Of a stretch of DNA of 64,000 bases, positions 1 to 64,000 are shown piece by piece (position 1 is the first letter of the stretch; every line of letters begins with the position of its first letter). The DNA lies in assembly GCF_900095745.1 (NCBI RefSeq), contig NZ_FMIR01000018.1:310001-374000 (forward strand), written 5' to 3'. Position numbers and translations under genes: made by a program. Under the pieces are notes generated by a model. That model was not told where the DNA came from. It did not search any database and was given only the letters and a program-made list of their open reading frames with translations. The stretch is from Microbacterium oxydans (lineage in GTDB: Bacteria > Actinomycetota > Actinomycetes > Actinomycetales > Microbacteriaceae).

Positions 1-1660
1 TCAGCCGGGCCGGTGATCGCTGGAGCCGACGGAGCCACCGTGTCGACCGTGAACTCGATCGGGTCGCCCGCGGTAGCGTTGCCGGCCGGGTCCGTCGCCG
101 TCGGCGTGACCGTGTTGGTCCCTTCCGGCAGCGGATCAGTCGGCGTGCACGACCACGCACCGTCGACCACCGTCGTCGTGCACAGCACCGTGCCATCACC
201 GTCGGTCACGGTGATCGTGTCGCCATCATCCCCAGTACCGGTGAACGTCGGCGTCGCATCCGCCACGACATCGCCATCCTCGGGACCCGTGATCACCGGG
301 GCCGACGGGGCGACCGTGTCCACGGTCAGATCGATCGGGGTACCCGCCGTCGAGTTTCCGGCCGGGTCCGTCGCGGTCGGCGTAATCGTGCTGGTGCCCT
401 CCGGCAGCGGATCCGTGGGCGTGCAGGACCAGGCGCCAGCCGCCACGGTCGTCGTGCACAGCACGTTTCCGTCACCATCGGTGACGGTGATCGTGTCGCC
501 GTCATCCCCAGTGCCGGTGAATGTCGGCGTCGCGTCCGTCACCACATCGCCATCGGCGGGGCCAGTGATCACCGGCGCGGACGGCGCCACCGTATCCACC
601 GTCACGTCGATCGGAGCACCCGCCGTCGAGTTCCCCGCAGGGTCGGTCGCGGTCGGGGTGACCGTGTTCGTGCCTTCCGGCAGTGGATCGGTCGGGGTGC
701 AGGACCACTCCCCATCGACCACAGTCGCGGTGCAGAGCACGGTGCCGTCACCGTCCGTCACGGTGATCGTGTCACCGTCATCGCCTGTGCCGGTGAACGT
801 CGGTGTCGCCGTGTCCACCACATCGCCATCCGCCGGGCCCGTGATCACGGGAGCGGTGGGGGCTACCGTGTCCACCGTCACCTCGATCGGTTCTCCCGGG
901 GTGGAGTTCCCCGCCGCGTCCGTCGCCGTCGGCGTGATCGTATTCACGCCTTCCGGCAGCGGATCAGTGGGTGTGCAGGACCACGCGCCATCGACCACAG
1001 TGGCCGTGCACAGCACGGTGCCGTCGTCATCCGTCACGGTGATCGTGTCGCCGTCATCACCCGTGCCGGTGAATGTCGGCGTGGCATCCGTCAGCACCGC
1101 ACCATCCGCTGGACCAGTGACCACCGGCGCCGAAGGGGCCACCGTATCCACCGTGAACGCGACGGGTGCACCCGTCGTGCTCGTGCCGTCGATGTTCGTC
1201 GCCGTCGGCGTCGCCGTCGCTGCGCCTTCGGGCAATGCCGTCGTGGGCGTGCACGACCAGGCACCGTCCACCACGGTCGTCGTGCAGAGCACAGCACCGC
1301 CGCCATCGCGCACCGTGATCGTGTCGCCATCGTCTCCGGTGCCCGTGAAGGTCGGCGTGGAATCCGCTACCACGTCACCGTTCGCGGGTCCCGTGATCAC
1401 CGGCGTCGACGGCGAGGGGACATTCACGGTGATCGCATTGCCGGCGAACGCCTGGCCGTTGACCACGGTGTACGGCTGCACGACGTTGGCGCCCACGGCG
1501 AGATCCGACGTCGACGTGCAGCTCCACGTCCCCGCCGCGGTCACCGTCGCTGTGCAGAGCACCGCGCCCGAATCGTCGCGCATCTCGACCACGTCGCCCG
1601 GTGTTCCCGTGCCGGAGAATGCCGGTCGAATCGGAACCGTCGCTCCATCGGCGGGACCGG
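1..1660 (-). repeat. Tandem Ig-like domain repeats, 276-bp unit
   Basis: Anchoring on the CCG before GTGAA (plus-strand reading) places units at 238, 514, 790, 1066 and 1342, four exact 276-bp steps (92 codons). A divergent unit follows 270 bp on, at 1612. The units look nearly identical at DNA level and the array continues past the window edge. Such arrays change copy number by recombination, so the true number may vary between strains. Confidence 0.9.
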
Positions 1661-2678
1661 TCACCACAGCTGCGGCACCCCACTGGAGTCGCACGGTCCC
1701 ATTTCCGCCGCTCGCTGCAGCTCCGCCGCCGGATGCTCCTCCACCCAGTGTCAGCGCCGCGCCGACCACACCAGGAGCCGCAAAGCCTGACCCGCCGCCG
1801 CCTCCGCCGTCGCCGATACCCAGCAGAGCCAGACACCGACCGCCACCGCCCCCGTAGTAGCCGCCACCGCCGCCACCGCCGCCGTCGATGCTCAAATTCG
1901 AAGCGCCCCCACCGACACCTCCCGCATATTGCGTCCCCGCCGCCGGAGCACCAGCCGTACACGCACCCGTCCCCGCTGCTCCGCCCGCAGTCTGGCTACC
2001 GCCGCGTCCGGTTTCGGCTAGCCCTTCTGCGGGCGCCGGGGCTCCCGCGGTGCCTCCTCCGGCGCCTCCGGCGGAACCGGCCGCACTGCTTCCTCCGGGT
2101 GCACCACCTCCACCGCCTGCGATGAGCAAGGGAGTGACGCCGTACCCGCCTTGCCAGATCGCGCTCATGCCTCCACCGGCTCCACCAGGACGCACGTTTC
2201 CGGTGGCCGCGCCGCCACCGACGGCGCCGCCGCCGTAAGTCGGAGCCCCCTGCAACGGCGCACCGCCCTGGCCGACGGTGACCGTGAGAGATGCTCCGGG
2301 CGTGACGGATAGGACGCCGACCGCCTGTCCGCCCGCGCCTCCGCCCTGCGTGCCCTGACCCGCGCCCGCCCACTGGCCCCCGCCGCCGGCACCCGTGAGC
2401 GTGGCGCTCACCTGCGTGACGCCTGTGGGGACGGTGAAGGTCTGGTCGCCGCCGCTGTAGGTGAAGTCGACGCAATGCACGTACGCGCCCGTCGGGACAC
2501 ACGCGACCTCCGCTGCCGAAGCGGATTCCGACCCGCCGAAGCCCGCGGTCAACGCCGACGCCACGCCGAGGAGCAGCGCCAGAGTCGCAGCCATCTTTCG
2601 TGGGGCCGCGGTACGAGGGGCCGCAGTGGCCACGGCAGCCCGGCGAACCGGACCTGTCCCGCGAGTGATCCGCTTCAT
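1..2678 (-). CDS. Secreted glycine-rich surface protein with Ig-like tandem repeats (C-terminus outside window)
   Basis: The frame is open from an ATG at 2678 to the window edge, so the C-terminus and any wall anchor are missing. A Shine-Dalgarno (GAGGGGAAAG) precedes the ATG. The N-terminus is a long basic signal peptide with a hydrophobic core (ATLALLLGVASALTAG) and a likely cleavage at ASA near residue 55. Residues about 60-330 form a beta-rich start (FTYSGGDQTFTVPTG) followed by very glycine-rich sequence. From about residue 340 come Ig-like repeats with motifs such as TPTFTGTGDDGDTITV, DPLPEG and TDPAGN. Each full repeat carries two Cys (VLC and WSC) that could form a disulfide. Proteins of this build are usually surface-exposed or adhesive; that role is inferred from architecture. 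An internal ATG at 2594 would give a shorter signal peptide. Confidence 0.85.
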   Translation of the reverse strand, partial: MKRITRGTGPVRRAAVATAAPRTAAPRKMAATLALLLGVASALTAGFGGSESASAAEVACVPTGAYVHCVDFTYSGGDQTFTVPTGVTQVSATLTGAGGGGQWAGAGQGTQGGGAGGQAVGVLSVTPGASLTVTVGQGGAPLQGAPTYGGGAVGGGAATGNVRPGGAGGGMSAIWQGGYGVTPLLIAGGGGGAPGGSSAAGSAGGAGGGTAGAPAPAEGLAETGRGGSQTAGGAAGTGACTAGAPAAGTQYAGGVGGGASNLSIDGGGGGGGGYYGGGGGRCLALLGIGDGGGGGGSGFAAPGVVGAALTLGGGASGGGAAASGGNGTVRLQWGAAAVVTGPADGATVPIRPAFSGTGTPGDVVEMRDDSGAVLCTATVTAAGTWSCTSTSDLAVGANVVQPYTVVNGQAFAGNAITVNVPSPSTPVITGPANGDVVADSTPTFTGTGDDGDTITVRDGGGAVLCTTTVVDGAWSCTPTTALPEGAATATPTATNIDGTSTTGAPVAFTVDTVAPSAPVVTGPADGAVLTDATPTFTGTGDDGDTITVTDDDGTVLCTATVVDGAWSCTPTDPLPEGVNTITPTATDAAGNSTPGEPIEVTVDTVAPTAPVITGPADGDVVDTATPTFTGTGDDGDTITVTDGDGTVLCTATVVDGEWSCTPTDPLPEGTNTVTPTATDPAGNSTAGAPIDVTVDTVAPSAPVITGPADGDVVTDATPTFTGTGDDGDTITVTDGDGNVLCTTTVAAGAWSCTPTDPLPEGTSTITPTATDPAGNSTAGTPIDLTVDTVAPSAPVITGPEDGDVVADATPTFTGTGDDGDTITVTDGDGTVLCTTTVVDGAWSCTPTDPLPEGTNTVTPTATDPAGNATAGDPIEFTVDTVAPSAPAITGPA

Positions 2679-2788
2679 TGCTCTTTCCCCTCAACTGTTC
2701 CGCGCTGGGGCACACGTAACGATCGAAGAGTATTACGACACTCAGCGGAAACATAGGGTTACCGGAAAAATACCGATATAATGCGCCG

Positions 2789-2803
2789 CGCCCGGCACGG
2801 GCG
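2789..2803 (-). terminator. Small hairpin after the methyltransferase gene
   Basis: A 6-bp perfect stem (CGCCCG/CGGGCG) with a 3-nt loop lies just past the stop of the methyltransferase gene on the minus strand. There is no U-tract. The adjoining 2690-2785 stretch is unusually AT-rich and should hold the surface-protein promoter, but I could not pick a convincing -35/-10 pair. Confidence 0.45.
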
Positions 2804-2808
2804 TCTTG

Positions 2809-3600
2809 TCAGACGCGGGCGAGGATCTCGCCGTGCGGCACGAGGTACCAGCCGTCGCCGTCGTCGGCCCAGCGCTTCCACGCATCGCTGATCTCCTGCA
2901 GATCCGCAGGAGTCGCCATGTCACTGTCCACCAGCTGCCGCGCGAGTGCCGACTCGAGGATGCGGTCGGCCCACATCCCACCCCACCAGGCGCGCTCAGC
3001 CGGCGATGCGTAACACCAGGTGGATGCCGTCGCGGTCACGTCATCGAAACCCGCGGCCCGCGCCCACGCCAGCAACCTGCGCCCGGCATCCGGCTCGCCG
3101 CCGTTCGCACGCGCCGCCGCCTGGTACAGCGCCAACCACCTGTCGAGCTCGGGCAGGACGGGGAACCAGATGAAGCCCGAGTAGTCGGCATCGCGGGCTG
3201 CGACGAGTCCGCCGGGAACGGTCACCCGACGCATTTCGCGAAGCGCCTGCACCGGGTCGCCGACGTGCTGCAGAACCTGGTGCGCGTGTACGACGTCGAA
3301 CGAGTCATCAGGGAAGCTCAGCGCGTGCACATCCTCGACCGAGAAGGCGAGGTTGCTCAGGCCGCGTTCCTCGGCGAGGCCACGCGACAGCGACAGGGCG
3401 TTCTCGTCGATCTCGGTGGCGGTGACATGCCCGACGGCCCCGGCGAAGTCGACGGTGATCGTGCCGGGGCCGGCCCCGACATCGAGGAGCCGGGTCGTGT
3501 CCGTGAGGTGCGGACGGAGGTAGGCGGCGGAGTTCGCGATGTCGCGCACGTTGTGCGAGCGGAGAACTGATTCGTGGTGTCCGTGCGTGTACGAGGCCAT
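2809..3600 (-). CDS. Class I SAM-dependent methyltransferase (UbiE-like)
   Basis: A 263-residue cytosolic protein with the Rossmann-fold methyltransferase signature. Motif I is LLDVGAGPG at residues 38-46, the acidic ribose-binding residue follows in ATEID near 61-65, and the post-II/III region reads SFDVVHAHQVLQHV. This is the Methyltransf_11/UbiE type, which transfers a methyl group from S-adenosylmethionine to a small molecule. The acceptor cannot be read from sequence. The ATG at 3600 lies 5 nt past the stop of the upstream P-loop gene, so the two are probably co-transcribed. It could be the menaquinone methyltransferase given nearby men genes, but it does not look like canonical MenG, and I leave the substrate open. 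Confidence 0.85.
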   Translation of the reverse strand: MASYTHGHHESVLRSHNVRDIANSAAYLRPHLTDTTRLLDVGAGPGTITVDFAGAVGHVTATEIDENALSLSRGLAEERGLSNLAFSVEDVHALSFPDDSFDVVHAHQVLQHVGDPVQALREMRRVTVPGGLVAARDADYSGFIWFPVLPELDRWLALYQAAARANGGEPDAGRRLLAWARAAGFDDVTATASTWCYASPAERAWWGGMWADRILESALARQLVDSDMATPADLQEISDAWKRWADDGDGWYLVPHGEILARV

Positions 3601-3605
3601 GCGTT

Positions 3606-4682
3606 TCAGTCTGGCAGAGCGGCCAGACCGGCCAATTCCCGCACTCTGTCGACCACCGGCGTCACCGTGGACGTCGGCATGTCGACGAGGATCTCACCGA
3701 TGCGCAACGGCGACGCGCGCTGGCGCGCCCCGACCGCGAGGATCCTCTCGATCGCGTCGGCATCCGCCCCGATCAGGTCGTCACCGGCGAGCACCGCGCC
3801 GTCCGCTCCTTCCGCCCTCCGGACAGCGTGGCCGCGGCGCGTGCGATCGTCGGCATCGAGTCGGAAGAACCGGACGTCCGCTCGCGGGAAGGCAGCGTGC
3901 ACGTCTTTCGGCGAGCTCTCGAACGGCGCGACCGCGATCACGGTCTTCGCCCCCACCTCAGCGAACACCGCCTGCAGCACCGCTGCGGCCGCTGCTCCGT
4001 CCACAGGATCGGCATTCCACACGAAGCTCAGTTGGGCGCCATCGAGGAACCCCGTGCGCTCGCCCCCAGCCCATTGCGTGCGAGCCAGCTCCCAGCCGAC
4101 ATGTGAGGCACCGGCGCACCTCGGACCGGTGATCCAGATGACTCGACCGGTCGCATGCGCTTCGAAGAATACGACGTCGGATGCCACCTCCGCCCCGACT
4201 GCCGGCCGCGCGATCACTGCCTGCACCGACTCCTCGATGGTCGACCGCTCGGTGTCCAGACGTTCCCAGGCGGGGTGCGCGGCGCTCGCCTCCTCGGTGC
4301 CGGCCGCGAGCGCGGCATCCACCTGTTCGCGTTCCCACCGCCGGGGAGCCAATCGTCTCCGTCTCGTCTCCTCACCCGCATCCAGCCACAGGGAGAGCGT
4401 CGGATGCCCGTTCACCGGGGGCGGTTGAGATGGATCGGCGACTCCGGATACGACGAGGCGCTCGACGCCCGCGTCGCGGAACCGCACGGCGAGCCGGGCG
4501 AGCGCCGTCTCCTTCAAGGCCCAGCGGTCGCGGTCATCGGACGGAGCGGGGTAGCACATGCCGAGCTGATCGATATCGAGGTACCCGGTCGGCACTCCGT
4601 CGGATGCGAGACGCTCGGCGACAGCCCACGCGACGGTGCTCTTTCCCACACCCGGCGCTCCGGCCAGCCGCAGCACATCCAT
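3606..4682 (-). CDS. Tandemly duplicated P-loop NTPase, second P-loop degenerate
   Basis: Reads as two kinase-like halves. The first has a good Walker A (GAPGVGKST, residues 8-16), GYLDIDQLG about 30 residues on, and an Arg-rich lid (ETRRRRLAPRR). The second half repeats the layout: VIWITGPRCAGASHVG in place of a P-loop, GFLDGAQLSFVW, then DDRTRRGHAVRR. The conserved Lys-Ser/Thr is lost in the second copy, so only the first half is expected to bind nucleotide. The family resembles AAA_33/nucleotide-kinase-like proteins; the substrate is unknown. I chose the ATG at 4682 because the P-loop then sits at the very N-terminus; a GTG at 4709 is possible. It lies between menE and the methyltransferase on the same strand with short gaps. 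Confidence 0.7.
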   Translation of the reverse strand: MDVLRLAGAPGVGKSTVAWAVAERLASDGVPTGYLDIDQLGMCYPAPSDDRDRWALKETALARLAVRFRDAGVERLVVSGVADPSQPPPVNGHPTLSLWLDAGEETRRRRLAPRRWEREQVDAALAAGTEEASAAHPAWERLDTERSTIEESVQAVIARPAVGAEVASDVVFFEAHATGRVIWITGPRCAGASHVGWELARTQWAGGERTGFLDGAQLSFVWNADPVDGAAAAAVLQAVFAEVGAKTVIAVAPFESSPKDVHAAFPRADVRFFRLDADDRTRRGHAVRRAEGADGAVLAGDDLIGADADAIERILAVGARQRASPLRIGEILVDMPTSTVTPVVDRVRELAGLAALPD

Positions 4683-4709
4683 GCGACTCAGTCTGGCAGT
4701 GGATCGCAC

Positions 4710-5864
4710 TCAGTGCAGGTCGGCGACGGCCCGCCGGATGGCCTCGCGATCGGGCTTGCCCGACGCCAGGACATCCATCTCGTCGACCAGGATCAGGCGG
4801 GAGGGACGCGCGTGCTTGCCGAGTTCTTCGGCGACAGCGTCACGGGCCTGAGTGAGTTGCTCAGACTCGCTCCGCCTCAGTACCTCACCACGCGCGGCGA
4901 CGATCACGGATGCCTCGCCCCAGTGCTCGTCCTCCACGCCGACCACGACGGCCTCGTGCAATCCCGGGACCCGCCGGACGATCCGCTCCACCCGATCGAG
5001 GGAGATGTTGATGCCGCCCGACACGATCACGTTGTCGGCTCGGCCGTGCACGCGCACCACGCCGTCTTCGACCAGACCGAGATCGCCCGTGCGATACCAG
5101 CGGATGCCGTGCTCGTCCCGCACGAAGGTGCGGGCGCTCAACGAGGCGTCACCGAGATACCCCTCGGCAAGCATGGGGCCGGCTATGCGCAACTCCCCCT
5201 CGACCGTGCGCACGCCGACCGTGTCGAGCGGCACGCCGTCGTAGACACAGCCACCGCTGGTCTCCGTGGAGCCATAGGTTCGGACCACCCGTACACCCAG
5301 GTCGGCCGCGCGCTCGCGAAGCGGCTCCGGCAGCGACTGTCCGCCCACCAGGATCGCCCGGTACGCCGTCAGCGCGGCACGCACGGCCGTGTCGTCGGCG
5401 GCGTCGAGCAGCGTCGCGATCTGTGCGGGGACGAGCGAGGTGTAGAGGTCGGGAATCCCTGTCCCCGACGACGGACGCATCATCGCGAGTGTCGCCTCGG
5501 CGAAGGACGCGGGAGAGAATCTGCCGTCGATGACGGCCGGCCGAGTGCCCGCGAGGATCGACCGCACGATCACCTGCAGCCCCGCGACGTACCCGGCGGG
5601 CAGTGCGAGCAGCCAGCGCCCGCTCCCGATCCTCGCCGCCGTGGCTTCGGCACTCGCGCGCAGCGCCTCACCGCTCAGGGCGACACGCTTGGGTATGCCG
5701 CTCGATCCGGAGGTCGCGATCACCGCCGCGATGCCGTCCGCCACGTTCTCGGGCGCACCGTCCAGCATTCCGAAACCCAGCGCCGGTCCGCCCTCGAGCG
5801 CGCGCTGCAAGGCGTCCCGCAGCACATCCGGATCTTCGGCATCCGTGGGGGTCAGGGCGGTCAT
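4710..5864 (-). CDS. menE: o-Succinylbenzoate--CoA ligase MenE
   Basis: An adenylate-forming ligase that activates o-succinylbenzoate to its CoA thioester in menaquinone biosynthesis. Family motifs are visible: IATSGSSGIPKRV (phosphate-binding loop), YGSTETSGG, YRTGDLG, the hinge region RADNVIVSGGINIS and the C-terminal catalytic Lys in LASGKPDR. At 384 residues it matches the short actinobacterial MenE type. The frame is open further upstream, but the ATG at 5864 has a well-placed GGAG that overlaps the menB stop region, so this start is preferred and translational coupling to menB is likely. Downstream (4682) is the duplicated P-loop protein. Confidence 0.92.
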   Translation of the reverse strand: MTALTPTDAEDPDVLRDALQRALEGGPALGFGMLDGAPENVADGIAAVIATSGSSGIPKRVALSGEALRASAEATAARIGSGRWLLALPAGYVAGLQVIVRSILAGTRPAVIDGRFSPASFAEATLAMMRPSSGTGIPDLYTSLVPAQIATLLDAADDTAVRAALTAYRAILVGGQSLPEPLRERAADLGVRVVRTYGSTETSGGCVYDGVPLDTVGVRTVEGELRIAGPMLAEGYLGDASLSARTFVRDEHGIRWYRTGDLGLVEDGVVRVHGRADNVIVSGGINISLDRVERIVRRVPGLHEAVVVGVEDEHWGEASVIVAARGEVLRRSESEQLTQARDAVAEELGKHARPSRLILVDEMDVLASGKPDREAIRRAVADLH

Positions 5865-5877
5865 GCGGGTCTCCGGC

Positions 5878-6807
5878 TCAGTAGTGCCAGGGGAACGACG
5901 ACCAGTCGGCGTCCCGCTTCTCGAGGAAGGAGTCGCGACCCTCGACCGCCTCGTCCGTTCCGTAGGCCAGACGGGTCGCCTCACCGGCGAACACCTGCTG
6001 ACCGACCAGGCCGTCGTCGACCGCGTTGAAGGCGAACTTCAGCATGCGGATCGCCGTGGGCGACTTCGTGAGCACGGTGCGCGCCATCTTCAGCGCCTCG
6101 CGCTCAAGCTCGGCGTGCGGCACGACGCGGTTCACGGCACCGGCCTCGTAGGCACGCTGCGCCGAATACTCCTCGGCCAGGAAGAACACCTCGCGGGCGA
6201 ACTTCTGCCCGGTCTGCCGTGCCATGTATGCGGAGCCGTACCCGGCGTCGAAGCTTCCCACGTCGGCATCCGTCTGCTTGAAGCGGGCCTCTTCGGCCGA
6301 GGCGATCGTGAGGTCGCACACCACGTGCAGCGAGTGCCCTCCGCCGGCAGCCCACCCGGGAACGACCGCGATGACGACCTTGGGCATGAAGCGGATGAGC
6401 CGCTGGACCTCGAGGATGTGCAGGCGTCCGACCGCCGCGCGGCTCGCACCGTCGACGATCGCCGTCTCGGCATCCGAGTACTTGTACCCGTCGCGGCCGC
6501 GGATGCGCTGATCGCCACCCGAGCAGAACGCCCAGCCGCCGTCCTTCGGGCTCGGACCGTTTCCGGTCAGCAGCACCGCTCCGATGTGCGCATCCTGCCG
6601 AGCGATGTCGAGCGCGCGGTAGAGCTCGTCGACGGTGTGCGGGCGGAAGGCGTTACGCACCTCCGGACGGTTGAAGGCGATGCGCGCGACTCCGCCGTCG
6701 TGCGAGACATGCGCGGTGATGTCGGTGTAGTCCTCGGCGCCGGGCGCGAGCACCCATTCGGCCGGGTCGAACAGATCGGAGACGAATGCGCTGGTCACGG
6801 CATCCAC
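5878..6807 (-). CDS. menB: 1,4-Dihydroxy-2-naphthoyl-CoA synthase MenB
   Basis: A crotonase-superfamily enzyme that closes the second ring of the naphthoquinone from o-succinylbenzoyl-CoA. Evidence includes NRPEVRNAFRP, the oxyanion-hole segment WAFCSGGDQRIRG, PGWAAGGGHSLHVVCDLT, and the MenB-specific DADVGSFDAGYGS segment. It ends in FPWHY, close to the FPWYF-like C-terminus typical of MenB. The 309-residue length fits. Its stop lies 14 nt before the menE ATG, so menB-menE form an operon. The partner menC is encoded nearby at 8452 on the other strand; menD, menF and menA are not in the window. Confidence 0.95.
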   Translation of the reverse strand: MDAVTSAFVSDLFDPAEWVLAPGAEDYTDITAHVSHDGGVARIAFNRPEVRNAFRPHTVDELYRALDIARQDAHIGAVLLTGNGPSPKDGGWAFCSGGDQRIRGRDGYKYSDAETAIVDGASRAAVGRLHILEVQRLIRFMPKVVIAVVPGWAAGGGHSLHVVCDLTIASAEEARFKQTDADVGSFDAGYGSAYMARQTGQKFAREVFFLAEEYSAQRAYEAGAVNRVVPHAELEREALKMARTVLTKSPTAIRMLKFAFNAVDDGLVGQQVFAGEATRLAYGTDEAVEGRDSFLEKRDADWSSFPWHY

Positions 6808-6834
6808 CCTATTCCTCGCCCGCCCCCGGCCACG

Positions 6835-6870
6835 GAGGAAGCGCCGCCCCGACCGGGACGGCGCTTCCTC
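6835..6870 (-). terminator. Stem-loop downstream of the HAAS-domain gene
   Basis: GAGGAAGCGCCG (6835-6846) pairs perfectly with CGGCGCTTCCTC (6859-6870). CCC/GGG inside can extend the stem over a short GACC loop. It lies 12 nt past the stop at 6883 and before menB. A U-tract is absent, as is common in actinobacteria. Confidence 0.65.
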
Positions 6871-6882
6871 GATCGCGCGTGG

Positions 6883-7878
6883 TCAGCGACGCCGAGCGCG
6901 GACCGTCTTGATCCAGCCGTCGACGATGTCCCAGCCGACGCCGAGCGCGACACCGAATCCCAGCAGCACGGCGAGGATGCGGAACACCCCGCCTTCGTCG
7001 GCCGACTCGGCCTGTCCTGCCGCGAAGCCCTCACCGCCGGCCGCGGTGACCTGCGCCACGAACTCCGGGTTCACCAGGTCACCGGTCAGCAGCGGGACGA
7101 GCACCCAGGCGAGGAATGCGACGGCGAGGATCGTGTTCGTCACGGCCAGCCCCGTGGTCCAGCGGCCCCTGCGGTAGAGCACGACCGCGAACACGGCCTC
7201 TGCGGCGATGAGCAGGAACAGGACGCCGATCCCCCACGGCCACAGCTGCGGGTTCAGGATCGGCAAGGTCTCGCCGTCGACGTGGACGAAGCCGCGGTAG
7301 CGATCCCAGAGGAGAGCACCGATCGCGATACCGAGGAAGACGAGCGACGCGATCAGCTCGCTACGCCCCACTCCCTTCTCCGTCGGCTCCGGCAGCTGGT
7401 CGAGATCCCACTTCTCGATCGCCGTCGTGCTGTTCGAACGCTCGAGGATGACGAAGACGAGCGTGGTCCAGAAGCAGATGTGGAGGATTGCCCCGCCGGT
7501 CGCCACGATCGACGTCGAGATGATCTCGCCCAAGGGGGCACCGGAGATGGTCTGCCCCAGTGCGACGCCGCCGAGGACGCAGACCGGAACGATCATCAGC
7601 AGCAGCTTGAGCATTCGCCACCAAGTCAGATAGAAGCGCGGGCCGAGGAGGTACAACGGGCGATCCGCGTACCCGGCGGCCAGCACCCCGGGGTCGCCGA
7701 GCTCGGTGAGGACGGCACGTTCGGCGTCTTCCGGCGCCTCCCCCTGCTCGAGCCTCGCCTCGATCGCATCGGCGATGGAGGCTTCGAGCTCGGCACGGAC
7801 ATCGTCCTGCGCCTCAGGTCGGAGGCTGCGGATCGTCGCGCTGATGTAGCGCTCGGTGAGAGTGGCTGTCGTGACCAT
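6883..7878 (-). CDS. HAAS-domain (permease-prefix/DUF1700-like) membrane protein
   Basis: A 331-residue protein. Residues 1-75 form a charged helical N-terminal domain (RYISATIRSLRPEAQDDV, then ELGDPGVLAAGYADRP) typical of HAAS/DUF1700 proteins that are paired with PadR regulators. About six hydrophobic segments follow, ending in a basic tail. The ATG at 7878 has a strong SD (GAGGAG) lying inside the end of the padR-like gene; the stop of that gene is 1 nt away, so the two are translationally coupled. Function beyond membrane stress or regulator-coupled sensing is unknown. The hairpin at 6835-6870 probably ends the transcript. Confidence 0.8.
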   Translation of the reverse strand: MVTTATLTERYISATIRSLRPEAQDDVRAELEASIADAIEARLEQGEAPEDAERAVLTELGDPGVLAAGYADRPLYLLGPRFYLTWWRMLKLLLMIVPVCVLGGVALGQTISGAPLGEIISTSIVATGGAILHICFWTTLVFVILERSNSTTAIEKWDLDQLPEPTEKGVGRSELIASLVFLGIAIGALLWDRYRGFVHVDGETLPILNPQLWPWGIGVLFLLIAAEAVFAVVLYRRGRWTTGLAVTNTILAVAFLAWVLVPLLTGDLVNPEFVAQVTAAGGEGFAAGQAESADEGGVFRILAVLLGFGVALGVGWDIVDGWIKTVRARRR

Positions 7879-7879
7879 G

Positions 7880-8212
7880 TCAGTTCTCCTCTGCTGTGAG
7901 GGTGGTGATCGCGGTGGTGAGCGACCGCCATTCGTCGGTGAGGGTGTCGGCGAGGCGGATGCCGGCATCCGAGGTGCGGTAGAACTTGCGGGGCCGGGCC
8001 TCGTCGGTGTTCCACTCGCTCGTGAGGTACTCCTGCTTCTCGAGCCGACGGAGCAGCGGGTACAGCGTGTTCGCGTCGGTCGCGAATCCTCGTTGCTCGA
8101 GCTGCTCGAGCAACGAGTATCCGTAACCCGGCGTGCGCAGCAGCTGCAGGCAGGCGAGCACCACGGTGCCGCGCCGCAGTTCCTGCAGGTGCGTGTCGAG
8201 CGTCTCGTTCAT
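7880..8212 (-). CDS. PadR-family transcriptional regulator
   Basis: A winged-helix repressor of 110 residues with the PadR signature (GTVVLACLQLL, GYGYSLLEQL, TLYPLLRRLEKQEYL, PRKFYRTSDAG). It starts a two-gene unit with the HAAS membrane protein, the standard arrangement in which PadR represses its own operon. A GTG at 8236 is in frame, but a promoter (TTGACA, 18-bp spacer, TAATGT) spans 8220-8249. Its predicted transcription start coincides with the A of the ATG at 8212. I therefore choose 8212, read as a leaderless start. No SD precedes this ATG, in keeping with that choice. Confidence 0.85.
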   Translation of the reverse strand: MNETLDTHLQELRRGTVVLACLQLLRTPGYGYSLLEQLEQRGFATDANTLYPLLRRLEKQEYLTSEWNTDEARPRKFYRTSDAGIRLADTLTDEWRSLTTAITTLTAEEN

Positions 8213-8219
8213 GTCGATC

Positions 8220-8249
8220 ACATTACTGTGCGTCACACACCATTGTCAA
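8220..8249 (-). promoter_or_regulatory. Near-consensus promoter for the padR-HAAS operon, leaderless
   Basis: On the minus strand TTGACA (8244-8249) and TAATGT (8220-8225) are separated by 18 bp. Seven bases after the -10 comes the ATG at 8212. The spacer holds a TGTG-CGT-CACA dyad, a plausible PadR operator positioned to block polymerase. Confidence 0.65.
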
Positions 8250-8271
8250 TCGCACATCTATGCCTGACCTA

Positions 8272-8385
8272 CCCCCTCCCCCTCGGGATCGCCGAGCGCA
8301 CGGCTTCTCGTCGAGCGCACGGCTTCGTGGCGTCTACAAGCCGTGCGCTCGGCAGCAAGCCGTGCGCTCGGCAGGGGGCAGGGGG
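8272..8385. repeat. Triple-nested inverted repeat between padR and menC
   Basis: The outer arms are C-runs (CCCCCTCCCCC, 8272-8282) against G-runs (8374-8385). The middle arms are GCCGAGCGCACGGCTT (8291-8306) against AAGCCGTGCGCTCGGC (8357-8372). The inner arms are CGAGCGCACGGCTT (8312-8325) against its complement (8338-8351), with a 12-nt loop. It lies between divergent genes, so it cannot be an ordinary terminator for either. Confidence 0.85.
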
Positions 8386-8395
8386 CGGGGCGGGG
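8374..8395 (+). other. Predicted G-quadruplex upstream of menC
   Basis: Four uninterrupted G-runs of 5, 5, 4 and 4 are separated by loops of CA, C and C. The run ends 56 nt before the menC ATG, so it would lie in the menC promoter or leader. It overlaps the G-rich outer arm of the inverted repeat, so the two folds would compete. Confidence 0.6.
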
Positions 8396-8451
8396 CGACT
8401 CACCCGGAAGACGAGCGGCGCGCGGACGCTTCCACGGAGCAGAATGGGCAC

Positions 8452-9435
8452 ATGATCCCGCCGCTCGCAGACCTGATCGACTCGGCCAGGGTCGTCGCCC
8501 TCCCGATGCACAGCCGCTTCCGCGGCGTGGAGGTGCGGGAGGCCCTCCTTTTCGAGGGGCCGGAGGGATGGGCGGAGTTCTCGCCGTTCACCGAGTACGA
8601 GGATGCCGAGGCTTCGACGTGGCTCGCTGCGGCGATCGACTTCGCGTGGCGCGAGCAGCCGGCGCCGCTGCGTGACCGGATCGGTGTGAACGCGACGATC
8701 CCCGCGGTGGAAGCCGCCCGCGTCGCCGAAATCCTGGAGCGGTTCTCCGGATGCCGCACCGCCAAGGTCAAGGTCGCCGAGCCTGGTCAGAGCCTCGCCG
8801 ATGACGTGGCGCGGATCCGCGCCGTGCGTGAGGCGATGGGGCCGGAGGGACGCATCCGGGTGGATGCGAACGGCGCCTGGAACGTCGACGAGGCCGAACA
8901 CGCCGTCCACGCCCTGGGCGAGTACGACCTGGAGTACGTGGAGCAGCCCTGCGCGACCGTGCCGGAGCTGGCTGATCTGCGCAAGCGGGTCAAGTACATG
9001 GGCATCCCGGTCGCCGCCGACGAGAGCGTGCGCAAGTCCTCCGACCCGCTCGCCGTCGCCCGCGCCGGTGCGGCCGATCTGCTCGTGATCAAAGCCCAAC
9101 CACTCGGCGGTATCACGCACGCACTGCAGATCGTCACCGCGGCGGGGCTCCCGGTCGTGGTCTCGAGCGCACTCGACACGGCGATCGGCCTGTCGCAGGG
9201 CGCCGCACTGGCCGCAGCCCTCCCGACATTGGACTACGACTGCGGACTCGGCACCGCCTCACTCTTCCTCGACGACGTGGCCGACCTGCGTCCGGTCGAC
9301 GGCTCGATCCCGGTAGGCCGCGTGACGCCCGACTCCGAGGCACTCACCCGCCTCGCAGCATCAGACGAGCGTCGCGAATGGTGGCTCGCCCGACTCGCCC
9401 GCTGCCACTACGAGCTGTCGACCGCCGCGAACTGA
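8452..9435 (+). CDS. menC: o-Succinylbenzoate synthase MenC
   Basis: An enolase-superfamily enzyme (327 residues) that dehydrates SHCHC to o-succinylbenzoate, the step before MenE and MenB. The catalytic KxK is in TAKVKVAE, the metal ligands are in RVDANGAW, EYVEQP and AADES, and the second catalytic Lys is in VIKAQPLGG. The frame is open upstream to 8260, but that extension runs through the inverted repeat and has no family similarity. The ATG at 8452 follows a GGAG about 12 nt away and places PPLADLIDSARVVALP at the N-terminus, as expected. It is divergent from padR and convergent with the XRE-cupin gene. Confidence 0.93.
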   Translation: MIPPLADLIDSARVVALPMHSRFRGVEVREALLFEGPEGWAEFSPFTEYEDAEASTWLAAAIDFAWREQPAPLRDRIGVNATIPAVEAARVAEILERFSGCRTAKVKVAEPGQSLADDVARIRAVREAMGPEGRIRVDANGAWNVDEAEHAVHALGEYDLEYVEQPCATVPELADLRKRVKYMGIPVAADESVRKSSDPLAVARAGAADLLVIKAQPLGGITHALQIVTAAGLPVVVSSALDTAIGLSQGAALAAALPTLDYDCGLGTASLFLDDVADLRPVDGSIPVGRVTPDSEALTRLAASDERREWWLARLARCHYELSTAAN

Positions 9436-9471
9436 ACCGATACGGGCCGGCGCGCGACATCCCACCGGAGG

Positions 9472-10098
9472 TCAGTGCGTCTCTCCCACCTCGCCGAGCA
9501 TCTCGGCGAGGTGACGCGTCGCAAGGTCAGCAGCCCGCGGGCCATGGTCGCCGTCCGCGCCGAAGATCGTGAGGATCTCCGCATCCTGCTCACCGTCGGC
9601 GCCGAACCAGTGCGGCGTTCGGGTGTCGAACTCCGCGACCTCGCCGGCTTCGAGAATCACGTCGCGGTCCCCCACGATGAGGCGGATGCGGCCGGTGAGC
9701 ACGTACATCCACGATGACCCGTCGTGCGCGGTGAGCTTCGGCTCCGACGCCTCCCGCGGCACGAGGATCTTCCACGCATGCCTCTCCCCGGGCTGGCGGG
9801 TCAGCGCGACCACGGTGCGGCCGTTGACCCTCCGCGGGCGCAGCCGCACCCGTGGGTCGCCGGTCTCCGGAGCGCCGACGAGGTCGTCGAGCGAGACGCG
9901 GTACATCCGCGCGAGCGGCAGCAGCAGCTCGAGGCTCGGACGTCGCTGACCGGTCTCGAGCCGTGACAGTGTGCTCTTCGAGATCCGGGTGGCTGTGGCG
10001 ACTTCGGTCAGCGTGAGGCCGCGGCGAGCGCGCAGCGACTGAAGACGGGGACCGATCTGCTCCAGCGTCGCGTCGAGGACCGATTCCTGTTGTTCCAT
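9472..10098 (-). CDS. XRE-family regulator with C-terminal cupin domain
   Basis: A 208-residue protein. The N-terminal helix-turn-helix spans residues about 18-72 (RRGLTLTEVATATRISKS, then LSRLETGQRRPSLE). A cupin_2 domain follows at about 110-190 (GSSWMYVLTGRIRLIVGDR, EAGEVAEFDTRTPHWFG). HTH-cupin proteins of this type sense a small ligand and control a neighbouring gene. It is divergent from the MFS exporter at 10177, with 78 bp between the starts, so that transporter is the likely target. A small GCAAC/GTTGC dyad at 10131-10144 lies in the gap. The ATG at 10098 lacks a clear SD. Confidence 0.85.
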   Translation of the reverse strand: MEQQESVLDATLEQIGPRLQSLRARRGLTLTEVATATRISKSTLSRLETGQRRPSLELLLPLARMYRVSLDDLVGAPETGDPRVRLRPRRVNGRTVVALTRQPGERHAWKILVPREASEPKLTAHDGSSWMYVLTGRIRLIVGDRDVILEAGEVAEFDTRTPHWFGADGEQDAEILTIFGADGDHGPRAADLATRHLAEMLGEVGETH

Positions 10099-10176
10099 GG
10101 CTTTATAGGACCACGGGCGTCCCGGTTTCGGCAACGCGGGTTGCTGGTCGAGCGTTCCGCGATCGATGCTGAGGAC

Positions 10177-11616
10177 ATGACGGAGACTTCCACCCCCACG
10201 CCCCTCCTGCGCGCGGGCACGGCCGGGCTCGCCCTCAGCGTCCTGGTCGCATCGCTCGGGACCAGCGCCGCGAACGTCGCGCTCCCCACGATCGCCGCGG
10301 AACTCGACGGCACCTTCGCGCAGACGCAGTGGGTGGCTCTCGCATACCTGCTGGCGATGACGGCGACGAGCCTCACGGTGGGACACCTGGGCGACCTGCT
10401 CGGCCGGCGTCGGGTGCTGCTGCTCGGCATCGCGGTCTTCACGATCGCGGCCGCGCTGTCTGCGATCGCGCCGACCCTGTGGATGCTGATCGCCGCCCGC
10501 GCACTGCAGGGCATCGGCGCCGCCGTCATGATGGCGCTCCCCCTGGCGCGCGCCCGCGACCTGGTCCCGCCGGATCGCCTGGGGCGCGTGATGGGCCTGC
10601 TCGGCACCACGGCAGCGGTGGGGACCGCCTCCGGCCCGGCGCTCGGCGGTCTCCTGATCACGGTGGCGGGTTGGCCGGCGATCTTCGCCGCCATGGTGCC
10701 GCTCGGACTCCTCGCCGCAGCCCTGGCGGCCGCGACCGGCGCGGAAGCACGGCACAGAGGCAGCCCCCGTCGCGGCTTCGACCTTCCGGGCATGGTCCTG
10801 CTGACGGTGGCCGTCGCCCTCTACACGCTCGGCGTCACCGCACCGGGCGATCAGGCCTCGTGGCCGACGCTGCCACTCGTCGGCGGAGCCGTCGCCGCCG
10901 CCGTGCTGTTCATGATGCGCGAGCGTCGCGCGAGCCACCCGCTGCTGCCGCCGGTACTGCTCAGGAGCCGCAGCATCTCGCGCGGCGCGATCCTGAACCT
11001 CATCGTCGGCACCGTCATGATGAGCACCCTCGTGGTGGGCCCCTTCTTCCTCGCGGGCGCGCTGCACCTGCCACCCGCGGCGATCGGCGTCGTCATGGCG
11101 GCCGGACCACTCGCTTCGATCTGCACCGGCGTGCTGGCCGGACGCGCGGTCGACCGGTTCGGCACGCACCGGATGACATCGGTCGGACTCGGCGGGATGC
11201 TCCTCGGGGCGCTCGCGCTCGCCCTGCTGCCGGCCTGGTGGGGGCTGCCGGGATACGTCACGGGCACCGTGCTGCTCGCTCCCGGTTACCAGTTGTTCCT
11301 CGCCGCCAACAACACCGGCGTTCTGAACTCGACCCCCGCCGACCGTCGCGGGGCGGCCTCGGGCCTCCTGGGACTCTCCCGCAATCTCGGTCTCGTCACC
11401 GGCGCCTCTGTGCTCGCCGCGCTGTTCGCCGCAGCATCCGGTTCCGGCGAGATCGCCGCCGCCTCCCCGGACGCGCTGACCGCTGCGCTCCGGACGACGT
11501 TCCTCGTCACGGCCGCGCTCCTGGCGGCCGGCGCCCTGCTGTCGCTCGCGCCGAATCGCGCCCGATCGAGCGATTCCGCGCCCGATGCCCCGGCGACTCG
11601 CGCTACGACTCGATGA
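10177..11616 (+). CDS. MFS drug-efflux transporter (DHA2-like, QacA/EmrB type)
   Basis: A 479-residue integral membrane protein with roughly 14 hydrophobic segments. Motif A reads GHLGDLLGRRRVLLLG, preceded by QTQWVALAYLLAMTATSLT, both typical of DHA2 proton-driven multidrug exporters. The ATG at 10177 is preceded by GAGG; the frame is open upstream to 10090, but that part is not hydrophobic and overlaps the divergent regulator start. Its 3' end overlaps the 3' end of the convergent TetR gene by 14 nt. Control by the divergent XRE-cupin protein is inferred from position; the substrate is unknown. Confidence 0.88.
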   Translation: MTETSTPTPLLRAGTAGLALSVLVASLGTSAANVALPTIAAELDGTFAQTQWVALAYLLAMTATSLTVGHLGDLLGRRRVLLLGIAVFTIAAALSAIAPTLWMLIAARALQGIGAAVMMALPLARARDLVPPDRLGRVMGLLGTTAAVGTASGPALGGLLITVAGWPAIFAAMVPLGLLAAALAAATGAEARHRGSPRRGFDLPGMVLLTVAVALYTLGVTAPGDQASWPTLPLVGGAVAAAVLFMMRERRASHPLLPPVLLRSRSISRGAILNLIVGTVMMSTLVVGPFFLAGALHLPPAAIGVVMAAGPLASICTGVLAGRAVDRFGTHRMTSVGLGGMLLGALALALLPAWWGLPGYVTGTVLLAPGYQLFLAANNTGVLNSTPADRRGAASGLLGLSRNLGLVTGASVLAALFAAASGSGEIAAASPDALTAALRTTFLVTAALLAAGALLSLAPNRARSSDSAPDAPATRATTR

Positions 11617-12226
11617 TCAGCTGCACGAGCCGCCCGAGCTGCTCGCTGCCCGCCTGGCGCAGCTGCGCGTCGTCCTGGCCGGCCATCGCCCCGCGCACGG
11701 TCATGCCCTCCCAGAGGATCATGAGCATGCGTGCTGCAGTCTCGGCCGGCAGGCGCAGCTTCAACGCACTGACCGAGACGATGTCGTCGATGATCTGCGC
11801 GATGCTCGACACCATCTCGCTCTCCTGCGCGAGGTACGCCTCGCCGAACTTCGCGTCGCGCAGAGCCCGGATGCGGATCTCACTCAGCAGCATCACGCCC
11901 AGGCGGTCGTCGCCGCCGAGCTCCATGATCTGCTGCACGAGCTCGATCGGATCGCACCCCTCGACCAGGGCACCCTCCGCCGTCAGTTCCTCGACCCGGG
12001 TGCGAACTCCGCTCACGCGCACGTCGGAGACGCTCGCGGCGAGCATGAGGAACAGCTCGTCCTTGGATTCGAAGTTCGAGTAGAACGCGCCGCGGGTGAA
12101 TCCGGCTCGCTCGCACACGGCCTCGACCGAGGCGCCGTCGAGACCGACCTCGGCGAAGACCTGCGCGGCGGCCTCGAGCAGACGGGCACGCGTGTTCTCA
12201 CGGCTGCGGGTTGCGGGTGTCGACAT
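11603..12226 (-). CDS. TetR-family repressor, likely of the MmpL-YhgE operon
   Basis: A 207-residue protein with an N-terminal TetR HTH (TRARLLEAAAQVFAEVGLDG, then VCERAGFTRGAFYSNFESKD) and a divergent ligand-binding C-terminal domain. The ATG at 12226 has a near-perfect SD (AGGAGGT), which decides against the upstream GTG-type extension. It faces the MmpL gene across about 130 bp that hold two adjacent dyads at 12300-12333. The simplest reading is autoregulation plus repression of mmpL-yhgE. Its 3' end runs 14 nt into the convergent MFS gene. Confidence 0.9.
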   Translation of the reverse strand: MSTPATRSRENTRARLLEAAAQVFAEVGLDGASVEAVCERAGFTRGAFYSNFESKDELFLMLAASVSDVRVSGVRTRVEELTAEGALVEGCDPIELVQQIMELGGDDRLGVMLLSEIRIRALRDAKFGEAYLAQESEMVSSIAQIIDDIVSVSALKLRLPAETAARMLMILWEGMTVRGAMAGQDDAQLRQAGSEQLGRLVQLIIES

Positions 12227-12299
12227 CGAAACCTCCTGACCCTTCACTCTCGCACGATTCACACCCGGCACACAGATTCCGACGTGCCGGTCAATTTAC

Positions 12300-12333
12300 G
12301 ATACATGTATGTATCGGATACACCTGTGTATCC
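12300..12333. promoter_or_regulatory. Two adjacent TetR operators (GATACA-N4-TGTATC)
   Basis: Site 1 (12300-12315) is GATACAT-GT-ATGTATC and site 2 (12316-12333) is GGATACAC-CT-GTGTATCC. Both are perfect dyads that share the core GATACA-N4-TGTATC and abut without a gap. They lie between the divergent tetR and mmpL starts, 24 nt before the mmpL GTG. Confidence 0.8.
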
Positions 12334-12357
12334 AATCAGTACCCCTCGGAGGAACGC

Positions 12358-15144
12358 GTGTCCACACTCCTGTCCTCGCTCGGCCGCTGGTCCTTCCGGC
12401 ACCCCTGGCGAGTCCTCGTGTCCTGGCTGCTCGCGCTCGGCATCGCCGGAGCCGGAGCACTCGTGCTGGGGGCGGGCACCGACAACACGTTCTCGATCCC
12501 CGGCACTGAATCACAGGCCGGCCTCGAGCAGCTCTCGCGCTCGTTCCCGCAGGTGAGCGGCACGAACGCGCAGTTCATCGTCGTGGCCGCCGACGGCGAC
12601 GAGATCACTGCCGACGACTACCGCGACCACATCGAGGATGCCGTCGACGAACTCGGCGACCTCGACGGCGTGCTCGCCGCCACCTCGCCCTACGACGAGA
12701 TGGTCGAGGGCATGATCAACGACGACGACACCGCCGCCATCGTGCGCGTGCAGTTCGACGGCGAGTCCACCGACGTCTCGGATGACACGAAGGATGCGCT
12801 GCGCTCCGTCGTGAGCGACCTCGACGCCGAGCTCCCCGATGGTGCGCAGACCTCGCTGGGCGGCGACCTCTTCGCGATCTCGATCCCCGGTGTCACGCTC
12901 ACCGAGGCGGTCGGCCTCCTGATCGCGCTGCTCGTGTTGATCGTCACCTTCCGCTCCTTCGTCGTGGCCGGCCTGCCGCTGCTCACAGCGATCCTCGGTG
13001 TCGGCATCTCGATGGCGGGCATCTTCACAGCGACCGCGTTCGCCACCGTGTCGTCCACCACCCCGCTGCTCGCGCTCATGCTCGGGCTCGCGGTCGGCAT
13101 CGACTACGCGCTGTTCATCATGGCGCGACATCAAGACCAGGTCCGTGAGGGCGTCGATCCCGAGGAGTCCGCCTCGCGCGCTGTCGGAACCGCCGGGTCG
13201 GCCGTCGTGTTCGCCGGCGTCACGGTGCTCATCGCGCTGATCGGCCTCGGCTTCGCCGGCATCCCGTTCCTGACGACCATGGGCATCGCGGCCTCCGTCT
13301 CGGTGGCGGTCGCCGTCGCGATCGCGGTCACCCTGACGCCGGCCTTCCTCGGCTTCATGAAGGGGAAGGTCGTCGGTCGCCCGAGGCGCGCCCCGAAGGC
13401 GAAGAAGAAGGCCGACAGTGACGATGCTCCCGCTGCTCCGGTGCGTGCGAAGGGCAGCGCGCGGTGGGTGAACGGCGTCACCAAGCGCCCGATCCTCGTC
13501 TCGCTCGCCGTCGTGATCGGCCTCGGCATCGTGGCCATCCCGGCACTCAGCCTCAACCTCGCACTTCCGAACGCCGGCGTGCTGCCGAAGGACTCGGAGG
13601 CGCGTCAGACCTACGACCTGGTGGCCGAGGAGTTCGGACCGGGCTTCAACGGCCCGATGATCCTCACCGGCACCATCGTCACCTCCACCGACCCGCTCAC
13701 GCTGATGGAAGACCTCGGGGATGCCGTCGCCGAGGTTCCCGGCGTCAAGGAGGTCGCCCTCGCGACGCCGAACGAGACGGCGGACACCGGGATCGTGCAG
13801 ATCGTCCCGGAGACCGCCCCGGACGACCCGGCGACCGCCGACCTCGTGCGCGAGCTGCGGAGCCACCACGACGAGTGGCTCGATGAGTTCGGGATCGACC
13901 TCAAGGTCACCGGCTTCACCGCCATCGGCATCGACATCTCCGACCAGCTCGGCAACGCGCTGCTGCCGTTCGGCATCTTCGTGATCGGGCTCTCGCTCAT
14001 CCTGCTCACCATCGTCTTCCGCTCGCTGTGGGTGCCGATCACCGCAGCCGCCGGCTACCTGCTCTCGATCGTCGCCGCGTTCGGCGTGGTCGGCGCCGTG
14101 TTCGAGTGGGGCTGGTTCGCCGATCTGCTGCACGTCGCCAAGGTCGGCCCGATCATCAGCTTCATGCCGATCATCCTGATGGGCGTGCTGTTCGGGCTCG
14201 CGATGGACTACCAGGTGTTCCTCGTCTCGCGGATGCGCGAGGACTTCGTGCACGACCCCGACTCGAAGAGCCCTGATCGGGCCACGCGACGCGCTGCCGC
14301 GCTGCGCACCGTCCGCAGCGGCTTCACGGGATCGGCCAAGGTCGTCACCGCCGCAGGACTCATCATGTTCGCGGTCTTCGTGGCGTTCGTCCCCGAAGGC
14401 GACTCGTCGCTGAAACCCATCGCCCTGGGCCTCGCGGCCGGCATCGCGATCGACGCCTTCCTGGTGCGGATGACGCTGATCCCCGCCCTCATGGCGATCC
14501 TCGGCGAGCGCGCCTGGGAGCTGCCCGCGTGGTTGGAGAAGATCCTCCCCCGGGTCGACGTCGAGGGCGAGGCCGTGGAGCGCGAGCGTCACCTGGCCCA
14601 GTGGCCGGGAGACGGTTCGATCGTCGCGGCCGATGATCTCGACATCAGCGCCGATGCGCCGATCGTCGAGAACCTGTCGCTGCGCATCCCGGAAGGCGGG
14701 GCGCTCGTCGCGACCGGTGGCGACGTGCGCGCCCGACGCGCACTGGCGCTCACGATCGCGGGCCGGGTGACGCCCACCGACGGACGGCTCCGCGTCGCGG
14801 GCCATCTGCTGCCCGGACGCGGCGCCTGGGTGCGCGCACACGTCGGCTGCGTGCTGGTCGACGACGCCGACGCTGCCCTCGCGGACCTCGCCGAGGCACT
14901 GCGCGGAAAGTCGCAGATCGTCGTGATCGACGGGATCGATCGCCTGACCGGCGGCCAGCGCGACCAGGCGGCCGCGATGCTGCGAGATGCCGCAGCTTCC
15001 CGCACGCTCGCGGTGTTCGCCACCGCCTCCGATGCCGACGAGGCACGGACCACTCTCGCGGAGGCCGGTTGGCCCGCCGCCGAAACTCTCGACACGCGTG
15101 CTCCTCGCCGGAGCACCGCCGAATCCACCGAGGTGACCGCATGA
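12358..15144 (+). CDS. MMPL/RND-family transporter with C-terminal ABC-ATPase-like tail
   Basis: A 928-residue membrane protein. Residues about 1-740 form the usual MmpL plan: an N-terminal TM helix, an extracytoplasmic domain, five TM segments, a repeat of that unit, and motifs such as GLAVGIDYALFIMARHQD and GLAMDYQVFLVSRM that carry the proton-relay Asp. From about residue 757 to the end lies an extra domain that reads like a worn ABC ATPase: IVENLSLRIPEGGALVATGG, then IAGRVTPTDGRLRVAGHLLP, then IVVIDGIDRL. The Walker A Lys and GKS core are absent (GGDVRARRAL). The GTG at 12358 has a strong GGAGG. Its stop overlaps the yhgE ATG. Members export lipids, siderophores or drugs; the substrate here is unknown. 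Confidence 0.9.
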   Translation: MSTLLSSLGRWSFRHPWRVLVSWLLALGIAGAGALVLGAGTDNTFSIPGTESQAGLEQLSRSFPQVSGTNAQFIVVAADGDEITADDYRDHIEDAVDELGDLDGVLAATSPYDEMVEGMINDDDTAAIVRVQFDGESTDVSDDTKDALRSVVSDLDAELPDGAQTSLGGDLFAISIPGVTLTEAVGLLIALLVLIVTFRSFVVAGLPLLTAILGVGISMAGIFTATAFATVSSTTPLLALMLGLAVGIDYALFIMARHQDQVREGVDPEESASRAVGTAGSAVVFAGVTVLIALIGLGFAGIPFLTTMGIAASVSVAVAVAIAVTLTPAFLGFMKGKVVGRPRRAPKAKKKADSDDAPAAPVRAKGSARWVNGVTKRPILVSLAVVIGLGIVAIPALSLNLALPNAGVLPKDSEARQTYDLVAEEFGPGFNGPMILTGTIVTSTDPLTLMEDLGDAVAEVPGVKEVALATPNETADTGIVQIVPETAPDDPATADLVRELRSHHDEWLDEFGIDLKVTGFTAIGIDISDQLGNALLPFGIFVIGLSLILLTIVFRSLWVPITAAAGYLLSIVAAFGVVGAVFEWGWFADLLHVAKVGPIISFMPIILMGVLFGLAMDYQVFLVSRMREDFVHDPDSKSPDRATRRAAALRTVRSGFTGSAKVVTAAGLIMFAVFVAFVPEGDSSLKPIALGLAAGIAIDAFLVRMTLIPALMAILGERAWELPAWLEKILPRVDVEGEAVERERHLAQWPGDGSIVAADDLDISADAPIVENLSLRIPEGGALVATGGDVRARRALALTIAGRVTPTDGRLRVAGHLLPGRGAWVRAHVGCVLVDDADAALADLAEALRGKSQIVVIDGIDRLTGGQRDQAAAMLRDAAASRTLAVFATASDADEARTTLAEAGWPAAETLDTRAPRRSTAESTEVTA

Positions 15145-17114
15145 CCCTCCCCATCGAGCGCGCGCGCTCCCGCAAGCCGATCACGTGGCTGACCATCCTC
15201 GGCGTGCTGCTGCTTCCCGCAGCGGTCGGCGGCATCCTGGTCGCGGCCCTGCAGAACCCGACCGAGCGTCTGGACTCGATGACCGCGGCGATCGTCAACC
15301 TCGACGAGCCGGTCACCATCGACGACCAGGTCACCCCGCTCGGACGGCAGTTGGCCGCAGGTCTCGTCGAGGGCTCGGACGACCTCGACTCGAACCTGAC
15401 CTGGGTGATCTCGAACGAAGAGGATGCGGCCGACGGTCTCGCCGACGGCTCGTACCAGGCGGTCATCACGATCCCGGAGGAGTTCTCCGCCGCGGCCACC
15501 TCGGCCGGTCAGGCGATCTCGGACGGCGGCGGTGAGGCTGAGCAGGCCACCATCACCGTGACCACTCCCGACGACGGCCTCGTCGCCGACGACCTCATCA
15601 CCGGCCAGATCGCCGATGTCGCGGCCTCGACGATGGGCACCATGCTGTCCGAGGCGACGACCGAGAACATCCTGGTCGGCTTCACCACGATCGGCGACCA
15701 GATCGGCGAAGCCGCCGACGGGGCGCTGAAGCTCGCGAACGGTGCGCGGGATGCCGCGACCGGTGCTGCGGCGATCCCCGACGGCGCCACGAAGCTGGCA
15801 TCGGGGGCGGGCGAGCTCGGGACGGGTGCGTCGTCGCTGGCCACGGGCCTCGACACGATCGCCGGGAAGACGCGGGAGGCTGCGGCGGGTGCTGCGCAGA
15901 TCGGTTCGGGGCTGACCGGCGGCGGCAACCAGCTGCAGCAGAGCGTCGGTCAGACCCAGCAGCTCGTCGGGGCGATCCAGGGCGCCTCGACATCGGCGCA
16001 GAGCGCAGCGAGCGGATCGGCCGCGCTCGCGCAGAAGCTGGGCGGGCTGCAGAAGACCGCCTGCACGCCGCCGATCGCGGACCAGGACGAGTGCACCCTG
16101 TACACGTCGCTCGCGACCGACGCGGGCGCGGTCGCGACCTCGGCAGGAACCGCCTCCGGTGTGCTCAACAGCCCGAAGGTCGCCGGCGGAATCGCCGCCC
16201 TCCCCGGCTCGCTCAGTACGATCGCCTCGAGCATGACCCAGGCGGGCGCGGGAGCCACCCAGCTCTCCGGCGGACTCACCCAGCTCGCTGACCAGGGCAT
16301 CGCCGCATCCGCCACCGGAGCACGCGGGATCGCGACCGGTGCGACCCAGCTCTCCACCGGCGCGACCGCACTGGCCGACGGCACGACCGAGCTGGCGACC
16401 GGGATCGACACCCTGGCGACCGGAACCGGTGACCTCGCGGGCGGGCTGCGCACGGCATCCGACTCGCTCCCCTCGTTCAGCGACAGCGATTCGAAGTCGC
16501 TCGCCTCGGTGATCGCCGACCCGGTGTCGTCGAACTCCTCGATGGACACGATCTTCGGACCGACCGCGATCCCACTGCTCGCCGCCGTCGTGCTGTGGTT
16601 CGGCGGACTCGCCACCTTCGTGGTGATGCGCGCCCACACCGCCCGCACTCTCACGTCCCGTCGCTCGTCCGCCGCGCTGACGCTGCGCGCCTTCGCTCCG
16701 GCCGCCCTGATCGGCGCGGGCCAGGGGCTGCTGGTGTCACTGATCGTGCAGATCGTGGCGAGTTACGACGCGGCCGCGTGGTGGGCGTTCGCGGGAACAG
16801 CGGTGCTCGCCGGCGTGGCGTTCGCAGCCGTGAACCAGGCCCTCGTGGCCCTGTTCGGTGGCGTCGGGCGCTGGATCTCCGCCCTCGTCGGAGTGCTCGC
16901 CGTCGCGACAGGTCTCATCTCGACCGTGCCAGGGTGGCTCTCCAGCATCGGTGCCGCGCTGCCTACCGCTCCGGCGTTCGCCGGCTTGATCGCGGGAAGC
17001 GGCTCGGCCGTCGCTGCCCTGGTCGTCTGGGGCGTGCTGTCCCTGGTGGCGACCACGCTCGCGGTCACCCTCCGCCGAACGACCTCGGCCAAGGCGGTCC
17101 TCGCCACGGCCTGA
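15141..17114 (+). CDS. YhgE/Pip-domain membrane protein
   Basis: A 657-residue protein that overlaps the mmpL stop by ATGA, so it is translationally coupled. It has one N-terminal TM helix (WLTILGVLLLPAAVGGILV), a long extracytoplasmic domain rich in pseudo-repeats of the L-x-x-G type (KLASGAGELGTGASSLATGL, ALADGTTELATGIDTLATG), and about six C-terminal TM segments. This is the YhgE/Pip (phage-infection-protein) layout. Two Cys (KTACTPPIADQDECTLY) in the outer domain may form a disulfide. Pip proteins are receptors or export-associated membrane proteins; pairing with MmpL suggests a shared export function, which is inference. Confidence 0.88.
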   Translation: MTLPIERARSRKPITWLTILGVLLLPAAVGGILVAALQNPTERLDSMTAAIVNLDEPVTIDDQVTPLGRQLAAGLVEGSDDLDSNLTWVISNEEDAADGLADGSYQAVITIPEEFSAAATSAGQAISDGGGEAEQATITVTTPDDGLVADDLITGQIADVAASTMGTMLSEATTENILVGFTTIGDQIGEAADGALKLANGARDAATGAAAIPDGATKLASGAGELGTGASSLATGLDTIAGKTREAAAGAAQIGSGLTGGGNQLQQSVGQTQQLVGAIQGASTSAQSAASGSAALAQKLGGLQKTACTPPIADQDECTLYTSLATDAGAVATSAGTASGVLNSPKVAGGIAALPGSLSTIASSMTQAGAGATQLSGGLTQLADQGIAASATGARGIATGATQLSTGATALADGTTELATGIDTLATGTGDLAGGLRTASDSLPSFSDSDSKSLASVIADPVSSNSSMDTIFGPTAIPLLAAVVLWFGGLATFVVMRAHTARTLTSRRSSAALTLRAFAPAALIGAGQGLLVSLIVQIVASYDAAAWWAFAGTAVLAGVAFAAVNQALVALFGGVGRWISALVGVLAVATGLISTVPGWLSSIGAALPTAPAFAGLIAGSGSAVAALVVWGVLSLVATTLAVTLRRTTSAKAVLATA

Positions 17115-17141
17115 TCCGCTCCCTGCCCCCTCACCCCTGCC

Positions 17142-17218
17142 AAAACGGAGACCATCCACTGCCGGCCCGGCGCGTCACATCATGACACGCCGGGCCGACC
17201 GCATTCGGTCTCCGTTTT
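17142..17218. terminator. Nested inverted repeat between convergent yhgE and aminopeptidase
   Basis: Outer arms AAAACGGAGACC (17142-17153) and GGTCTCCGTTTT (17207-17218) are perfect complements. Inner arms (17163-17177 and 17183-17197) pair over 15 bp with one mismatch and a 5-nt loop. Read from either side the outer arm ends in four T, so this can act as a bidirectional terminator. Confidence 0.75.
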
Positions 17219-17243
17219 CGCCGCGCCAGCGAAGCCGAGGAGG

Positions 17244-18747
17244 TCAGGATACCGGCGGGAACGTCCGGGCCGCCTCCAGCAGCAGCCGCGCCCCGAAACC
17301 GGTGGCTCCGGCCGTGCGCCAGGAGTCGTCCTTCTCGGTCTGCATCGTGCCGGCGATGTCGAGGTGCGCCCAGGGAGTGTCGCCGACGAAGTGCTCCAGG
17401 AACAGCGCCGCCGTCGTCGCCCCCGCGAACGGACCGCCGAGGTTCGCGATGTCGGCGATCTCGGAGTCGAGCTGTTTGCGGTACTTGCTCCAGAGGCAGC
17501 TGCCACACCGACTCGTCGACAACCTCGGAGGCCGCGCGCACCAGGTCGACCGTCGCCTGGTCGTTGCCGAAGACCGGAGCGGTCGCGGCGCCGAGCGACA
17601 CCAGCGCGGCACCGGTCAGCGTCGCGATGTCGATGATCGCATCCACCTCGTCTTCGGTCGCGAGCACGAGCGCATCGCTCATCACCAGGCGCCCCTCGGC
17701 GTCGGTGTTCTTCACCTCGATCGTGGTGCCGCCGCGGGCGGTGAGCACGTCGCCGAGCTTGTACGCCGTGCCCGAAGGCATGTTGTCGGTGCACATCAGC
17801 CACCCCGAGACCTGGGCGCCGACCCCGGCGTCGCGAAGCCCGACGAAGGCGCCGAGCACGGCGGCCGCGCCGCCCATGTCCATCTTCATGAGCAGGTGCA
17901 TGGGGTCGCTGGGCTTGAGGCTGATGCCTCCGGAGTCGTACATGATGCCTTTGCCGACGAGGCCCAGATGCCCCGCACCACCACCGTCCGGGGCGTAGAC
18001 GAGCTTGATCATGCGCGGCTCCTCCACCGAGCCCTGGTTCACACCGAGCAGCCCGCCGCAGCCGAGATCGATGAGCGACTGCTTGTCGAAGAGCTCGACC
18101 TCGAACCCGAAGCGGGCGCCGAGCTCGACGGCGATCTCGCCCATGTTGACCGCGGTCAGATGCCCGGGAGGCGTGTTCGCCAGATCACGGGCGACGACGG
18201 CGGCACGCACGCCGGTGAGAGCAGCGGCGATGGGCTCGGCCGTCCCTCCGGGGACGTCGATCGTGAACGACACGAGCGGGACGTGCTTCGACGACCCGTT
18301 CAGCACCGTGTAGCGGTAGCGGGCGAGCAGAGCCCCTTCGGCGAGCGCACGCACGGCATCCGCGGCATCCACTCCCGCGAGGTCGTCCATCCGCAAGCCC
18401 AGATTCTCCCGCCGCGATGCGGCCCTGGCGAGAGTCGCGGCGGCGTCACGCAGGCCGCCGGCCCCGGCATCCGCCCTCGCCCCCAGTCCGACGGCGACGA
18501 GGTCGGGTTCCCCGGCGCGCGGAAGCACGATCGAGGTACCCGGCTTCGCGGTGAAGCCGGCGTTCTCGAGTGCGTCGCGATCGAACCCGAGGTCTGCGGG
18601 CACCTCACCGTCGGAATACACCCCGATCCCGATCGCCTCGACATCGGCGGCGATCTCACCCACCCGGATCCGGGCCGCATCGACGGCATCCAGCCCCGGG
18701 GTGGTCTTCAGATCGGCGGGGATCAGCTTGTTCGGCCTGCGGTCCAT
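17244..18747 (-). pseudogene. pepA: Leucyl aminopeptidase (M17), frameshifted near its C-terminus
   Basis: From an ATG at 18747 with SD AAGGAG, the frame encodes a cytosolic M17 metallo-aminopeptidase through residue about 420. Both metal-binding motifs are intact: GKGIMYDSGGISLKP and NTDAEGRLVMSDAL. After VDESVWQLPLE the family sequence continues in another frame (KYRKQLDSEIADIANLGG, later ATTAALFLEHFVGDTPWAHL, ending FPPVS at 17244). Around 17487 a single C separates GAG from AAG. By comparison with E. coli PepA (PLWDDYQEQL), two bases appear to be missing. The repaired product would be about 501 residues, normal for the family. Unrepaired, translation runs on with a nonsense tail to 17131. 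It may be a true lesion or a sequencing error. Confidence 0.85.
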
Positions 18748-18816
18748 GAGTCTGCTCCTTGTTCTGCGATGCGGCGTCGAGATCCGTCCCTGCACCCTGC
18801 CGGGACGGGAGACGGG

Positions 18817-20478
18817 TCAGCCGACCATGTCGACCGGTGAGCCGGGGCCCCAGGGGATACCGAGGAGGAACCAGACCACGTACAGCGCCGTCCACGACAG
18901 CAGCATCCACACGGCGTACGGGATCATCAGCGCGATGATCGTGCCGATGCCGGCCTCCTTCTTGTAGCGCTGTGCGACGGTCACCATGAACGGCAGGTAG
19001 ACCATGAGCGGGGTCAGCACGTTCACCGGCGAGTCGCCGACGCGGTACGCGGCGAGCAGCGTCTGCGGTGCCACATCGAGCGACGCGAAGATCGGGATGA
19101 AGACCGGGGCGAAGATCACCCACTTCGGAACCAGGCCGGGAAGGATGAAGTCGAGGATCACGATCACGACGATGAACGCGAGCAGCAGCACGATCGCAGG
19201 CACGTTCGCCTGCTCCAGCAGTTCGGCGGCCGAGATGGCGGCGACGGTGGGGAGATTGCTCCAGTTGAACAGGGCGATGAACTGGGCGATCATCAGGAAC
19301 ATCACGAGCAGGCCACCCAGGCTCCCGAACGTCTTCGCGATCGCACCGACCGCGGCCGAGCCACCGCGCAGTGTCTTCGCGCCCGCCCCGTATGCGAGGC
19401 CGCACACGAGGAACGCGAGCGAGATGATGAAGACCAGACTGGCCATGAACGGCGTGGTGCCGATGATGTCGCCCGTCTCCGGGTCGCGCAGCGGCGCGCC
19501 GGGCGGCAGGGTGAGCGCGAGGATCACGGCGACGAAGCCCAGCAGCGCCCAGAACGAGAACTTCAGCCCGCGGGCTTCGGCGTCGTGGTCGACGCTCTCG
19601 GCCTCGTCCGCGATCGTCATGTCTTTGCGGTCGTACTTTCCGAGCCGTTTCTCGGTGACGAGGACGGTCACGAGCAGCGCCACCGCCGTGAGCAGGAACG
19701 TCGACACGATCCCGAAGTAGAAGTTCTGCGTCACCTCGATCGGCTGCATCCCGGCGCTGGTGAGCACCTCGTTCGTGATCTCGGTGAGCATGCTGTCGCT
19801 CGGTGTGATGAGGAGGTTCGCGCCGAACGCCGCCCCGACGCCGGCGAACGCCCCGGCGAGACCTGCGAGCGGATGCCGCCCCACGGTGAAGAACGCGGCG
19901 GCGGCCAAGGGAACCAGGATCAGGTAGCCGGCATCCGTCGCCACCGAGGAGAGCACACCGACGAAGATCAGGATGAACGCGAGCCAGCGTCGCGGCGCGA
20001 CCTTGACCACGCGGCGGATCATCGCGCCCATGAGTCCGGCGTGCTCGGCCACGCCGACACCCGCCATCGCGATCAGCACCACCGCGACGACGCCGAAGCC
20101 GGCGAAGTTGTCGACGAAAGACGAGAAGAAGAAGCGGATGCCGTCGATGGACAGCAGGTTGCGTACCTCGAAGGTCTGCTCCTCGATCGTGTAGTCGGGG
20201 ATTTCCGCGGGCATTCCGGTCGTGGTGTCGTAGATCTCCCAGTTGCCGCCGAACTGCTCGTTGACCTGGGAGAACTCGTCCTTCGGGACCGGGATCACGA
20301 CGTCGTCCGTGACCGACACCCCCACCCAGGACAGGATGGCGGAGAGCACCGCGATCAGACCGATCAGGTAGACGAACATGATCGTCGGGTCCGGCACCTT
20401 GTTGCCGACCTTCTCGATCCAGTTCAGGAATCCCTTGCTCTCGGCATCCGAGGCACTCACCGACTTCTCCGCAGCCAT
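18817..20478 (-). CDS. AbgT-family transporter (p-aminobenzoyl-glutamate/sulfonamide type)
   Basis: A 553-residue membrane protein of the AbgT family, with segments such as FFFSSFVDNFAGFGVVAVVL, VGVAEHAGLMGAMIRRVVK, SSVATDAGYLILVPLAAAAF, LAGLAGAFAGVGAAFGANLL and AYRVGDSPVNVLTPLMVYLP (the conserved DSPVN loop). E. coli AbgT imports p-aminobenzoyl-glutamate, and other members export sulfonamides. I chose the ATG at 20478, which has GGGG 4 nt upstream; an ATG at 20487 is an alternative. It lies 69 bp upstream of the aminopeptidase on the same strand. A transporter plus peptidase pair is reminiscent of abgABT, though the peptidase family differs. It diverges from the SLC13-like gene across the 20521-20538 palindrome. 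Confidence 0.85.
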   Translation of the reverse strand: MAAEKSVSASDAESKGFLNWIEKVGNKVPDPTIMFVYLIGLIAVLSAILSWVGVSVTDDVVIPVPKDEFSQVNEQFGGNWEIYDTTTGMPAEIPDYTIEEQTFEVRNLLSIDGIRFFFSSFVDNFAGFGVVAVVLIAMAGVGVAEHAGLMGAMIRRVVKVAPRRWLAFILIFVGVLSSVATDAGYLILVPLAAAAFFTVGRHPLAGLAGAFAGVGAAFGANLLITPSDSMLTEITNEVLTSAGMQPIEVTQNFYFGIVSTFLLTAVALLVTVLVTEKRLGKYDRKDMTIADEAESVDHDAEARGLKFSFWALLGFVAVILALTLPPGAPLRDPETGDIIGTTPFMASLVFIISLAFLVCGLAYGAGAKTLRGGSAAVGAIAKTFGSLGGLLVMFLMIAQFIALFNWSNLPTVAAISAAELLEQANVPAIVLLLAFIVVIVILDFILPGLVPKWVIFAPVFIPIFASLDVAPQTLLAAYRVGDSPVNVLTPLMVYLPFMVTVAQRYKKEAGIGTIIALMIPYAVWMLLSWTALYVVWFLLGIPWGPGSPVDMVG

Positions 20479-20520
20479 AGTCCCCATGATCGTGTCGAGC
20501 GAGAAGCTCCTGCAAGCACA

Positions 20521-20538
20521 CCCCCTAGAACTAGGGGG
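20521..20538. promoter_or_regulatory. CTAG-centred perfect dyad between two divergent transporters
   Basis: CCCCCTAG, AA, CTAGGGGG is a perfect 8-bp dyad between the AbgT gene (start 20478) and the SLC13-like gene (start 20575). CTAG is rare in bacterial coding DNA, which makes two copies in one dyad stand out. A homodimeric regulator site is likely; the LuxR-type regulator at 22160-22795 is the nearest candidate, by position only. Confidence 0.6.
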
Positions 20539-20574
20539 GTCGCCGCGATCCGGAGCGCGCCCTATCGTGGGGCC

Positions 20575-22143
20575 GTGGACCCGATCGTCGCGACCCTCGT
20601 CATCCTGCTGTGCGCGGTGATCGCCTTCGTCTCCAACCGCATCCCCCTCGGTGTCGTGGCCGTCGGCGTCTCGGTGGCCCTCTACCTGACCGGGGTGCTC
20701 GATCTGGGGTCGGCTCTCGCCGGGTTCGGCGACCCGACGGTGCTCTTCATCGCGTCCCTGTTCGTCGTCAGCGAGGCACTGGAATCGACCGGCATCATCG
20801 CGTGGGCGGGGCAGGAGGTGGTCGCCCGCTCCGGCACCGGCCGTCGGCGGCTGCTGCTCACGATCGGGCTGCTGACCGCCGCGATGACGGCCGTGATCAG
20901 CGTGAACGGCTCGGTCGCCTCGCTCCTGCCGCTCGTCGTCGTGGTCGCCGCGCGCGCGGGGATCCGCCCCTCGCAGATGCTGATGCCGCTCGCCTTCTCG
21001 GCCCATGCCGGGTCGATGCTCACCCTCACCGGCACTCCGGTGAACATCATCGTGTCCGAGGTCGCCACCGACAACGGCGCCCGACCGTTCGGCTTCTTCG
21101 AGTTCGCGCTCGCGGGGCTCCCGCTGCTCGTCGGCACGCTCGCGATCATCCTGCTCCTGGGCAACCGGCTGCTGCCGGAGCGCACGCCGGCCTCCGCACC
21201 GATCGACCTCGAGCGCCTCGCATCCCTGCTGCGCGCCGACTATGCGCTCTCGCCCGACCGGGCACTGGTGTCCGCCTCGCGCGGAGTCGCCGAGGTCGTC
21301 GTGCCGCCGCGCTCCAGCCTGATCGGCCTGCACGTGTTCCCCGGCATGTGCACACCGTCGGGCGACCTCGTCGTGCTCGGTGTGCGGCGCGGGCAGGAGG
21401 CGCTGGACGAGTCCGGCACCGATCTGCAGGCCGGCGATGCCCTGCTCCTCGACGGCTCCTGGGACGACCTCCAGCGTCACACGTCCAGGCGCGATGAGGT
21501 CCTGGTGGTCGACGCGCCACTCACCCTCCGCCGCTCCGTGCCGCTCGGCGCGGGCGCGAAGCGGACGGCGGTGATCCTGCTCGCGATGATCGTGCTGCTC
21601 GCGACGGGGATCGTGCCGGCCGCGATCGCGGGGCTGCTCGCCGCGGGGGCGCTGATCCTCACCCGTGTCGTCTCGATCACCCAGGCCTACCGCGCGATCT
21701 CCTGGACGACGGTCATCCTCGTAGCGGGAATGATCCCGCTCTCGACGGCTTTCCAGGAGACCGGTGCCGCGCAGCTGATCGCCGACGGGCTGCGCTCGTT
21801 CCTCGGCGACGCGGGTCCGCACGCGGCCGTGGCGGTGATCGTGCTGATCACGCTGGTGCTCGGGCAGCTCATCAGCAACACCGCGACCGTGCTCATCGTG
21901 GCTCCGGTCGCCGTCGCTCTGGCCACCGCGATGGAGGCGTCGATGCTGCCGTTCCTGATGGCTCTCACGATCGCCGGAGCGGCCGCGTTCCTCACCCCCG
22001 TCGCAACGCCGGCGAATCTCATGGTCATGGAGCCCGGCGGCTATCGCTTCGGCGACTATGCGCGCTTCGGCTGGCCGCTGACGATCTTGTTCTTCGTGGT
22101 CGCGGTGTTCTACGTGCCGCTGATCTGGCCGTTCACGGGCTGA
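20575..22143 (+). CDS. SLC13/ArsB-superfamily transporter with central RCK_C domain
   Basis: A 522-residue membrane protein of the ion-transporter superfamily. The first TM bundle contains AVISVNGSVASLLPLVVVVA and SMLTLTGTPVNIIVSE, the second LISNTATVLIVAPVAVALAT and LTPVATPANLMVMEPGGYRF; these paired SNT/GTPVN motifs mark SLC13 (DASS) and related carriers. Between them, residues about 235-305 form a single RCK_C (TrkA-C) domain (SSLIGLHVFPGMCTPSGDLV, then LQAGDALLLDGSWDDL) that would regulate transport by ligand binding. The start is GTG at 20575; the frame is open far upstream, but that part is antisense to the AbgT gene. The substrate may be a dicarboxylate, sulfate or sodium/proton. It is convergent with the response-regulator gene, 16 bp apart. 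Confidence 0.85.
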   Translation: MDPIVATLVILLCAVIAFVSNRIPLGVVAVGVSVALYLTGVLDLGSALAGFGDPTVLFIASLFVVSEALESTGIIAWAGQEVVARSGTGRRRLLLTIGLLTAAMTAVISVNGSVASLLPLVVVVAARAGIRPSQMLMPLAFSAHAGSMLTLTGTPVNIIVSEVATDNGARPFGFFEFALAGLPLLVGTLAIILLLGNRLLPERTPASAPIDLERLASLLRADYALSPDRALVSASRGVAEVVVPPRSSLIGLHVFPGMCTPSGDLVVLGVRRGQEALDESGTDLQAGDALLLDGSWDDLQRHTSRRDEVLVVDAPLTLRRSVPLGAGAKRTAVILLAMIVLLATGIVPAAIAGLLAAGALILTRVVSITQAYRAISWTTVILVAGMIPLSTAFQETGAAQLIADGLRSFLGDAGPHAAVAVIVLITLVLGQLISNTATVLIVAPVAVALATAMEASMLPFLMALTIAGAAAFLTPVATPANLMVMEPGGYRFGDYARFGWPLTILFFVVAVFYVPLIWPFTG

Positions 22144-22159
22144 GCGCGTCCGGGCTCCC

Positions 22160-22795
22160 TCACAGGTTCTGCAGGACCAGACCGTCTTCCACGGCCCGGC
22201 GGAACAGGTCGACCTTGGTCGGTGCCGCCCGATCGACGGCCGCGTACTTCGCCCGGATGCGTCGGATGTGATCGAGCACGGTCTCGCGCGACAGGAAAAG
22301 TGTCCGTGCGACGCGCTCGGCCGTCTCCCCCGAGGCGTAGAGCGACAGCACCTCGGACTCGCGGCGGCTGAGGTGCGCCGCGACGAACTGGTGATCCGAG
22401 TCGAGGGCGGCCGCCCACTCCGCCGTGGCGAGGATGTGGCCCTGCGCCGCACGGCGGACCGACGAGGTGATGACCTCGAGCGAGTCGGACTTGTTGATCA
22501 TGCCCACGGCCCCCGCCCGCGCGGCCTCGCGGAGATGATGCGGCTGATCACCTGCGGTGTAGGCGACGACGCTCGCGCCGAGGGGTTCGAGGGTGCGCAG
22601 GTTCTCGGCCGGAGTGGAACCGTCGGACAGCGCGAGATCCAGCAGGATCACGTCGAGTCGTCGGGCGCGGCTCACCAGCTCATCGGCCGTCGCACCGCTC
22701 GCCGCCACTCGGATGCCGTCGCTGCTGTTGAGGATCGTGGCCATGCCGAACAGCATCGCGGGATGTTCTTCGACGATTCCGACGAGTACGGGCAT
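22160..22795 (-). CDS. Orphan LuxR/NarL-type response regulator
   Basis: A 211-residue protein with a receiver domain (residues 1-115; phospho-acceptor Asp in DVILLDLALSDG; Lys in GMINKSDS) and a C-terminal LuxR-type HTH (LSRRESEVLSLYASGETAER, then RTLFLSRETVLDHIRRIRAKY). The acidic pocket reads EEHP rather than the usual DDHP, so phosphorylation may be altered. No histidine kinase is adjacent. The ATG at 22795 has a good AGGAG and fixes the start. Its 3' end faces the SLC13-like gene. Targets are unknown. Confidence 0.87.
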   Translation of the reverse strand: MPVLVGIVEEHPAMLFGMATILNSSDGIRVAASGATADELVSRARRLDVILLDLALSDGSTPAENLRTLEPLGASVVAYTAGDQPHHLREAARAGAVGMINKSDSLEVITSSVRRAAQGHILATAEWAAALDSDHQFVAAHLSRRESEVLSLYASGETAERVARTLFLSRETVLDHIRRIRAKYAAVDRAAPTKVDLFRRAVEDGLVLQNL

Positions 22796-22892
22796 GTGGG
22801 CTCCTGCCTCCGGCGCGCTCCCCTGCGATGAGCATACAACCGCGTATTCGCGGTTTCGGCGGCATGTGTCCGCGCGCGTCGGACGCACGAGA

Positions 22893-22922
22893 CCCGTCCG
22901 CGCGGATCGTGCCGCGGACGGG
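22893..22922 (-). terminator. GC-rich stem-loop after ccsB
   Basis: CCCGTCCGCG (22893-22902) pairs perfectly with CGCGGACGGG (22913-22922) across a 10-nt loop, 25 nt past the ccsB stop on the minus strand. No U-tract. It would end the cytochrome c maturation transcript before the response-regulator promoter. Confidence 0.65.
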
Positions 22923-22947
22923 CCTCAGGTGTGCCAGTCGGCGAGAC

Positions 22948-23922
22948 TCAGCTCAGGCCGGAGTAGGCGTGCAGGCCCTTGAAGAAGACGTTCACGATCG
23001 TGAAGTTGAAGATCACGGCCGAGAAGCCGACGATCGCGAGCCACGCCGAAGGGTTGCCGCGCCAGCCGCGCGTCGCACGCGCGTGGATGTACCCCGCGTA
23101 GATGACCCAGATCACGAAGGTCCAGGTCTCCTTGACGTCGAAGCCCCAGAACCGGCTCCAGGCGTAGTACGCCCAGATGGATCCGGCGATCAGCGTGAAG
23201 GTCCAGAGGATGAACCCGATGATCGTGAACATGTACGCCAGGCTCTCCAGCCGCACCGACGTCGGGAAGGTGCGGAGGAACCCGGGGCCCGTCTTCGCGG
23301 CGCCCTCTGCGACGAGACGCTCACGACGCGACTGCATGAGCTGGATCACCGAGAGGGCGAAGGCGAGTGCGAAGAACGCCGTGGCGAGCGAGGCGACGAA
23401 CACGTGGATGACGAGCCACACGCTCTTGAGCGGGTCCATCAGCGGCGAGACGTCGACGTAGAAGTTCGTCGCTCCGAGGCCGAGCAGCACCACGACGAGA
23501 CCGGTGATGAAGGTGCCGAGGAAGCGCAGGTCGAGGCGCGTGAGGACGACGAGGAAGACGGCCACGATGAGCAGCGTGCCCATCATCGCGAACTCGTAGA
23601 GGTTCGCCCAGGGCACGCGGCCTGCGGCGATACCGCGGGTGACCGCCGCCGCGAGGTGGAAGACGAACCCGAGCACCGTCAGCGAGGTGCCGATCCGTGC
23701 CATCACGAAGCGCTGCGGCGGCACCTCTGCACCAGGTGCGCCCGTGGCGGTGACGGCGGTTCCCCCACCGGCGCCGACGAGCGCCGGCTCGCGAACGGTC
23801 TGCGCGTCGGCCGTCGCCTGCGAGCGCCGTGCGAGATCGAAGGCGTAGGCCACGAAGGCCGCCGCGTAGATCGCGATCGCCGTCCACAGCAGGACCGGCG
23901 AGATCACGTTGAGCTCGAGCAT
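22948..23922 (-). CDS. ccsB: System II cytochrome c biogenesis protein CcsB/CcsA-type
   Basis: A 324-residue polytopic protein, the haem-handling subunit of the CcsBA (ResBC) synthetase that attaches haem to apocytochrome c outside the membrane. About eight TM segments are visible. The WWD-like haem-binding region is AGSIWAYYAWSRFWGFDVKE, with flanking His in GFVFHLAAAV and LVIHVFVASL as candidate haem ligands. The start is ATG at 23922, 4 nt past the resB stop, so it is the last gene of the ccdA-resB-ccsB chain. Naming of CcsA and CcsB differs between phyla; this is the WWD-containing partner. Confidence 0.92.
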   Translation of the reverse strand: MLELNVISPVLLWTAIAIYAAAFVAYAFDLARRSQATADAQTVREPALVGAGGGTAVTATGAPGAEVPPQRFVMARIGTSLTVLGFVFHLAAAVTRGIAAGRVPWANLYEFAMMGTLLIVAVFLVVLTRLDLRFLGTFITGLVVVLLGLGATNFYVDVSPLMDPLKSVWLVIHVFVASLATAFFALAFALSVIQLMQSRRERLVAEGAAKTGPGFLRTFPTSVRLESLAYMFTIIGFILWTFTLIAGSIWAYYAWSRFWGFDVKETWTFVIWVIYAGYIHARATRGWRGNPSAWLAIVGFSAVIFNFTIVNVFFKGLHAYSGLS

Positions 23923-23926
23923 GGTG

Positions 23927-25783
23927 TCAGTCTACTTTCCGGGTGTCGGGAGCCGGGGCGTCCGGCGCTGCGGACTCCTCCGCGGTGTCGTCGGCGGCGG
24001 CATCCGTCTCGGTGCGCACAGCGGTACCGCCCGCCGCGTCGAGGAGTCGGGCGTGACCGGCGACGAGGTCGTCCACGGCGGCGGCGAGGGTGGGGTCCTC
24101 ACCGCGGGCGAGCGCGGCGTACTCCAGCGCGATCTCCCCGTCGTGCGCGGTGGCCTTGACCCACACACGTCGACGCGGCACGAACAGCGCGATCATGAGC
24201 CCGCCGAGCGCCAGCAGCGCGAAGCCGAGCACCCACACGCCGGACTCGTCACGGTGGATCTGCAGCGACGCGAACCTCTTCACCGATTCCGAGGAATCCG
24301 TCGCCCCGGCCGGGGACTCGTCATCGAACGTGACCGAGCCGAGGCCGTTCGGCAACTGGGCCGTCTGTCCGGGGACGAGCTCGATCGACTCGACGTCGGT
24401 GCTGCGGCCGGTGAGCTTGGTCATGCCGGTGGTGTCGAGCACGTAGACCGAACGCGGCACGCCCTCGTTGATGCCGAGGTCACCGGTGTACACGTCGAGC
24501 GTGAGGGTCGGGTTGGTGAGGTCGCCGTAGGCGGAGAAGAAGGCTCCGCTCTCGAGCACACCGGTGGTCGGGTAGAAGAACCCCACGAGCCCGATCTGCT
24601 CGGCCAGGCCGTCCGGAACCTTCAGCACACCGAGCGAGGTCATGTTGGTGTCCTGCGGGAGGAACGGCGTGCTGTTGGTGAAGACCACGTTGCCGTCCGG
24701 GTCGCGCACGGTCACGGTCGGCGCGTAGCCGTTGCCGAGCAGGAACACGTCGTCGTCGGCGACGCCGAGCGGCTCGTTGACCTTGACGGCTCCCGTGCGC
24801 TCCTCGCCGTTCTCCTGCACCGTGACGTTGGCCGAGAAGTCGCCCGCCTGTCCCGAGCCCGGCTCGCCGAAGGGCTGATAGGTCACGTCGAACGAGTCGA
24901 GGCGCATCGAGTACGGCGAGAAGGCGTCGTCGCCGACGAAGCGGCCGCGGTTCATCGAGTCGTAGTCGAGCAGGGTGTTCGCGAATGTCTCGCCCTCGAC
25001 GAGCACGCGCTGGCCCGTGTAGGAGAAGCCGCCGCCGAGACCGACGGTGACCAGCACGCCCACGAGTGCGAGGTGGAAGAGCAGGTTGCCGGTCTCGCGC
25101 CAGTACCCGCGCTCGGCGGAGACCGAGAACGTGCGGCCACGGTCGTAGCGCTCGACCCGGTAGCCGAGAGCCTTGAGCTGCTTGGTGGCGACGTCGATCG
25201 ACGCGGCGGCCTCAGCCTCGGCATCGCCGGTCTTCGTTCCCGAGTCGGCAGCGGGATCGCGCGTGACGGCACGGTAGTCCTCGAGCCGCTGCAGTCGTGC
25301 GGGAGTGCGCGGCGGACGGGCACGCAGCGCCTTGGCGTGGTGCTTGATACGCGGGATCACGCAGCCGACGAGCGAGGCGAACAACAGCAGGTAGATCGCC
25401 GAGAACCACGGCGACAGGTACACGTCGAACATCTTGAGTCCGTCGAGCACCGGGAAGAGATCGGGGTTGTCGCGCTCCCACTGCGTGACGCCGTTCGGGT
25501 CGGCCATCCGCTGCGGGAAGATCGAGCCGGGGATAGCCGCGATCGCGAGAACGAGCAGCAGCACCAGCGCGGTGCGCATCGACGTCAGCTGACGCCAGCC
25601 CCAGCGCAGCCAGCCGACGAAGCCGAGACGCGGCTGGGTGATCGAGTCGTCGCCGTCGACGTGGTCGGACGGGCGGAGCGGATCGCTGGAGTCGCTGTTC
25701 ACGGCACCCTTGTTCTTGGTCGTGTTCTTCTCGGGGCGGTTCTTCTCGGAACGGTCAGAACGGTCAGAGCGGGAGGATGACAC
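23927..25783 (-). CDS. resB: ResB-type cytochrome c biogenesis protein
   Basis: The 618-residue partner of the WWD protein in System II maturation. After a hydrophilic charged N-terminus (RSDRSDRSEKNRPEKN) come TM helices (LRWGWRQLTSMRTALVLLLV, IYLLLFASLVGCVIPRI), the conserved LLFHLALVGVLVTVGLGGG segment, a large extracytoplasmic domain, and a last TM helix (VLGFALLALGGLMIALFVP) before an acidic tail. A GTG at 25783 overlaps the ccdA 3' end by 20 nt, so coupling is likely; the SD is weak. A GTG 27 codons in, after an AAGG, is an alternative start that would drop the charged prefix. Confidence 0.92.
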   Translation of the reverse strand: MSSSRSDRSDRSEKNRPEKNTTKNKGAVNSDSSDPLRPSDHVDGDDSITQPRLGFVGWLRWGWRQLTSMRTALVLLLVLAIAAIPGSIFPQRMADPNGVTQWERDNPDLFPVLDGLKMFDVYLSPWFSAIYLLLFASLVGCVIPRIKHHAKALRARPPRTPARLQRLEDYRAVTRDPAADSGTKTGDAEAEAAASIDVATKQLKALGYRVERYDRGRTFSVSAERGYWRETGNLLFHLALVGVLVTVGLGGGFSYTGQRVLVEGETFANTLLDYDSMNRGRFVGDDAFSPYSMRLDSFDVTYQPFGEPGSGQAGDFSANVTVQENGEERTGAVKVNEPLGVADDDVFLLGNGYAPTVTVRDPDGNVVFTNSTPFLPQDTNMTSLGVLKVPDGLAEQIGLVGFFYPTTGVLESGAFFSAYGDLTNPTLTLDVYTGDLGINEGVPRSVYVLDTTGMTKLTGRSTDVESIELVPGQTAQLPNGLGSVTFDDESPAGATDSSESVKRFASLQIHRDESGVWVLGFALLALGGLMIALFVPRRRVWVKATAHDGEIALEYAALARGEDPTLAAAVDDLVAGHARLLDAAGGTAVRTETDAAADDTAEESAAPDAPAPDTRKVD

Positions 25784-26549
25784 TGCCCATCACCGCCGTC
25801 AGTCGAGACATGATGTCGGTCCACAGGCCGGTGACCATCAGGATGCCGAGCAGGATCAGCAGCACCCCTCCGATGACGTTGACCAGGCGGATGTGGCGGC
25901 GGAGGAAGCCGATTGCCTTCGTCGCCCAGCCGAAGCCGAGCGCGACGAGCAGGAACGGGATGCCGAGGCCGAGCGAGTAGGCGAGCCCGAGGAACCCCGC
26001 GCGCACCGGGTCGCCGGCGTTGAACGACAGCGCGAAGATCGCCGTGAGCGTCGGGCCCAGGCACGGCGCCCAACCGATGCCGAGCGCGATGCCCAGCAGC
26101 GGAGCGCCGATGATGCCGGCCTTCGAGTCGACGTGGAAGCGGAGCTCGCGCTGGGCGAAGCCGAACAGGCCGAGGAAGACCAGCCCCATGGCGATGATCA
26201 CGACGCCGAGGACCCGGGTGATGATCTCGCCCCACTGCAGCAGGAAGACGCTCGCGACGCCCCCGAGGGCGGTGATCGAGACGAAGACCAAACTGAAGCC
26301 GAAGATGAAGAGCAGCACGCCGAGGACGAGCCGGCCGCGAGTCGCGGTCTCGGTCGTCTGCGTCGTGGCGCGCCCTTCGCCGCCGCCGGAAGCGACCTGG
26401 CGGGGTGCCACGGCACCGCCGAGGAAGCCGAGGTAGCCGGGAACGAGCGGCAGCACGCACGGAGACAGGAACGAGACGAGTCCCGCCAACATCGCGACCG
26501 GGATCGCGATCCAGAGGGCCCCGGAGCCGATGATCGCTTCGGGGTTCAC
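25764..26549 (-). CDS. ccdA: CcdA/DsbD-family thiol-disulfide transmembrane protein
   Basis: A 261-residue, six-TM protein that carries electrons from cytoplasmic thioredoxin across the membrane to keep the CXXCH of apocytochrome c reduced. The two conserved redox Cys are C31 in SFLSPCVLPLVPGYL and C163 in GIGWAPCLGPT, both in their usual context. The GTG at 26549 follows GGGAGCGTT, a better start than the open frame upstream, which overlaps the TlpA-like gene. It sits 16 nt after that gene and 20 nt into resB, in the standard tlpA-ccdA-resB-ccsB order. Confidence 0.93.
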   Translation of the reverse strand: MNPEAIIGSGALWIAIPVAMLAGLVSFLSPCVLPLVPGYLGFLGGAVAPRQVASGGGEGRATTQTTETATRGRLVLGVLLFIFGFSLVFVSITALGGVASVFLLQWGEIITRVLGVVIIAMGLVFLGLFGFAQRELRFHVDSKAGIIGAPLLGIALGIGWAPCLGPTLTAIFALSFNAGDPVRAGFLGLAYSLGLGIPFLLVALGFGWATKAIGFLRRHIRLVNVIGGVLLILLGILMVTGLWTDIMSRLTAVMGSVILPL

Positions 26550-26565
26550 AACGCTCCCGGGCAGC

Positions 26566-27216
26566 TCACGAGTCCTCCGCGAGCGCGTCCTTGACGAGCG
26601 TCGAGAGGATCGAGGGGCCGTCGATCGGTCCGATGATGCGCGCGGCGACACGCCCCTGCTTGTCGAGCACGAGCGTGGTCGGCGTCGCGGCGATCGGCGT
26701 GACCTTCGCGAACGCGAGCTTGGCCTCGGCGGTGTCGACGTCGATCAGACTGGGGTATGTGATGTCGTGCTCCTCGGCGAAACCGACGGCAGTGTCGGCC
26801 TGGTCGCGGGTGTTGATACCGACGAACGAGACGTCTTCGCCTGAGAAGTCCTGCCACACGGCTTCGAGGTCGGCGGCTTCGAGCCGGCACGGCGCGCACC
26901 CGGCATACCAGAAGTTGACGACGGTGACGTCGCCGGCGATGTCAGCGCTGTCGAACTTCTCGCCGGTCTCGGTGACCCCACCGAACTCCACGGGTTCGTC
27001 GCGCTCGGCGACGGGGATCTCGACGATCGCGCCGTCGGCGGCGACGTAGCCGGTGTTCTCGCCGCTCAGGAAGGATTGGCTGACCGGATCGGGAGCGCAG
27101 GCGCTCAGACCGATGGCGAGCACCGCAGCGAGCGCGGCACCGACCGCACGGCGTGAACGCCGGGTGCGGGAGGAGCGGCCGCTGCGGATCTGACGGACCG
27201 TCGAATCGCGTGGCAC
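26566..27216 (-). CDS. TlpA/ResA-like thioredoxin-fold lipoprotein
   Basis: A 216-residue protein exported as a lipoprotein: a basic N-terminus, a hydrophobic run (AVGAALAAVLAIGLSAC), and a lipobox ending at C40. The thioredoxin fold follows, with active site NFWYAGCAPCRLE (C107, C110) and the cis-Pro in TPTTLVLDKQGR. It should reduce apocytochrome c Cys on the outer face of the membrane, using electrons from CcdA encoded next to it. The start is GTG at 27216 with GGAG very close (2 nt), so the exact start is a little uncertain. It is the first gene of the maturation operon in this strain. Confidence 0.9.
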   Translation of the reverse strand: MPRDSTVRQIRSGRSSRTRRSRRAVGAALAAVLAIGLSACAPDPVSQSFLSGENTGYVAADGAIVEIPVAERDEPVEFGGVTETGEKFDSADIAGDVTVVNFWYAGCAPCRLEAADLEAVWQDFSGEDVSFVGINTRDQADTAVGFAEEHDITYPSLIDVDTAEAKLAFAKVTPIAATPTTLVLDKQGRVAARIIGPIDGPSILSTLVKDALAEDS

Positions 27217-27279
27217 GACTCCGAGTTTACGCAGAGGATCCTATGCACGAGGTGGATGCGGAAGGGCCTGAGACCCCGG

Positions 27280-27684
27280 TCAGAATCGCGCCAGAACGTC
27301 GTCGACGCCGGCCCGGAACCGCGGACAGGTCGCGATGTCATGAGCCCGGCATCCCATCGCGTGTTCGGTCATCTCGCGTGACCGGCGCATCTCCTCCATG
27401 CGCCGGTCGAGGTCGTCCAGATGCTGCTGCAGCACCTGGTGTCGACCTGCGCTGCCGTCGTCGAGCAGCACAGCGATCTGGTCGAGCGTCATCCCGGCGG
27501 CCTTGCTGCGCTGGATCACGGCGATGCGCACGACCTCGTCCTCTCCGTAGCGGCGTCGTCCGGCAGAGTCGCGCGGCGGCTGCAGGAGACCCACCGACTC
27601 CCAGTGCCGCAGCACGTTGGTGGGCAGCTCGAAACGGGCAGCGACATCGCCGACGGACCACGGATGCTCAGCGCTTGACTTCAT
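27280..27684 (-). CDS. MerR-family regulator with C-terminal Cys pair
   Basis: A 134-residue regulator with an N-terminal MerR winged helix (SVGDVAARFELPTNVLRHWE, then SVGLLQPPRDSAGRRRYG), a dimer coiled coil, and a C-terminal GCRAHDIATCPRF motif (C112, H115, C120) that could bind a thiol-reactive ligand or metal. It diverges from the flavoprotein at 27740. A perfect 10-bp dyad (27677-27698) overlaps its start codon, so autoregulation and control of the flavoprotein are likely. The pair interrupts the phosphatase-tlpA order usually seen around cytochrome c maturation genes. Confidence 0.88.
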   Translation of the reverse strand: MKSSAEHPWSVGDVAARFELPTNVLRHWESVGLLQPPRDSAGRRRYGEDEVVRIAVIQRSKAAGMTLDQIAVLLDDGSAGRHQVLQQHLDDLDRRMEEMRRSREMTEHAMGCRAHDIATCPRFRAGVDDVLARF

Positions 27685-27698
27685 GTTGACATGAAGTC
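27677..27698. promoter_or_regulatory. Perfect dyad over the merR start codon
   Basis: GACTTCATGT, TG, ACATGAAGTC: a 10-bp perfect inverted repeat that contains the merR ATG and a TTGACA (27686-27691) facing the flavoprotein gene. A MerR-type operator is the natural reading, since these proteins bind dyads within their target promoters. Confidence 0.75.
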
Positions 27699-27739
27699 AC
27701 AGACTGACGGAGAACGCAACATCCACCGGAAGGACCACC

Positions 27740-28633
27740 ATGTACGACGCCATCGTGATCGGCGCAGGACCGGCAGGACTGCAGGCCGCTCTGACCCTCG
27801 GACGCATGCACCGCTCGACACTGCTCCTCGATTCGGGCGAATACCGCAACGGCACCGTCCTGCACATGCACAACATGATCGGCGAAGATGGAGCACCCCC
27901 GGCGGAGCTCCGCGCCACCGCCCGTGCCGAGCTCGCCGCCTACGCCGACGTGGAGATCCGTGACACCGGTGCGACCGGCATCTCCGGAAGCGAGGGGGCA
28001 TTCCAGGTCGCCCTCGCCGACGGCTCCACGGTCGACGGGCGTCGCGTGATCCTCGCCACGGGCGTCGCGGACGATCTGCCCGACATCCCCGGACTGCAGG
28101 ACCTGTGGGGCACCCTCGCGTTCAGCTGTCCGTTCTGCGACGGACACGAGCACGCGGACAGGCCGATCGGCATCCTCGGCGCCGCCCCTCGGGCCGAGCA
28201 TCTCATCGGGCTTCTCGGTCGCATCGTCGGCGAGATCACCGTCTACCCCGTCGGTGAGGCCTTCTCCGACGAAGACGTGCGGACGCTGGAGGCGAAGGGC
28301 GTGCGGGCGAGCAGCACCCCGGTCACCTCGGTCGAGAAGGACGCCGACGGTGCGCGTATCCGCACGGCCGACGACGAGGGCGTGGTGGCCGGCATCTTCG
28401 TGGCCGCGGGGTCGATCCGCCAGCGGGCGCCGTTCGCCGCGGATCTCGAACTGGCGATGCTCGAGTCCGGCTCGATCGAGATCGACGAGTTCGGCCGCAC
28501 CTCGACCCCGGGCGTCTTCGCCGCCGGCGACCTCGCCCACCGCGCCAGCCTCCCGGGCCCGATGGCGTCGGTGCTGCTGGCGGCAGCCGCCGGTCAGCTC
28601 GCGGCGGTCGGCATCATCCAGTCACTCGCGTGA
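27740..28633 (+). CDS. Thioredoxin-reductase-like FAD-dependent oxidoreductase
   Basis: A 297-residue flavoprotein. FAD-binding GAGPAG is at residues 8-13, the redox pair CPFC at C130/C133, and the C-terminal FAD motif is in STPGVFAAGDLAHRA. The second dinucleotide motif is weak (GILGAAPRAEH), so NADPH use is not assured. It resembles the subfamily often found beside small HTH regulators. SD AGGACC precedes the ATG. It is divergent from merR under the shared dyad, and its stop lies 5 nt from the convergent phosphatase stop. The physiological disulfide substrate is unknown. Confidence 0.88.
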   Translation: MYDAIVIGAGPAGLQAALTLGRMHRSTLLLDSGEYRNGTVLHMHNMIGEDGAPPAELRATARAELAAYADVEIRDTGATGISGSEGAFQVALADGSTVDGRRVILATGVADDLPDIPGLQDLWGTLAFSCPFCDGHEHADRPIGILGAAPRAEHLIGLLGRIVGEITVYPVGEAFSDEDVRTLEAKGVRASSTPVTSVEKDADGARIRTADDEGVVAGIFVAAGSIRQRAPFAADLELAMLESGSIEIDEFGRTSTPGVFAAGDLAHRASLPGPMASVLLAAAAGQLAAVGIIQSLA

Positions 28634-28638
28634 GCGGG

Positions 28639-29268
28639 TCAGACCGCGCCGACGTCGACGGCGGAGCCCGTCGCGGCGGGCTCCGCGTACGCCACCTCGC
28701 GCCAGACGTCACCCACACGCTCGAACGAGGTGACGCTCGACAGCGCGCAGCGACGGGTGCGCGGGTCGTGCCGCAACGGCAGACCCGCGACCCGGAGGTG
28801 CGTGATCCAGATCGGCGCCTGGTGCGAGACCATCACGAGGTCCCCCTCCGGCGCCGCATCCCAGGCCTCGTCCATCACGCTGAGCATCCGCTCCGCGATG
28901 GAGGTGTACGGCTCGCCCCAGCTCGGCACCGAAGGCTGGCGCAGGTGCCACCAGTTCATCGGGTTCATCAGGGAGCGACGCATCTGCGTGCCCTCGAACA
29001 CGTTGGCTGGCTCGATCAGGCGGATGTCGATCTCGGGCACGAGGTCGAACCGCTCGGCGAACGGTTCCGCCGACTCCTGCGCCCGCTCGAGCGGCGAGGC
29101 GTACAGGGCGACGACGGGGCGATCGAGCGATCCCACGTGATCGGCCGCGGCCGCCGCCATCCCCCGGCCGGCCTTGCTCAGGTGATAGTCGGGAAGCCGC
29201 CCGTAGAGCACGCGAGCAGGGTTGTGCACCTCACCGTGTCGGACGAGGTGCAGACGAGACGCCGTCAT
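28639..29268 (-). CDS. Histidine phosphatase superfamily protein
   Basis: A 209-residue phosphoglycerate-mutase-like protein with the catalytic LVRHGEV near the N-terminus (phospho-His) and the second His in VMVSHQAPIW. ASPLERAQESAEPFA and the Arg/Glu pocket fit the family. In mycobacteria a member of this family directly precedes the tlpA-ccdA-resB-ccsA genes, and this gene holds the same relative place, separated here by the MerR/flavoprotein insert. The ATG at 29268 lies 1 nt after the stop of the DUF5684-like gene, so the two form an operon. Substrate unknown. Confidence 0.88.
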   Translation of the reverse strand: MTASRLHLVRHGEVHNPARVLYGRLPDYHLSKAGRGMAAAAADHVGSLDRPVVALYASPLERAQESAEPFAERFDLVPEIDIRLIEPANVFEGTQMRRSLMNPMNWWHLRQPSVPSWGEPYTSIAERMLSVMDEAWDAAPEGDLVMVSHQAPIWITHLRVAGLPLRHDPRTRRCALSSVTSFERVGDVWREVAYAEPAATGSAVDVGAV

Positions 29269-29269
29269 G

Positions 29270-29668
29270 TCACGCCTTGCGGTAGCGGGAGTCGCCGAAG
29301 CCGAGGATGAAGTATCCGATGAACGAGAACACGAAGAGCAGGAAGAACGAGAAGACCCCGCCCTTGCCGAAGCGTGCGCCGACCTTGACGGCGACGACGA
29401 TCGCGAGCACCACGTTGGCGATCGGCACCAGATAGAGCAGCACCCACCAGCCCGACATCCCGGCGATCCGCAGCAGGAAGATCGCGTTGACGATCGGGAT
29501 GAGGGCGAGGATGCCGGGGTATCCGGCCTTGGTGAACACCTTCCACCACGCGACGGCCAGGAGGATGTAGAAGATCAGCGCCACCACGCCGGAGGTTCCG
29601 GAGAAGATCTGGCTGACGAAGTCGGGGACGACCGGGACGTCGGCCGCGGGGACGAGGGCGAGATTCAT
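29270..29668 (-). CDS. Small DUF5684-like membrane protein
   Basis: A 132-residue protein with four or five hydrophobic segments and the conserved core VAWWKVFTKAGYPGILALIP, followed by NAIFLLRIAGMSGWWVLL. It ends FILGFGDSRYRKA. This pattern matches the DUF5684/signal-peptidase-associated membrane protein group, whose function is not known. SD GGAAGG precedes the ATG at 29668. The gene is coupled to the phosphatase downstream and divergent from aspS. Confidence 0.75.
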   Translation of the reverse strand: MNLALVPAADVPVVPDFVSQIFSGTSGVVALIFYILLAVAWWKVFTKAGYPGILALIPIVNAIFLLRIAGMSGWWVLLYLVPIANVVLAIVVAVKVGARFGKGGVFSFFLLFVFSFIGYFILGFGDSRYRKA

Positions 29669-29785
29669 GGGGGCACCTTCCGTTCACAGACACCCTACTG
29701 ATCGATCGCCCACCCCGCCGGGAGGAGTCGCGCACCCCCGTAGAATGGCCGGGTTCCCCATTTCCCAGATCAGAAGGAATACTCC

Positions 29786-31567
29786 GTGCTTCGCACCCAC
29801 TCGGCAGGCTCTCTGCGAGCCGAGCACATCGGTCAGACCGTCACCCTCTCGGGTTGGGTCGACCGCCGTCGTGACCACGGAGGAGTCGCTTTCATCGATC
29901 TGCGGGATGCCTCGGGCATCGCCCAGGTCGTCATCCGCGACGAGGAGATCGCCCACCCGCTGCGCAACGAGTTCGTCCTGAAGGTGACCGGCGAGGTGTC
30001 GCGACGCCCCGAGGGCAACGCGAACCCGAACCTGCCGACCGGCGAGATCGAGCTCATCGCGACCGACGTCGAGGTGCTCAACGAGTCCGCGCCGCTCCCC
30101 TTCCAGGTCTCCACGGCTGTCGCCGACACCGAGACCGTCGGCGAGGAAGCCCGCCTCAAGTACCGCTACCTCGACCTGCGTCGTCCTGCCCAGGCAGCGA
30201 ACCTGCGCCTGCGCTCGAACGTCTACAAGGCGATCCGCGACGTGCTGCACGCCGAGGACTTCACCGAGGTCGAGACGCCGACTCTCACGCGCTCGACCCC
30301 GGAGGGCGCCCGCGACTTCCTGGTACCGGCACGTCTGAGCCCGGGCAGCTGGTACGCCCTGCCGCAGTCGCCGCAGCTGTTCAAGCAGCTGCTGATGGTC
30401 GGCGGCGTCGAGAAGTACTTCCAGATCGCGCGCTGCTACCGCGACGAGGACTTCCGCGCCGACCGCCAGCCCGAGTTCACCCAGCTCGACATCGAGATGA
30501 GCTTCGTCGACCAGGAAGACGTCATCACGCTGATGGAGTCGCTCATCGTCGCGATGTGGCAGACGATCGGTGTCGAGGTCGCGACCCCGCTCCCCCGCAT
30601 CACGTACGCCGACGCCATGGCCAAGTACGGCTCCGACAAGCCCGACCTGCGCTTCGGCCTCGAGCTCGTCGAGGCGACCGAGTACTTCCAGGACACGCCG
30701 TTCCGCGTGTTCCAGGCGGAGTACGTCGGTGCCGTGCGCATGCCCGGTGGCGCGAGCCAGCCGCGCAAGCAGCTCGACGCCTGGCAGGACTGGGCCAAGC
30801 AGCGCGGCGCCCGTGGTCTCGCCTACGTGCTGTTCAACGAGGACGGCTCGCTCGGCGGCCCGGCCGCGAAGAACCTGTCCGAGGCCGAGCAGGCCGGACT
30901 CGCCGCCTTCGTGGGCGCTGAGCCGGGCGACTGCGTGTTCTTCGCCGCCGGTTCGACCAAGGAGAGCCGCGCACTGCTCGGCGCCGCGCGCGTCGAGATC
31001 GGTCGCCGCCTCGGCTACCTGAACCCGGACGAGTTCGCGTTCACCTGGGTCGTCGACGCTCCGATGTTCGAGCCGGCCGCCGACGCCGTGGCCTCGGGCG
31101 ATGTGGCCGTGGGTGCAGGCGCCTGGACTGCCGTGCACCACGCGTTCACCGGTCCGAAGCCCGAATTCCAGGACACGTTCGACACCGACCCCGGCTCGGC
31201 CCTCGCCTACGCGTACGACATCGTGTGCAACGGCTCCGAGCTCGGCGGCGGCTCGATCCGCATCCACCGCGAAGACGTGCAGAAGCGCGTTTTCGAGGTC
31301 ATGGGCATCAGCGACGAGCAGGCCGACGAGCAGTTCGGCTTCCTGCTCGACGCGTTCAAGTTCGGGGCCCCGCCGCATGGCGGGATCGCGCTCGGCATGG
31401 ACCGCGTGCTGCAGCACCTGTCGAAGACCGAGTCGATCCGTGAGGTCATCGCGTTCCCGAAGTCCGGCAACGGCTTCGACCCGCTGACGTCCGCTCCCGC
31501 GCCCATCACCGACGCGCAGCGCGCCGAGGCCGGCGTCGACTTCGAGCCCGAGGACGACGAGGCCTGA
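29786..31567 (+). CDS. aspS: Aspartate--tRNA ligase (probably non-discriminating)
   Basis: A 593-residue class II synthetase of the long bacterial type: OB-fold anticodon domain (1-110), catalytic core with the GAD-type insertion (about 300-420), motif 2 in [19 protein letters not shown], and motif 3 [13 protein letters not shown]. Residue 31 is His in RRDHGG; the discriminating E. coli enzyme has Leu there, and His at this place is linked to non-discriminating enzymes that also charge tRNA-Asn for GatCAB amidation. That specificity is inferred. The start is GTG at 29786 with SD AAGGAA. A strong nested hairpin follows the stop. Confidence 0.96.
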
Positions 31568-31570
31568 TCC

Positions 31571-31639
31571 CGTCGCAGACTCGCGCCCGGGTCGCACGCA
31601 TTCTTCGGAATCGTGCGACCCGGGCGCTTTTCTGCGACG
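31571..31639. terminator. Nested inverted repeat with TTCG loop between aspS and a TSUP gene
   Basis: Outer arms CGTCGCAGA (31571-31579) and TCTGCGACG (31631-31639); inner 16-bp perfect arms (31583-31598 and 31612-31627) capped by ATTC-TTCG-GAAT with one bulged C. TTTT follows the inner arm on the plus strand. It lies between convergent genes and can serve as a two-way terminator. Confidence 0.85.
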
Positions 31640-31640
31640 T

Positions 31641-32468
31641 TCAGCCGAGGAGAGCGAACGCGGGGACGATGTTCTCGTTCCACACGTCGACGCCGAGCTT
31701 CGCGATCAGGGCGACCACGACGACGAGGAACACGACGCGGATGAAGGTCGTCCCCCGCGAGATCGCCATCCGCGACCCCAGGTAGCTGCCCGCGACGTTC
31801 GCCACCGCGAGGATGCCGCCCAGCAGCCACAGCACCGCCCCGTGCGGGATGAACAGCATCAGCGCGCCCGCGTTCGTCGCGAGGTTCACGATCTTCGCCT
31901 TCGCGCTCGCCTGCAGGAAGTCGTAACCGAGCAGCGCGACGAGCGTGATGACGAGGAAGGTGCCGGTGCCCGGGCCGATCATCCCGTCGTAGAACCCGAT
32001 GCCGAGCCCGGCGGCACCCGCCATGATGTGGTGCTTGTGCCCGTGGAACCGCAGCTTCGTCGCCGCGCCCATCTGCGGCCGGAACGCGGTGAACAGAGCG
32101 ACGACCAGCAGGGCGATCACGATGATGGGCTTGAACGCGGCAGGCGGCAGCACGGTCGCGACGGCCGCGCCCCCGAACGAGCCGATGAACGCGATCGCCG
32201 CCATCGGCAACGCCGTGCGGATGTCGGGTTTGGCGCGGCGGTAGTAGGTGACACTGCTGGTCGCGGTGCCGAAGACGGAGGCGAGCTTGTTCGTCGCGAG
32301 TGCCTGCACGGGCGAGATGCCGGGGATCAGCAGCAGCGCCGGCAGCTGCAGCAGGCCTCCCCCGCCGACGACCGCATCGATCCACCCGGCGCAGAACGCG
32401 GCGATGACGACGAGGAGGAGCATCCCCCAGGTGAGCTGCTCCAGTCCGAGCACGGCGCCGATATCCAC
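31641..32468 (-). CDS. TSUP-family (TauE/SafE-like) permease
   Basis: A 275-residue membrane protein with seven or eight TM segments and the family repeats GWIDAVVGGGGLLQLPALLL and GFYDGMIGPGTGTFLVITLV. TSUP proteins export sulfite or other small sulfur-containing and organic anions; the substrate here is not evident. A GTG at 32468 places VDIGAVLGLEQLTWG at the N-terminus and is preferred over the longer frame to 32561, which would overlap the start of the divergent acetyltransferase. Confidence 0.85.
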   Translation of the reverse strand: MDIGAVLGLEQLTWGMLLLVVIAAFCAGWIDAVVGGGGLLQLPALLLIPGISPVQALATNKLASVFGTATSSVTYYRRAKPDIRTALPMAAIAFIGSFGGAAVATVLPPAAFKPIIVIALLVVALFTAFRPQMGAATKLRFHGHKHHIMAGAAGLGIGFYDGMIGPGTGTFLVITLVALLGYDFLQASAKAKIVNLATNAGALMLFIPHGAVLWLLGGILAVANVAGSYLGSRMAISRGTTFIRVVFLVVVVALIAKLGVDVWNENIVPAFALLG

Positions 32469-32534
32469 TCGGCCATGATTCCAGAGAGTCGGCCGCGCGC
32501 CGGCATCCGCTCCGCCCGCTGGCAGACTGGTCGC

Positions 32535-33050
32535 ATGCTCGACGCTCTCCCGCTGCCCCATTCGTTCGGCTCGCGCATCGGGACGGCGGTGCTCCGCCGC
32601 GCGGTGGTCGACGACGCGGATGCCGTGATCGCGCTACTCGCGGACGACCCGATCAGCGCGGCGCGGGGCGATGTGGCATCCGACGAGGATCGCCCTGTCT
32701 ACGCGCAGGCGCTCACCGAGATCCTGGCCGAGCCCTCGAACGACCTGCTCGTCGTCGAGCTCGACGGTGCGGTCGTCGGCACGCTGCAGCTCACCTCGAT
32801 CCCCGGGATGTCACGCCGCGGCGCGCGGCGGCTGCTGGTCGAGGCGGTACGCGTGCACAGCGGTCTGCGGTCGTCGGGCATCGGATCCGCGGTGATGCGC
32901 TGGGTGGGTGAGGCGGCGGCCCCCGCTGTCGGCGCGTCGATGGTGCAGCTCACCTCGGATGCCGCCCGCACCGACGCCCACCGCTTCTACGAGCGTCTCG
33001 GCTACGTGGGCTCGCACCGCGGCTTCAAGTACAACGTCCCGCAGGCCTGA
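32535..33050 (+). CDS. GNAT-family N-acetyltransferase
   Basis: A 171-residue acetyltransferase. The acetyl-CoA-binding region is RVHSGLRSSGIGSAVMRWVG, a good match to the R-x-x-G-x-G/A motif A, followed by VQLTSDAARTDAHRFYERLG and a final GFKYNV segment typical of aminoglycoside/histone-type GNATs. It has one domain and is cytosolic. The ATG at 32535 is chosen because upstream sequence in frame is antisense to the TSUP gene. Acceptor substrate unknown. Confidence 0.85.
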   Translation: MLDALPLPHSFGSRIGTAVLRRAVVDDADAVIALLADDPISAARGDVASDEDRPVYAQALTEILAEPSNDLLVVELDGAVVGTLQLTSIPGMSRRGARRLLVEAVRVHSGLRSSGIGSAVMRWVGEAAAPAVGASMVQLTSDAARTDAHRFYERLGYVGSHRGFKYNVPQA

Positions 33051-33082
33051 CCCGCGCGCTTCCGTCGGCCGATCGCAGCGTC

Positions 33083-33111
33083 CTCGGCCTGATTCTCGGA
33101 TTCTGGCCGAG
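33083..33111 (+). terminator. Possible terminator after the acetyltransferase gene
   Basis: CTCGGCC (33083-33089) pairs with GGCCGAG (33105-33111) over a 15-nt loop, 32 nt after the stop. GGCCGA(T/G)CGCAGCG occurs twice in this gap (about 33067 and 33105). No U-tract; weak call. Confidence 0.4.
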
Positions 33112-33214
33112 CGCAGCGCGGAAGGCCGAGCGAACCGCACCCCGCACCCGTCCCGCCACCACCGCGACACGCGCCGTTCACCCGACCCGGGACGGTCGGC
33201 AACCTGCGCCTCAT

Positions 33215-33270
33215 AGTGTCCTCTCGCAACCCGAAACCGGCGCACCCTCGCCGGACACCGAGAGGACACT
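33215..33270 (+). promoter_or_regulatory. Stem that sequesters the Shine-Dalgarno of the solute-binding gene
   Basis: AGTGTCCTCTCG (33215-33226) is perfectly complementary to CGAGAGGACACT (33259-33270). The right arm contains the SD (GAGAGG), and the ATG follows at 33272. The loop holds its own 6-bp hairpin (CCGGCG/CGCCGG, 33237-33254). In RNA this would hide the ribosome-binding site; as DNA it could be an operator. Confidence 0.7.
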
Positions 33271-33271
33271 C

Positions 33272-34411
33272 ATGGCTCGCTTCATCCGCCGCGCGCGCAT
33301 CGGCGCCGGCATCGCCCTGGCCACCACGGCCGCACTCGCGCTGACCTCCTGCGCGTCCGCCACCGACGCACCGGCGTCGAGCAGCGAGACGGTCGATGCC
33401 GCCGCGGCCACGTCCGTGGAGGACTTCGGTACTTTCGCCGAACTCGAGGCCGCTGCCAAGGAGGAGGGTTCGCTCAACGTCATCGCCCTTCCCCGCGACT
33501 GGGCGAACTACGGCGAGATCCTCGACCTGTTCGCCGAGAAGTACCCCGAGATCACGATCAACGAAGCCTCGCCCGACGTCTCCAGCGCCGAAGAGATCCA
33601 GGCCGCCGAGACCAACAAGGGCCTCGACACCGCGCCCGACGTGTTCGACCTCGGTCTGACCGTCGCGCTGCAGAGCACCGACACGTTCGCTCCCTACAAG
33701 GTGCAGACGTGGGACGAGATCCCCGACGAGCTCAAGGAGCCGACCGGCCTCTTCGTCGGCGACTACGGCGGATACATGTCGATCGGCTACGACTCGTCGA
33801 AGTTCGATGCGCCCTCCGAGCTCGCCGACCTGCTGTCGGCCGGCTACAAGGGCTCCGTCGCGATCAACGGTGACCCGACCCAGGCCGGCGCCGCGTTCGC
33901 CGCCGTGGGCCTCGCGACCGTGCAGTCCGACGGAACGCTCGACGACTTCCAGCCCGGCATCGACTTCTTCTCGGAGATGCAGAAGGCCGGCAACCTGCTC
34001 AAGGTCGATGTCACGACGGCGACCATCGCGAGCGGCGAGACCCCGGTCGTCTTCGACTGGGACTACCTGAACGCCTCGCACACGGCCGACAACGACGACT
34101 GGAAGGTCGTCGTGCTCGACGGCACCGGCTACGCCGGCTACTACAACCAGGCCATCAACGTCGACGCCCCGAACCCGGCGGCGGCACGCCTGTGGCAGGA
34201 GTTCCTCTACAGCGACGAGGTGCAGAACCTGTGGCTGAAGGGTGGAGCGCGCCCCGTGCGTATGGAGGCCATGACCGAGGCCGGAACCATCGATGCCGAC
34301 CTCGCGGCGGCGCTCCCCGACGCTCCGGACGAGACCGTCGTCCCGACCGAGGAGCAGTCGACGAACGCCGGCACGCTGCTCGGCGAGAAGTGGGCCGCGG
34401 CCGTCCAGTGA
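33272..34411 (+). CDS. Extracellular solute-binding lipoprotein of a Pot/Fbp-type ABC importer
   Basis: A 379-residue lipoprotein: basic N-terminus, hydrophobic run and lipobox ending LTSC near residue 27. The mature part is a type II periplasmic-binding fold (EEGSLNVIALPRDWANYGEI, APDVFDLGLTVALQS, PVVFDWDYLNASHTADNDDW), resembling spermidine/putrescine, iron and phosphonate binders. It captures a small charged solute outside the cell. It is the first of four overlapping genes (binding protein, two permeases, ATPase). Translation may be controlled by the stem at 33215-33270. Ligand not assignable. Confidence 0.9.
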   Translation: MARFIRRARIGAGIALATTAALALTSCASATDAPASSSETVDAAAATSVEDFGTFAELEAAAKEEGSLNVIALPRDWANYGEILDLFAEKYPEITINEASPDVSSAEEIQAAETNKGLDTAPDVFDLGLTVALQSTDTFAPYKVQTWDEIPDELKEPTGLFVGDYGGYMSIGYDSSKFDAPSELADLLSAGYKGSVAINGDPTQAGAAFAAVGLATVQSDGTLDDFQPGIDFFSEMQKAGNLLKVDVTTATIASGETPVVFDWDYLNASHTADNDDWKVVVLDGTGYAGYYNQAINVDAPNPAAARLWQEFLYSDEVQNLWLKGGARPVRMEAMTEAGTIDADLAAALPDAPDETVVPTEEQSTNAGTLLGEKWAAAVQ

Positions 34412-35346
34412 CGACCCTCTCCCTACCGGGGGTGGATGCTGCGGCATCCGCCCCCGCCACCCCCGCCGGGTCTTCGCCACACGCGAAGGCCCGGCGGTCC
34501 GGCCCGTCCCCGGCCTGGCTCGGGCTCGTCCCGTTCGCGGCCTACGTGGTGCTCTTCCTCGCCGTGCCGACGGTCCTCGCGATCGGGTCGGGCTTCTTCG
34601 ACGACGACGGCGCCTTCACCTGGACCAACGTCGCGGCCCTCGCCGACCCGGTCGTGCTGAACACCTTCGCGAACTCCGCCTGGCTCTCCCTGCTCACGGC
34701 CGTCGTCGGCGCGGTCGTCGGCGCGCTCGTCTGCTATGCCCTCCTCGGCGTTAACCCCGACGGGGCGATGCGGCAGTCGGTGGATGCCGCAGCCGGCGTG
34801 CTCGCGCAGTTCGGCGGGGTCATGCTGGCGTTCGCCTTCATCGCCACGATCGGCATCCAGGGCGTCGTCACCCTGTTCCTCCAGGACGCGTTCGGCATCG
34901 ACATCTTCGCGAACGGCGCCTGGTTGTACGAGCTGCCCGGGCTGATCCTGCCCTACATCTACTTCCAGATCCCGCTCATGGTCATCACCTTCATGCCCGC
35001 CCTCGCCGCGCTCAAGCCGCAGTGGGCCGAGGCCAACCTCACGCTCGGCGGTAGCCGCTCCAGCTTCTGGCTGCGCATCGGCTTCCCCGTGCTCGCCCCC
35101 TCGTTCCTCGCCAGCCTGCTGCTGCTGTTCGCCAACGCCTTCTCCTCTTATGCGACGGCCGCCGCTCTCGCGAGCCAGGGTTCGCAGATCGTGCCGCTGC
35201 AGATCCGCACCGCGCTCACGAGCGAGACGCTGCTCGGGCGGGAGAACCTCGCCGGCGCCCTCGCACTCGGCATGATCGTCGTGGTGGCGGTAGTGATGTC
35301 CCTGTACTCGCTCATCCAGCGCCGCGCGGCACGGTGGCAGTCGTGA
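34408..35346 (+). CDS. ABC importer permease 1
   Basis: A 312-residue membrane protein starting at a GTG that overlaps the binding-protein stop (GTGA). It has six TM segments and the EAA loop PQWAEANLTLGGSRSSFWLR, which docks the ATPase. The N-terminal 30 residues are hydrophilic and rich in Ala and Pro. It is of the PotB/CysT type, one of two non-identical permeases forming the channel with the product of the next gene. Confidence 0.9.
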   Translation: MTTLSLPGVDAAASAPATPAGSSPHAKARRSGPSPAWLGLVPFAAYVVLFLAVPTVLAIGSGFFDDDGAFTWTNVAALADPVVLNTFANSAWLSLLTAVVGAVVGALVCYALLGVNPDGAMRQSVDAAAGVLAQFGGVMLAFAFIATIGIQGVVTLFLQDAFGIDIFANGAWLYELPGLILPYIYFQIPLMVITFMPALAALKPQWAEANLTLGGSRSSFWLRIGFPVLAPSFLASLLLLFANAFSSYATAAALASQGSQIVPLQIRTALTSETLLGRENLAGALALGMIVVVAVVMSLYSLIQRRAARWQS

Positions 35347-36134
35347 ATCGCCTCGGCCCCTCCCGCGTGACCCGCTGGGTCATCGGCATCCTCGTCGGTG
35401 CGTTCTTCGCGATCCCCCTCGCCTCGACCTTCCTGTTCACGCTCCGCGGGAAGGAAGGACCGACTCTCGAGCACTGGGCCGCCCTCTTCGATCCGGCCGC
35501 CTCCGCCGCCATCAAGCCGATCTGGACGGGCCTGGGCAACTCGCTCGTGCTCGCGGTCGTGACGGTCGCGATCGTGCTGCTCCTGCTCGCGCCGACCATG
35601 ATCCTGGTCAACCTGCGCTTCCCGAAGCTCAAGCCCGCGTTCGAGTTCGCGGCACTGCTGCCCATCTCGATCCCCGCGATCGTGCTCGTCGTCGGGCTCG
35701 CGCCCCTCTACCTGCAGATCGGACGCACGCTGGGCACGGGCACCTGGACCCTCGCTTTCGCGTACGGCATCACCGTGCTCCCGTATGCCTCCCGATCGAT
35801 CCAGGCCTCGATCGATGCGGCCGACCTGCGCACCCTCTCGGAGGCGGCGCGCTCTCTGGGCGCGAGCTGGCCGACCGTGATCCTGAAGGTGCTGGCGCCG
35901 AACCTCCGGCAGGGACTCCTGGCGGCGTCGCTGATCTCGATCGCGGTCGTGCTGGGCGAGTTCACGATCGCCTCGCTCCTGAACCGCCCGGTGTTCCAGA
36001 CCGCCATGGTCGTCGTGCAGAAGCAGGATCCTTTCGCGCCGGCGATCTTCACCCTGCTGGCGCTGGCGTTCGTCTTCTTCCTGCTCCTCCTCATCGGCCG
36101 CGTCGCGCGCGGCACCCGAAAGGCCCGCTCATGA
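35343..36134 (+). CDS. ABC importer permease 2
   Basis: A 263-residue membrane protein of the PotC type with six TM segments and the EAA loop LRTLSEAARSLGASWPTVIL. A GTG start overlaps the permease 1 stop (GTGA), and its own stop overlaps the ATPase ATG. Together with permease 1 it forms the membrane channel of the importer. Confidence 0.9.
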   Translation: MNRLGPSRVTRWVIGILVGAFFAIPLASTFLFTLRGKEGPTLEHWAALFDPAASAAIKPIWTGLGNSLVLAVVTVAIVLLLLAPTMILVNLRFPKLKPAFEFAALLPISIPAIVLVVGLAPLYLQIGRTLGTGTWTLAFAYGITVLPYASRSIQASIDAADLRTLSEAARSLGASWPTVILKVLAPNLRQGLLAASLISIAVVLGEFTIASLLNRPVFQTAMVVVQKQDPFAPAIFTLLALAFVFFLLLLIGRVARGTRKARS

Positions 36135-37222
36135 CCCTCGACCAGGCGCTGCCGCGCACCAAGGACAACCTGCTGCTGGCGAGGGCCGGCGAGGGCACCC
36201 GCGTCGAGCTGCAGGGCATCGTGAAGAGCTATGCGGGCACACGCGTGTTGCACGGGGTGGACCTCGACATCGCACCCGGGGAGTTCGTCTCGCTGCTCGG
36301 CCCCTCGGGATGCGGCAAGACCACGCTGCTCCGCGTGCTCGCCGGGCTCGAGGGCGCCGACGAGGGTGCGGTGCTGCTCGGGGGCGGCGACGTGTCGCGC
36401 GTGCCGACGAACAGGCGCGACATCGGCATGGTCTTCCAGTCGTACTCGCTGTTCCCCCATCTGCGGGTGGTCGACAACACGGCTTTCGGTCTGCGGCGGC
36501 GCGGCATCGGCAGGCAGGAGGCGCAGAAGCGCGCGCTCGATGCCCTCGCGCTGGTCGGTCTGGCGGACTTCGCCGACCGCTTTCCGCACCAGCTCTCCGG
36601 CGGGCAGCAGCAGCGGGTCGCGCTCGCGCGGGCTCTCGTCACCGAGCCCAAGGTGCTTCTGCTCGACGAGCCACTGTCGGCACTGGACGCCAAGGTGCGC
36701 GTGCAGCTGCGCGATGAGATCCGCCGCATCCAACTGCGCCTCGGCATCACGACGGTCTTCGTCACGCACGACCAGGAGGAGGCGCTGGCCGTCTCCGACC
36801 GGATCGCCGTGATGAATGCGGGGCGGATCGAGCAGATCGGCTCCCCCGAGCAGTTGTACACGACCCCTTCGACGGCGGGGGTCGCGGCCTTCGTGGGGCT
36901 TTCCAGCGTCGTCTCGGGTGTTGCCGAGGGCGATCATGTGCTGGTCTGGGGGCAGCACCTCCCCCTGCGGTCACCGGCCGACGGTCCGGTCGATGTGTAC
37001 CTCCGACCCGAGAACGTCTACTTCGCGTCGGAGGCGGATGCCGCCACCGATGCCCTGGTCGAGGAGAGCACCTTCCTCGGCAGCATACGCCGCACGCTCG
37101 TCCGCACCGAGTCGGGCGAGCTCGTCCGGGTGCAGCATGCCCCCGGCATCCATCCCTCGTTCGGCGACCGGGTGCGCATCGCCGTCGCCCCGGAGCCGGT
37201 CGCGGTGCACCCGCGCGGGTGA
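36131..37222 (+). CDS. ABC importer ATPase (PotA/FbpC-like)
   Basis: A 363-residue ATPase with Walker A GPSGCGKTT, Q-loop MVFQSYSLFPH, signature [15 protein letters not shown], Walker B VLLLDEPLSALD and the switch His in VTHDQEEAL. Residues about 280-363 form a C-terminal TOBE-like regulatory domain (VDVYLRPENVYFASEADAAT), as in polyamine, iron and molybdate importers. The ATG at 36131 overlaps the previous stop by ATGA. It powers the importer of the preceding three genes. Confidence 0.93.
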   Translation: MTLDQALPRTKDNLLLARAGEGTRVELQGIVKSYAGTRVLHGVDLDIAPGEFVSLLGPSGCGKTTLLRVLAGLEGADEGAVLLGGGDVSRVPTNRRDIGMVFQSYSLFPHLRVVDNTAFGLRRRGIGRQEAQKRALDALALVGLADFADRFPHQLSGGQQQRVALARALVTEPKVLLLDEPLSALDAKVRVQLRDEIRRIQLRLGITTVFVTHDQEEALAVSDRIAVMNAGRIEQIGSPEQLYTTPSTAGVAAFVGLSSVVSGVAEGDHVLVWGQHLPLRSPADGPVDVYLRPENVYFASEADAATDALVEESTFLGSIRRTLVRTESGELVRVQHAPGIHPSFGDRVRIAVAPEPVAVHPRG

Positions 37223-37307
37223 AGCCGCCCTTCCCACCGATATACCGGGACCGATAGCGTGAGCCGCGAGGGCGGGTTCCCTCCATCCGAAAGAGAAAGG
37301 ACGCCTC

Positions 37308-37487
37308 ATGGCAGGCAAGTTCGAGCTGTACACCGACAAGTCCGGTGAGTACCGGTTCCGTCTGAAGGCCGGCAACGGCGAGGTCATCGCGACGGGTGAG
37401 GGCTACTCGTCGAAGTCCGCCGCGCTGAACGGCATCGACGCCGTCCGCCGCAACGCCGCCGACGCCGAGGTCGTCGAGGTCGACTAG
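37308..37487 (+). CDS. YegP/DUF1508-family small protein
   Basis: A 59-residue protein from the ATG at 37308 (SD AAAGGA) to TAG at 37485-37487. It reads as one DUF1508 unit: FELYTDKSGEYRFRLKAGNG followed by EVIATGEGYSSKSAALNGID and the basic VRRNAADAEVVEVD end. E. coli YegP has two such units; this is the single-unit form common in actinobacteria. Function unknown. It stands alone, followed at once by the 56-bp palindrome. Confidence 0.9.
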   Translation: MAGKFELYTDKSGEYRFRLKAGNGEVIATGEGYSSKSAALNGIDAVRRNAADAEVVEVD

Positions 37488-37500
37488 CTCGACACCCCCA

Positions 37501-37556
37501 CTTCACGACGAGACCCCCTGGTGCAGACGTCTGCACCAGGGGGTCTCGTCGTGAAG
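37501..37556. terminator. Perfect 56-bp palindrome between convergent genes
   Basis: Two 28-nt arms (37501-37528 and 37529-37556) are exact reverse complements with no loop; the centre is GCAGAC/GTCTGC. It lies 13 bp past the YegP-like stop and 32 bp before the convergent ABC ATPase stop. Position suggests a bidirectional terminator, but the perfect symmetry is exceptional. Confidence 0.8.
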
Positions 37557-37588
37557 GCGGGGTCTCGGCAGACCGTGCCGCCGCAACC

Positions 37589-38344
37589 TCAGAGCACGCG
37601 CGCCAGGAAGTCCTTCGTGCGCGGATGCTGCGGGTTCGCGAGCACCTCGCGCGGGTCTCCTTCTTCGACGATGTGTCCGCCGTCCATGAAGATCAGGCGC
37701 GAGCCGACCTCCCGCGCGAAGCCCATCTCGTGCGTGACGACGAGCATCGTCATCCCCTCGTCGGCCAGCGAGCGCATGACCTGCAGCACTTCGCCGACCA
37801 GCTCGGGGTCGAGTGCCGAGGTCGGCTCGTCGAACAGCATCATGTCCGGGTTCATGCACAGCGCACGCGCGATCGCGACGCGCTGCTGCTGCCCGCCGGA
37901 CAGGTGTCCGGGGTAGGCATCCGACTTCTCGGACAGTCCCACGCGCTCGAGCATGGCGCGCGCGATCAGCTCGGCTTCCTTCTTCGAGCGCTTCTTCACC
38001 CGCTGCTGGGCGACCGTGAGGTTGCCGAGCACATCGAGGTGCGGGAAGAGGTTGAAGCTCTGGAACACCATGCCGATGCGCGTGCGCACACCGTCGATGT
38101 CGACGTCGGGATCGGTGATGTCGATCCCCTCGATCAGCACCTTGCCGGCGGTCGGCTCCTCGAGCAGGTTCACCGACCGCAGCAGCGTCGACTTGCCGGA
38201 GCCCGATGGGCCGATCACGCAGACGACCTCGCCCCTGGTGACGGTGAGGTCGATGCCCTTGAGAACCTCGTTGTCGCCGAACGACTTCACCAGCCCCTGC
38301 ACGTCGATCGCCGGGGCATGCACATCGATCAGTTCGGTGATCAT
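37589..38344 (-). CDS. Polar amino-acid ABC importer ATPase (GlnQ/HisP-like)
   Basis: A 251-residue ATPase with Walker [27 protein letters not shown], signature [15 protein letters not shown], Walker [15 protein letters not shown] and [20 protein letters not shown], the last typical of the polar amino-acid uptake family. The ATG at 38344 overlaps the permease stop (ATGA). It is the third gene of a binding protein-permease-ATPase operon read on the minus strand. Confidence 0.93.
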
Positions 38345-39138
38345 CGCTGCCTCGCCATCCGACGCTCCAGCCACGCGCTGAAGCGCGTGAGCGGGATCGT
38401 CACGATCAGGTACAGGATCGCCGCCATGATCAACGGCGTTCCGTTCGCGTTCTGGGTGCTCGCGTCACGCGCGAAGTTCGTGAGCTCTTTCGACCAGATG
38501 AAGGACCCCGCGATGAACAACAGGGACGTGTCCTTCAGCAGCAGCACGAACTCGTTGGTGAGCGGCGGGATGATGATCCGGAAACCCTGCGGCACGACGA
38601 TCCAGAAGGTCGTCTTCATGGGCGACATACCCAGCGAGCGCGCGGCCTCCGTCTGTCCCTTCGGGACCGCCTGGATCCCGGCGCGGATCGTCTCGGCCAT
38701 GTACGCCGAGGCGACGAGGATGAGACCGATGAGTCCGAGCACGACCGGTCCGCCGAGCTTCGTCCCGGGAACGCCCACGGCGATCGGCAGGATGAAGGCG
38801 ATGGCGAAGATCGTGAGGATCGCGGGGAGTCCCCGGAACAGCTCGATCCAGCACGTCGCGATCCAGCGGAACGGCGCGATGACCGACAGCTTCATCAGGG
38901 CCAGCAGCACGCCGAGCAGCAGGCCGCCGACGAACGCCACGGCCGTGAACCACAGGGTGTTCACGAGTGCGGTCGTGATGATCCCGGGGAACATCTTCGC
39001 CGCGATCTCGGGGTTGAAGAACAGCGGTCCGATCTTCGCCCAGTCGGTGGTCACGATCGCCCAGACGGCGATCGCGATCAGCACCGCATAGACCGAATAC
39101 CGATACAGCTTGCCCTTGGTGGTACGCCTCAACGCCAT
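38341..39138 (-). CDS. Polar amino-acid ABC importer permease (HisM/GlnP-like)
   Basis: A 265-residue membrane protein with about five or six TM segments and the conserved sequences [20 protein letters not shown] and [21 protein letters not shown] (EAA loop) of the HisMQ family. Only one permease gene is present, so the channel is probably a homodimer. It follows the binding protein by 34 nt and overlaps the ATPase gene. Confidence 0.92.
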
Positions 39139-39172
39139 CGTCGAGGTCCTCCCGCTCTACCGACGCCGCCGG

Positions 39173-39991
39173 TCACTTGGCCGCGAGGTACTCGTCGTAG
39201 ATCTCCTGGTATCCGCCGTCGTCCTGGAGCTCCTTGAGCGCCTTGTTGATGGCTTCACGGAGCTCGTCCTTCTCGCCCTTGGCGAAGGCGAAGCCGTACG
39301 ACTCGTCGGTCGGGTAGGTCTCGACGATCTTGTACGCGGGGTCGTCCTGCTCGTGCACGTAGTTGACGGGCTGGTCCTGCAGGATCGCGTCGATCTGCCC
39401 GGCCTGCATCGCCGGCCACAGCTCACCGTCCGACGGGTACTGGACGAGCTGTGCGCCCTTGGCGTTCTCGGTCGCGTAGGACTCACCGGTGGTGCCCTGC
39501 TGCACGCCGACGTTCTTGCCGTCGAGGTCGTCGATGGACTTGATGTCCGAGTCGGCGCGGACCAGCAGCGACTGCAGCGAGTCGACGTACGGGTCGGAGA
39601 AGTCGATGTTGGCCTTGCGCTCCTCGGTGATCGTCATGGCCGACGCACCGATGTCGCACTGACCCGAGACGAGGATCGCACCCGACTGCAGCGGGTCGAA
39701 GCCCACGTCCTGCACGGAGACCTTGAGATCGAGCTTCTCGGCGATCGCCGCGAGGAGATCGATGTCGAATCCGGAGTACTCGATGTCGCTGGACGGGTCC
39801 TCGACCTCGAAGGGCGGGTAGGGAACGTCGGAGCAGACCGTGAGCGTGCCGGCCTCGATCAGACCGTACTCATCGCCCGCGGCGGGAGCGTCGCTGCTGC
39901 CCGCATCGGACGAACCGGTCGCGCAGCCGGCGAGCGCGAGAGTGGCGGTCGCCATGAGGGCGAGACCGGCGATGAGGTTACGACGAGTCAT
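39173..39991 (-). CDS. Amino-acid-binding lipoprotein (SBP_bac_3)
   Basis: A 272-residue lipoprotein: MTRRNLIAGLALMATATLALAGC carries the signal and a lipobox ending at Cys near residue 23. The mature part is an SBP_bac_3 protein (TVCSDVPYPPFEVED, GFDIDLLAAIAEKLDLKV, SAMTITEERKANIDFSDPY). It binds a polar amino acid such as glutamine, glutamate or cystine. The ATG at 39991 has SD AGGAG and fixes the start within a longer frame. The 173-bp gap upstream should hold its promoter; a TAGATG -10-like box with a poorly spaced TTGGTC is all I could see. Confidence 0.9.
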   Translation of the reverse strand: MTRRNLIAGLALMATATLALAGCATGSSDAGSSDAPAAGDEYGLIEAGTLTVCSDVPYPPFEVEDPSSDIEYSGFDIDLLAAIAEKLDLKVSVQDVGFDPLQSGAILVSGQCDIGASAMTITEERKANIDFSDPYVDSLQSLLVRADSDIKSIDDLDGKNVGVQQGTTGESYATENAKGAQLVQYPSDGELWPAMQAGQIDAILQDQPVNYVHEQDDPAYKIVETYPTDESYGFAFAKGEKDELREAINKALKELQDDGGYQEIYDEYLAAK

Positions 39992-40114
39992 GTCGGCTCC
40001 TGTAAGACGAGGGCGGGGTGTGCCCACGGACGGGTAGGAGAACATCTAAACATGCGGCCCGTCGCGTGACCAATGACATCAGTCGGTCGACGTATCACGT
40101 TTGCGTTGCAAGTG

Positions 40115-40132
40115 CACGTCAGTGGCGACGTG
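40115..40132 (-). terminator. Weak hairpin after the Dabb gene
   Basis: CACGTC and GACGTG pair over a 6-nt loop, 33 nt past the Dabb-gene stop on the minus strand. Short and without a U-tract, so only a tentative terminator for the rhodanese operon. Confidence 0.35.
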
Positions 40133-40164
40133 AAATCAAGTGCCGCAGCGCGTGCGACGCGGTC

Positions 40165-40467
40165 TCAGACCTCGAAGTCGACCGCGGCGCGCGAGGCGAC
40201 CACCGAGCGGATGTAGCCGGCGACCTCCTCATGCGCGGGGTGCACCTGGTACGCGTCGATGTCGGCGACCGAGTCGAAGTCGGCCACCAGCGTCACGTCC
40301 CAGTTCGTCTCCGGGTAGGCCGCATTGGCACCGGCGGAGATCGTGAGCAGCTGCGGCACGACACCCTCCAGGGCGTTGAGGCGACGAGCGACCTCGGCCG
40401 CCTGCTCGGCACGCACGGCGGCATCTTCGGCCGCGAGCTTCCACATCACGACATGGCGGATGGTCAC
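40165..40467 (-). CDS. Dabb (stress-responsive A/B barrel) family protein
   Basis: A 100-residue ferredoxin-like barrel protein with the Dabb signature: MTIRHVVMWKL at the start, then NWDVTLVADFDSVADIDAYQ and VHPAHEEVAGYIRSVVASRA. Some members are olivetolic-acid-cyclase-like; most are of unknown role. The GTG at 40467 (SD AAGGA) overlaps the stop of the glutaredoxin-like gene (GTGA), so it is the last of three coupled genes. Confidence 0.85.
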   Translation of the reverse strand: MTIRHVVMWKLAAEDAAVRAEQAAEVARRLNALEGVVPQLLTISAGANAAYPETNWDVTLVADFDSVADIDAYQVHPAHEEVAGYIRSVVASRAAVDFEV

Positions 40468-40760
40468 AGGGATTCCTTCGTCTCGGTTCGCGCCGCACCG
40501 CGGACCGCGGCCTCCAGCGCCTCGCGCAGTCGTTCGGGCGATACGCGCCAGTGCGCGTGCAGATCGCCGTCGATCAGGACGACGGGGATCTTCTCCCACC
40601 ACAGCTCATACAGTGCGGGGTCGTCCTGGATGGACGCCTCGACGATCTCGATCTGCTCCGCGGCGGCGTCGGGCAGCTCGGCGACGACAGCGTCGATCAC
40701 GTCGGAGGCCACCTCGCAGAGATGACAGTCGGGCTTGCGGATCAGGGTCAGCGTGGTCAC
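40464..40760 (-). CDS. Glutaredoxin-like (DUF836/YruB-type) thiol protein
   Basis: A 98-residue thioredoxin-fold protein with the active site KPDCHLCE (C12, C15), preceded by TLTLIR and followed by the cis-Pro in KIPVVLIDGDLH. This is the glutaredoxin-like family common in actinobacteria. A GTG at 40760 overlaps the rhodanese stop (GTGA), and its own stop overlaps the Dabb start, giving a tight three-gene operon. A role in thiol redox balance is likely; specific partners are unknown. Confidence 0.88.
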   Translation of the reverse strand: MTTLTLIRKPDCHLCEVASDVIDAVVAELPDAAAEQIEIVEASIQDDPALYELWWEKIPVVLIDGDLHAHWRVSPERLREALEAAVRGAARTETKESL

Positions 40761-41059
40761 GCCGAAGGCACCTCGACAGCGCGCCCCTGGGAGATCCACT
40801 CCCCCGTGCCGCCCTCGACGTTGGTGGCATCGAAGCCGCGGGACTCCAGCGCCTCGACGACGCGGGCGGAGCGACCGCCGGCCTGGCAGATGACGTCGAA
40901 CGACTCCGCCGGCAGCTCCTCGAGCCGGTTGCCGATCTCGGACATGGGGATGTTGACGGCACCGGGCACATGGCCTGCAGCGAACTCGTCCACCTCCCGC
41001 ACGTCGATGAGCGGAACACCCGACCGCTCGGCGAGTTCGGTGACGGTGATCGACTTCAT
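40757..41059 (-). CDS. Single-domain rhodanese sulfurtransferase
   Basis: A 100-residue rhodanese with LIDVREVDEFAAGHVPGAVN (CH2 motif) and the active-site loop ICQAGGRSARV, where C58 carries the persulfide. GlpE/PspE-like single-domain enzymes transfer sulfane sulfur to thiophilic acceptors. The ATG at 41059 has SD GAGAGGAT. It leads the operon with the glutaredoxin-like and Dabb genes. Confidence 0.9.
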   Translation of the reverse strand: MKSITVTELAERSGVPLIDVREVDEFAAGHVPGAVNIPMSEIGNRLEELPAESFDVICQAGGRSARVVEALESRGFDATNVEGGTGEWISQGRAVEVPSA

Positions 41060-41100
41060 GACATCCTCTCGGCGGTACGGAACTGCGGGCAGAGACACAA

Positions 41101-41124
41101 AGCGCCCGTCCGAAGACAGGCGCT
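41101..41124 (-). terminator. UUCG-capped terminator of the bS22 gene
   Basis: On the minus strand AGCGCCTGTC, TTCG, GACGGGCGCT forms a 10-bp stem (one T-G wobble) with a TTCG tetraloop, followed by TTTGTGT. It begins 14 nt after the stop at 41138. Confidence 0.75.
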
Positions 41125-41137
41125 CGTGTCTGGTCGC

Positions 41138-41236
41138 TTACTTCTTGTTGCGACGCTGGTGGCGAGTCTTACGAAGCAGCTTGCGGTGCTTCTTCTTCGC
41201 CATGCGCTTGCGGCGCTTCTTGATGACAGAACCCAC
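41138..41236 (-). CDS. Mini ribosomal protein bS22 (AURKAIP1/COX24-like)
   Basis: A 32-residue, extremely basic peptide from GTG at 41236 to TAA at 41138. It reads MGSVIKKRRKRMAKKKHRKL, then LRKTRHQRRNKK, closely matching the actinobacterial small-subunit protein known from mycobacterial ribosomes and annotated as an AURKAIP1/COX24-domain protein. GAGG lies 7 nt before the GTG. A TAGACT -10-like box occurs at 41314-41319. It is monocistronic, with the UUCG terminator just downstream. Confidence 0.93.
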   Translation of the reverse strand: MGSVIKKRRKRMAKKKHRKLLRKTRHQRRNKK

Positions 41237-41348
41237 GGAAACCTCACTAAGTCAGTGGCTGGGTGTCGCCGAAATCGGACACCCGGGTACGGGCACGGAA
41301 AATGCCTCGGGTCAGTCTAGCAAACCCGACGGCCTGAGCTGTGCGCCT

Positions 41349-41834
41349 TCACTCCGGAACGTCCTCCGTCACCAGGAACCGCCACACGAGGGCATGCCCG
41401 AGGGCCACGAGCGCGATCAGCAGGAGAGCCTCGACCTGGATGCCGGTGAGCCCGAGCGGAGCGACGATCTGGGGAGCCACCCCGATCACGGCGACCGCCG
41501 CATAGACGACCACGGTGCCGGCCTGGATCCAGCGCAGCGATGCCGGGGTCCCGTCTCCCCTGGCCTGTGCGACCAGACGAACCATGGAGGCGCCCCCCAC
41601 GATCGCGACGACCACGAAGGACAGCCGCCACAGGATCGGGGTCTCGGTGCCGCCGACCTGGGCGAACAGCCCCATCAGGGCGGGGAGCAGGAAGGAGAGG
41701 TAGATGCCGCCGATGGTCCGGCGCATCGCGGGGTTCGCGGTCCAGTCACGCCGAGCGCGGACGACGTTCCACCAGAGCCCGGTGAGCGTGAAGCACGTGG
41801 TGGAGAAGAGAGCGTAGAACGTGCTGACGTCCAC
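41349..41834 (-). CDS. Conserved membrane protein of unknown function
   Basis: A 161-residue protein with about five hydrophobic segments (FYALFSTTCFTLTGLWWNVV, GGIYLSFLLPALMGLFAQVG, LSFVVVAIVGGASMVRLVAQ, VYAAVAVIGVAPQIVAPLGL, LLLIALVALGHALVWRFLV). I do not recognise a family. The next upstream gene on this strand is the BldC-like regulator, whose stop lies 18 nt away, so the two may be co-transcribed from the promoter at 42072-42101. No residue pattern suggests catalysis. Confidence 0.7.
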   Translation of the reverse strand: MDVSTFYALFSTTCFTLTGLWWNVVRARRDWTANPAMRRTIGGIYLSFLLPALMGLFAQVGGTETPILWRLSFVVVAIVGGASMVRLVAQARGDGTPASLRWIQAGTVVVYAAVAVIGVAPQIVAPLGLTGIQVEALLLIALVALGHALVWRFLVTEDVPE

Positions 41835-41852
41835 GGTGTCTTCTCCGCGGAT

Positions 41853-42044
41853 TCAACCGACGTCGGCGATGGGCCGCTGCAGCGCGTCGGCCACGGCGGA
41901 CTCGGGCACGCGATAGCTGCGGCCGAAGCGAACGGCCGGCAGCTCCCCGGCGTGGACCAGCCGGTACACGGTCATCTTGGACACGCGCATCAGCTCGGCG
42001 ACCTCAGCCACCGTGAGGAATCGGACATCTGGAACCTCGGGCAT
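41853..42044 (-). CDS. BldC-like MerR-type helix-turn-helix protein
   Basis: A 63-residue protein that is almost only a winged HTH: FLTVAEVAELMRVSKMTVYR, then LVHAGELPAVRFGRSYRVPE. This is the BldC/excisionase-like class; BldC itself controls development in streptomycetes. The ATG at 42044 is chosen because an in-frame ATG at 42071 would lie upstream of the start of transcription predicted from the promoter at 42072-42101, and AAAGGGG lies about 11 nt before 42044. It may act on its own operon with the downstream membrane protein. Confidence 0.85.
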   Translation of the reverse strand: MPEVPDVRFLTVAEVAELMRVSKMTVYRLVHAGELPAVRFGRSYRVPESAVADALQRPIADVG

Positions 42045-42071
42045 CCCACGTACCCCTTTCTCGATGTGCAC

Positions 42072-42101
42072 ACTCTATGGGGTAGCTGGGACGCATGTAA
42101 A
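42072..42101 (-). promoter_or_regulatory. Promoter of the BldC-like gene
   Basis: On the minus strand TTTACA (42096-42101) and TAGAGT (42072-42077) are separated by 18 bp. The predicted transcript starts near 42064, leaving a leader of about 20 nt with AAAGGGG before the ATG at 42044. Confidence 0.6.
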
Positions 42102-42107
42102 CCCATG

Positions 42108-42146
42108 TGGCCCGTGTGATCAGCGGGACGAAGCGCACACGGCCCA
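42108..42146 (-). terminator. Stem-loop after the TetR gene
   Basis: TGGCCCGTGTG (42108-42118) pairs with CACACGGCCCA (42136-42146) in 10 of 11 positions over a 17-nt loop, just past the TetR stop at 42161 and just before the BldC-like promoter. Confidence 0.55.
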
Positions 42147-42160
42147 CGCCGCGAGCGGGG

Positions 42161-43093
42161 TCAGGCCGGCTTCTTCACCTTGGCCAGTCGTTCCCGCGCC
42201 TCGCGAAGCGCCTGTCGCTCGACCTTGTGAGCCGTGCGCAGAGCCTTCTCCGCGTCGCGCACCGCCCTCTGTGCTTCTTTCAGGCGGCGGTCTCCCGCGA
42301 GCTCGGCGGGCTCGAGGTCGACCCACTCGGTTGCCGCGGACCGCGTCTCGCCACGGTCGAGTCCGGCGATGTAGGCGGCCACGCCGTCGAGCGTCCGCTC
42401 GACCCCGAAGCGGAACGGATCGGCGACAGAGAGGAACACATCATCCTGGATCGCGCGTCGCAGAGCCGGGAACTCCTCGGCGGTGATCACCCGATCGAAG
42501 AGTGCGGCCTCGCGCGCGGAGACCTCGTCAGGCGTGAGCCCGCTGCCGCGGGCCTGTTCCGTGTAGCCGGCCTGCACGATTCCGCACCAGCGGGCATGCC
42601 CCGTCATGGCGAGCGCGACGGCCAGCCGCTCCTCGGCAGTCAGTGGGGTCTCTTCGAGAGCGGCGAGTCCTGCATCGAGCCAGGCGGAGCTGTTCGGGGT
42701 GATCGGCGATCCGGTGATCGGCAGCGAGAGCATCCAGGGGTGGCGCAAGTAGAGCATGATCTGCGCCTCGTAGAGCGCCAGCAGCCGCCCGCGCCATCCG
42801 TCCACCTCGAGGTGGCTCTCGGGCGGAAGCCCTGTCGCCTCCTCCTGCATCAGCAGCAGCAGGTCATCCTTGGCCGTCACGTAGCGATAGAGGGACATCG
42901 GTGTGAAGCCGAGCTTCGCCGCCACCGCCGCCATCGACACGGCACCGATCCCCTCGGCATCGGCCAGCTCGACGGCGGCGTCGACGATCTTCTCGACGCT
43001 CATCTCCCGCTTGGGTCCGCGCTGCGGATTGGCGGCGACGCCCCAGGCGAGCGCGATCCCCCGCGGCAGCTCCGGCGGTTCGGTCTCAGTCAT
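42161..43093 (-). CDS. TetR/AcrR-family regulator with coiled-coil tail
   Basis: A 310-residue regulator, longer than most TetR proteins. The HTH is at about residues 30-80 (SVEKIVDAAVELADAEGIGA, then AVAAKLGFTPMSLYRYVTAK), followed by a TetR_C_1-like ligand domain and a charged C-terminal helix (RRLKEAQRAVRDAEKALRTA). The ligand domain is of the type seen in regulators of DrrAB-like drug exporters. It diverges from such an exporter at 43197 across a perfect dyad (43109-43127), so repression of the exporter and of itself is likely. Confidence 0.87.
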   Translation of the reverse strand: MTETEPPELPRGIALAWGVAANPQRGPKREMSVEKIVDAAVELADAEGIGAVSMAAVAAKLGFTPMSLYRYVTAKDDLLLLMQEEATGLPPESHLEVDGWRGRLLALYEAQIMLYLRHPWMLSLPITGSPITPNSSAWLDAGLAALEETPLTAEERLAVALAMTGHARWCGIVQAGYTEQARGSGLTPDEVSAREAALFDRVITAEEFPALRRAIQDDVFLSVADPFRFGVERTLDGVAAYIAGLDRGETRSAATEWVDLEPAELAGDRRLKEAQRAVRDAEKALRTAHKVERQALREARERLAKVKKPA

Positions 43094-43108
43094 GGCCTCA
43101 TCTTACTT

Positions 43109-43127
43109 CTGTTTATTTCATAAACAG
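43109..43127. promoter_or_regulatory. TetR operator between tetR and drrA-like genes
   Basis: CTGTTTAT, TTC, ATAAACAG is a perfect 8-bp dyad in the 103-bp divergent gap. Further along, three related words (TCATACACAGTT, TCGTACACAGTT, TCATACGCAG) recur between 43138 and 43183 and may be added half-sites or promoter parts. Confidence 0.7.
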
Positions 43128-43196
43128 TGTGTTACCGTCATACACAGTTGCGTTGCTCGTACACAGTTTTTGTCATACGCAGAAAGGAATCGCCTG

Positions 43197-44090
43197 ATGG
43201 ACACAGCCATCGAGGTGCGAGGCCTGCACAAGGCCTTCGCCCAGAAGACCGTCGTCGACGGCTTGGACTTCGCCGTCGGACGCGGCGAGGTCTTCGCCCT
43301 GCTCGGACCCAACGGGGCCGGCAAGACGACGACGATCAACATCCTCACCACGCTCACCACCGCGGACACCGGTGTGGCGACCGTCGCCGGATGGGACGTG
43401 CGCACGCACGCGGTCGACGTGCAGCGCCGCATCAGCCTCACCGGTCAGGCAGCGGCCGTCGACGACGCGCTGACGGCGACGGAGAACGTGGTCATGTTCG
43501 CCCGGCTCGCCGGCCTCGGCCGCGCCGCCGCCAAGCGTCGCGCCACCGACCTGATTGCCCAGTTCGACCTGACCGATGCCGCCACCCGCACCGTGCGCAC
43601 GTTTTCCGGGGGGATGCGCCGCCGACTCGACCTGGCCCTGAGCTTCGTCGTGACGCCGGAGGTGCTGTTCCTCGACGAACCGACGACCGGTCTCGACACG
43701 CGGAGCCGCCGCGATCTGTGGGACATCATCCGGATGCTCGCGGCCTCCGGCACCACGGTGTTCCTCACGACGCAGTACCTGGAGGAGGCCGACCAGCTCG
43801 CCGACCGGATCGCCGTGCTGCACGACGGCCGCATCGCCGCGCTCGGCACACCCGCGGAGCTGAAGGCGCGCATCGGCGGAGACACCGTCGAGCTCCATGA
43901 CGACGCTGGCGTGCTCGCCCGCCAGATCCCCACCGATGGCACGGTCGCCGACCTGCGGCGAGCGCTCGACCTGCTCGACGAGGAGGGCGCCGACGGCGTC
44001 GTCACGCTGCGACGCCCCACCCTCGACGACGTGTTCCTCGCCGTCACCTCGCCCGCCTCCACCCCTCGCCCCGTGAAGGAGAACGTATGA
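43197..44090 (+). CDS. Daunorubicin-resistance-type ABC exporter ATPase (DrrA-like)
   Basis: A 297-residue ATPase with Walker A GPNGAGKTTT, signature FSGGMRRRLDLALS, Walker B VLFLDEPTTGLDTRSR and switch TTQYLEEADQLADRI, all characteristic of the DrrA group. The C-terminal part (GADGVVTLRRPTLDDVFLAV) matches the DrrA-specific tail. The ATG at 43197 is preceded by AAAGGAA. It overlaps the permease gene by ATGA. Together they should export a hydrophobic compound under control of the divergent TetR protein. Confidence 0.93.
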   Translation: MDTAIEVRGLHKAFAQKTVVDGLDFAVGRGEVFALLGPNGAGKTTTINILTTLTTADTGVATVAGWDVRTHAVDVQRRISLTGQAAAVDDALTATENVVMFARLAGLGRAAAKRRATDLIAQFDLTDAATRTVRTFSGGMRRRLDLALSFVVTPEVLFLDEPTTGLDTRSRRDLWDIIRMLAASGTTVFLTTQYLEEADQLADRIAVLHDGRIAALGTPAELKARIGGDTVELHDDAGVLARQIPTDGTVADLRRALDLLDEEGADGVVTLRRPTLDDVFLAVTSPASTPRPVKENV

Positions 44091-44914
44091 ACGCCACCTT
44101 GGCCGCGCCTCGAGCGACGGCATCCGCCCACTCCGCGCCCACTCCCCGACCGAGGCTGCGCGGATTCACCGCCGAGGCCGTCTTCGTCGGACGGAGCCTG
44201 CGGCACTCCGTCCGCGACGGTGAATCGCTGCTGATGGCGATCATGCTGCCGGTGATGCTCATGCTCATGTTCACCTGGGTCTTCGGCGGCGCCATCGACC
44301 CGTCGGGCGCCTACGTCGACTACGTCGTGCCGGGCATCATCCTGACGTGCGCCGGCTTCGGGGCATCGTCCACCGCCGTGTATGTCGCGAACGACATGCG
44401 CACCGGCATCATCGATCGGATCCGCACAATGCCGCTACGTGCGGGCGCCGTGCTCACCGGGCACGTCGTCGCGAGTGTGTTGCGGAACCTGATCGCCACC
44501 GCGATCGTGATCGGCGTCGGCGTGCTGGTCGGATTCCGACCCACCGCGAGCCTCGGGGAATGGATCGCGTTCGCGGGCCTCATCACCCTCTACATCCTCG
44601 CGATCACGTACCTGTTCGCGGCCATCGGTCTCGCCGCGGGAAGCCCCGAGGGCGCGAACGGCTACGGATTCGTCCTCCTGTTCCTGCCGTATCTCTCCAG
44701 CGCATTCGTGCCCGTCGCGAGCATGCCGGAGTGGCTGCAGCCGATCGCGGCCAATCAGCCGATCACGCCCATCGTCGAGACGATCCGCGCCCTCCTGATG
44801 GATACGCCCCTACAGGGCGAGGCATGGTGGGCGATCGGCTGGTGCCTGGTCATCCTGCTGATCGCGGTGACGTGGGGCGCGTGGCTCTTCCGCCGCAAGG
44901 CGGGACGTCGCTGA
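44087..44914 (+). CDS. ABC-2-type exporter permease (DrrB-like)
   Basis: A 275-residue membrane protein with six TM segments and the ABC-2 signature near SSAFVPVASMPEWLQPIAAN followed by QPITPIVETIRALLMD, as in DrrB. Its start overlaps the DrrA-like stop (ATGA), indicating coupling. It forms the channel of the exporter. Substrate unknown. Confidence 0.92.
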   Translation: MNATLAAPRATASAHSAPTPRPRLRGFTAEAVFVGRSLRHSVRDGESLLMAIMLPVMLMLMFTWVFGGAIDPSGAYVDYVVPGIILTCAGFGASSTAVYVANDMRTGIIDRIRTMPLRAGAVLTGHVVASVLRNLIATAIVIGVGVLVGFRPTASLGEWIAFAGLITLYILAITYLFAAIGLAAGSPEGANGYGFVLLFLPYLSSAFVPVASMPEWLQPIAANQPITPIVETIRALLMDTPLQGEAWWAIGWCLVILLIAVTWGAWLFRRKAGRR

Positions 44915-44929
44915 GGATGCCTGGACGTC

Positions 44930-45337
44930 TCAGGCGCCGAGGCGCTTGAGCGCGTTGGCGACGGCATGCTTCGCGGAGGCCGCGGCACGACCGACGACCT
45001 CGGCGGCGTGCGCGGCGCTGTCGTTCACGGGGTAATCGATGTCGGGGGCCTCGTCGCCGTACGCATCGACGAGGAAGGGGACCAGCCAGTCGTCGACGAC
45101 CTCGAGCGGTTCGACGGCGAGACTGTAGAAACGACGCTGTCCGTCTTCGCGCACGGAGACCAGCTCGGCGTCGCGCAACACCTTCAGATGCTTCGACACG
45201 GTGGGCTGGCTGATGCCGAGATCGGCGACGATCTGGCTGACGCTGGTGCCCGTCTCTCCTTCGTCCGTGCGTCGCAGCAGGAGCTGGAGGATGTCGCGCC
45301 TCGTACCGTCTGCGATCACGTCGAAGATGTCCGTCAT
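44930..45337 (-). CDS. ArsR-family HTH regulator
   Basis: A 135-residue winged-helix protein: IFDVIADGTRRDILQLLLRR, LGISQPTVSKHLKVLRDAEL and VSVREDGQRRFYSLAVEPLE are classic ArsR features. The metal-binding ELCVC motif is absent, so it likely senses something other than thiophilic metals, or is a SdpR-type regulator. An extra C-terminal helix (VVGRAAASAKHAVANALKRL) is present. It diverges from trkH and is convergent with drrB. Confidence 0.87.
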   Translation of the reverse strand: MTDIFDVIADGTRRDILQLLLRRTDEGETGTSVSQIVADLGISQPTVSKHLKVLRDAELVSVREDGQRRFYSLAVEPLEVVDDWLVPFLVDAYGDEAPDIDYPVNDSAAHAAEVVGRAAASAKHAVANALKRLGA

Positions 45338-45392
45338 GTGATCAGGGTAGTCGGCTCCGGCACGGAGTACCATGACGAAGGCTCGGCGACTG

Positions 45393-45412
45393 GCGCCGCG
45401 TGTCCGCGGCGC
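45393..45412 (+). other. GC hairpin in the trkH leader
   Basis: GCGCCGCG and CGCGGCGC form an 8-bp perfect stem with a TGTC loop, 31 nt upstream of the trkH ATG. Too small for a known potassium or c-di-AMP riboswitch; role unclear. Confidence 0.35.
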
Positions 45413-45443
45413 GCGGGCGAGAGAGAATCACGAGGGGGCAGCG

Positions 45444-46874
45444 ATGTCGGGCATCGTTTCGGCGTCGTCCCCACGACAGGCCCTCAAAGGCGCCGCCGGC
45501 CGGGTGAAGCACCTCGTCACCTCGTCGCCGTCCCGCTTCGCGATCGTCGTGTTCGCGCTCCTGATCCTCGTGTTCACGGTGCTGCTGTCGCTGCCGATCG
45601 CGTCCGCGAGCGGCACGGTCACACCGCTGAGTGATGCGCTCTTCACCGCCGTGTCGACGATCTGCGTCACCGGCCTCGCCACCGTCGACATGGCCAACCA
45701 CTGGTCCCCCTTCGGCCACGTCCTGATCTTCCTCGGCGTGAACATCGGCGCCCTCGGCGTCCTCACGCTCGCGTCTCTCATGGGGATGCTGATCTCCAAG
45801 CGTCTCGGCCTGCGGGCCAAGCTGTTGGCAGCGGGCGACACCAACCCTCTGCGGGCACACGGCGGAGTGGTGAACGAGAGCCAGACCGTACGACTCGGTG
45901 AGGTCGGCCAACTGCTGACCACGGTCGCCGTGTCGGCCCTCATCATCGAGGCGTCGTTGGCGGCCCTGCTGTACCCGGCACTGGTGATGGCGAAGGTCGA
46001 CCCCATCGCCGCGCTCTGGGAGGCGCCGTACTTCGCGGCCATGGCGTTCACGAACACCGGGTTCGCGCCGAACGACGGCGGCGTCGCGGTGTTCGCGGAC
46101 GACTACCTCGTGCTGTTCCTCCTCATGGTGGGCGTGTTCCTCGGCAGCATCGGCTTCCCCGTCATCTATACCCTCGCCAAGCACGTCTGGCACGTGAAGC
46201 GGTGGTCGCTGCACACCAAGCTGACGCTCGTCACCACCGTGCTGCTGTTCATCCTGGGCGCCGCCGTCTTCGTCGTGCTCGAGTTCAACAACCCGAAGAC
46301 GTTCGGGTCGATGGACGCGGCCGACACCACGTTCCAAGCCTTCTTCCTCTCCGCCATGACCAGATCCGGCGGCTTCAACGTGATCGAGATGGACGATCTG
46401 AACGGCTCGTCGCTGCTCGCCGCCAGCATGCTCATGTTCGTCGGTGGCGGTTCCGCCTCGACCGCCGGCGGCATCAAGGTCACCACTCTCGCCGTGCTCG
46501 CGATCGCCGTCTGGTCCGAGGCCAAGGGCCGCCAGTCGGTCGAGGCCTTCGGCCGCCGCATCCCCAGCGACGTGCAGCGCGTGGCCCTCAGCGTCGTCGC
46601 GTGGGGTGCCACCATCGTGGCGCTGTCGACCGTCACGATCGCCCAGATCACCAAAGACGACATCAGTCATGTGCTGTTCGACGTCATCTCGGCGTTCGGC
46701 ACGGTCGGTCTGTCCACGGGCCTCACGGCAGAGCTCCCCGATTCGGCTTCCTACGTCATGGCCGCGACCATCTTCATGGGGCGCGTTGGTACAGTGACAC
46801 TCGCCGCGGCGGTTGCCGCGACATCGCGAACGCAGTACTACTCACTGCCCGTGGAAAGGCCGATCGTTGGTTGA
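45444..46874 (+). CDS. Potassium-uptake channel subunit TrkH/KtrB
   Basis: A 476-residue membrane protein with the four-repeat SKT layout. Selectivity-filter segments include STICVTGLATVDMAN, AFTNTGFAPNDGG, MTRSGGFNVIE and SAFGTVGLSTGL. It forms the potassium-conducting subunit that works with the TrkA/KtrA ring encoded directly downstream. The ATG at 45444 has GAGGGGG upstream and replaces a longer open frame. Its last codons overlap the TTG start of trkA, so the two are coupled. Confidence 0.93.
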   Translation: MSGIVSASSPRQALKGAAGRVKHLVTSSPSRFAIVVFALLILVFTVLLSLPIASASGTVTPLSDALFTAVSTICVTGLATVDMANHWSPFGHVLIFLGVNIGALGVLTLASLMGMLISKRLGLRAKLLAAGDTNPLRAHGGVVNESQTVRLGEVGQLLTTVAVSALIIEASLAALLYPALVMAKVDPIAALWEAPYFAAMAFTNTGFAPNDGGVAVFADDYLVLFLLMVGVFLGSIGFPVIYTLAKHVWHVKRWSLHTKLTLVTTVLLFILGAAVFVVLEFNNPKTFGSMDAADTTFQAFFLSAMTRSGGFNVIEMDDLNGSSLLAASMLMFVGGGSASTAGGIKVTTLAVLAIAVWSEAKGRQSVEAFGRRIPSDVQRVALSVVAWGATIVALSTVTIAQITKDDISHVLFDVISAFGTVGLSTGLTAELPDSASYVMAATIFMGRVGTVTLAAAVAATSRTQYYSLPVERPIVG

Positions 46875-47538
46875 AGTCCTCCGGGGCGACGCTCCCGTCC
46901 TCGTCATCGGTCTCGGTCGGTTCGGCGCTGCCTGCGCGGGAGAGCTCGACCGCCTCGACCGCGAGGTGCTCGCGATCGACGACAACCTCGAGCTCGTGCA
47001 GAAGTGGTCCGACCGGGTCACCCACACGGTGCAGGCCGACGCGAAGAACATCGACGCCCTCCGTCAGATCGGCGCCCAGGACTTCCAGGTCGCCGTCGTC
47101 GCGGTCGGCTCCTCGATCGAGGCGTCCGTGCTGATCACCGCGAACCTCGTCGACCTGAAGGTGCCGCAGATCTGGGCCAAGGCCGTCTCGCAGTCCCACG
47201 GCAAGATCCTTGCCCGTGTCGGCGCGAACCACGTCATCTACCCGGAGCGCGAGGCCGGTGAGCGCGTCGCGCACCTCGTGAGCGGGCGGATGCTCGACTT
47301 CATCCGCTTCGACGACGACTTCGTCCTCGCCAAGATGTACCCGCCGAAGTTCATCCGCGGCGTCGGCCTCAACGAGTCGGGCGTGCGCTCGAAGTACAAG
47401 GTCACGGTCGTCGGCGTGAAGAGTCCGGGCAAGCCTTTCCGCTACGCCGAGGCGAACACCATCGTCACGAACCACGACCTCATCATCGTCTCGGGGACCA
47501 ACAGCGACATCGAGCGCTTCGCCGGCCTCGACCGCTGA
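46867..47538 (+). CDS. Potassium-uptake regulatory subunit TrkA/KtrA
   Basis: A 223-residue cytosolic protein with an RCK_N Rossmann domain (VLVIGLGRFGAACAGELDRL; GxGxxG at residues 15-20) and a C-terminal RCK_C domain (LAKMYPPKFIRGVGLNESGV, then TNHDLIIVSGTNSDIERFAG). It gates TrkH in response to nucleotide binding. No ATG or GTG is available near the Rossmann start; the TTG at 46867, overlapping the trkH stop by 8 nt with GGAAAGG upstream, is the best start. Confidence 0.92.
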   Translation: MVEVLRGDAPVLVIGLGRFGAACAGELDRLDREVLAIDDNLELVQKWSDRVTHTVQADAKNIDALRQIGAQDFQVAVVAVGSSIEASVLITANLVDLKVPQIWAKAVSQSHGKILARVGANHVIYPEREAGERVAHLVSGRMLDFIRFDDDFVLAKMYPPKFIRGVGLNESGVRSKYKVTVVGVKSPGKPFRYAEANTIVTNHDLIIVSGTNSDIERFAGLDR

Positions 47539-47615
47539 CCTCGGAGACGTCCGATCCCTCGACTCCCCCTCGCGGCGGATGCACCGTCGTGCACGGCCGT
47601 GGTGGGATGGGACGC

Positions 47616-48392
47616 ATGACCGACAACGCAGCGGCCCCTCCCGTCCTCGCCCTCCGCGGGCTCCGCAAGCAATTCGGGCAGAAGATCGCGGTCGATGACC
47701 TCTCCCTCGATGTGCCGGCCGGATCCATGCTCGGGCTCCTCGGCCCCAACGGCGCGGGCAAGACCACGACCCTCGCCATGACCACGGGTCTGCTGCGGCC
47801 GGATGCCGGCGCCGCGTGGGTCCTGGGCGCCGACGTGTGGCAGAACCCTGCCGACGCGAAGGCCCGGATGGGCGTGCTCCCCGACGGAATCCGCATGCTC
47901 GACCGCCTCACCGGTGCCGAACTGCTGCGCTACACCGGACTGCTGCGCGGCATGGCCGAAGCCGAGGTCGTCTCTCGCAGTGACGAGCTCCTGGCCGCGC
48001 TCGGCCTCACCGACGCTCGAGACCGACTCGTGGTCGACTACTCGGCAGGCATGCGCAAGAAGATCGGTCTGGCATGCGCGCTGATCCACGCGCCTCGCCT
48101 GCTGATCCTCGACGAGCCGCTGGAAGCCGTCGACCCGGTGTCCGGCGAGACGATCCGGCAGATCCTGCGGGCGTTCGTCGACGGTGGCGGCACCGTGGTG
48201 CTGTCCAGCCACGTGATGGAGCTCGTCGAGTCGATGTGCGATCGGGTCGCGATCGTCGCCGAGGGACGCCTGCTCGCGAACGGGACGCTCGACGAGGTGC
48301 GCGCCGGACTGTCGCTGCAGCAGCGGTTCCTCGCCCTGGTGGGGGCGCATGACCTCGGGACGGAGACGCTCGCATGGTTGCGCTCCTCGTAA
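47616..48392 (+). CDS. ABC exporter ATPase
   Basis: A 258-residue ATPase with Walker A GPNGAGKTTT, a signature in the form YSAGMRKKIGLACAL, Walker B LLILDEPLEAVDP and switch SSHVMELVESMCDRV. The ABC signature SAGMR in place of SGGMR is a mild variation. It is of the CcmA/YxlF exporter type. The ATG at 47616 is chosen over an upstream ATG on the basis of spacing to GGGACGC. It overlaps the permease gene by 19 nt. Confidence 0.9.
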   Translation: MTDNAAAPPVLALRGLRKQFGQKIAVDDLSLDVPAGSMLGLLGPNGAGKTTTLAMTTGLLRPDAGAAWVLGADVWQNPADAKARMGVLPDGIRMLDRLTGAELLRYTGLLRGMAEAEVVSRSDELLAALGLTDARDRLVVDYSAGMRKKIGLACALIHAPRLLILDEPLEAVDPVSGETIRQILRAFVDGGGTVVLSSHVMELVESMCDRVAIVAEGRLLANGTLDEVRAGLSLQQRFLALVGAHDLGTETLAWLRSS

Positions 48393-49966
48393 GCCTGCGC
48401 TGGCGCCAGCTGCGCCATCAGCTGTCGCGCAATCCCTGGATGATCGTCACCCTGGTCATCACCGGGCTGTTCGCGCTCGGATTCCTCGCCGCATTGACGG
48501 CAGGACTGGTGGCACTGCGGTTCGCCGCCCCCGACGCCGCCGTCACCGCGCTCGTGCTGGCGGGCGCGGTCATCGTCCTCGGGTGGTGGATCGGGTCGAT
48601 CCTGGTCAGCGCCGACGACTCGCTCGCACCGGAGCGGTTCGCGCTCCTCCCCCTGACCGCCCGCTCCCTGCTGCCGGGCTTCGTCGTCGCGGGGGCGACG
48701 ACGGTGGGCGGCATCGGCACCACCCTCGCACTCCTCCTCATGCTCCTCGGGTGGTCGGTGAGCCTGCCCGCACTGTTGACCGCGCTGATCATGATCCCCG
48801 TCGCCGTCGCCACCTGCGTGCTCGGCGCCCGCGTGGTGAGCGGTGTGCTGGCCGGCTGGCTCGCCCGACGCAGCGCCCGCGACCTGGTGGTGATCGTCGG
48901 CGTGGTGCTCCTCTCCTCGTCCGGTGTTTTGCTCAACGTGGGGATCGGCGCGCTGGTCCGGGTGAACGATGTCGGCGGAGCGTTCACCACCATCGCCGAC
49001 ATCGCCGCGTGGACACCGGTGGGCGCCGTCTTCGGCGTATCCGGATCCGTCGCTCAGGGCGACCTCCTCACCGCGGCACTCCGTCTGCTCATCGCCCTCG
49101 CCACGGTCGCGGCACTGTGGTTCGCGGCACAGGGCCTGCTCGCTGCGCGGCTGGTCGCCCCCATCCAGGACACGGGCGGCGGACGCGTGCGCTCGGTCGG
49201 GCTGCTCGATCGGGTACTGCCGGCCAGCCCGGTCGGTGCGATCGCCGCCCGCACGCTGCGGTACTTCCGGCGGGACCCCCGGCAGATCGTGAACATCGTG
49301 ATGCTCCTGCTGCTGCCCGCGATCTTCATCGGCCTCTCCCTGATGAACGGCTTGCAGGACGAGTCCATCGGATTCGGTCCGGCCATCATCCTCATCCCGA
49401 CGATCAACGCGCTCCTCACCGGCACGATCATGCAGATGGCGATCGCCTACGACAACGACGCGGTCGCCGCGCACATCCTGAACGGCGTCAGCGGTGCGGC
49501 GGACCGGGCAGGGCGACTGCTCGGATTCGGGCTGATCGCGATTCCCGTGACGCTGCTGTTGTGCGCCGCCACCTGCCTGATCGCCGGCCGATGGGACCTG
49601 CTCCCCGCAAGCATCGGGTCTGCCTTCGGCCTGACGGCGATCTCGGCAGGCGCCGGGGCCTGGGTGGGCAGCTTCCTTCCGGGTCGGGCGCCCGCACCCG
49701 AGGCGAACCCCCTCGGCCGCGGCTCTTCCGGTGGCGTGCAGTCGCTGCTGGCGATGATCATCATCGGACCGATCACGCTCGTGCTCGGGGCGCCGTCGCT
49801 CGGTTTCGCGATCGCGGGCATCTGGAATCCTGCGCTCGGCTGGGTGAGTCTCGGCTGCGGTGTCGTGCTCGGCGCCGCGGCTCTGTGGGGCGGGGCGGTG
49901 CTGGGCGGCAGCATCCTGAACCGGCGCTGGCCGGAAGTTCTCGCCGAGGTCTCCAGCGAGAGCTGA
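48374..49966 (+). CDS. ABC exporter permease
   Basis: A 530-residue membrane protein with about twelve TM segments (WMIVTLVITGLFALGFLAAL, IVNIVMLLLLPAIFIGLSLM, SLLAMIIIGPITLVLGAPSL and others). It is a large, single-chain permease for the ATPase that it overlaps. Long permeases of this kind in actinobacteria are poorly characterised; the substrate is unknown. Confidence 0.85.
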   Translation: MVALLVSLRWRQLRHQLSRNPWMIVTLVITGLFALGFLAALTAGLVALRFAAPDAAVTALVLAGAVIVLGWWIGSILVSADDSLAPERFALLPLTARSLLPGFVVAGATTVGGIGTTLALLLMLLGWSVSLPALLTALIMIPVAVATCVLGARVVSGVLAGWLARRSARDLVVIVGVVLLSSSGVLLNVGIGALVRVNDVGGAFTTIADIAAWTPVGAVFGVSGSVAQGDLLTAALRLLIALATVAALWFAAQGLLAARLVAPIQDTGGGRVRSVGLLDRVLPASPVGAIAARTLRYFRRDPRQIVNIVMLLLLPAIFIGLSLMNGLQDESIGFGPAIILIPTINALLTGTIMQMAIAYDNDAVAAHILNGVSGAADRAGRLLGFGLIAIPVTLLLCAATCLIAGRWDLLPASIGSAFGLTAISAGAGAWVGSFLPGRAPAPEANPLGRGSSGGVQSLLAMIIIGPITLVLGAPSLGFAIAGIWNPALGWVSLGCGVVLGAAALWGGAVLGGSILNRRWPEVLAEVSSES

Positions 49967-49981
49967 GCGGGGGTCGGGCGG

Positions 49982-50269
49982 TCAGGCGTCGATGTCGAGG
50001 ACGAGTTCGACCACGTCATCGACGCCCAGACCCTCGCGGTCCTGGAGCACCTTCTTGATCGGCACGATGTAGCCACCGTCCTTCGGCCAGAGGGCCGTGG
50101 TCACGGTGGTGGAGCCGATGGTGACGGATGCGGGGATCATCCCCCACCCGTACGTGACGATCGACGCGACATCGTGGATCATCTCGCTCTCGGCCGGCGG
50201 CACGGTGACGAAGTGGAACGGCGCCGGCCCGCGCCAGTACCAGATGACTCCCTCGATCCGCAGCTGCAT
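49982..50269 (-). CDS. DUF1905-family protein
   Basis: A 95-residue single-domain protein that matches DUF1905: VIWYWRGPAPFHFVTVPPAE, TYGWGMIPASVTIGSTTVTT and ALWPKDGGYIVPIKKVLQDR. The family folds as a small beta barrel of unknown function, sometimes fused to an OmdA-like domain that is absent here. It starts 3 nt after the proC stop, so the two are likely co-transcribed. Confidence 0.85.
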   Translation of the reverse strand: MQLRIEGVIWYWRGPAPFHFVTVPPAESEMIHDVASIVTYGWGMIPASVTIGSTTVTTALWPKDGGYIVPIKKVLQDREGLGVDDVVELVLDIDA

Positions 50270-50272
50270 GGC

Positions 50273-51112
50273 TCAGGCCCCGGCGGCGAGTTCCTTCGCC
50301 CGTGCGAGGGCTGCGGCCGCGGCATCCGCGAAGGTACGGTCGAGCTGCGCGTCCTGCAGAACGGCGACCGCACGCTCGGTGGTTCCCTTGGGGCTCGTGA
50401 CGCGACGCCGCAGCTCGGCGGGGGCCTCCCCCGACGCGTCGAGCAGCGCGGTCGCGCCGATGAAGGTCTGCTCCACCATCAGCCTGGCGTCGGCCTCGGC
50501 GAAGCCCATGTCGATAGCGGCCTTCGTGAACTCCTCGATCAGCAGGTACACGTAGGCGGGGCCGGAGCCCGAGATCGTGGACAGCGCGTCGATCTGCGAC
50601 TCCGGAACCTCGACGACCGCGCCGACGGTCTCGAACAGCCGGCGGACGAGGGCGAGATCCTCGGCTGTGGCGGCGGAACCGGCAGCGAGCCCCGTGACGC
50701 CCTTGCGCACGGTCGACGGCGTGTTCGGCATCGAGCGGATGACGCGGGCGTCGGCGCCGAGCACGTCGGCGAAGGTCTGGAGCGTGACGCCGGCGGCGAC
50801 GCTCACCACGATCGCGTCGTCCGTCAGGTGCGGAGCGATCTCGCGCAGCAGGTCGGGCACCATCGCGGGCTTGACGCCGACCAGCACGATCCGCGCGCTA
50901 GCGGCGGCCTCGGCGTTGCCGTCCGGCCGTTCGGCGAGCGCGATACTCGTGACCCCGTCGAGGCCGGCGAACGCCTCGGCCTTCTCCGCGGTGCGGTTCG
51001 TCGCGGTGATCCCGCCGTCGATCCGGATGCCGGAGGCGACCACACCCCGGAGGATCGCACCGCCCATCGAACCGGCACCGAGAAAAGCGAGAGAAGGAAG
51101 CGAGTGAGCCAT
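50273..51112 (-). CDS. proC: Pyrroline-5-carboxylate reductase
   Basis: A 279-residue enzyme for the last step of proline synthesis, reducing pyrroline-5-carboxylate with NAD(P)H. The N-terminal Rossmann motif is AFLGAGSMGGAIL, the domain junction is RSMPNTPSTVRKGVTGLAAG, and the C-terminal dimer domain carries DALSTISGSGPAYVYLLIEE and ALLDASGEAPAELRRRVTSP, ending in KGTTERAV. All are standard for ProC. It is divergent from the CDF transporter. Confidence 0.95.
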   Translation of the reverse strand: MAHSLPSLAFLGAGSMGGAILRGVVASGIRIDGGITATNRTAEKAEAFAGLDGVTSIALAERPDGNAEAAASARIVLVGVKPAMVPDLLREIAPHLTDDAIVVSVAAGVTLQTFADVLGADARVIRSMPNTPSTVRKGVTGLAAGSAATAEDLALVRRLFETVGAVVEVPESQIDALSTISGSGPAYVYLLIEEFTKAAIDMGFAEADARLMVEQTFIGATALLDASGEAPAELRRRVTSPKGTTERAVAVLQDAQLDRTFADAAAAALARAKELAAGA

Positions 51113-51171
51113 GTCGTCATCCTACGGCGGGCACTCCCGCAACCTCGGGCGGGCGGTTCTAGACTCGTCCC

Positions 51172-52143
51172 ATGAGTGCATCCGGAGGCAACAAGGCCAT
51201 CGTCGCGGCGTTCCTGGCGAACCTGGGTATCGCCATCGCGAAGTTCATCGCCTGGGCCCTCTCCGGCTCCGCCTCGATGCTCGCCGAGGCCATCCACTCC
51301 GTCGCCGACTCGGGCAACCAGCTGCTCCTGATGCTCGGCGGACGCAAGGCCAAGCGGGAGGCCGACCGCGCGCACCCGTTCGGGTACGGCCGGGAACGCT
51401 ACGTGTACGCGTTCGTCGTCTCGATCATCCTGTTCTCGGTCGGTGGCCTGTTCGCGATCTACGAGGGCATCGACAAGCTCACGAACACGCACGAGCTGGA
51501 CAAGACCTGGTGGTGGCTGCCCCTGGTCGTGCTCGTCGTCGCGATCGGGCTGGAGTCGTTCTCCCTGCGCACGGCCGTGCGCGAGAGCAACCTCGTGCGG
51601 GAGAAGGGGCAGTCGTGGGTGTCGTTCGTGCGCCGTTCGAAGGCCCCCGAGCTGCCGGTCGTGCTGCTCGAAGATGTGGGCGCTCTGACCGGTCTCACCT
51701 TCGCTCTGCTCGGCGTCGGGCTCACACTGCTCACCGGAAACCCCGTGTTCGACGCACTCGGCACCGTGATGATCGGTGTGCTGCTGGTGCTGATCGCGAT
51801 CGTGCTGGGCATCGAGACCAAGAGCCTGCTGGTCGGTGAGGGCGCGACCCAGGCCGACCACGACCGGATCGTCGATGCCATCAACGCGGGCGACGAGATC
51901 GAGAAGATCATCCACATGAAGACCCTCTACCTCGGCCCGGACGAGCTGATGGTCGCCGCGAAGATCGCCCTCAACGCCGACAAGCCGCTGCGCGAGGCCG
52001 CCGACGACATCAACGCCATCGAGGCACGCATCCGCGAAGCCGTGCCGGTCGCGCGCATCGTGTACATCGAGCCGGATGTCTACCGCCCGGCGATCGACCC
52101 CGAGCCGTCGACCGACGTCTTCGTGCTGAAGTCGTCGGACTGA
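51172..52143 (+). CDS. Cation diffusion facilitator (CDF) family transporter
   Basis: A 323-residue membrane protein with six TM segments and a C-terminal cytosolic domain. Metal-site residues lie in AEAIHSVADSGNQ (TM2, HxxxD) and the second site in LEDVGALTGLTFALLGVGL (TM5). HPFGYGRERYVYAFVVSI is typical of the FieF/Mn-type CDF. It exports divalent cations in exchange for protons. The exact metal is not predictable; the TM2/TM5 H/D pattern would allow Zn, Mn or Fe. Confidence 0.92.
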   Translation: MSASGGNKAIVAAFLANLGIAIAKFIAWALSGSASMLAEAIHSVADSGNQLLLMLGGRKAKREADRAHPFGYGRERYVYAFVVSIILFSVGGLFAIYEGIDKLTNTHELDKTWWWLPLVVLVVAIGLESFSLRTAVRESNLVREKGQSWVSFVRRSKAPELPVVLLEDVGALTGLTFALLGVGLTLLTGNPVFDALGTVMIGVLLVLIAIVLGIETKSLLVGEGATQADHDRIVDAINAGDEIEKIIHMKTLYLGPDELMVAAKIALNADKPLREAADDINAIEARIREAVPVARIVYIEPDVYRPAIDPEPSTDVFVLKSSD

Positions 52144-52154
52144 TCGTCGGCTCC

Positions 52155-52580
52155 ATGAAGCGCACGAGACTGTTTCTGAGCGTCGGAACCGCGACTGCCC
52201 TGACCGTCGCGCTGTCGTCGTGCTCGATGGACACCGTGATCTGGGGTGCGGACGGCGCCGGGGTGATCCAGACCACCGAAGACCTGATCGATGCGGCCGC
52301 TTCCGGTGACGCCGACGCGTACGTCTGCGACGGCGAGCAGCCCGAACTGCGGGAGCCCGCCGATTGGTCGGGGCTGTCGGCCGAGGAACCCGGGGACTTC
52401 GTCGCCGAGTACTGGCCGGACCAGGCGCTGCGAGACCCGGACTGGACCATCAACCTCTCGCTCCCGGAGGAGCGTGTGGCCGGCGGCGAGGAGTTCCCCG
52501 GCGACGTCTTCTATCGCGAGACGGAGGACGGGCTGTGCCTCGTCGACGTCGTCTGGTCGACCGTCGAGACCGAGGGCTGA
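52155..52580 (+). CDS. Putative lipoprotein of unknown function
   Basis: A 141-residue protein with a signal ([20 protein letters not shown]) and a lipobox ending SSC at about residue 23. The mature part is acidic with two further Cys (YVCDGEQPE and GLCLVDVVW) and Trp-rich segments. No family recognised. It lies 11 nt after the CDF gene and may share its transcript. A short CTCCCG/CGGGAG dyad (52595-52608) follows its stop. Confidence 0.75.
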
Positions 52581-52623
52581 CGCTCCCCCTCCCGCTCCCG
52601 CTCGGGAGAGACGTCGCCGAAAC

Positions 52624-53079
52624 TCAGCGCCGCTGCTCGAAGAACGCCCGCAGCAGTGCGGTCGCCGCATCCGCCTCGACGCCGCCGATCACTTCGGCCC
52701 GATAGGGCAGTCGCCGATCGCGCAGCACGTCGTACATGGAGCCGGCCGCGCCCGCCTTGTCGTCCCACGCGCCGAAGACCACCCGACCGACGCGGGCCTG
52801 CAGGATCGCACCGGCGCACATGATGCACGGCTCGAGGGTCACGACCAGCGTGTGCCCCTCGAGATTCCAGGAGCCGACGGACGCCGCCGCCCGCCGCAGC
52901 GCCTCGACCTCGGCATGCCCGGTCGGATCGTTCGTGGCCTCGCGGGTGTTGCGTCCCTCAGCGATGAGCCGTCCGGCGGGATCCAGAATCACAGCGCCGA
53001 CGGGGATCTCCGACGCCGCAGCGGCCTCGGCAGCGAGCTCGAGCGCACGCCCCATCGCGAGGTCGTCGGCAGCGGTCAT
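52624..53079 (-). CDS. tadA: tRNA-specific adenosine deaminase TadA
   Basis: A 151-residue zinc enzyme that converts A34 to inosine in tRNA-Arg(ACG). The zinc ligands and catalytic Glu are in [11 protein letters not shown] (H55, E57) and [10 protein letters not shown] (C85, C88), with the N-terminal [20 protein letters not shown] and the segment [20 protein letters not shown] typical of TadA. It is divergent from upp, with 81 bp between the starts, and convergent with the lipoprotein gene. Confidence 0.94.
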
Positions 53080-53160
53080 GCGTCGAGCCTACGACAGCCA
53101 CCGGCCACCGTCGGGGGCCACGATGTCGTTCCCGGAGGCGCGGCGCATTACCCTGTATCC

Positions 53161-53793
53161 ATGCGCGTTCACGTGGCCGACCACCCTCTCATCACTCACA
53201 AGCTCTCGGTGCTGCGCGATGTGCGCACCCCCTCACCGGTGTTCCGGCAGCTGACGGAGGAGCTCGTCACGCTGCTCGCGTACGAGGCGACCCGCAACGT
53301 GAAGGTGAGCCCGATCGAGATCACCACCCCGGTGACGACGACGATGGGCGTCAAGATCTCGGAGCCGCGACCGATCGTGGTGCCGATCCTGCGCGCCGGC
53401 CTCGGCATGCTCGAGGGCCTCGTCAAGCTGCTTCCGACCGCCGAGGTCGGATTCCTCGGCATGGTCCGCGATGAGACGACGTTCGAGCCGACGACCTACG
53501 CCGAGCGTCTCCCCGACGACCTCAGCGACCGTCAGTGCTTCGCGATCGACCCGATGCTGGCCACCGGCGGCTCGCTCGCCGCGGCGATCCAGTTCCTGTT
53601 CGACCGCGGCGCGAAGGACGTCACCGCGATCTGCCTGCTGGGTACGCCGGAGGGCGTGGCCGCGATCGAGGCCATGGCCGGCGACCGCGATGTGACCCTC
53701 GTCCTGGGTGCACTCGACGAGCGTCTCGACGAGAAGGGGTACATCGTGCCCGGGCTCGGCGACGCCGGCGATCGGCTCTACGGCACGGTCTGA
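53161..53793 (+). CDS. upp: Uracil phosphoribosyltransferase
   Basis: A 210-residue salvage enzyme making UMP from uracil and PRPP. PRPP-binding loop [14 protein letters not shown] begins at residue 130; [15 protein letters not shown] and the C-terminal [17 protein letters not shown] (uracil site) are diagnostic. No SD lies within reach of the ATG; TACCCT ends 6 nt before it and could be a -10 box of a leaderless transcript, though no good -35 is visible. It is divergent from tadA. Confidence 0.95.
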
Positions 53794-53803
53794 CCCGGCT
53801 CTC

Positions 53804-53859
53804 TGCACTCCGCACCGCGGTCGTTCTGCACGCCGCGGCTGCACTCCGCACCGCGGTCG
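53804..53859. repeat. Short direct repeat between upp and the nuclease-helicase gene
   Basis: TGCACTCCGCACCGCGGTCG occurs at 53804-53823 and again at 53840-53859, with a partial third copy (TGCACGCCGCGG) in between. It lies in a 91-bp gap between convergent genes. CTCTGC near 53801 can pair with GCAGAG near 53867, hinting at a terminator fold. Confidence 0.7.
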
Positions 53860-53884
53860 CGGGGCCGCAGAGGCCGCGCGGCAG

Positions 53885-56800
53885 TCAGTCCGCCGCACCG
53901 ACCAGACGCGCGAAGGCGCTGAGGCGGGCCACCCCCTCCGGGGTATACGGAAGATCGTCGAGCAGTGCGGGCGAGTGGATCAGATAGGCGACGGCCTGCG
54001 CGCGGGAGATCGCGACGTTCAGTCGGTTCTGCAGCAGCAGGAACTCCGGGCCCCGCGGGGCGTCCCGACCGCTCGAGGCCGCGAGCGAGGTGATCGAGAC
54101 GACCGCCTCCTTGCCTTGGAAGTTGTCGACCGTGCCGACCGGGACGTCGTGGTACCCGGCCGCCGCGAGCGCGTCGAGCACGAGCTGACGCTGCGCGTTG
54201 TACGGCGTGACCACGATGATGTCGGTGGGCACGAGCGGCCTGGCTGACCGGGACTCGTCGTTGTCGGTGAAGGTGCGACCGACCAGGTCGCGGACCAGCC
54301 GGACGACCTCGGCCGCCTCCTCGGGCGACTGCGTCGAGTTGCCGCGGTGCCGCAGCGGCACGACGTGCAGGCCGGGGTCGATCCCCTGGACCGAACGCAG
54401 CTCGGTGCCGGGGGCTGACGCCAGCTGCCCCGCGTAGGCGAGCTTCGACACTGGGGCCGCGACGAACGGATGCATGCGCCAGGAGCGCGCGAGGAAGTAG
54501 CCGTACTCCGGCCGCACGACCGGGTCGCCGTCCATCACCCAGCCGAGCGCGGAGGCATCGACCGGTTCGGGGTGGGCTCCCTGACTCACCTGCGGAAGCT
54601 GCTGCGGATCGCCGAGGAGCAGGAGCCGCTTCGCCCCGGCGGCGACCGCGATGGTCGAGGCGAGCGAGAACTGCCCCGCCTCGTCGATCACGAGCAGGTC
54701 GAGGCCGTCTCGCTCGACGCGCTGGGTGTTACTGAAGTCCCAGGCCGTCCCGCCCACGACGGCGCCCTCACCGGCATGCTCGGAGAGGAACGCCGCCATC
54801 CCCGTCTTCGGGATGGTCGTGTAGGAATGCTCCCCGTTCGGGTCCTTCGGGGCCTTGGCGACCTGAGCCGGCGCGACACCGTCGGCTACCACTCGCTCGA
54901 GGAGCGTCTCGATGATCGCGTGCGACTGCGCGACGACGCCGACCTTGAAGCCGTGCTCGTTCACGAGGCGTGCGATGACCCGGGATCCGGTGTAGGTCTT
55001 GCCCGTTCCCGGAGGGCCCTGCACCGCCAGATAACTGTGGTCGAGGTCGAGCACCCCCGTCACGATCGCGTCGACCGTGTCGTCGCCCGGGGCGGGCAGC
55101 GGCGCGCCCGATACGGTGCGCGGGGGGATCCGACGGAGGATGTCGGTCGCCGCATCGTCGGGGAACCCCGGAGCCGCGGTGTGCACCGCATCGACCCACT
55201 CGTCGATCGCGCCCTGGAGGGACACGACGCGTGGCGGTGCGGCCGGGGTGAGGGCGAGCGGCAGTTCGTCCCAGGTCTGCCCCTGCACCGCCGACTCGGT
55301 GATGAGGTAGCCGTCGTCGAGCACCTCCGCCACCGTGACGGTGTGCGGCACATGCACCGCCCGCGAAGGGACCTCGGTGTCGAACGGCGCCGGAACGCCG
55401 TAGAGCGCGAACGGCTGCGACCCGGCGCCGAGCGTCGTGCCGGGCGACACCTCGCCACGGATCTCGACGTCACGAGACATCACCCGACGCCCCTCACCGA
55501 TGCTCCAGTCACGACGGACGGTCGAGGACGGGCGGTCGACCCGCACCACATCGCGCGTACCGTCCCACATGGTCACCGGCTCGCGAAGCCGCTGGAAGTG
55601 CGACACCCAGAAGCTCTTCGCCTCGCGCGGGAAGTAGTCGATCGCGGCGGCCGCGAGCCGATGAACGAGCCCGTCACCACCCGCCTCGACGGCGCGCTCG
55701 GCATCTGCGAGGAGGGCGACCGAGCGCGGCGACGGCTCGTAGATGACCTCGTCAGCCTCGTCGGGCGGGGCCGGGGTGACACCCTCTTTACGCGCGATGT
55801 CGATCAGCCAGTTGCGCAGGCGCCTGGTCGACACGCAGTCGTAGCGGTTGTAGTCGGCGAGGTCTGCCAGGACCGCGTCGGCCCCGGCCTGCTCCCCCGC
55901 AGCCGCGAGCTCACGAGCCGCGACGTACTGCACGATCGAGTCGTCGCCCTTCTGCACGTCGCTGGTTCGCACGTCGGCGCCCATGTACAACGGCTCGAGC
56001 TTCTTGATCGAGTACGAGCGCGAACCGACGCGCACCGTCCGCAGCACGAGCGGATACAGGTCGACGAACACGCCCTCGCGGAGCAGCCGATCCACCTCAC
56101 CCTCGCGCACCCCATGCCGTGCCGCCATCGCCACCAGGTGCGAGGTCTCGTAGGGCGCGTAGTGGTAGATGTGCATGCCGGGGTGGGCGATCCTGCGCGC
56201 ATTCACGAAGTCGAGGAACGTCTCGAGCGCGCGCTTCTCGTCGGCGAAGGTATGCGCCCAGAGGGCCGAGTACTGGTCGGCGTTGTCGACCCACCCGAAG
56301 AGGTAGTCGATTCCCCAGTGCCCCTCGCCGTCGGCGGCCGGCTCCGTGTAGAGGGGGTCGCCCTCGAAGTCGAAGAAGATGTCGCCGTGGCTGGGCAGCG
56401 GGAGGGTGTGGATCGCCGGCGCGTAGTGCACGTCGTAGGTGGGCCGCCTCTCGGCATCGGCGCGCAACTGCAGTCGTGCCTGGTCGCGGAGCGTCTCGAA
56501 CGTGTCGATGTTCATCCCCGCTGGCGGCCCCGATGCCTCCGCCAGGGCATCGATCGTCTCGATCCCGGACGCCCGCAGTCGCGCACGCTGCACCGGGCGC
56601 ATCCTCGCGACCATCAGCAGGTCCCGGTGCGCCAGCACCTGTTCCTCGCAGGTCGCGCAGCGTCCGCAGGCCACGATCTGCAGGTCGCCGCGATCGTCTC
56701 CCCAGGCGAGCGGCGCACCCGCCGCCCCATCGGCGATGCGCCGGTCGGCGATGAGCGCCCGCAGCCGAGCGCGCCGCACCTGGAAGAGCGGAAGGAGATC

Positions 56801-57355
56801 ATCCACCTGATGGGTGCTGAGCGTGCCGTCGCCGAGGATCAGGTCGACCTCGTCGGACCGGGGGATGCCGAGGCGGTCGAGCTGGTCGACGTATGCCGCG
56901 AGCTGCATGAGGGCAGTGACTCGCGCCTTGCGCGCGAGCTTGGAGTCCTGAACGCGCCACCGGCCGTCGTCGTCCTTGCGGAGGAAGTCGGCGAATCCGA
57001 CGAACTCGTCGGTGGAGAAAGCCGCCTGGAACACCACGAGCGCATCGGAGCGCAGCGCCGCGACCGTCTCGTCGATCGCGGCCGCCAGCGCCTCGGCATC
57101 AACCGACGAGACCTTCTCGATGCGGTGGACACTCGCATCGCCGAGTTCATCGATGTACCGGGCGAGCACGTTCTGCTCGTGCACGTCGCCGAGCTCGGCG
57201 GCCCGCTTCAGCGTCGCGTCTTCGGGCTCTTCGACGGCAGGGACCCGCCCCAGCTTCGCGTCGATCGCCCGACACCACGCGAACTCGCATTCGGCGGCCG
57301 CCTTGAGGTCGCTCGCGCTCCAGATGACGCGCTGCGCCTGAGTGTCGATCCGCAC
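53885..57355 (-). CDS. TM0106-like RecB nuclease / RNase H-fold / SF1 helicase fusion
   Basis: A 1,156-residue protein with three enzymatic regions. Residues about 10-240: RecB-like nuclease with H59, D123 (FVGFADFL), D137/K139 (VQDSKLARK) and the QxxxY motif (Q151, Y155). Cys23, Cys28 and C230/C233/C236 (CGRCATC) could hold an iron-sulfur cluster like that of Cas4/AddB. Residues 325-515: an RNase H-like exonuclease fold (DIFFDFEGDP, YNRYDC). Residues about 770-1150: an SF1B helicase with Walker A GPPGTGKT (780-787), DEAG box LLVIDEAGQFS and TVDNFQGKEA. Such proteins are thought to process DNA ends or R-loops; the biological role is not settled. It stands alone. Confidence 0.88.
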   Translation of the reverse strand: MRIDTQAQRVIWSASDLKAAAECEFAWCRAIDAKLGRVPAVEEPEDATLKRAAELGDVHEQNVLARYIDELGDASVHRIEKVSSVDAEALAAAIDETVAALRSDALVVFQAAFSTDEFVGFADFLRKDDDGRWRVQDSKLARKARVTALMQLAAYVDQLDRLGIPRSDEVDLILGDGTLSTHQVDDLLPLFQVRRARLRALIADRRIADGAAGAPLAWGDDRGDLQIVACGRCATCEEQVLAHRDLLMVARMRPVQRARLRASGIETIDALAEASGPPAGMNIDTFETLRDQARLQLRADAERRPTYDVHYAPAIHTLPLPSHGDIFFDFEGDPLYTEPAADGEGHWGIDYLFGWVDNADQYSALWAHTFADEKRALETFLDFVNARRIAHPGMHIYHYAPYETSHLVAMAARHGVREGEVDRLLREGVFVDLYPLVLRTVRVGSRSYSIKKLEPLYMGADVRTSDVQKGDDSIVQYVAARELAAAGEQAGADAVLADLADYNRYDCVSTRRLRNWLIDIARKEGVTPAPPDEADEVIYEPSPRSVALLADAERAVEAGGDGLVHRLAAAAIDYFPREAKSFWVSHFQRLREPVTMWDGTRDVVRVDRPSSTVRRDWSIGEGRRVMSRDVEIRGEVSPGTTLGAGSQPFALYGVPAPFDTEVPSRAVHVPHTVTVAEVLDDGYLITESAVQGQTWDELPLALTPAAPPRVVSLQGAIDEWVDAVHTAAPGFPDDAATDILRRIPPRTVSGAPLPAPGDDTVDAIVTGVLDLDHSYLAVQGPPGTGKTYTGSRVIARLVNEHGFKVGVVAQSHAIIETLLERVVADGVAPAQVAKAPKDPNGEHSYTTIPKTGMAAFLSEHAGEGAVVGGTAWDFSNTQRVERDGLDLLVIDEAGQFSLASTIAVAAGAKRLLLLGDPQQLPQVSQGAHPEPVDASALGWVMDGDPVVRPEYGYFLARSWRMHPFVAAPVSKLAYAGQLASAPGTELRSVQGIDPGLHVVPLRHRGNSTQSPEEAAEVVRLVRDLVGRTFTDNDESRSARPLVPTDIIVVTPYNAQRQLVLDALAAAGYHDVPVGTVDNFQGKEAVVSITSLAASSGRDAPRGPEFLLLQNRLNVAISRAQAVAYLIHSPALLDDLPYTPEGVARLSAFARLVGAAD

Positions 57356-57442
57356 GATGCTCCCGTTCTGTCGGATGCTTCGACACTATCCGCGGCATCC
57401 GACACGACGCGAAGCGGCGCCTCCGCAGATGCGAACGTGCGG

Positions 57443-58261
57443 TCAGCGCCACCAGGTGTCGTCGGGGGTCACCGGGAGGTGCCGCTTGTGCTGCGTGGCG
57501 AGGTATCGCGCCTCGATGCGACCGGCGACCTCGGGATCGACGGAGCGCCCCTCGAGGAAGTCGTCGATCTGCTCGTAGGTGAGACCGAGCTCGTCCTCAT
57601 CGGCACGACCGGGCTGCCCGTCGAGCAGATCGGCGGTCGGCACCTTGAATGCGAGCCGATCCGGCGCATCGAGGAACTGCAGGAGCGAGCGCCCCTGACG
57701 CTTGGTGAGGCCGGACAGCGGAAGGATGTCGGCCGCGCCGTCGCCGAACTTCGTGTAGAAGCCGGTGACCGCCTCGGCGGCGTGGTCCGTGCCGATCACG
57801 AGGAGTCCGTCGTGACCTGCGAGCGCGTACTGCGTGACCATGCGGACGCGTGCCTTGATGTTGCCGCGGTTGAAGTCGCTGATGTCGCTCGTGACCGCGA
57901 ACTCGATGTCCTCCTCGACACCATCGACGCCGTTCTGGATGTTGACCTCGACCGAGGCATCGGGCGCGATGAAGGCGAGTGCGGCCTGGGCATCGTCGGC
58001 ATCGTGCTGCACGCGGTAGGGCAGACGCACGGCGAGGAACTTCGCCTCGCCGCCCTCGGCCCGCACCCGCTCGACCGCGAGTTGGGCGAGGCGACCGGCC
58101 AGCGTCGAGTCCTGCCCGCCGGAGATCCCGAGCACATAGCCCTTCGCTCCGGTCGTGCGCAGGTAGTCGGCGAGGAAACCGATGCGACGCTCGGTCTCGG
58201 CTTCGGGGTCGACCTCGGACCTGACACCGAGGTCCTCAGAGATCTGCTGCTGCAACGACAT
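57443..58261 (-). CDS. nadE: Ammonia-dependent NAD+ synthetase NadE
   Basis: A 272-residue enzyme that amidates nicotinic acid adenine dinucleotide to NAD+. The PP-loop [20 protein letters not shown] starts near residue 45; [20 protein letters not shown] and [14 protein letters not shown] are diagnostic. The protein lacks a glutaminase domain, so ammonia is the donor. The ATG at 58261 with SD GGAGG sets the start within a longer frame. It ends [10 protein letters not shown], like E. coli NadE. Confidence 0.95.
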
Positions 58262-58370
58262 GTGATCCTCCGCTCGTTTCCTCGAATCAGTATCCCGCTT
58301 CCGTGTTACGTCGGGGTGACGCCGCGGCGTTCGCACGTTCCTGTCAGTCACGACCTGAGAGAATGGGGCA

Positions 58371-58928
58371 GTGAAACTCCTCGTCGCCGCGCTCGCATCC
58401 GAACTGTCCGCCTTCCCCGAGGAACTCGAGGGCTTCGACCGTCTCGTGACCGGCCCGGGCAAGCTGCAGGCGACGTACGCCCTGACGCGTGCGCTCGACG
58501 CCACCGTCTACGACGAGATCGTGGTCGTCGGCACGGCCGGCGCGATCGATCCCGACCTGGAAGCGACCGTCCACGAGGTCGGCACCGCGTTCCAGCACGA
58601 CGTCACCGACCTCGACGGCGTGGCCGGCCAGCACGTCTCGCTGCCGGCGCGGGTCGCCACCGGACGCGACGGCGTGCTGATCGCGACAGGCGACCACTTC
58701 GTCGAGGATGCCGAGGTCACCGCCGTGATCCGTCCGTCGGGGGCGGCACTGGTCGACATGGAGACCTACGCGTACATCTGGGTCGCCGGACAGTTCGGCG
58801 TGCCGATCCGCGTGTTCCGTGCCGTGTCCGATCAGGCCGAGGACGGCGCTCTGACCGACTGGCGCGAGGCGGTCGCCCGCTGCAGCGTGCAGCTGCGCGA
58901 CTTCATCCGCACCGAGTACGGGGTCTGA
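58371..58928 (+). CDS. MTA/SAH nucleosidase-like protein (phosphorylase superfamily)
   Basis: A 185-residue protein of the PNP/UDP family: [59 protein letters not shown] and [17 protein letters not shown]. The DMET-like segment and final SDxA motif indicate nucleosidase activity, probably on 5'-methylthioadenosine or S-adenosylhomocysteine. It is shorter than E. coli MtnN (about 230). A GTG at 58371 is preceded by GGGG; the gene lies alone between nadE and sbcC. Confidence 0.8.
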
Positions 58929-58959
58929 CCCGGCGGAGGCCATCGGCTTCCGCGTAGGC

Positions 58960-61956
58960 TCAGCGGGCCTCGATGATGCTCGGACCGTTCGGCAGCGCTC
59001 GCACGGTGAGCTGCGCCGGGATCTGCTCCTGCATGGCCTCGACGTGACTGATGACTCCGACCGTCCGGCCGCCCTGCCGCAGTTCGTCGAGCGTGCGCAT
59101 GGCGACGTCGAGCGTGTCGCCGTCGAGGGAGCCGAAGCCCTCGTCGATGAACAGCGTGTCGAGGCGGATTCCGCCGGCCCGCGCAGTGACCACCTCGGCG
59201 AGACCGAGTGCGAGCGCGAGTGAGGTGAGGAACGTCTCGCCGCCCGACAGCGACTGCGGCGGCCTGGTCTGGCCGGTGAAGGCATCGGAGACCACGATCC
59301 CGAGCCCGGATGCTGCCCCTCGAGCCGCGAGTGCGTCGGAGTGCTGCAGCTGGTAGCGGCCCGTCGACATGTCGTGCAGACGCCGATTCGCCGCTTCGAC
59401 GATCTCTTCGAGCTCGGCCGCGAGGACGAACGTCTCCAGCGTCATCTTGCGGGTGTTGGCGCCTCGCCCGGCGATCGTGTCCGCGAGATTCTGCAGCACC
59501 TCGAATTCGGCGGCATCGGTGGCGGTGCGCGCGTGCTCGGCGGCGGCGGATTCGATCAGACCAGCCAGCCGTTCGGCCGTGCCCGCCGCTCGAGCCGCCG
59601 CGTCGACCGCGTCGGTCCAGATCGCTCGGGCGGCCTTCGAGGCCTCTTCGACGGGCGTGAGGTCGATCGGCTCCTCCGGCAGCGTCCGCAGCTCCAGATC
59701 GAACAGGATCGCCCGTTCCTTCTCCCGCTGCACGGCGTGCTCAGCGATCCGCGCATCCAGAGCTTCCTGCGTCGCCGCCGGGCGGAGGGCACGTTCGGCG
59801 GACTCCACATCGTCGAACGTGGAGTCGGCGAGTGCCGCATCCCTCTCGGTCTCTGCCTCGGCGAGAGCCTGCGTCCTCCGCAGACGTTCTGCGGTCGCCT
59901 GAGCGACCCCGCGGGCGGCAGAGATCTTCGCGGCCGTGTCGGCAAGACGCTCGGCGACCGTATCGAAGACTCCTCGCGCCTCGGCGATCAGCTCGCGGGC
60001 CTCGGTGCTCCGCTGCTGCAGCAGAGCGTGCTGCTCCCGCGCCTGAGCGAGCGCCGCCGTGCCCTCGGTCTTCTCGGCGTCGAGCTGCGCGACCCGGGCG
60101 ACGAGTTCGCTCAGTTGCACGTCGAGCGTCTTCAGTTCGTCGACGGCGGACAGACTGCGCGCATGCGCTGAGGCGGCCGCCTCGTGCTCGGTCTCGGCCT
60201 GATCGACACTCCGCCCGTCGGCACGGGCAGTCACCGCCGCAAGTTCGGCTCGCAGGGTCGAAGACGCCGAAGAGAGTTCGCGTTCCCGCTGCGCCGCGGC
60301 GTCGCGGGCCTTCTCTGCCTCAGCGATGTCTTCGGGTGACACGGGGTCGACGTGCGTGGCCGGAGCCGGATGCTCGAGCGAGCCGCAGACCGGACACGGA
60401 TGCTCGGGGCGCAGGCTCGAGGCGAGTTCGCCCGACATCCCGTCGATGCGACGCTGCCGCAACTGCGCAAGGTCCGTCTGCGCGGCGGCGTGCACGGTCG
60501 TGGCATCGGTGAGCTCGATCTCGGTCGCGGCCTGTGCTCTCTGCAGCCGCTCCGCCTCGTGGGCCGCCGCTCGTCGAGCGTCTGCCTCTTCCTGGGCTGC
60601 TTGGGCATCGCCCACCCGGTCGGCCAGGCGGCGTTTCTCGTCGCGTTCCGCTGTCAGCGCGGTGATCGCGGCGGGGAGAGTGGCGCGTTCGGCTTCTCCG
60701 GCCTCGAGGCGTGTGGTCGCCGCCGCCACGGCCTCCTCGGCCGACTGCAGCTCAGCATCGAGCGCCGGTGCCTGCCCCTCGAGCTCCCGCGCGCGCTCCC
60801 AGGAACCGCTCTCCCTGGTGCGTGCAGCCGCCCACTCCTCGAGGTCGCCGTCGACGGCGAGCTCGAATGTCTCCCACACCTCCCGCGACCGCTGCTCGTC
60901 TTCGGCCGCGACGGTGACCGCCGTCTGTGCCCGGGCTGCGGCAGCGATCGTCGACCGCACCGCCTCGGCGGCGCGCGCGGCCGCGAGTTCTGCACGGGCC
61001 GCATCGATTGAAGGCGCGTCAGCATCCAGCCGCGCGAGAGCTGCCCTGGCGCGATCGCGTTCCCGCTGGGCGTGCTGTTCTTCGCGAGCCGTGGCGAACG
61101 CCGCGTCGGCATCGGCCGCACGCTTCTCCGCCTCCGCCCGCTCCGAGGCGCGGCGCTCCGCCCGATAGTCGGCCCGCGCCCTCGCACGCCGCAGTGCCTC
61201 GAGACGCTCTTCGACCGACGAGGGCGCGGATGCCGCCGGGCGCTCCGCCGGCGGAGTCCCGTCCTCGGAGTCGCCGGACAGCCCGCTCGTGCTCACGAGC
61301 TGCTCGGCCTCGTCGATACGCGCGTTCACCGTCGCGAGCCGAGTGCCGAGTGTCTGTTCCGCCTCCCGGCGCCGCTCGTCGAACCGTGCCTGCACGTCTT
61401 CGAACCGCTGCGTGCCGAACAGCCGCCGCAGCAGTGCCTGGCGGTCTCTGCTGCCCGCGAGCAGGAACTCGGAGAATCGGTTCTGCGCGAGGAGGATCAC
61501 CTGGAGGAACTGCTCGCGGCTGAGCTGGAGGATCTCGTCGAGCTCGCCTGCGACATCGACGGCTCGAGCGGCGCGACCCACCCAGCCGGCATCGGTCCAC
61601 TCGTCGAGGGCGACGGCCGAGGCCTGCTTGGTCATGCCGCCGCCACGTTTGGCGGGACGCAGGTACTCGGGCGAGCGGGTCACGCGGAAGCGGCCGGCCG
61701 GCGTGCTGAACTCGACAACCACCTCCGACGGATCGTCGGGCTCGCAGTGATCGCTGCGCAACCGCTTCTCACCGCCGTCGTAACGCGGCACGCCTCCGTA
61801 GAGTCCGAAGCACACGGCGTCGAGGATGCTCGACTTGCCCGCTCCCGTCCGGCCGGCGATAAGGAAGATGCCGTCGTCGGCGAACGCGTCGAAGTCGACG
61901 ACCTGCCGCGAACGGAAGGGACCGAACCCTTCGACCTCCAGGCGATGGAGACGCAT
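58960..61956 (-). CDS. sbcC: Exonuclease subunit SbcC (SMC-like ATPase)
   Basis: A 998-residue Rad50-like ATPase. N-terminal Walker A AGRTGAGKSSILDAVCFGLY (from residue 34), long coiled coils rich in Ala, Glu and Arg, a zinc hook CPVCG near residue 520 that links two molecules, and the C-terminal signature LSGGETFLTSLALALGLAEV with Walker B DTLFIDEGFGSLD. With SbcD it forms the MR-type nuclease that cleaves hairpins and double-strand ends. The start ATG at 61956 directly follows the sbcD stop. Confidence 0.95.
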   Translation of the reverse strand: MRLHRLEVEGFGPFRSRQVVDFDAFADDGIFLIAGRTGAGKSSILDAVCFGLYGGVPRYDGGEKRLRSDHCEPDDPSEVVVEFSTPAGRFRVTRSPEYLRPAKRGGGMTKQASAVALDEWTDAGWVGRAARAVDVAGELDEILQLSREQFLQVILLAQNRFSEFLLAGSRDRQALLRRLFGTQRFEDVQARFDERRREAEQTLGTRLATVNARIDEAEQLVSTSGLSGDSEDGTPPAERPAASAPSSVEERLEALRRARARADYRAERRASERAEAEKRAADADAAFATAREEQHAQRERDRARAALARLDADAPSIDAARAELAAARAAEAVRSTIAAAARAQTAVTVAAEDEQRSREVWETFELAVDGDLEEWAAARTRESGSWERARELEGQAPALDAELQSAEEAVAAATTRLEAGEAERATLPAAITALTAERDEKRRLADRVGDAQAAQEEADARRAAAHEAERLQRAQAATEIELTDATTVHAAAQTDLAQLRQRRIDGMSGELASSLRPEHPCPVCGSLEHPAPATHVDPVSPEDIAEAEKARDAAAQRERELSSASSTLRAELAAVTARADGRSVDQAETEHEAAASAHARSLSAVDELKTLDVQLSELVARVAQLDAEKTEGTAALAQAREQHALLQQRSTEARELIAEARGVFDTVAERLADTAAKISAARGVAQATAERLRRTQALAEAETERDAALADSTFDDVESAERALRPAATQEALDARIAEHAVQREKERAILFDLELRTLPEEPIDLTPVEEASKAARAIWTDAVDAAARAAGTAERLAGLIESAAAEHARTATDAAEFEVLQNLADTIAGRGANTRKMTLETFVLAAELEEIVEAANRRLHDMSTGRYQLQHSDALAARGAASGLGIVVSDAFTGQTRPPQSLSGGETFLTSLALALGLAEVVTARAGGIRLDTLFIDEGFGSLDGDTLDVAMRTLDELRQGGRTVGVISHVEAMQEQIPAQLTVRALPNGPSIIEAR

Positions 61957-63126
61957 CTAGACGAGTGCCTCCGCGCGCACGCGCTCATCGAGCACCGCGC
62001 GGATCAGCTCGTGCTCGACCTCGGTGGGCCCGTGTCCTGCCCGCACATGCTCGAGGAACGCCTCGATGCGGTCGGCGTCGGTGACGGCGGAGCGCAGCCG
62101 CTGCACGTACGACTTCTCCTCCACCTCTGCGACAGCTGCGGGCTGGTGCTGAACCATCGCGCAGTGGGGATAGCTCTCTCGCAGACGCCGCATCGGCTCG
62201 GACTGCGGCACCGCATCCGTATAGATGGCGCAGACCCAGTCGTCGGCGTGCGCGGCGACGTTGTCGGCTGCGAGGATCTCTTCGAGCGAGCCCGTGAGCG
62301 TGACGAGCCGACGCGGCACCGGCAGGTCGAGCCACTCGACCGCGGCGAGGCCGTCGGCGTCGAGGTCGACGAGCCAGGATCCGCGCGGCTTGTCCTGCTC
62401 GCCGAAGCTGTAGTGCAGCGGGGCACCTGCGTACCGGACGCGCTCGCTGATCTGCTGGCGCCCGTGGATGTGCCCGAGCGCGACGTAATCGGGGCCGTCG
62501 AAGACGCTCAGCGGCACGACGTCGAGTCCGCCTTGGCGCACCTCGCGCTCGAGCCCGACGGTCGCGTCGACGCCGGCCGCGAAGCAGTGCGCGATCGCCA
62601 CCGAGCGCCCCGCGTGCTCGCGCATGCCCGCGCGGACCAGGTCCATCGCATGGGCCATGGTCTGCGCCTGCGTGCGCAGCTGCCGCCCCGAACTGTCGCC
62701 CTCGGGCCAGTGCTGACGGACGATCGCCGGTTCGAGATACGGGATGCCGAAGAAGTGCACCGGCCCCTCGGCATCGGCGATGGTGACCGGAACGCCGACC
62801 GCGAGCGGATCGGTGAGCACGTGGATGCCGTCGCGGAGCAGCCGCGCCTGGAAACCGAGCCGCGCGGCCGAGTCGTGGTTGCCGCTCGTGACGATGACGC
62901 GGGCGCCCGTCTCGTGCAGTGACACCAGAGCATCGCCGAGCAGCGTGTAGGAGGCGCCCGACGGCGCGGCGGAGTCGAAGACGTCGCCCGCGACGACGAC
63001 GACGTCGACCGCGTTCTCGCGAACCTGCTCCGTGAGCGCGCCGAGCACCTCGGCCAGCGCGTCCATGGTCGAGTTGCCATGGAACGTCCGGCCGATGTGC
63101 CAGTCGGAGGTGTGCAGGATTCGCAT
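61957..63126 (-). CDS. sbcD: Exonuclease subunit SbcD (Mre11-like)
   Basis: A 389-residue metallophosphoesterase. Metal ligands lie in LHTSDWHIG (D8, H10), GDVFD (47-51), SGNHDS (82-87), the His of AIAHCFAAG and ALGHIHGRQQ. It provides the nuclease of SbcCD, which removes DNA hairpins formed by long palindromes, of interest given the perfect palindrome at 37501-37556. The ATG at 63126 is preferred over the longer frame; no clear SD is present, and TACCGT ends 6 nt upstream, so a leaderless transcript is possible. Confidence 0.94.
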   Translation of the reverse strand: MRILHTSDWHIGRTFHGNSTMDALAEVLGALTEQVRENAVDVVVVAGDVFDSAAPSGASYTLLGDALVSLHETGARVIVTSGNHDSAARLGFQARLLRDGIHVLTDPLAVGVPVTIADAEGPVHFFGIPYLEPAIVRQHWPEGDSSGRQLRTQAQTMAHAMDLVRAGMREHAGRSVAIAHCFAAGVDATVGLEREVRQGGLDVVPLSVFDGPDYVALGHIHGRQQISERVRYAGAPLHYSFGEQDKPRGSWLVDLDADGLAAVEWLDLPVPRRLVTLTGSLEEILAADNVAAHADDWVCAIYTDAVPQSEPMRRLRESYPHCAMVQHQPAAVAEVEEKSYVQRLRSAVTDADRIEAFLEHVRAGHGPTEVEHELIRAVLDERVRAEALV

Positions 63127-63171
63127 ACTCACACGGTACGAACACCCTCGGACATTACGTCCTAGGCGTGC

Positions 63172-63228
63172 CGCGGCATCCGTTCCCGGGGTGGGAATCA
63201 AGCGATCTGCGCCCGGGCGGATGCCGCG
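63172..63228 (-). terminator. Two-level hairpin between the MFS gene and sbcD
   Basis: CGCGGCATCCG (63172-63182) pairs perfectly with CGGATGCCGCG (63218-63228). TTCCC/GGGAA (63183-63197) forms a hairpin inside. It follows the MFS stop at 63237 on the minus strand by 8 nt. Confidence 0.65.
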
Positions 63229-63236
63229 ACCACGGA

Positions 63237-64000
63237 TCAGTGCGCGGCGAGGGCTCGTTCGCCCTGCGCCGGCATCAGCTCGTCCTTGGTGCCGCGCACC
63301 AGGAAGACCGCGATCACCGAGGCGGCGACCATGAAGATCGCTGCGGCGATGAAGGTCCAGCCGTATGCGTCGGTCAACTGCGACGGCGTGACGTCGGCCT
63401 GAGCATGACCGCCCACGGAAGCCGCGTACACGGCGGTGAACACCGACAGACCGATCGATCCGCCGATCTGCATCGCCGAGTTCGCCATGGCCGATGCGAC
63501 ACCGGCGTCGTGCGGGGCCACCCCCGACAGCGCCAGGTTCTGCAGCGGGATGAAGATGAACGCCATGCCGACACCGAGCGCCACCAGCGCAGGGGCGACC
63601 TGCAGGAGATATGCGCCATCGGGCGTGATCCCCGAGAGGTACACCATCCCCGCCGCTGCGAGCAGCGGTCCGACGATGAGCATCGGCCGCGGTCCGATCA
63701 CCGGCAGCAGCCGGGTCGCGATCGGTGCGATGATCATCGTCGCGATCGGCAGGGGCAGCGTGGCGAGTCCCGCCGGGAACGCCCCCATCCCGAGCACGAA
63801 CTGCAGGTGGAACGTGAGGTACATCGTGGCGCCGATCATGATGGCGCCGGCGACACCCTGGATGAGGAACGCCCCACCCCGGACGCGGTCGGCCACGATC
63901 CGCAACGGCAGCAGCGGCTGCGCGACCCGGCTCTCGATCCAGACGAAGACCGCGAGCAGGACGACACCGAGCACCAGGAACGTGATCGTCAGTGGATCGC
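63237..64000 (-). CDS. MFS transporter, DHA2-like (N-terminus outside window)
   Basis: The frame runs to the window edge without a stop or a convincing start, so the N-terminal half is missing; about 254 C-terminal residues are visible. They hold at least six TM segments, an extracellular insertion (YAASVGGHAQADVTPSQLTD), a hydrophilic C-terminus and the motif ALVALGVGMAFIFIPLQNLA, typical of EmrB/QacA-type exporters (compare LQN/ALSGV segments). Likely drug or metabolite efflux; substrate unknown. The hairpin at 63172-63228 follows. Confidence 0.85.
   Translation of the reverse strand, partial: DPLTITFLVLGVVLLAVFVWIESRVAQPLLPLRIVADRVRGGAFLIQGVAGAIMIGATMYLTFHLQFVLGMGAFPAGLATLPLPIATMIIAPIATRLLPVIGPRPMLIVGPLLAAAGMVYLSGITPDGAYLLQVAPALVALGVGMAFIFIPLQNLALSGVAPHDAGVASAMANSAMQIGGSIGLSVFTAVYAASVGGHAQADVTPSQLTDAYGWTFIAAAIFMVAASVIAVFLVRGTKDELMPAQGERALAAH

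What the first reader, a model, noticed from the sequence alone, without database searches (positions are those of the whole stretch)
1..1660. Exact 276-bp periodicity in an Ig-like surface array
Four successive units are spaced at exactly 276 bp and look nearly identical in DNA, while the sixth (nearest the N-terminus) is diverged and 6 bp shorter. That points to recent unit duplication or gene conversion and a length-variable surface protein. Each full unit has two Cys.
Basis: partly seen in the sequence, partly recalled or inferred. Interest (0 to 1): 0.5.

Follow-up and report, generated by a model that had tools for sequence, protein, structure and literature searches.

The report
Imported Ig-domain stalk adhesin gene
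The repeats are the stalk of a large bacterial surface protein, probably gained as a finished array of old, well-diverged copies rather than built by recent local duplication; the protein type itself is known.

Summary
The 276-bp spacing is real. Window 1-1661 holds the first units of a 14-unit array in one minus-strand gene (1,755 aa, cut by the window). Units match Pfam Big_13, SiiE-type Ig-like domains. "Nearly identical in DNA" is wrong: units 3-6 are 80-82% identical with dS 0.68-0.92, overlapping that of the "diverged" sixth (0.78-1.63). Regular 92- or 93-aa spacing recurs in 10 of 13 scored arrays of the family, so it is no sign of recent copying. One gene-conversion-like patch exists, outside the window. 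New here: the gene alone fills a 5,399-bp insertion between a methyltransferase and a histidine-kinase gene, flanked by a 23-bp direct duplication (21/23); at least 86 of 366 genus genomes keep the uninterrupted site. The array resembles those of another genus and shares their Cys pair, absent from most Microbacterium arrays compared. Best reading: a disulfide- and probably Ca2+-stabilised, probably sortase-anchored stalk adhesin, acquired ready-made. Known kind, modest interest. Strain-level length variation could not be tested.

The parts
1..2678 (-). N-terminal part (892 of 1,755 codons) of the surface-protein gene; it continues past window base 1 to its stop (full gene L007:9412-14679, G000:C12:307411-312678)
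1674..2513 (-). glycine-rich N-terminal region (aa 56-335), candidate distal head; preceded by a leader that looks like a signal peptide (read by eye, no predictor run)
   Evidence: sub-threshold ALK_LTK_GRD match, 20.7 bits against 24.5; no Pfam match when scanned alone
1395..1661 (-). unit 1: diverged, 89 aa (267 bp), two Cys; lacks most of the Asp residues shared by units 3-14
1119..1394 (-). unit 2, 92 aa, two Cys, 70-74% DNA identity to units 3-6
843..1118 (-). unit 3, 92 aa, Big_13
567..842 (-). unit 4, 92 aa, Big_13
   Evidence: modelled with unit 5, mean pLDDT 97.6
291..566 (-). unit 5, 92 aa, Big_13
15..290 (-). unit 6, 92 aa, Big_13
1..14 (-). first bases of unit 7; units 7-14, the degenerate 15th domain, the LGTTG tail, hydrophobic helix and RSRR lie outside the window
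2679..2806 (-). 128-bp upstream region carried by the insertion, about 55% G+C against 69% for the window; presumed promoter (no sigma-70 consensus match)
2807..2829 (.). one copy of the 23-bp direct duplication (21/23, first 17 exact) at the 3' end of the methyltransferase gene; the other copy, L007:9386-9408, begins 3 bp after the surface gene's stop
2809..3600 (-). methyltransferase gene, neighbour of the insertion; its 3' end is intact

Best explanation
It is a cell-surface stalk (fibrillar) adhesin of a Microbacterium species: leader, glycine-rich N-terminal region, 14 Ig-like Big_13 domains plus a degenerate 15th, then a sortase-type tail (LGTTG, hydrophobic helix, RSRR). Shown by computation: array, fold, Cys pair, class E sortase in the genome, empty site, flanking duplication, likeness to arrays of another genus. 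Inferred: each Cys pair forms a disulfide between neighbouring strands, conserved Asp residues bind Ca2+ at domain junctions as in SiiE, the sortase anchors the protein, and the stalk holds the N-terminal region away from the wall for attachment. The gene entered this lineage as a finished array by a single-gene insertion in the methyltransferase / histidine-kinase gap and was not expanded recently. The units are kept alike at protein level by purifying selection while their DNA has drifted apart.
For: Domains: Big_13 646 bits, 15 stretches; Ca_tandemer NF033510 381 bits, cut-off 50. Fold: two-unit model pLDDT 97.6, top Foldseek matches SiiE BIg50-52. Cys 37 and 48 lie in neighbouring strands 35-40 and 45-48 of the model; Cys pair in 15 of 15 domains. 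Class E sortase 231.7 bits, cut-off 160. Old units: dS 0.42-1.39 over pairs of units 2-14, against 0.29-0.63 for five flanking genes between this species and G023, the best kinase match among 58 relatives searched. Purifying selection: median dN 0.08, dS 0.72, the lowest ratio of 13 arrays. Empty site: at least 86 of 366 genus genomes; 23-bp duplication, 0 of 396 random window pairs as good. Affinity: fork with genus g39 supported 95/96 among 11 arrays; C-terminal region closest to g39, 40-45%; Cys pair in g39 arrays, 0 of 81 domains in seven Microbacterium arrays.
Against: No donor is known: best relatives are only about 50-60% identical, and for a single unit g39 is nearly tied with Aeromicrobium, Nocardioides and other actinobacterial loci that were not in the tree (unit 9: 107 against 105 to 100 bits). 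Another Microbacterium, G362, has the Cys pair in 2 of 2 domains. dS to further congeners is 0.46-0.97 in most flanking genes, so unit age is like that of the genus's species, not clearly older. Loss in the other species is not excluded. LGTTG differs from the LAXTG that class E sortases prefer (passages). No adhesive domain was recognised. NG86 dS is rough near saturation. The tree has 93 columns, long branches and an unsettled bootstrap. One conversion-like patch shows some exchange between units.
Confidence: 0.68

Rival explanations
1. Recently expanded, length-variable 'Periscope' array: units multiply and are lost by recombination between near-identical DNA copies, changing stalk length between strains.
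For: Exact period; Big_13 is among the stalk folds shown for Periscope Proteins (passages); domain number differs between likely orthologues in related species (23 and 20; 19 and 13); one conversion-like patch.
Against: No pair of units 2-14 below dS 0.42; units 3-6 are 80-82% identical in DNA and the longest exact tract among units 2-6 is 23 bp, in the whole array 70 bp.
Confidence: 0.13
2. Ancestral Microbacterium gene lost in the other species, the empty sites being left by precise deletion between the 23-bp repeats.
For: A deletion between the two copies would also restore the site; unit divergence is about as deep as divergence between congeners.
Against: Needs many independent precise losses (at least 86 of 366 genomes have the uninterrupted site); the array is more like those of another genus than like most Microbacterium arrays compared.
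Confidence: 0.1
3. Stalk without adhesion: a rod that builds a surface layer or spaces the envelope, with the repeats themselves as the working part.
For: Units are kept unusually alike in protein (mean 85% aa, lowest dN/dS of 13 arrays); no adhesive domain recognised.
Against: Stalk plus non-repeat N-terminal region plus anchor-like tail is the architecture described for fibrillar adhesins (passages).
Confidence: 0.15

Closest known systems
SiiE of Salmonella enterica, BIg domains (PDB 2YN3, 2YN5; Pfam PF19077)
   Same: Same domain family and fold; the only solved structure matched by sequence (E 9.9e-15) and the top Foldseek hit. The D/E residues named for type I Ca2+ sites (passages) have apparent counterparts: VD, GDDGD and TD(P/A)AGN in units 3-14.
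   Different: SiiE has 53 domains and is secreted by a Gram-negative type 1 system; this one has 14 full domains, a leader, a sortase-like tail and a Cys pair per unit. Ca2+ binding untested. By VIA-align other proteins rank above SiiE.
Periscope Proteins (SasG, Rib, Sgo_0707; PMC8201768, passages and section 7 read)
   Same: Tandem folded domains forming a stalk between an N-terminal region and a wall-anchor-like tail.
   Different: Those have long, highly similar DNA repeats and repeat-number variation between strains; here units 3-6 are 80-82% identical in DNA and strain variation is untested.
   Same: Mostly 92-aa spacing (91-92 in G547), Cys pair, C-terminal tail LVTTGAD...RSRR seen in G486 and G596.
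   Different: Different N-terminal region in G486 and G596, 13-23 domains, units about 50-55% identical to these.
Microbacterium arrays G028, G221 (M. helvum), G183, G159, G241, G216, G348
   Same: Big_13 arrays; sortase-like tails in the six whose ends were read (G348 not read).
   Different: Mostly 93-aa spacing (G216 mostly 92), Cys pair in 0 of 81 domains, different N-terminal region.
Mobiluncus mulieris giant adhesin (PMC10619420, passages)
   Same: Actinobacterial Ig-like array with intramolecular cross-links, a disulfide among them.
   Different: Its repeats are ester- and isopeptide-bond domains; not compared by sequence here.

Membership tests
Pfam PF19077 Big_13 | score over gathering threshold | tested here: met
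   646.1 bits against 27; 15 stretches
NCBIfam NF033510 Ca_tandemer | score over curated cut-off | tested here: met
   381.2 bits against 50
NCBIfam NF033510 Ca_tandemer | Ca2+ stabilisation of the repeats | not testable with these tools
   ligand-like Asp shared by units 3-14; binding needs an experiment
Bacterial Ig-like (BIg) fold | beta-sandwich matching solved BIg domains | tested here: met
   model pLDDT 97.6; Foldseek 2yn3_C E 5.8e-10; VIA-align 2yn3_C Z 10.4, rmsd 4.1, 178 aligned
Periscope Proteins | tandem array of folded domains in one chain | tested here: met
Periscope Proteins | highly similar repeats in the DNA | tested here: inconclusive
   66-89% DNA identity over units 2-14, 80-82% in units 3-6; no numerical threshold in the text read
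Periscope Proteins | repeat-number variation between strains | not testable with these tools
   one genome per species held; only between-species differences of relatives seen
Class E sortase substrate | LAXTG-type pentapeptide, hydrophobic helix, positive tail | tested here: inconclusive
   LGTTG, then hydrophobic stretch, then RSRR; class E sortase in genome; P3 is Gly, not Ala
Integrase-borne genomic island | flanking direct repeats at a gene's 3' end | tested here: met
   23-bp duplication, 21/23
Integrase-borne genomic island | own integrase or transposase | tested here: not met
   the 5,399 bp consist of 128 bp upstream, the 5,268-bp gene and 3 bp

The most novel reading that the evidence does not exclude
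The gene is a mobile single-gene adhesin cassette: an integrase-less element that enters the 3' end of the methyltransferase gene by site-specific recombination in trans, the 23-bp repeats being its left and right attachment cores, and that carries ready-made stalk adhesins between genera of the family.
Probability: 0.05. Interest if true: 0.55.

Novelty: new member of a known kind. Interest (0 to 1): 0.28.

Why it matters
It shows that exact repeat periodicity in an Ig-like array need not mean recent duplication: the spacing recurs across the family, and protein likeness between units can persist after synonymous sites have drifted far. It also gives a clean natural case of single-gene gain of a surface stalk at a defined empty site. 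Why this array keeps its units so alike in protein is a small open question.

Tried and rejected
Active codon diversification between units: the identical-codon fraction 0.61 exceeds the 0.53 expected from array codon usage and the 0.45 seen between G000 and G486 units, so there is no sign of it, only incomplete drift. Other large inserts at the same site: I fetched 20 of the loci where only the left part of the junction matched; 3 of 20 had methyltransferase and kinase matches together (gaps 116-368 bp), 17 of 20 had no kinase match within the 8 kb or so fetched. G022 has about 0.95 kb extra between the two genes; no duplication was seen by eye in the 200 bp printed at each end. Of 16 kinase loci fetched, 10 had the methyltransferase next to the kinase and 6 had no methyltransferase match. 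Terminal inverted repeats: none seen by eye at the insert's ends. RNA families in the window: 0 matches at gathering level. Sigma-70 promoter or terminator in 2600-2900: none. Non-homologous end joining as capture route: possible, a Ku gene is present, untested. Papers on such a protein in Microbacterium: none among the 10 of 70 and 8 of 16 papers listed; that is no proof of absence. In one search unit pairs of unequal length, unit 1 and the 15th domain were dropped before the means; two of 15 loci (G362, G409) gave too few regular units. The conversion test shuffles single sites and ignores codon structure. The structure alignment took 4 window segments and 47 of the 117 two-unit segments; enterobacterial ones, Salmonella among them, were left out.

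Full report
WHAT IS THERE. The window is G000:C12:310001-374000 of a 3.99-Mb genome. Two genomes of its genus have contigs of the same length and content as records named Microbacterium helvum and Microbacterium sp. A20 (G221 and G362), so the genus is taken to be Microbacterium. The stretch pointed out lies at the window's left edge inside a minus-strand gene that starts at window 2678 and ends 2.6 kb beyond base 1. Fetching the neighbouring DNA gave the whole gene, 1,755 aa. It has a leader, a glycine-rich region (aa 56-335), 14 units (the first 89 aa, the next 13 exactly 92 aa), a degenerate 15th domain, and a tail LGTTG, hydrophobic stretch, RSRR. The genome holds two further, single Big_13 matches elsewhere.

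PERIODICITY AND IDENTITY. The 276-bp period is exact over 13 copies. Over units 2-14 the smallest dS is 0.42. Of codons for shared amino acids, 0.61 are identical between units, against 0.53 expected from array codon usage alone and 0.45 between these units and those of G486. So the units are old and held together at protein level (median dN 0.08, dS 0.72).

RECOMBINATION. A permutation test on 142 variable sites found one long matching run, units 8 and 13, 70 bp exact; 1 of 2000 permutations was as extreme. A shorter run joins 8 and 14. This supports limited past conversion, outside the window. Among units 2-6 the longest exact tract is 23 bp.

COMPARISON ARRAYS. Thirteen of 15 arrays, this one included, could be scored. 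Spacing is mostly 92 or 93 aa in 10 of 13; G547 mixes 91 and 92, G111 and G224 are irregular. This array has the highest mean protein identity (85%) and the lowest ratio of median dN to median dS (0.11; G111 and G224 rest on 4 and 1 pairs). Younger copies do occur elsewhere: minimum dS 0.14 in G183, 0.17 in G221, 0.25 in G028 and G348. Domain number differs between likely orthologues: G486 23 and G596 20, G028 19 and G221 13. Orthology is judged from their non-repeat ends (54% and 87%; 83% and 73%); synteny was not tested. In G486 and G596 18 pairs of units match one to one by position in the tree, with the difference in the middle.

ORIGIN. In 12 congeners searched with Big_13, no match lies at this locus; 7 of 12 have weak matches elsewhere. 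In 10 of 16 kinase loci fetched the methyltransferase and kinase genes are neighbours. A 186-bp junction from G023 found an uninterrupted match in at least 86 of 366 genus genomes, own genome counted in the 366 (155 of 366 had any match; the listing is cut). In this genome the junction is split into two pieces that overlap by 23 bp: query 1-66 and 44-186. The two copies agree at 21 of 23 bases, the first 17 exact; 0 of 396 random pairs of places reached 21. The insert between them is 5,399 bp: 128 bp upstream, the 5,268-bp gene, 3 bp. dS to G023 is 0.29-0.63 in five flanking genes; to further congeners it is higher, mostly 0.46-0.97. The units are thus about as diverged as congeneric species, while the duplicated flank is nearly intact. 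A ready-made array inserted later is the simplest account; it is an inference.

AFFINITY. In 366 genus genomes 13, this one included, have unit matches at E 1e-12 or better, the best others about 53-57% identical. In a sample of 299 family genomes 5, this one included, pass E 1e-20, three of genus g39 best by score. Among 11 arrays the tree puts units 1-14 with g39 (support 95/96), and the 15th domain with a g39 domain too; it has 152 rows, 93 columns, long branches and an unsettled bootstrap. The C-terminal region is closest to g39, 40-45%. For unit 9 alone g39 (107 to 103 bits) is nearly tied with Aeromicrobium, Nocardioides, Streptomyces and G362 loci (105 to 100 bits), which the tree did not hold. 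A Cys pair is in 15 of 15 domains here, 22 of 23, 19 of 20 and 12 of 13 in g39, and 0 of 81 in G028, G221, G183, G159, G241, G216 and G348; it is also in 0 of 10 and 0 of 8 in the irregular arrays of G111 and G224, but in 2 of 2 in G362, whose site is empty. GC3 of the gene is 0.80 against 0.84-0.93 in seven neighbours.

STRUCTURE AND MECHANISM. A model of units 4-5 has mean pLDDT 97.6. SiiE BIg50-52 is the only sequence match among solved structures at E 0.01 and the top Foldseek match. The VIA-align second look ranks the Bap C region (Z 13.0), CbhA modules (Z 12.9) and several others above SiiE (Z 10.4), so the fold is a common Ig-like one and the SiiE link rests mainly on sequence. SiiE's type I Ca2+ site is made of D/E from neighbouring domains (PMC5466336, passages); matching acidic residues occur in units 3-14, not in unit 1. 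A class E sortase is the only sortase found. Adhesion itself is inferred from architecture; no adhesive domain was recognised.

VERDICT. A real array, a known kind of protein, with the wrong reason given for its periodicity. The added finding is the empty site and the likely import.

Noticed in passing
L007:9326-9385 (off the window's left edge) and the same gap in L039-L043: Upstream of the histidine-kinase gene a TACATC-N7-GGATG element, a near inverted repeat, is kept in this genome and in relatives (by eye); it may be an operator of the neighbouring two-component system and was left intact by the insertion.
   Followed up: partly
window 1-1857, + strand; L007:8177-13858, + strand: A 1,893-aa open frame runs antisense through the whole array; most likely a by-product of G+C-rich repeated codons.
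   Followed up: no
G135:C1 near 55252 (L067): Another genus genome shows a 10,511-aa open frame with a weak match to the sortase-like C-terminal region, one TGA counted inside: a possible giant surface protein.
   Followed up: no
L097, L102, L121 (Propionibacteriaceae MAGs), L103 (Nocardioides cavernae), L101 (Streptomyces smaragdinus) and others: Cys-paired Big_13 units are patchy: 10 of 10, 9 of 11, 14 of 14 and 11 of 11 in the first four, some in Kitasatospora and myxobacterial loci, 0 of 33 in L101, and none in the enterobacterial and Limnohabitans loci scanned.
   Followed up: partly
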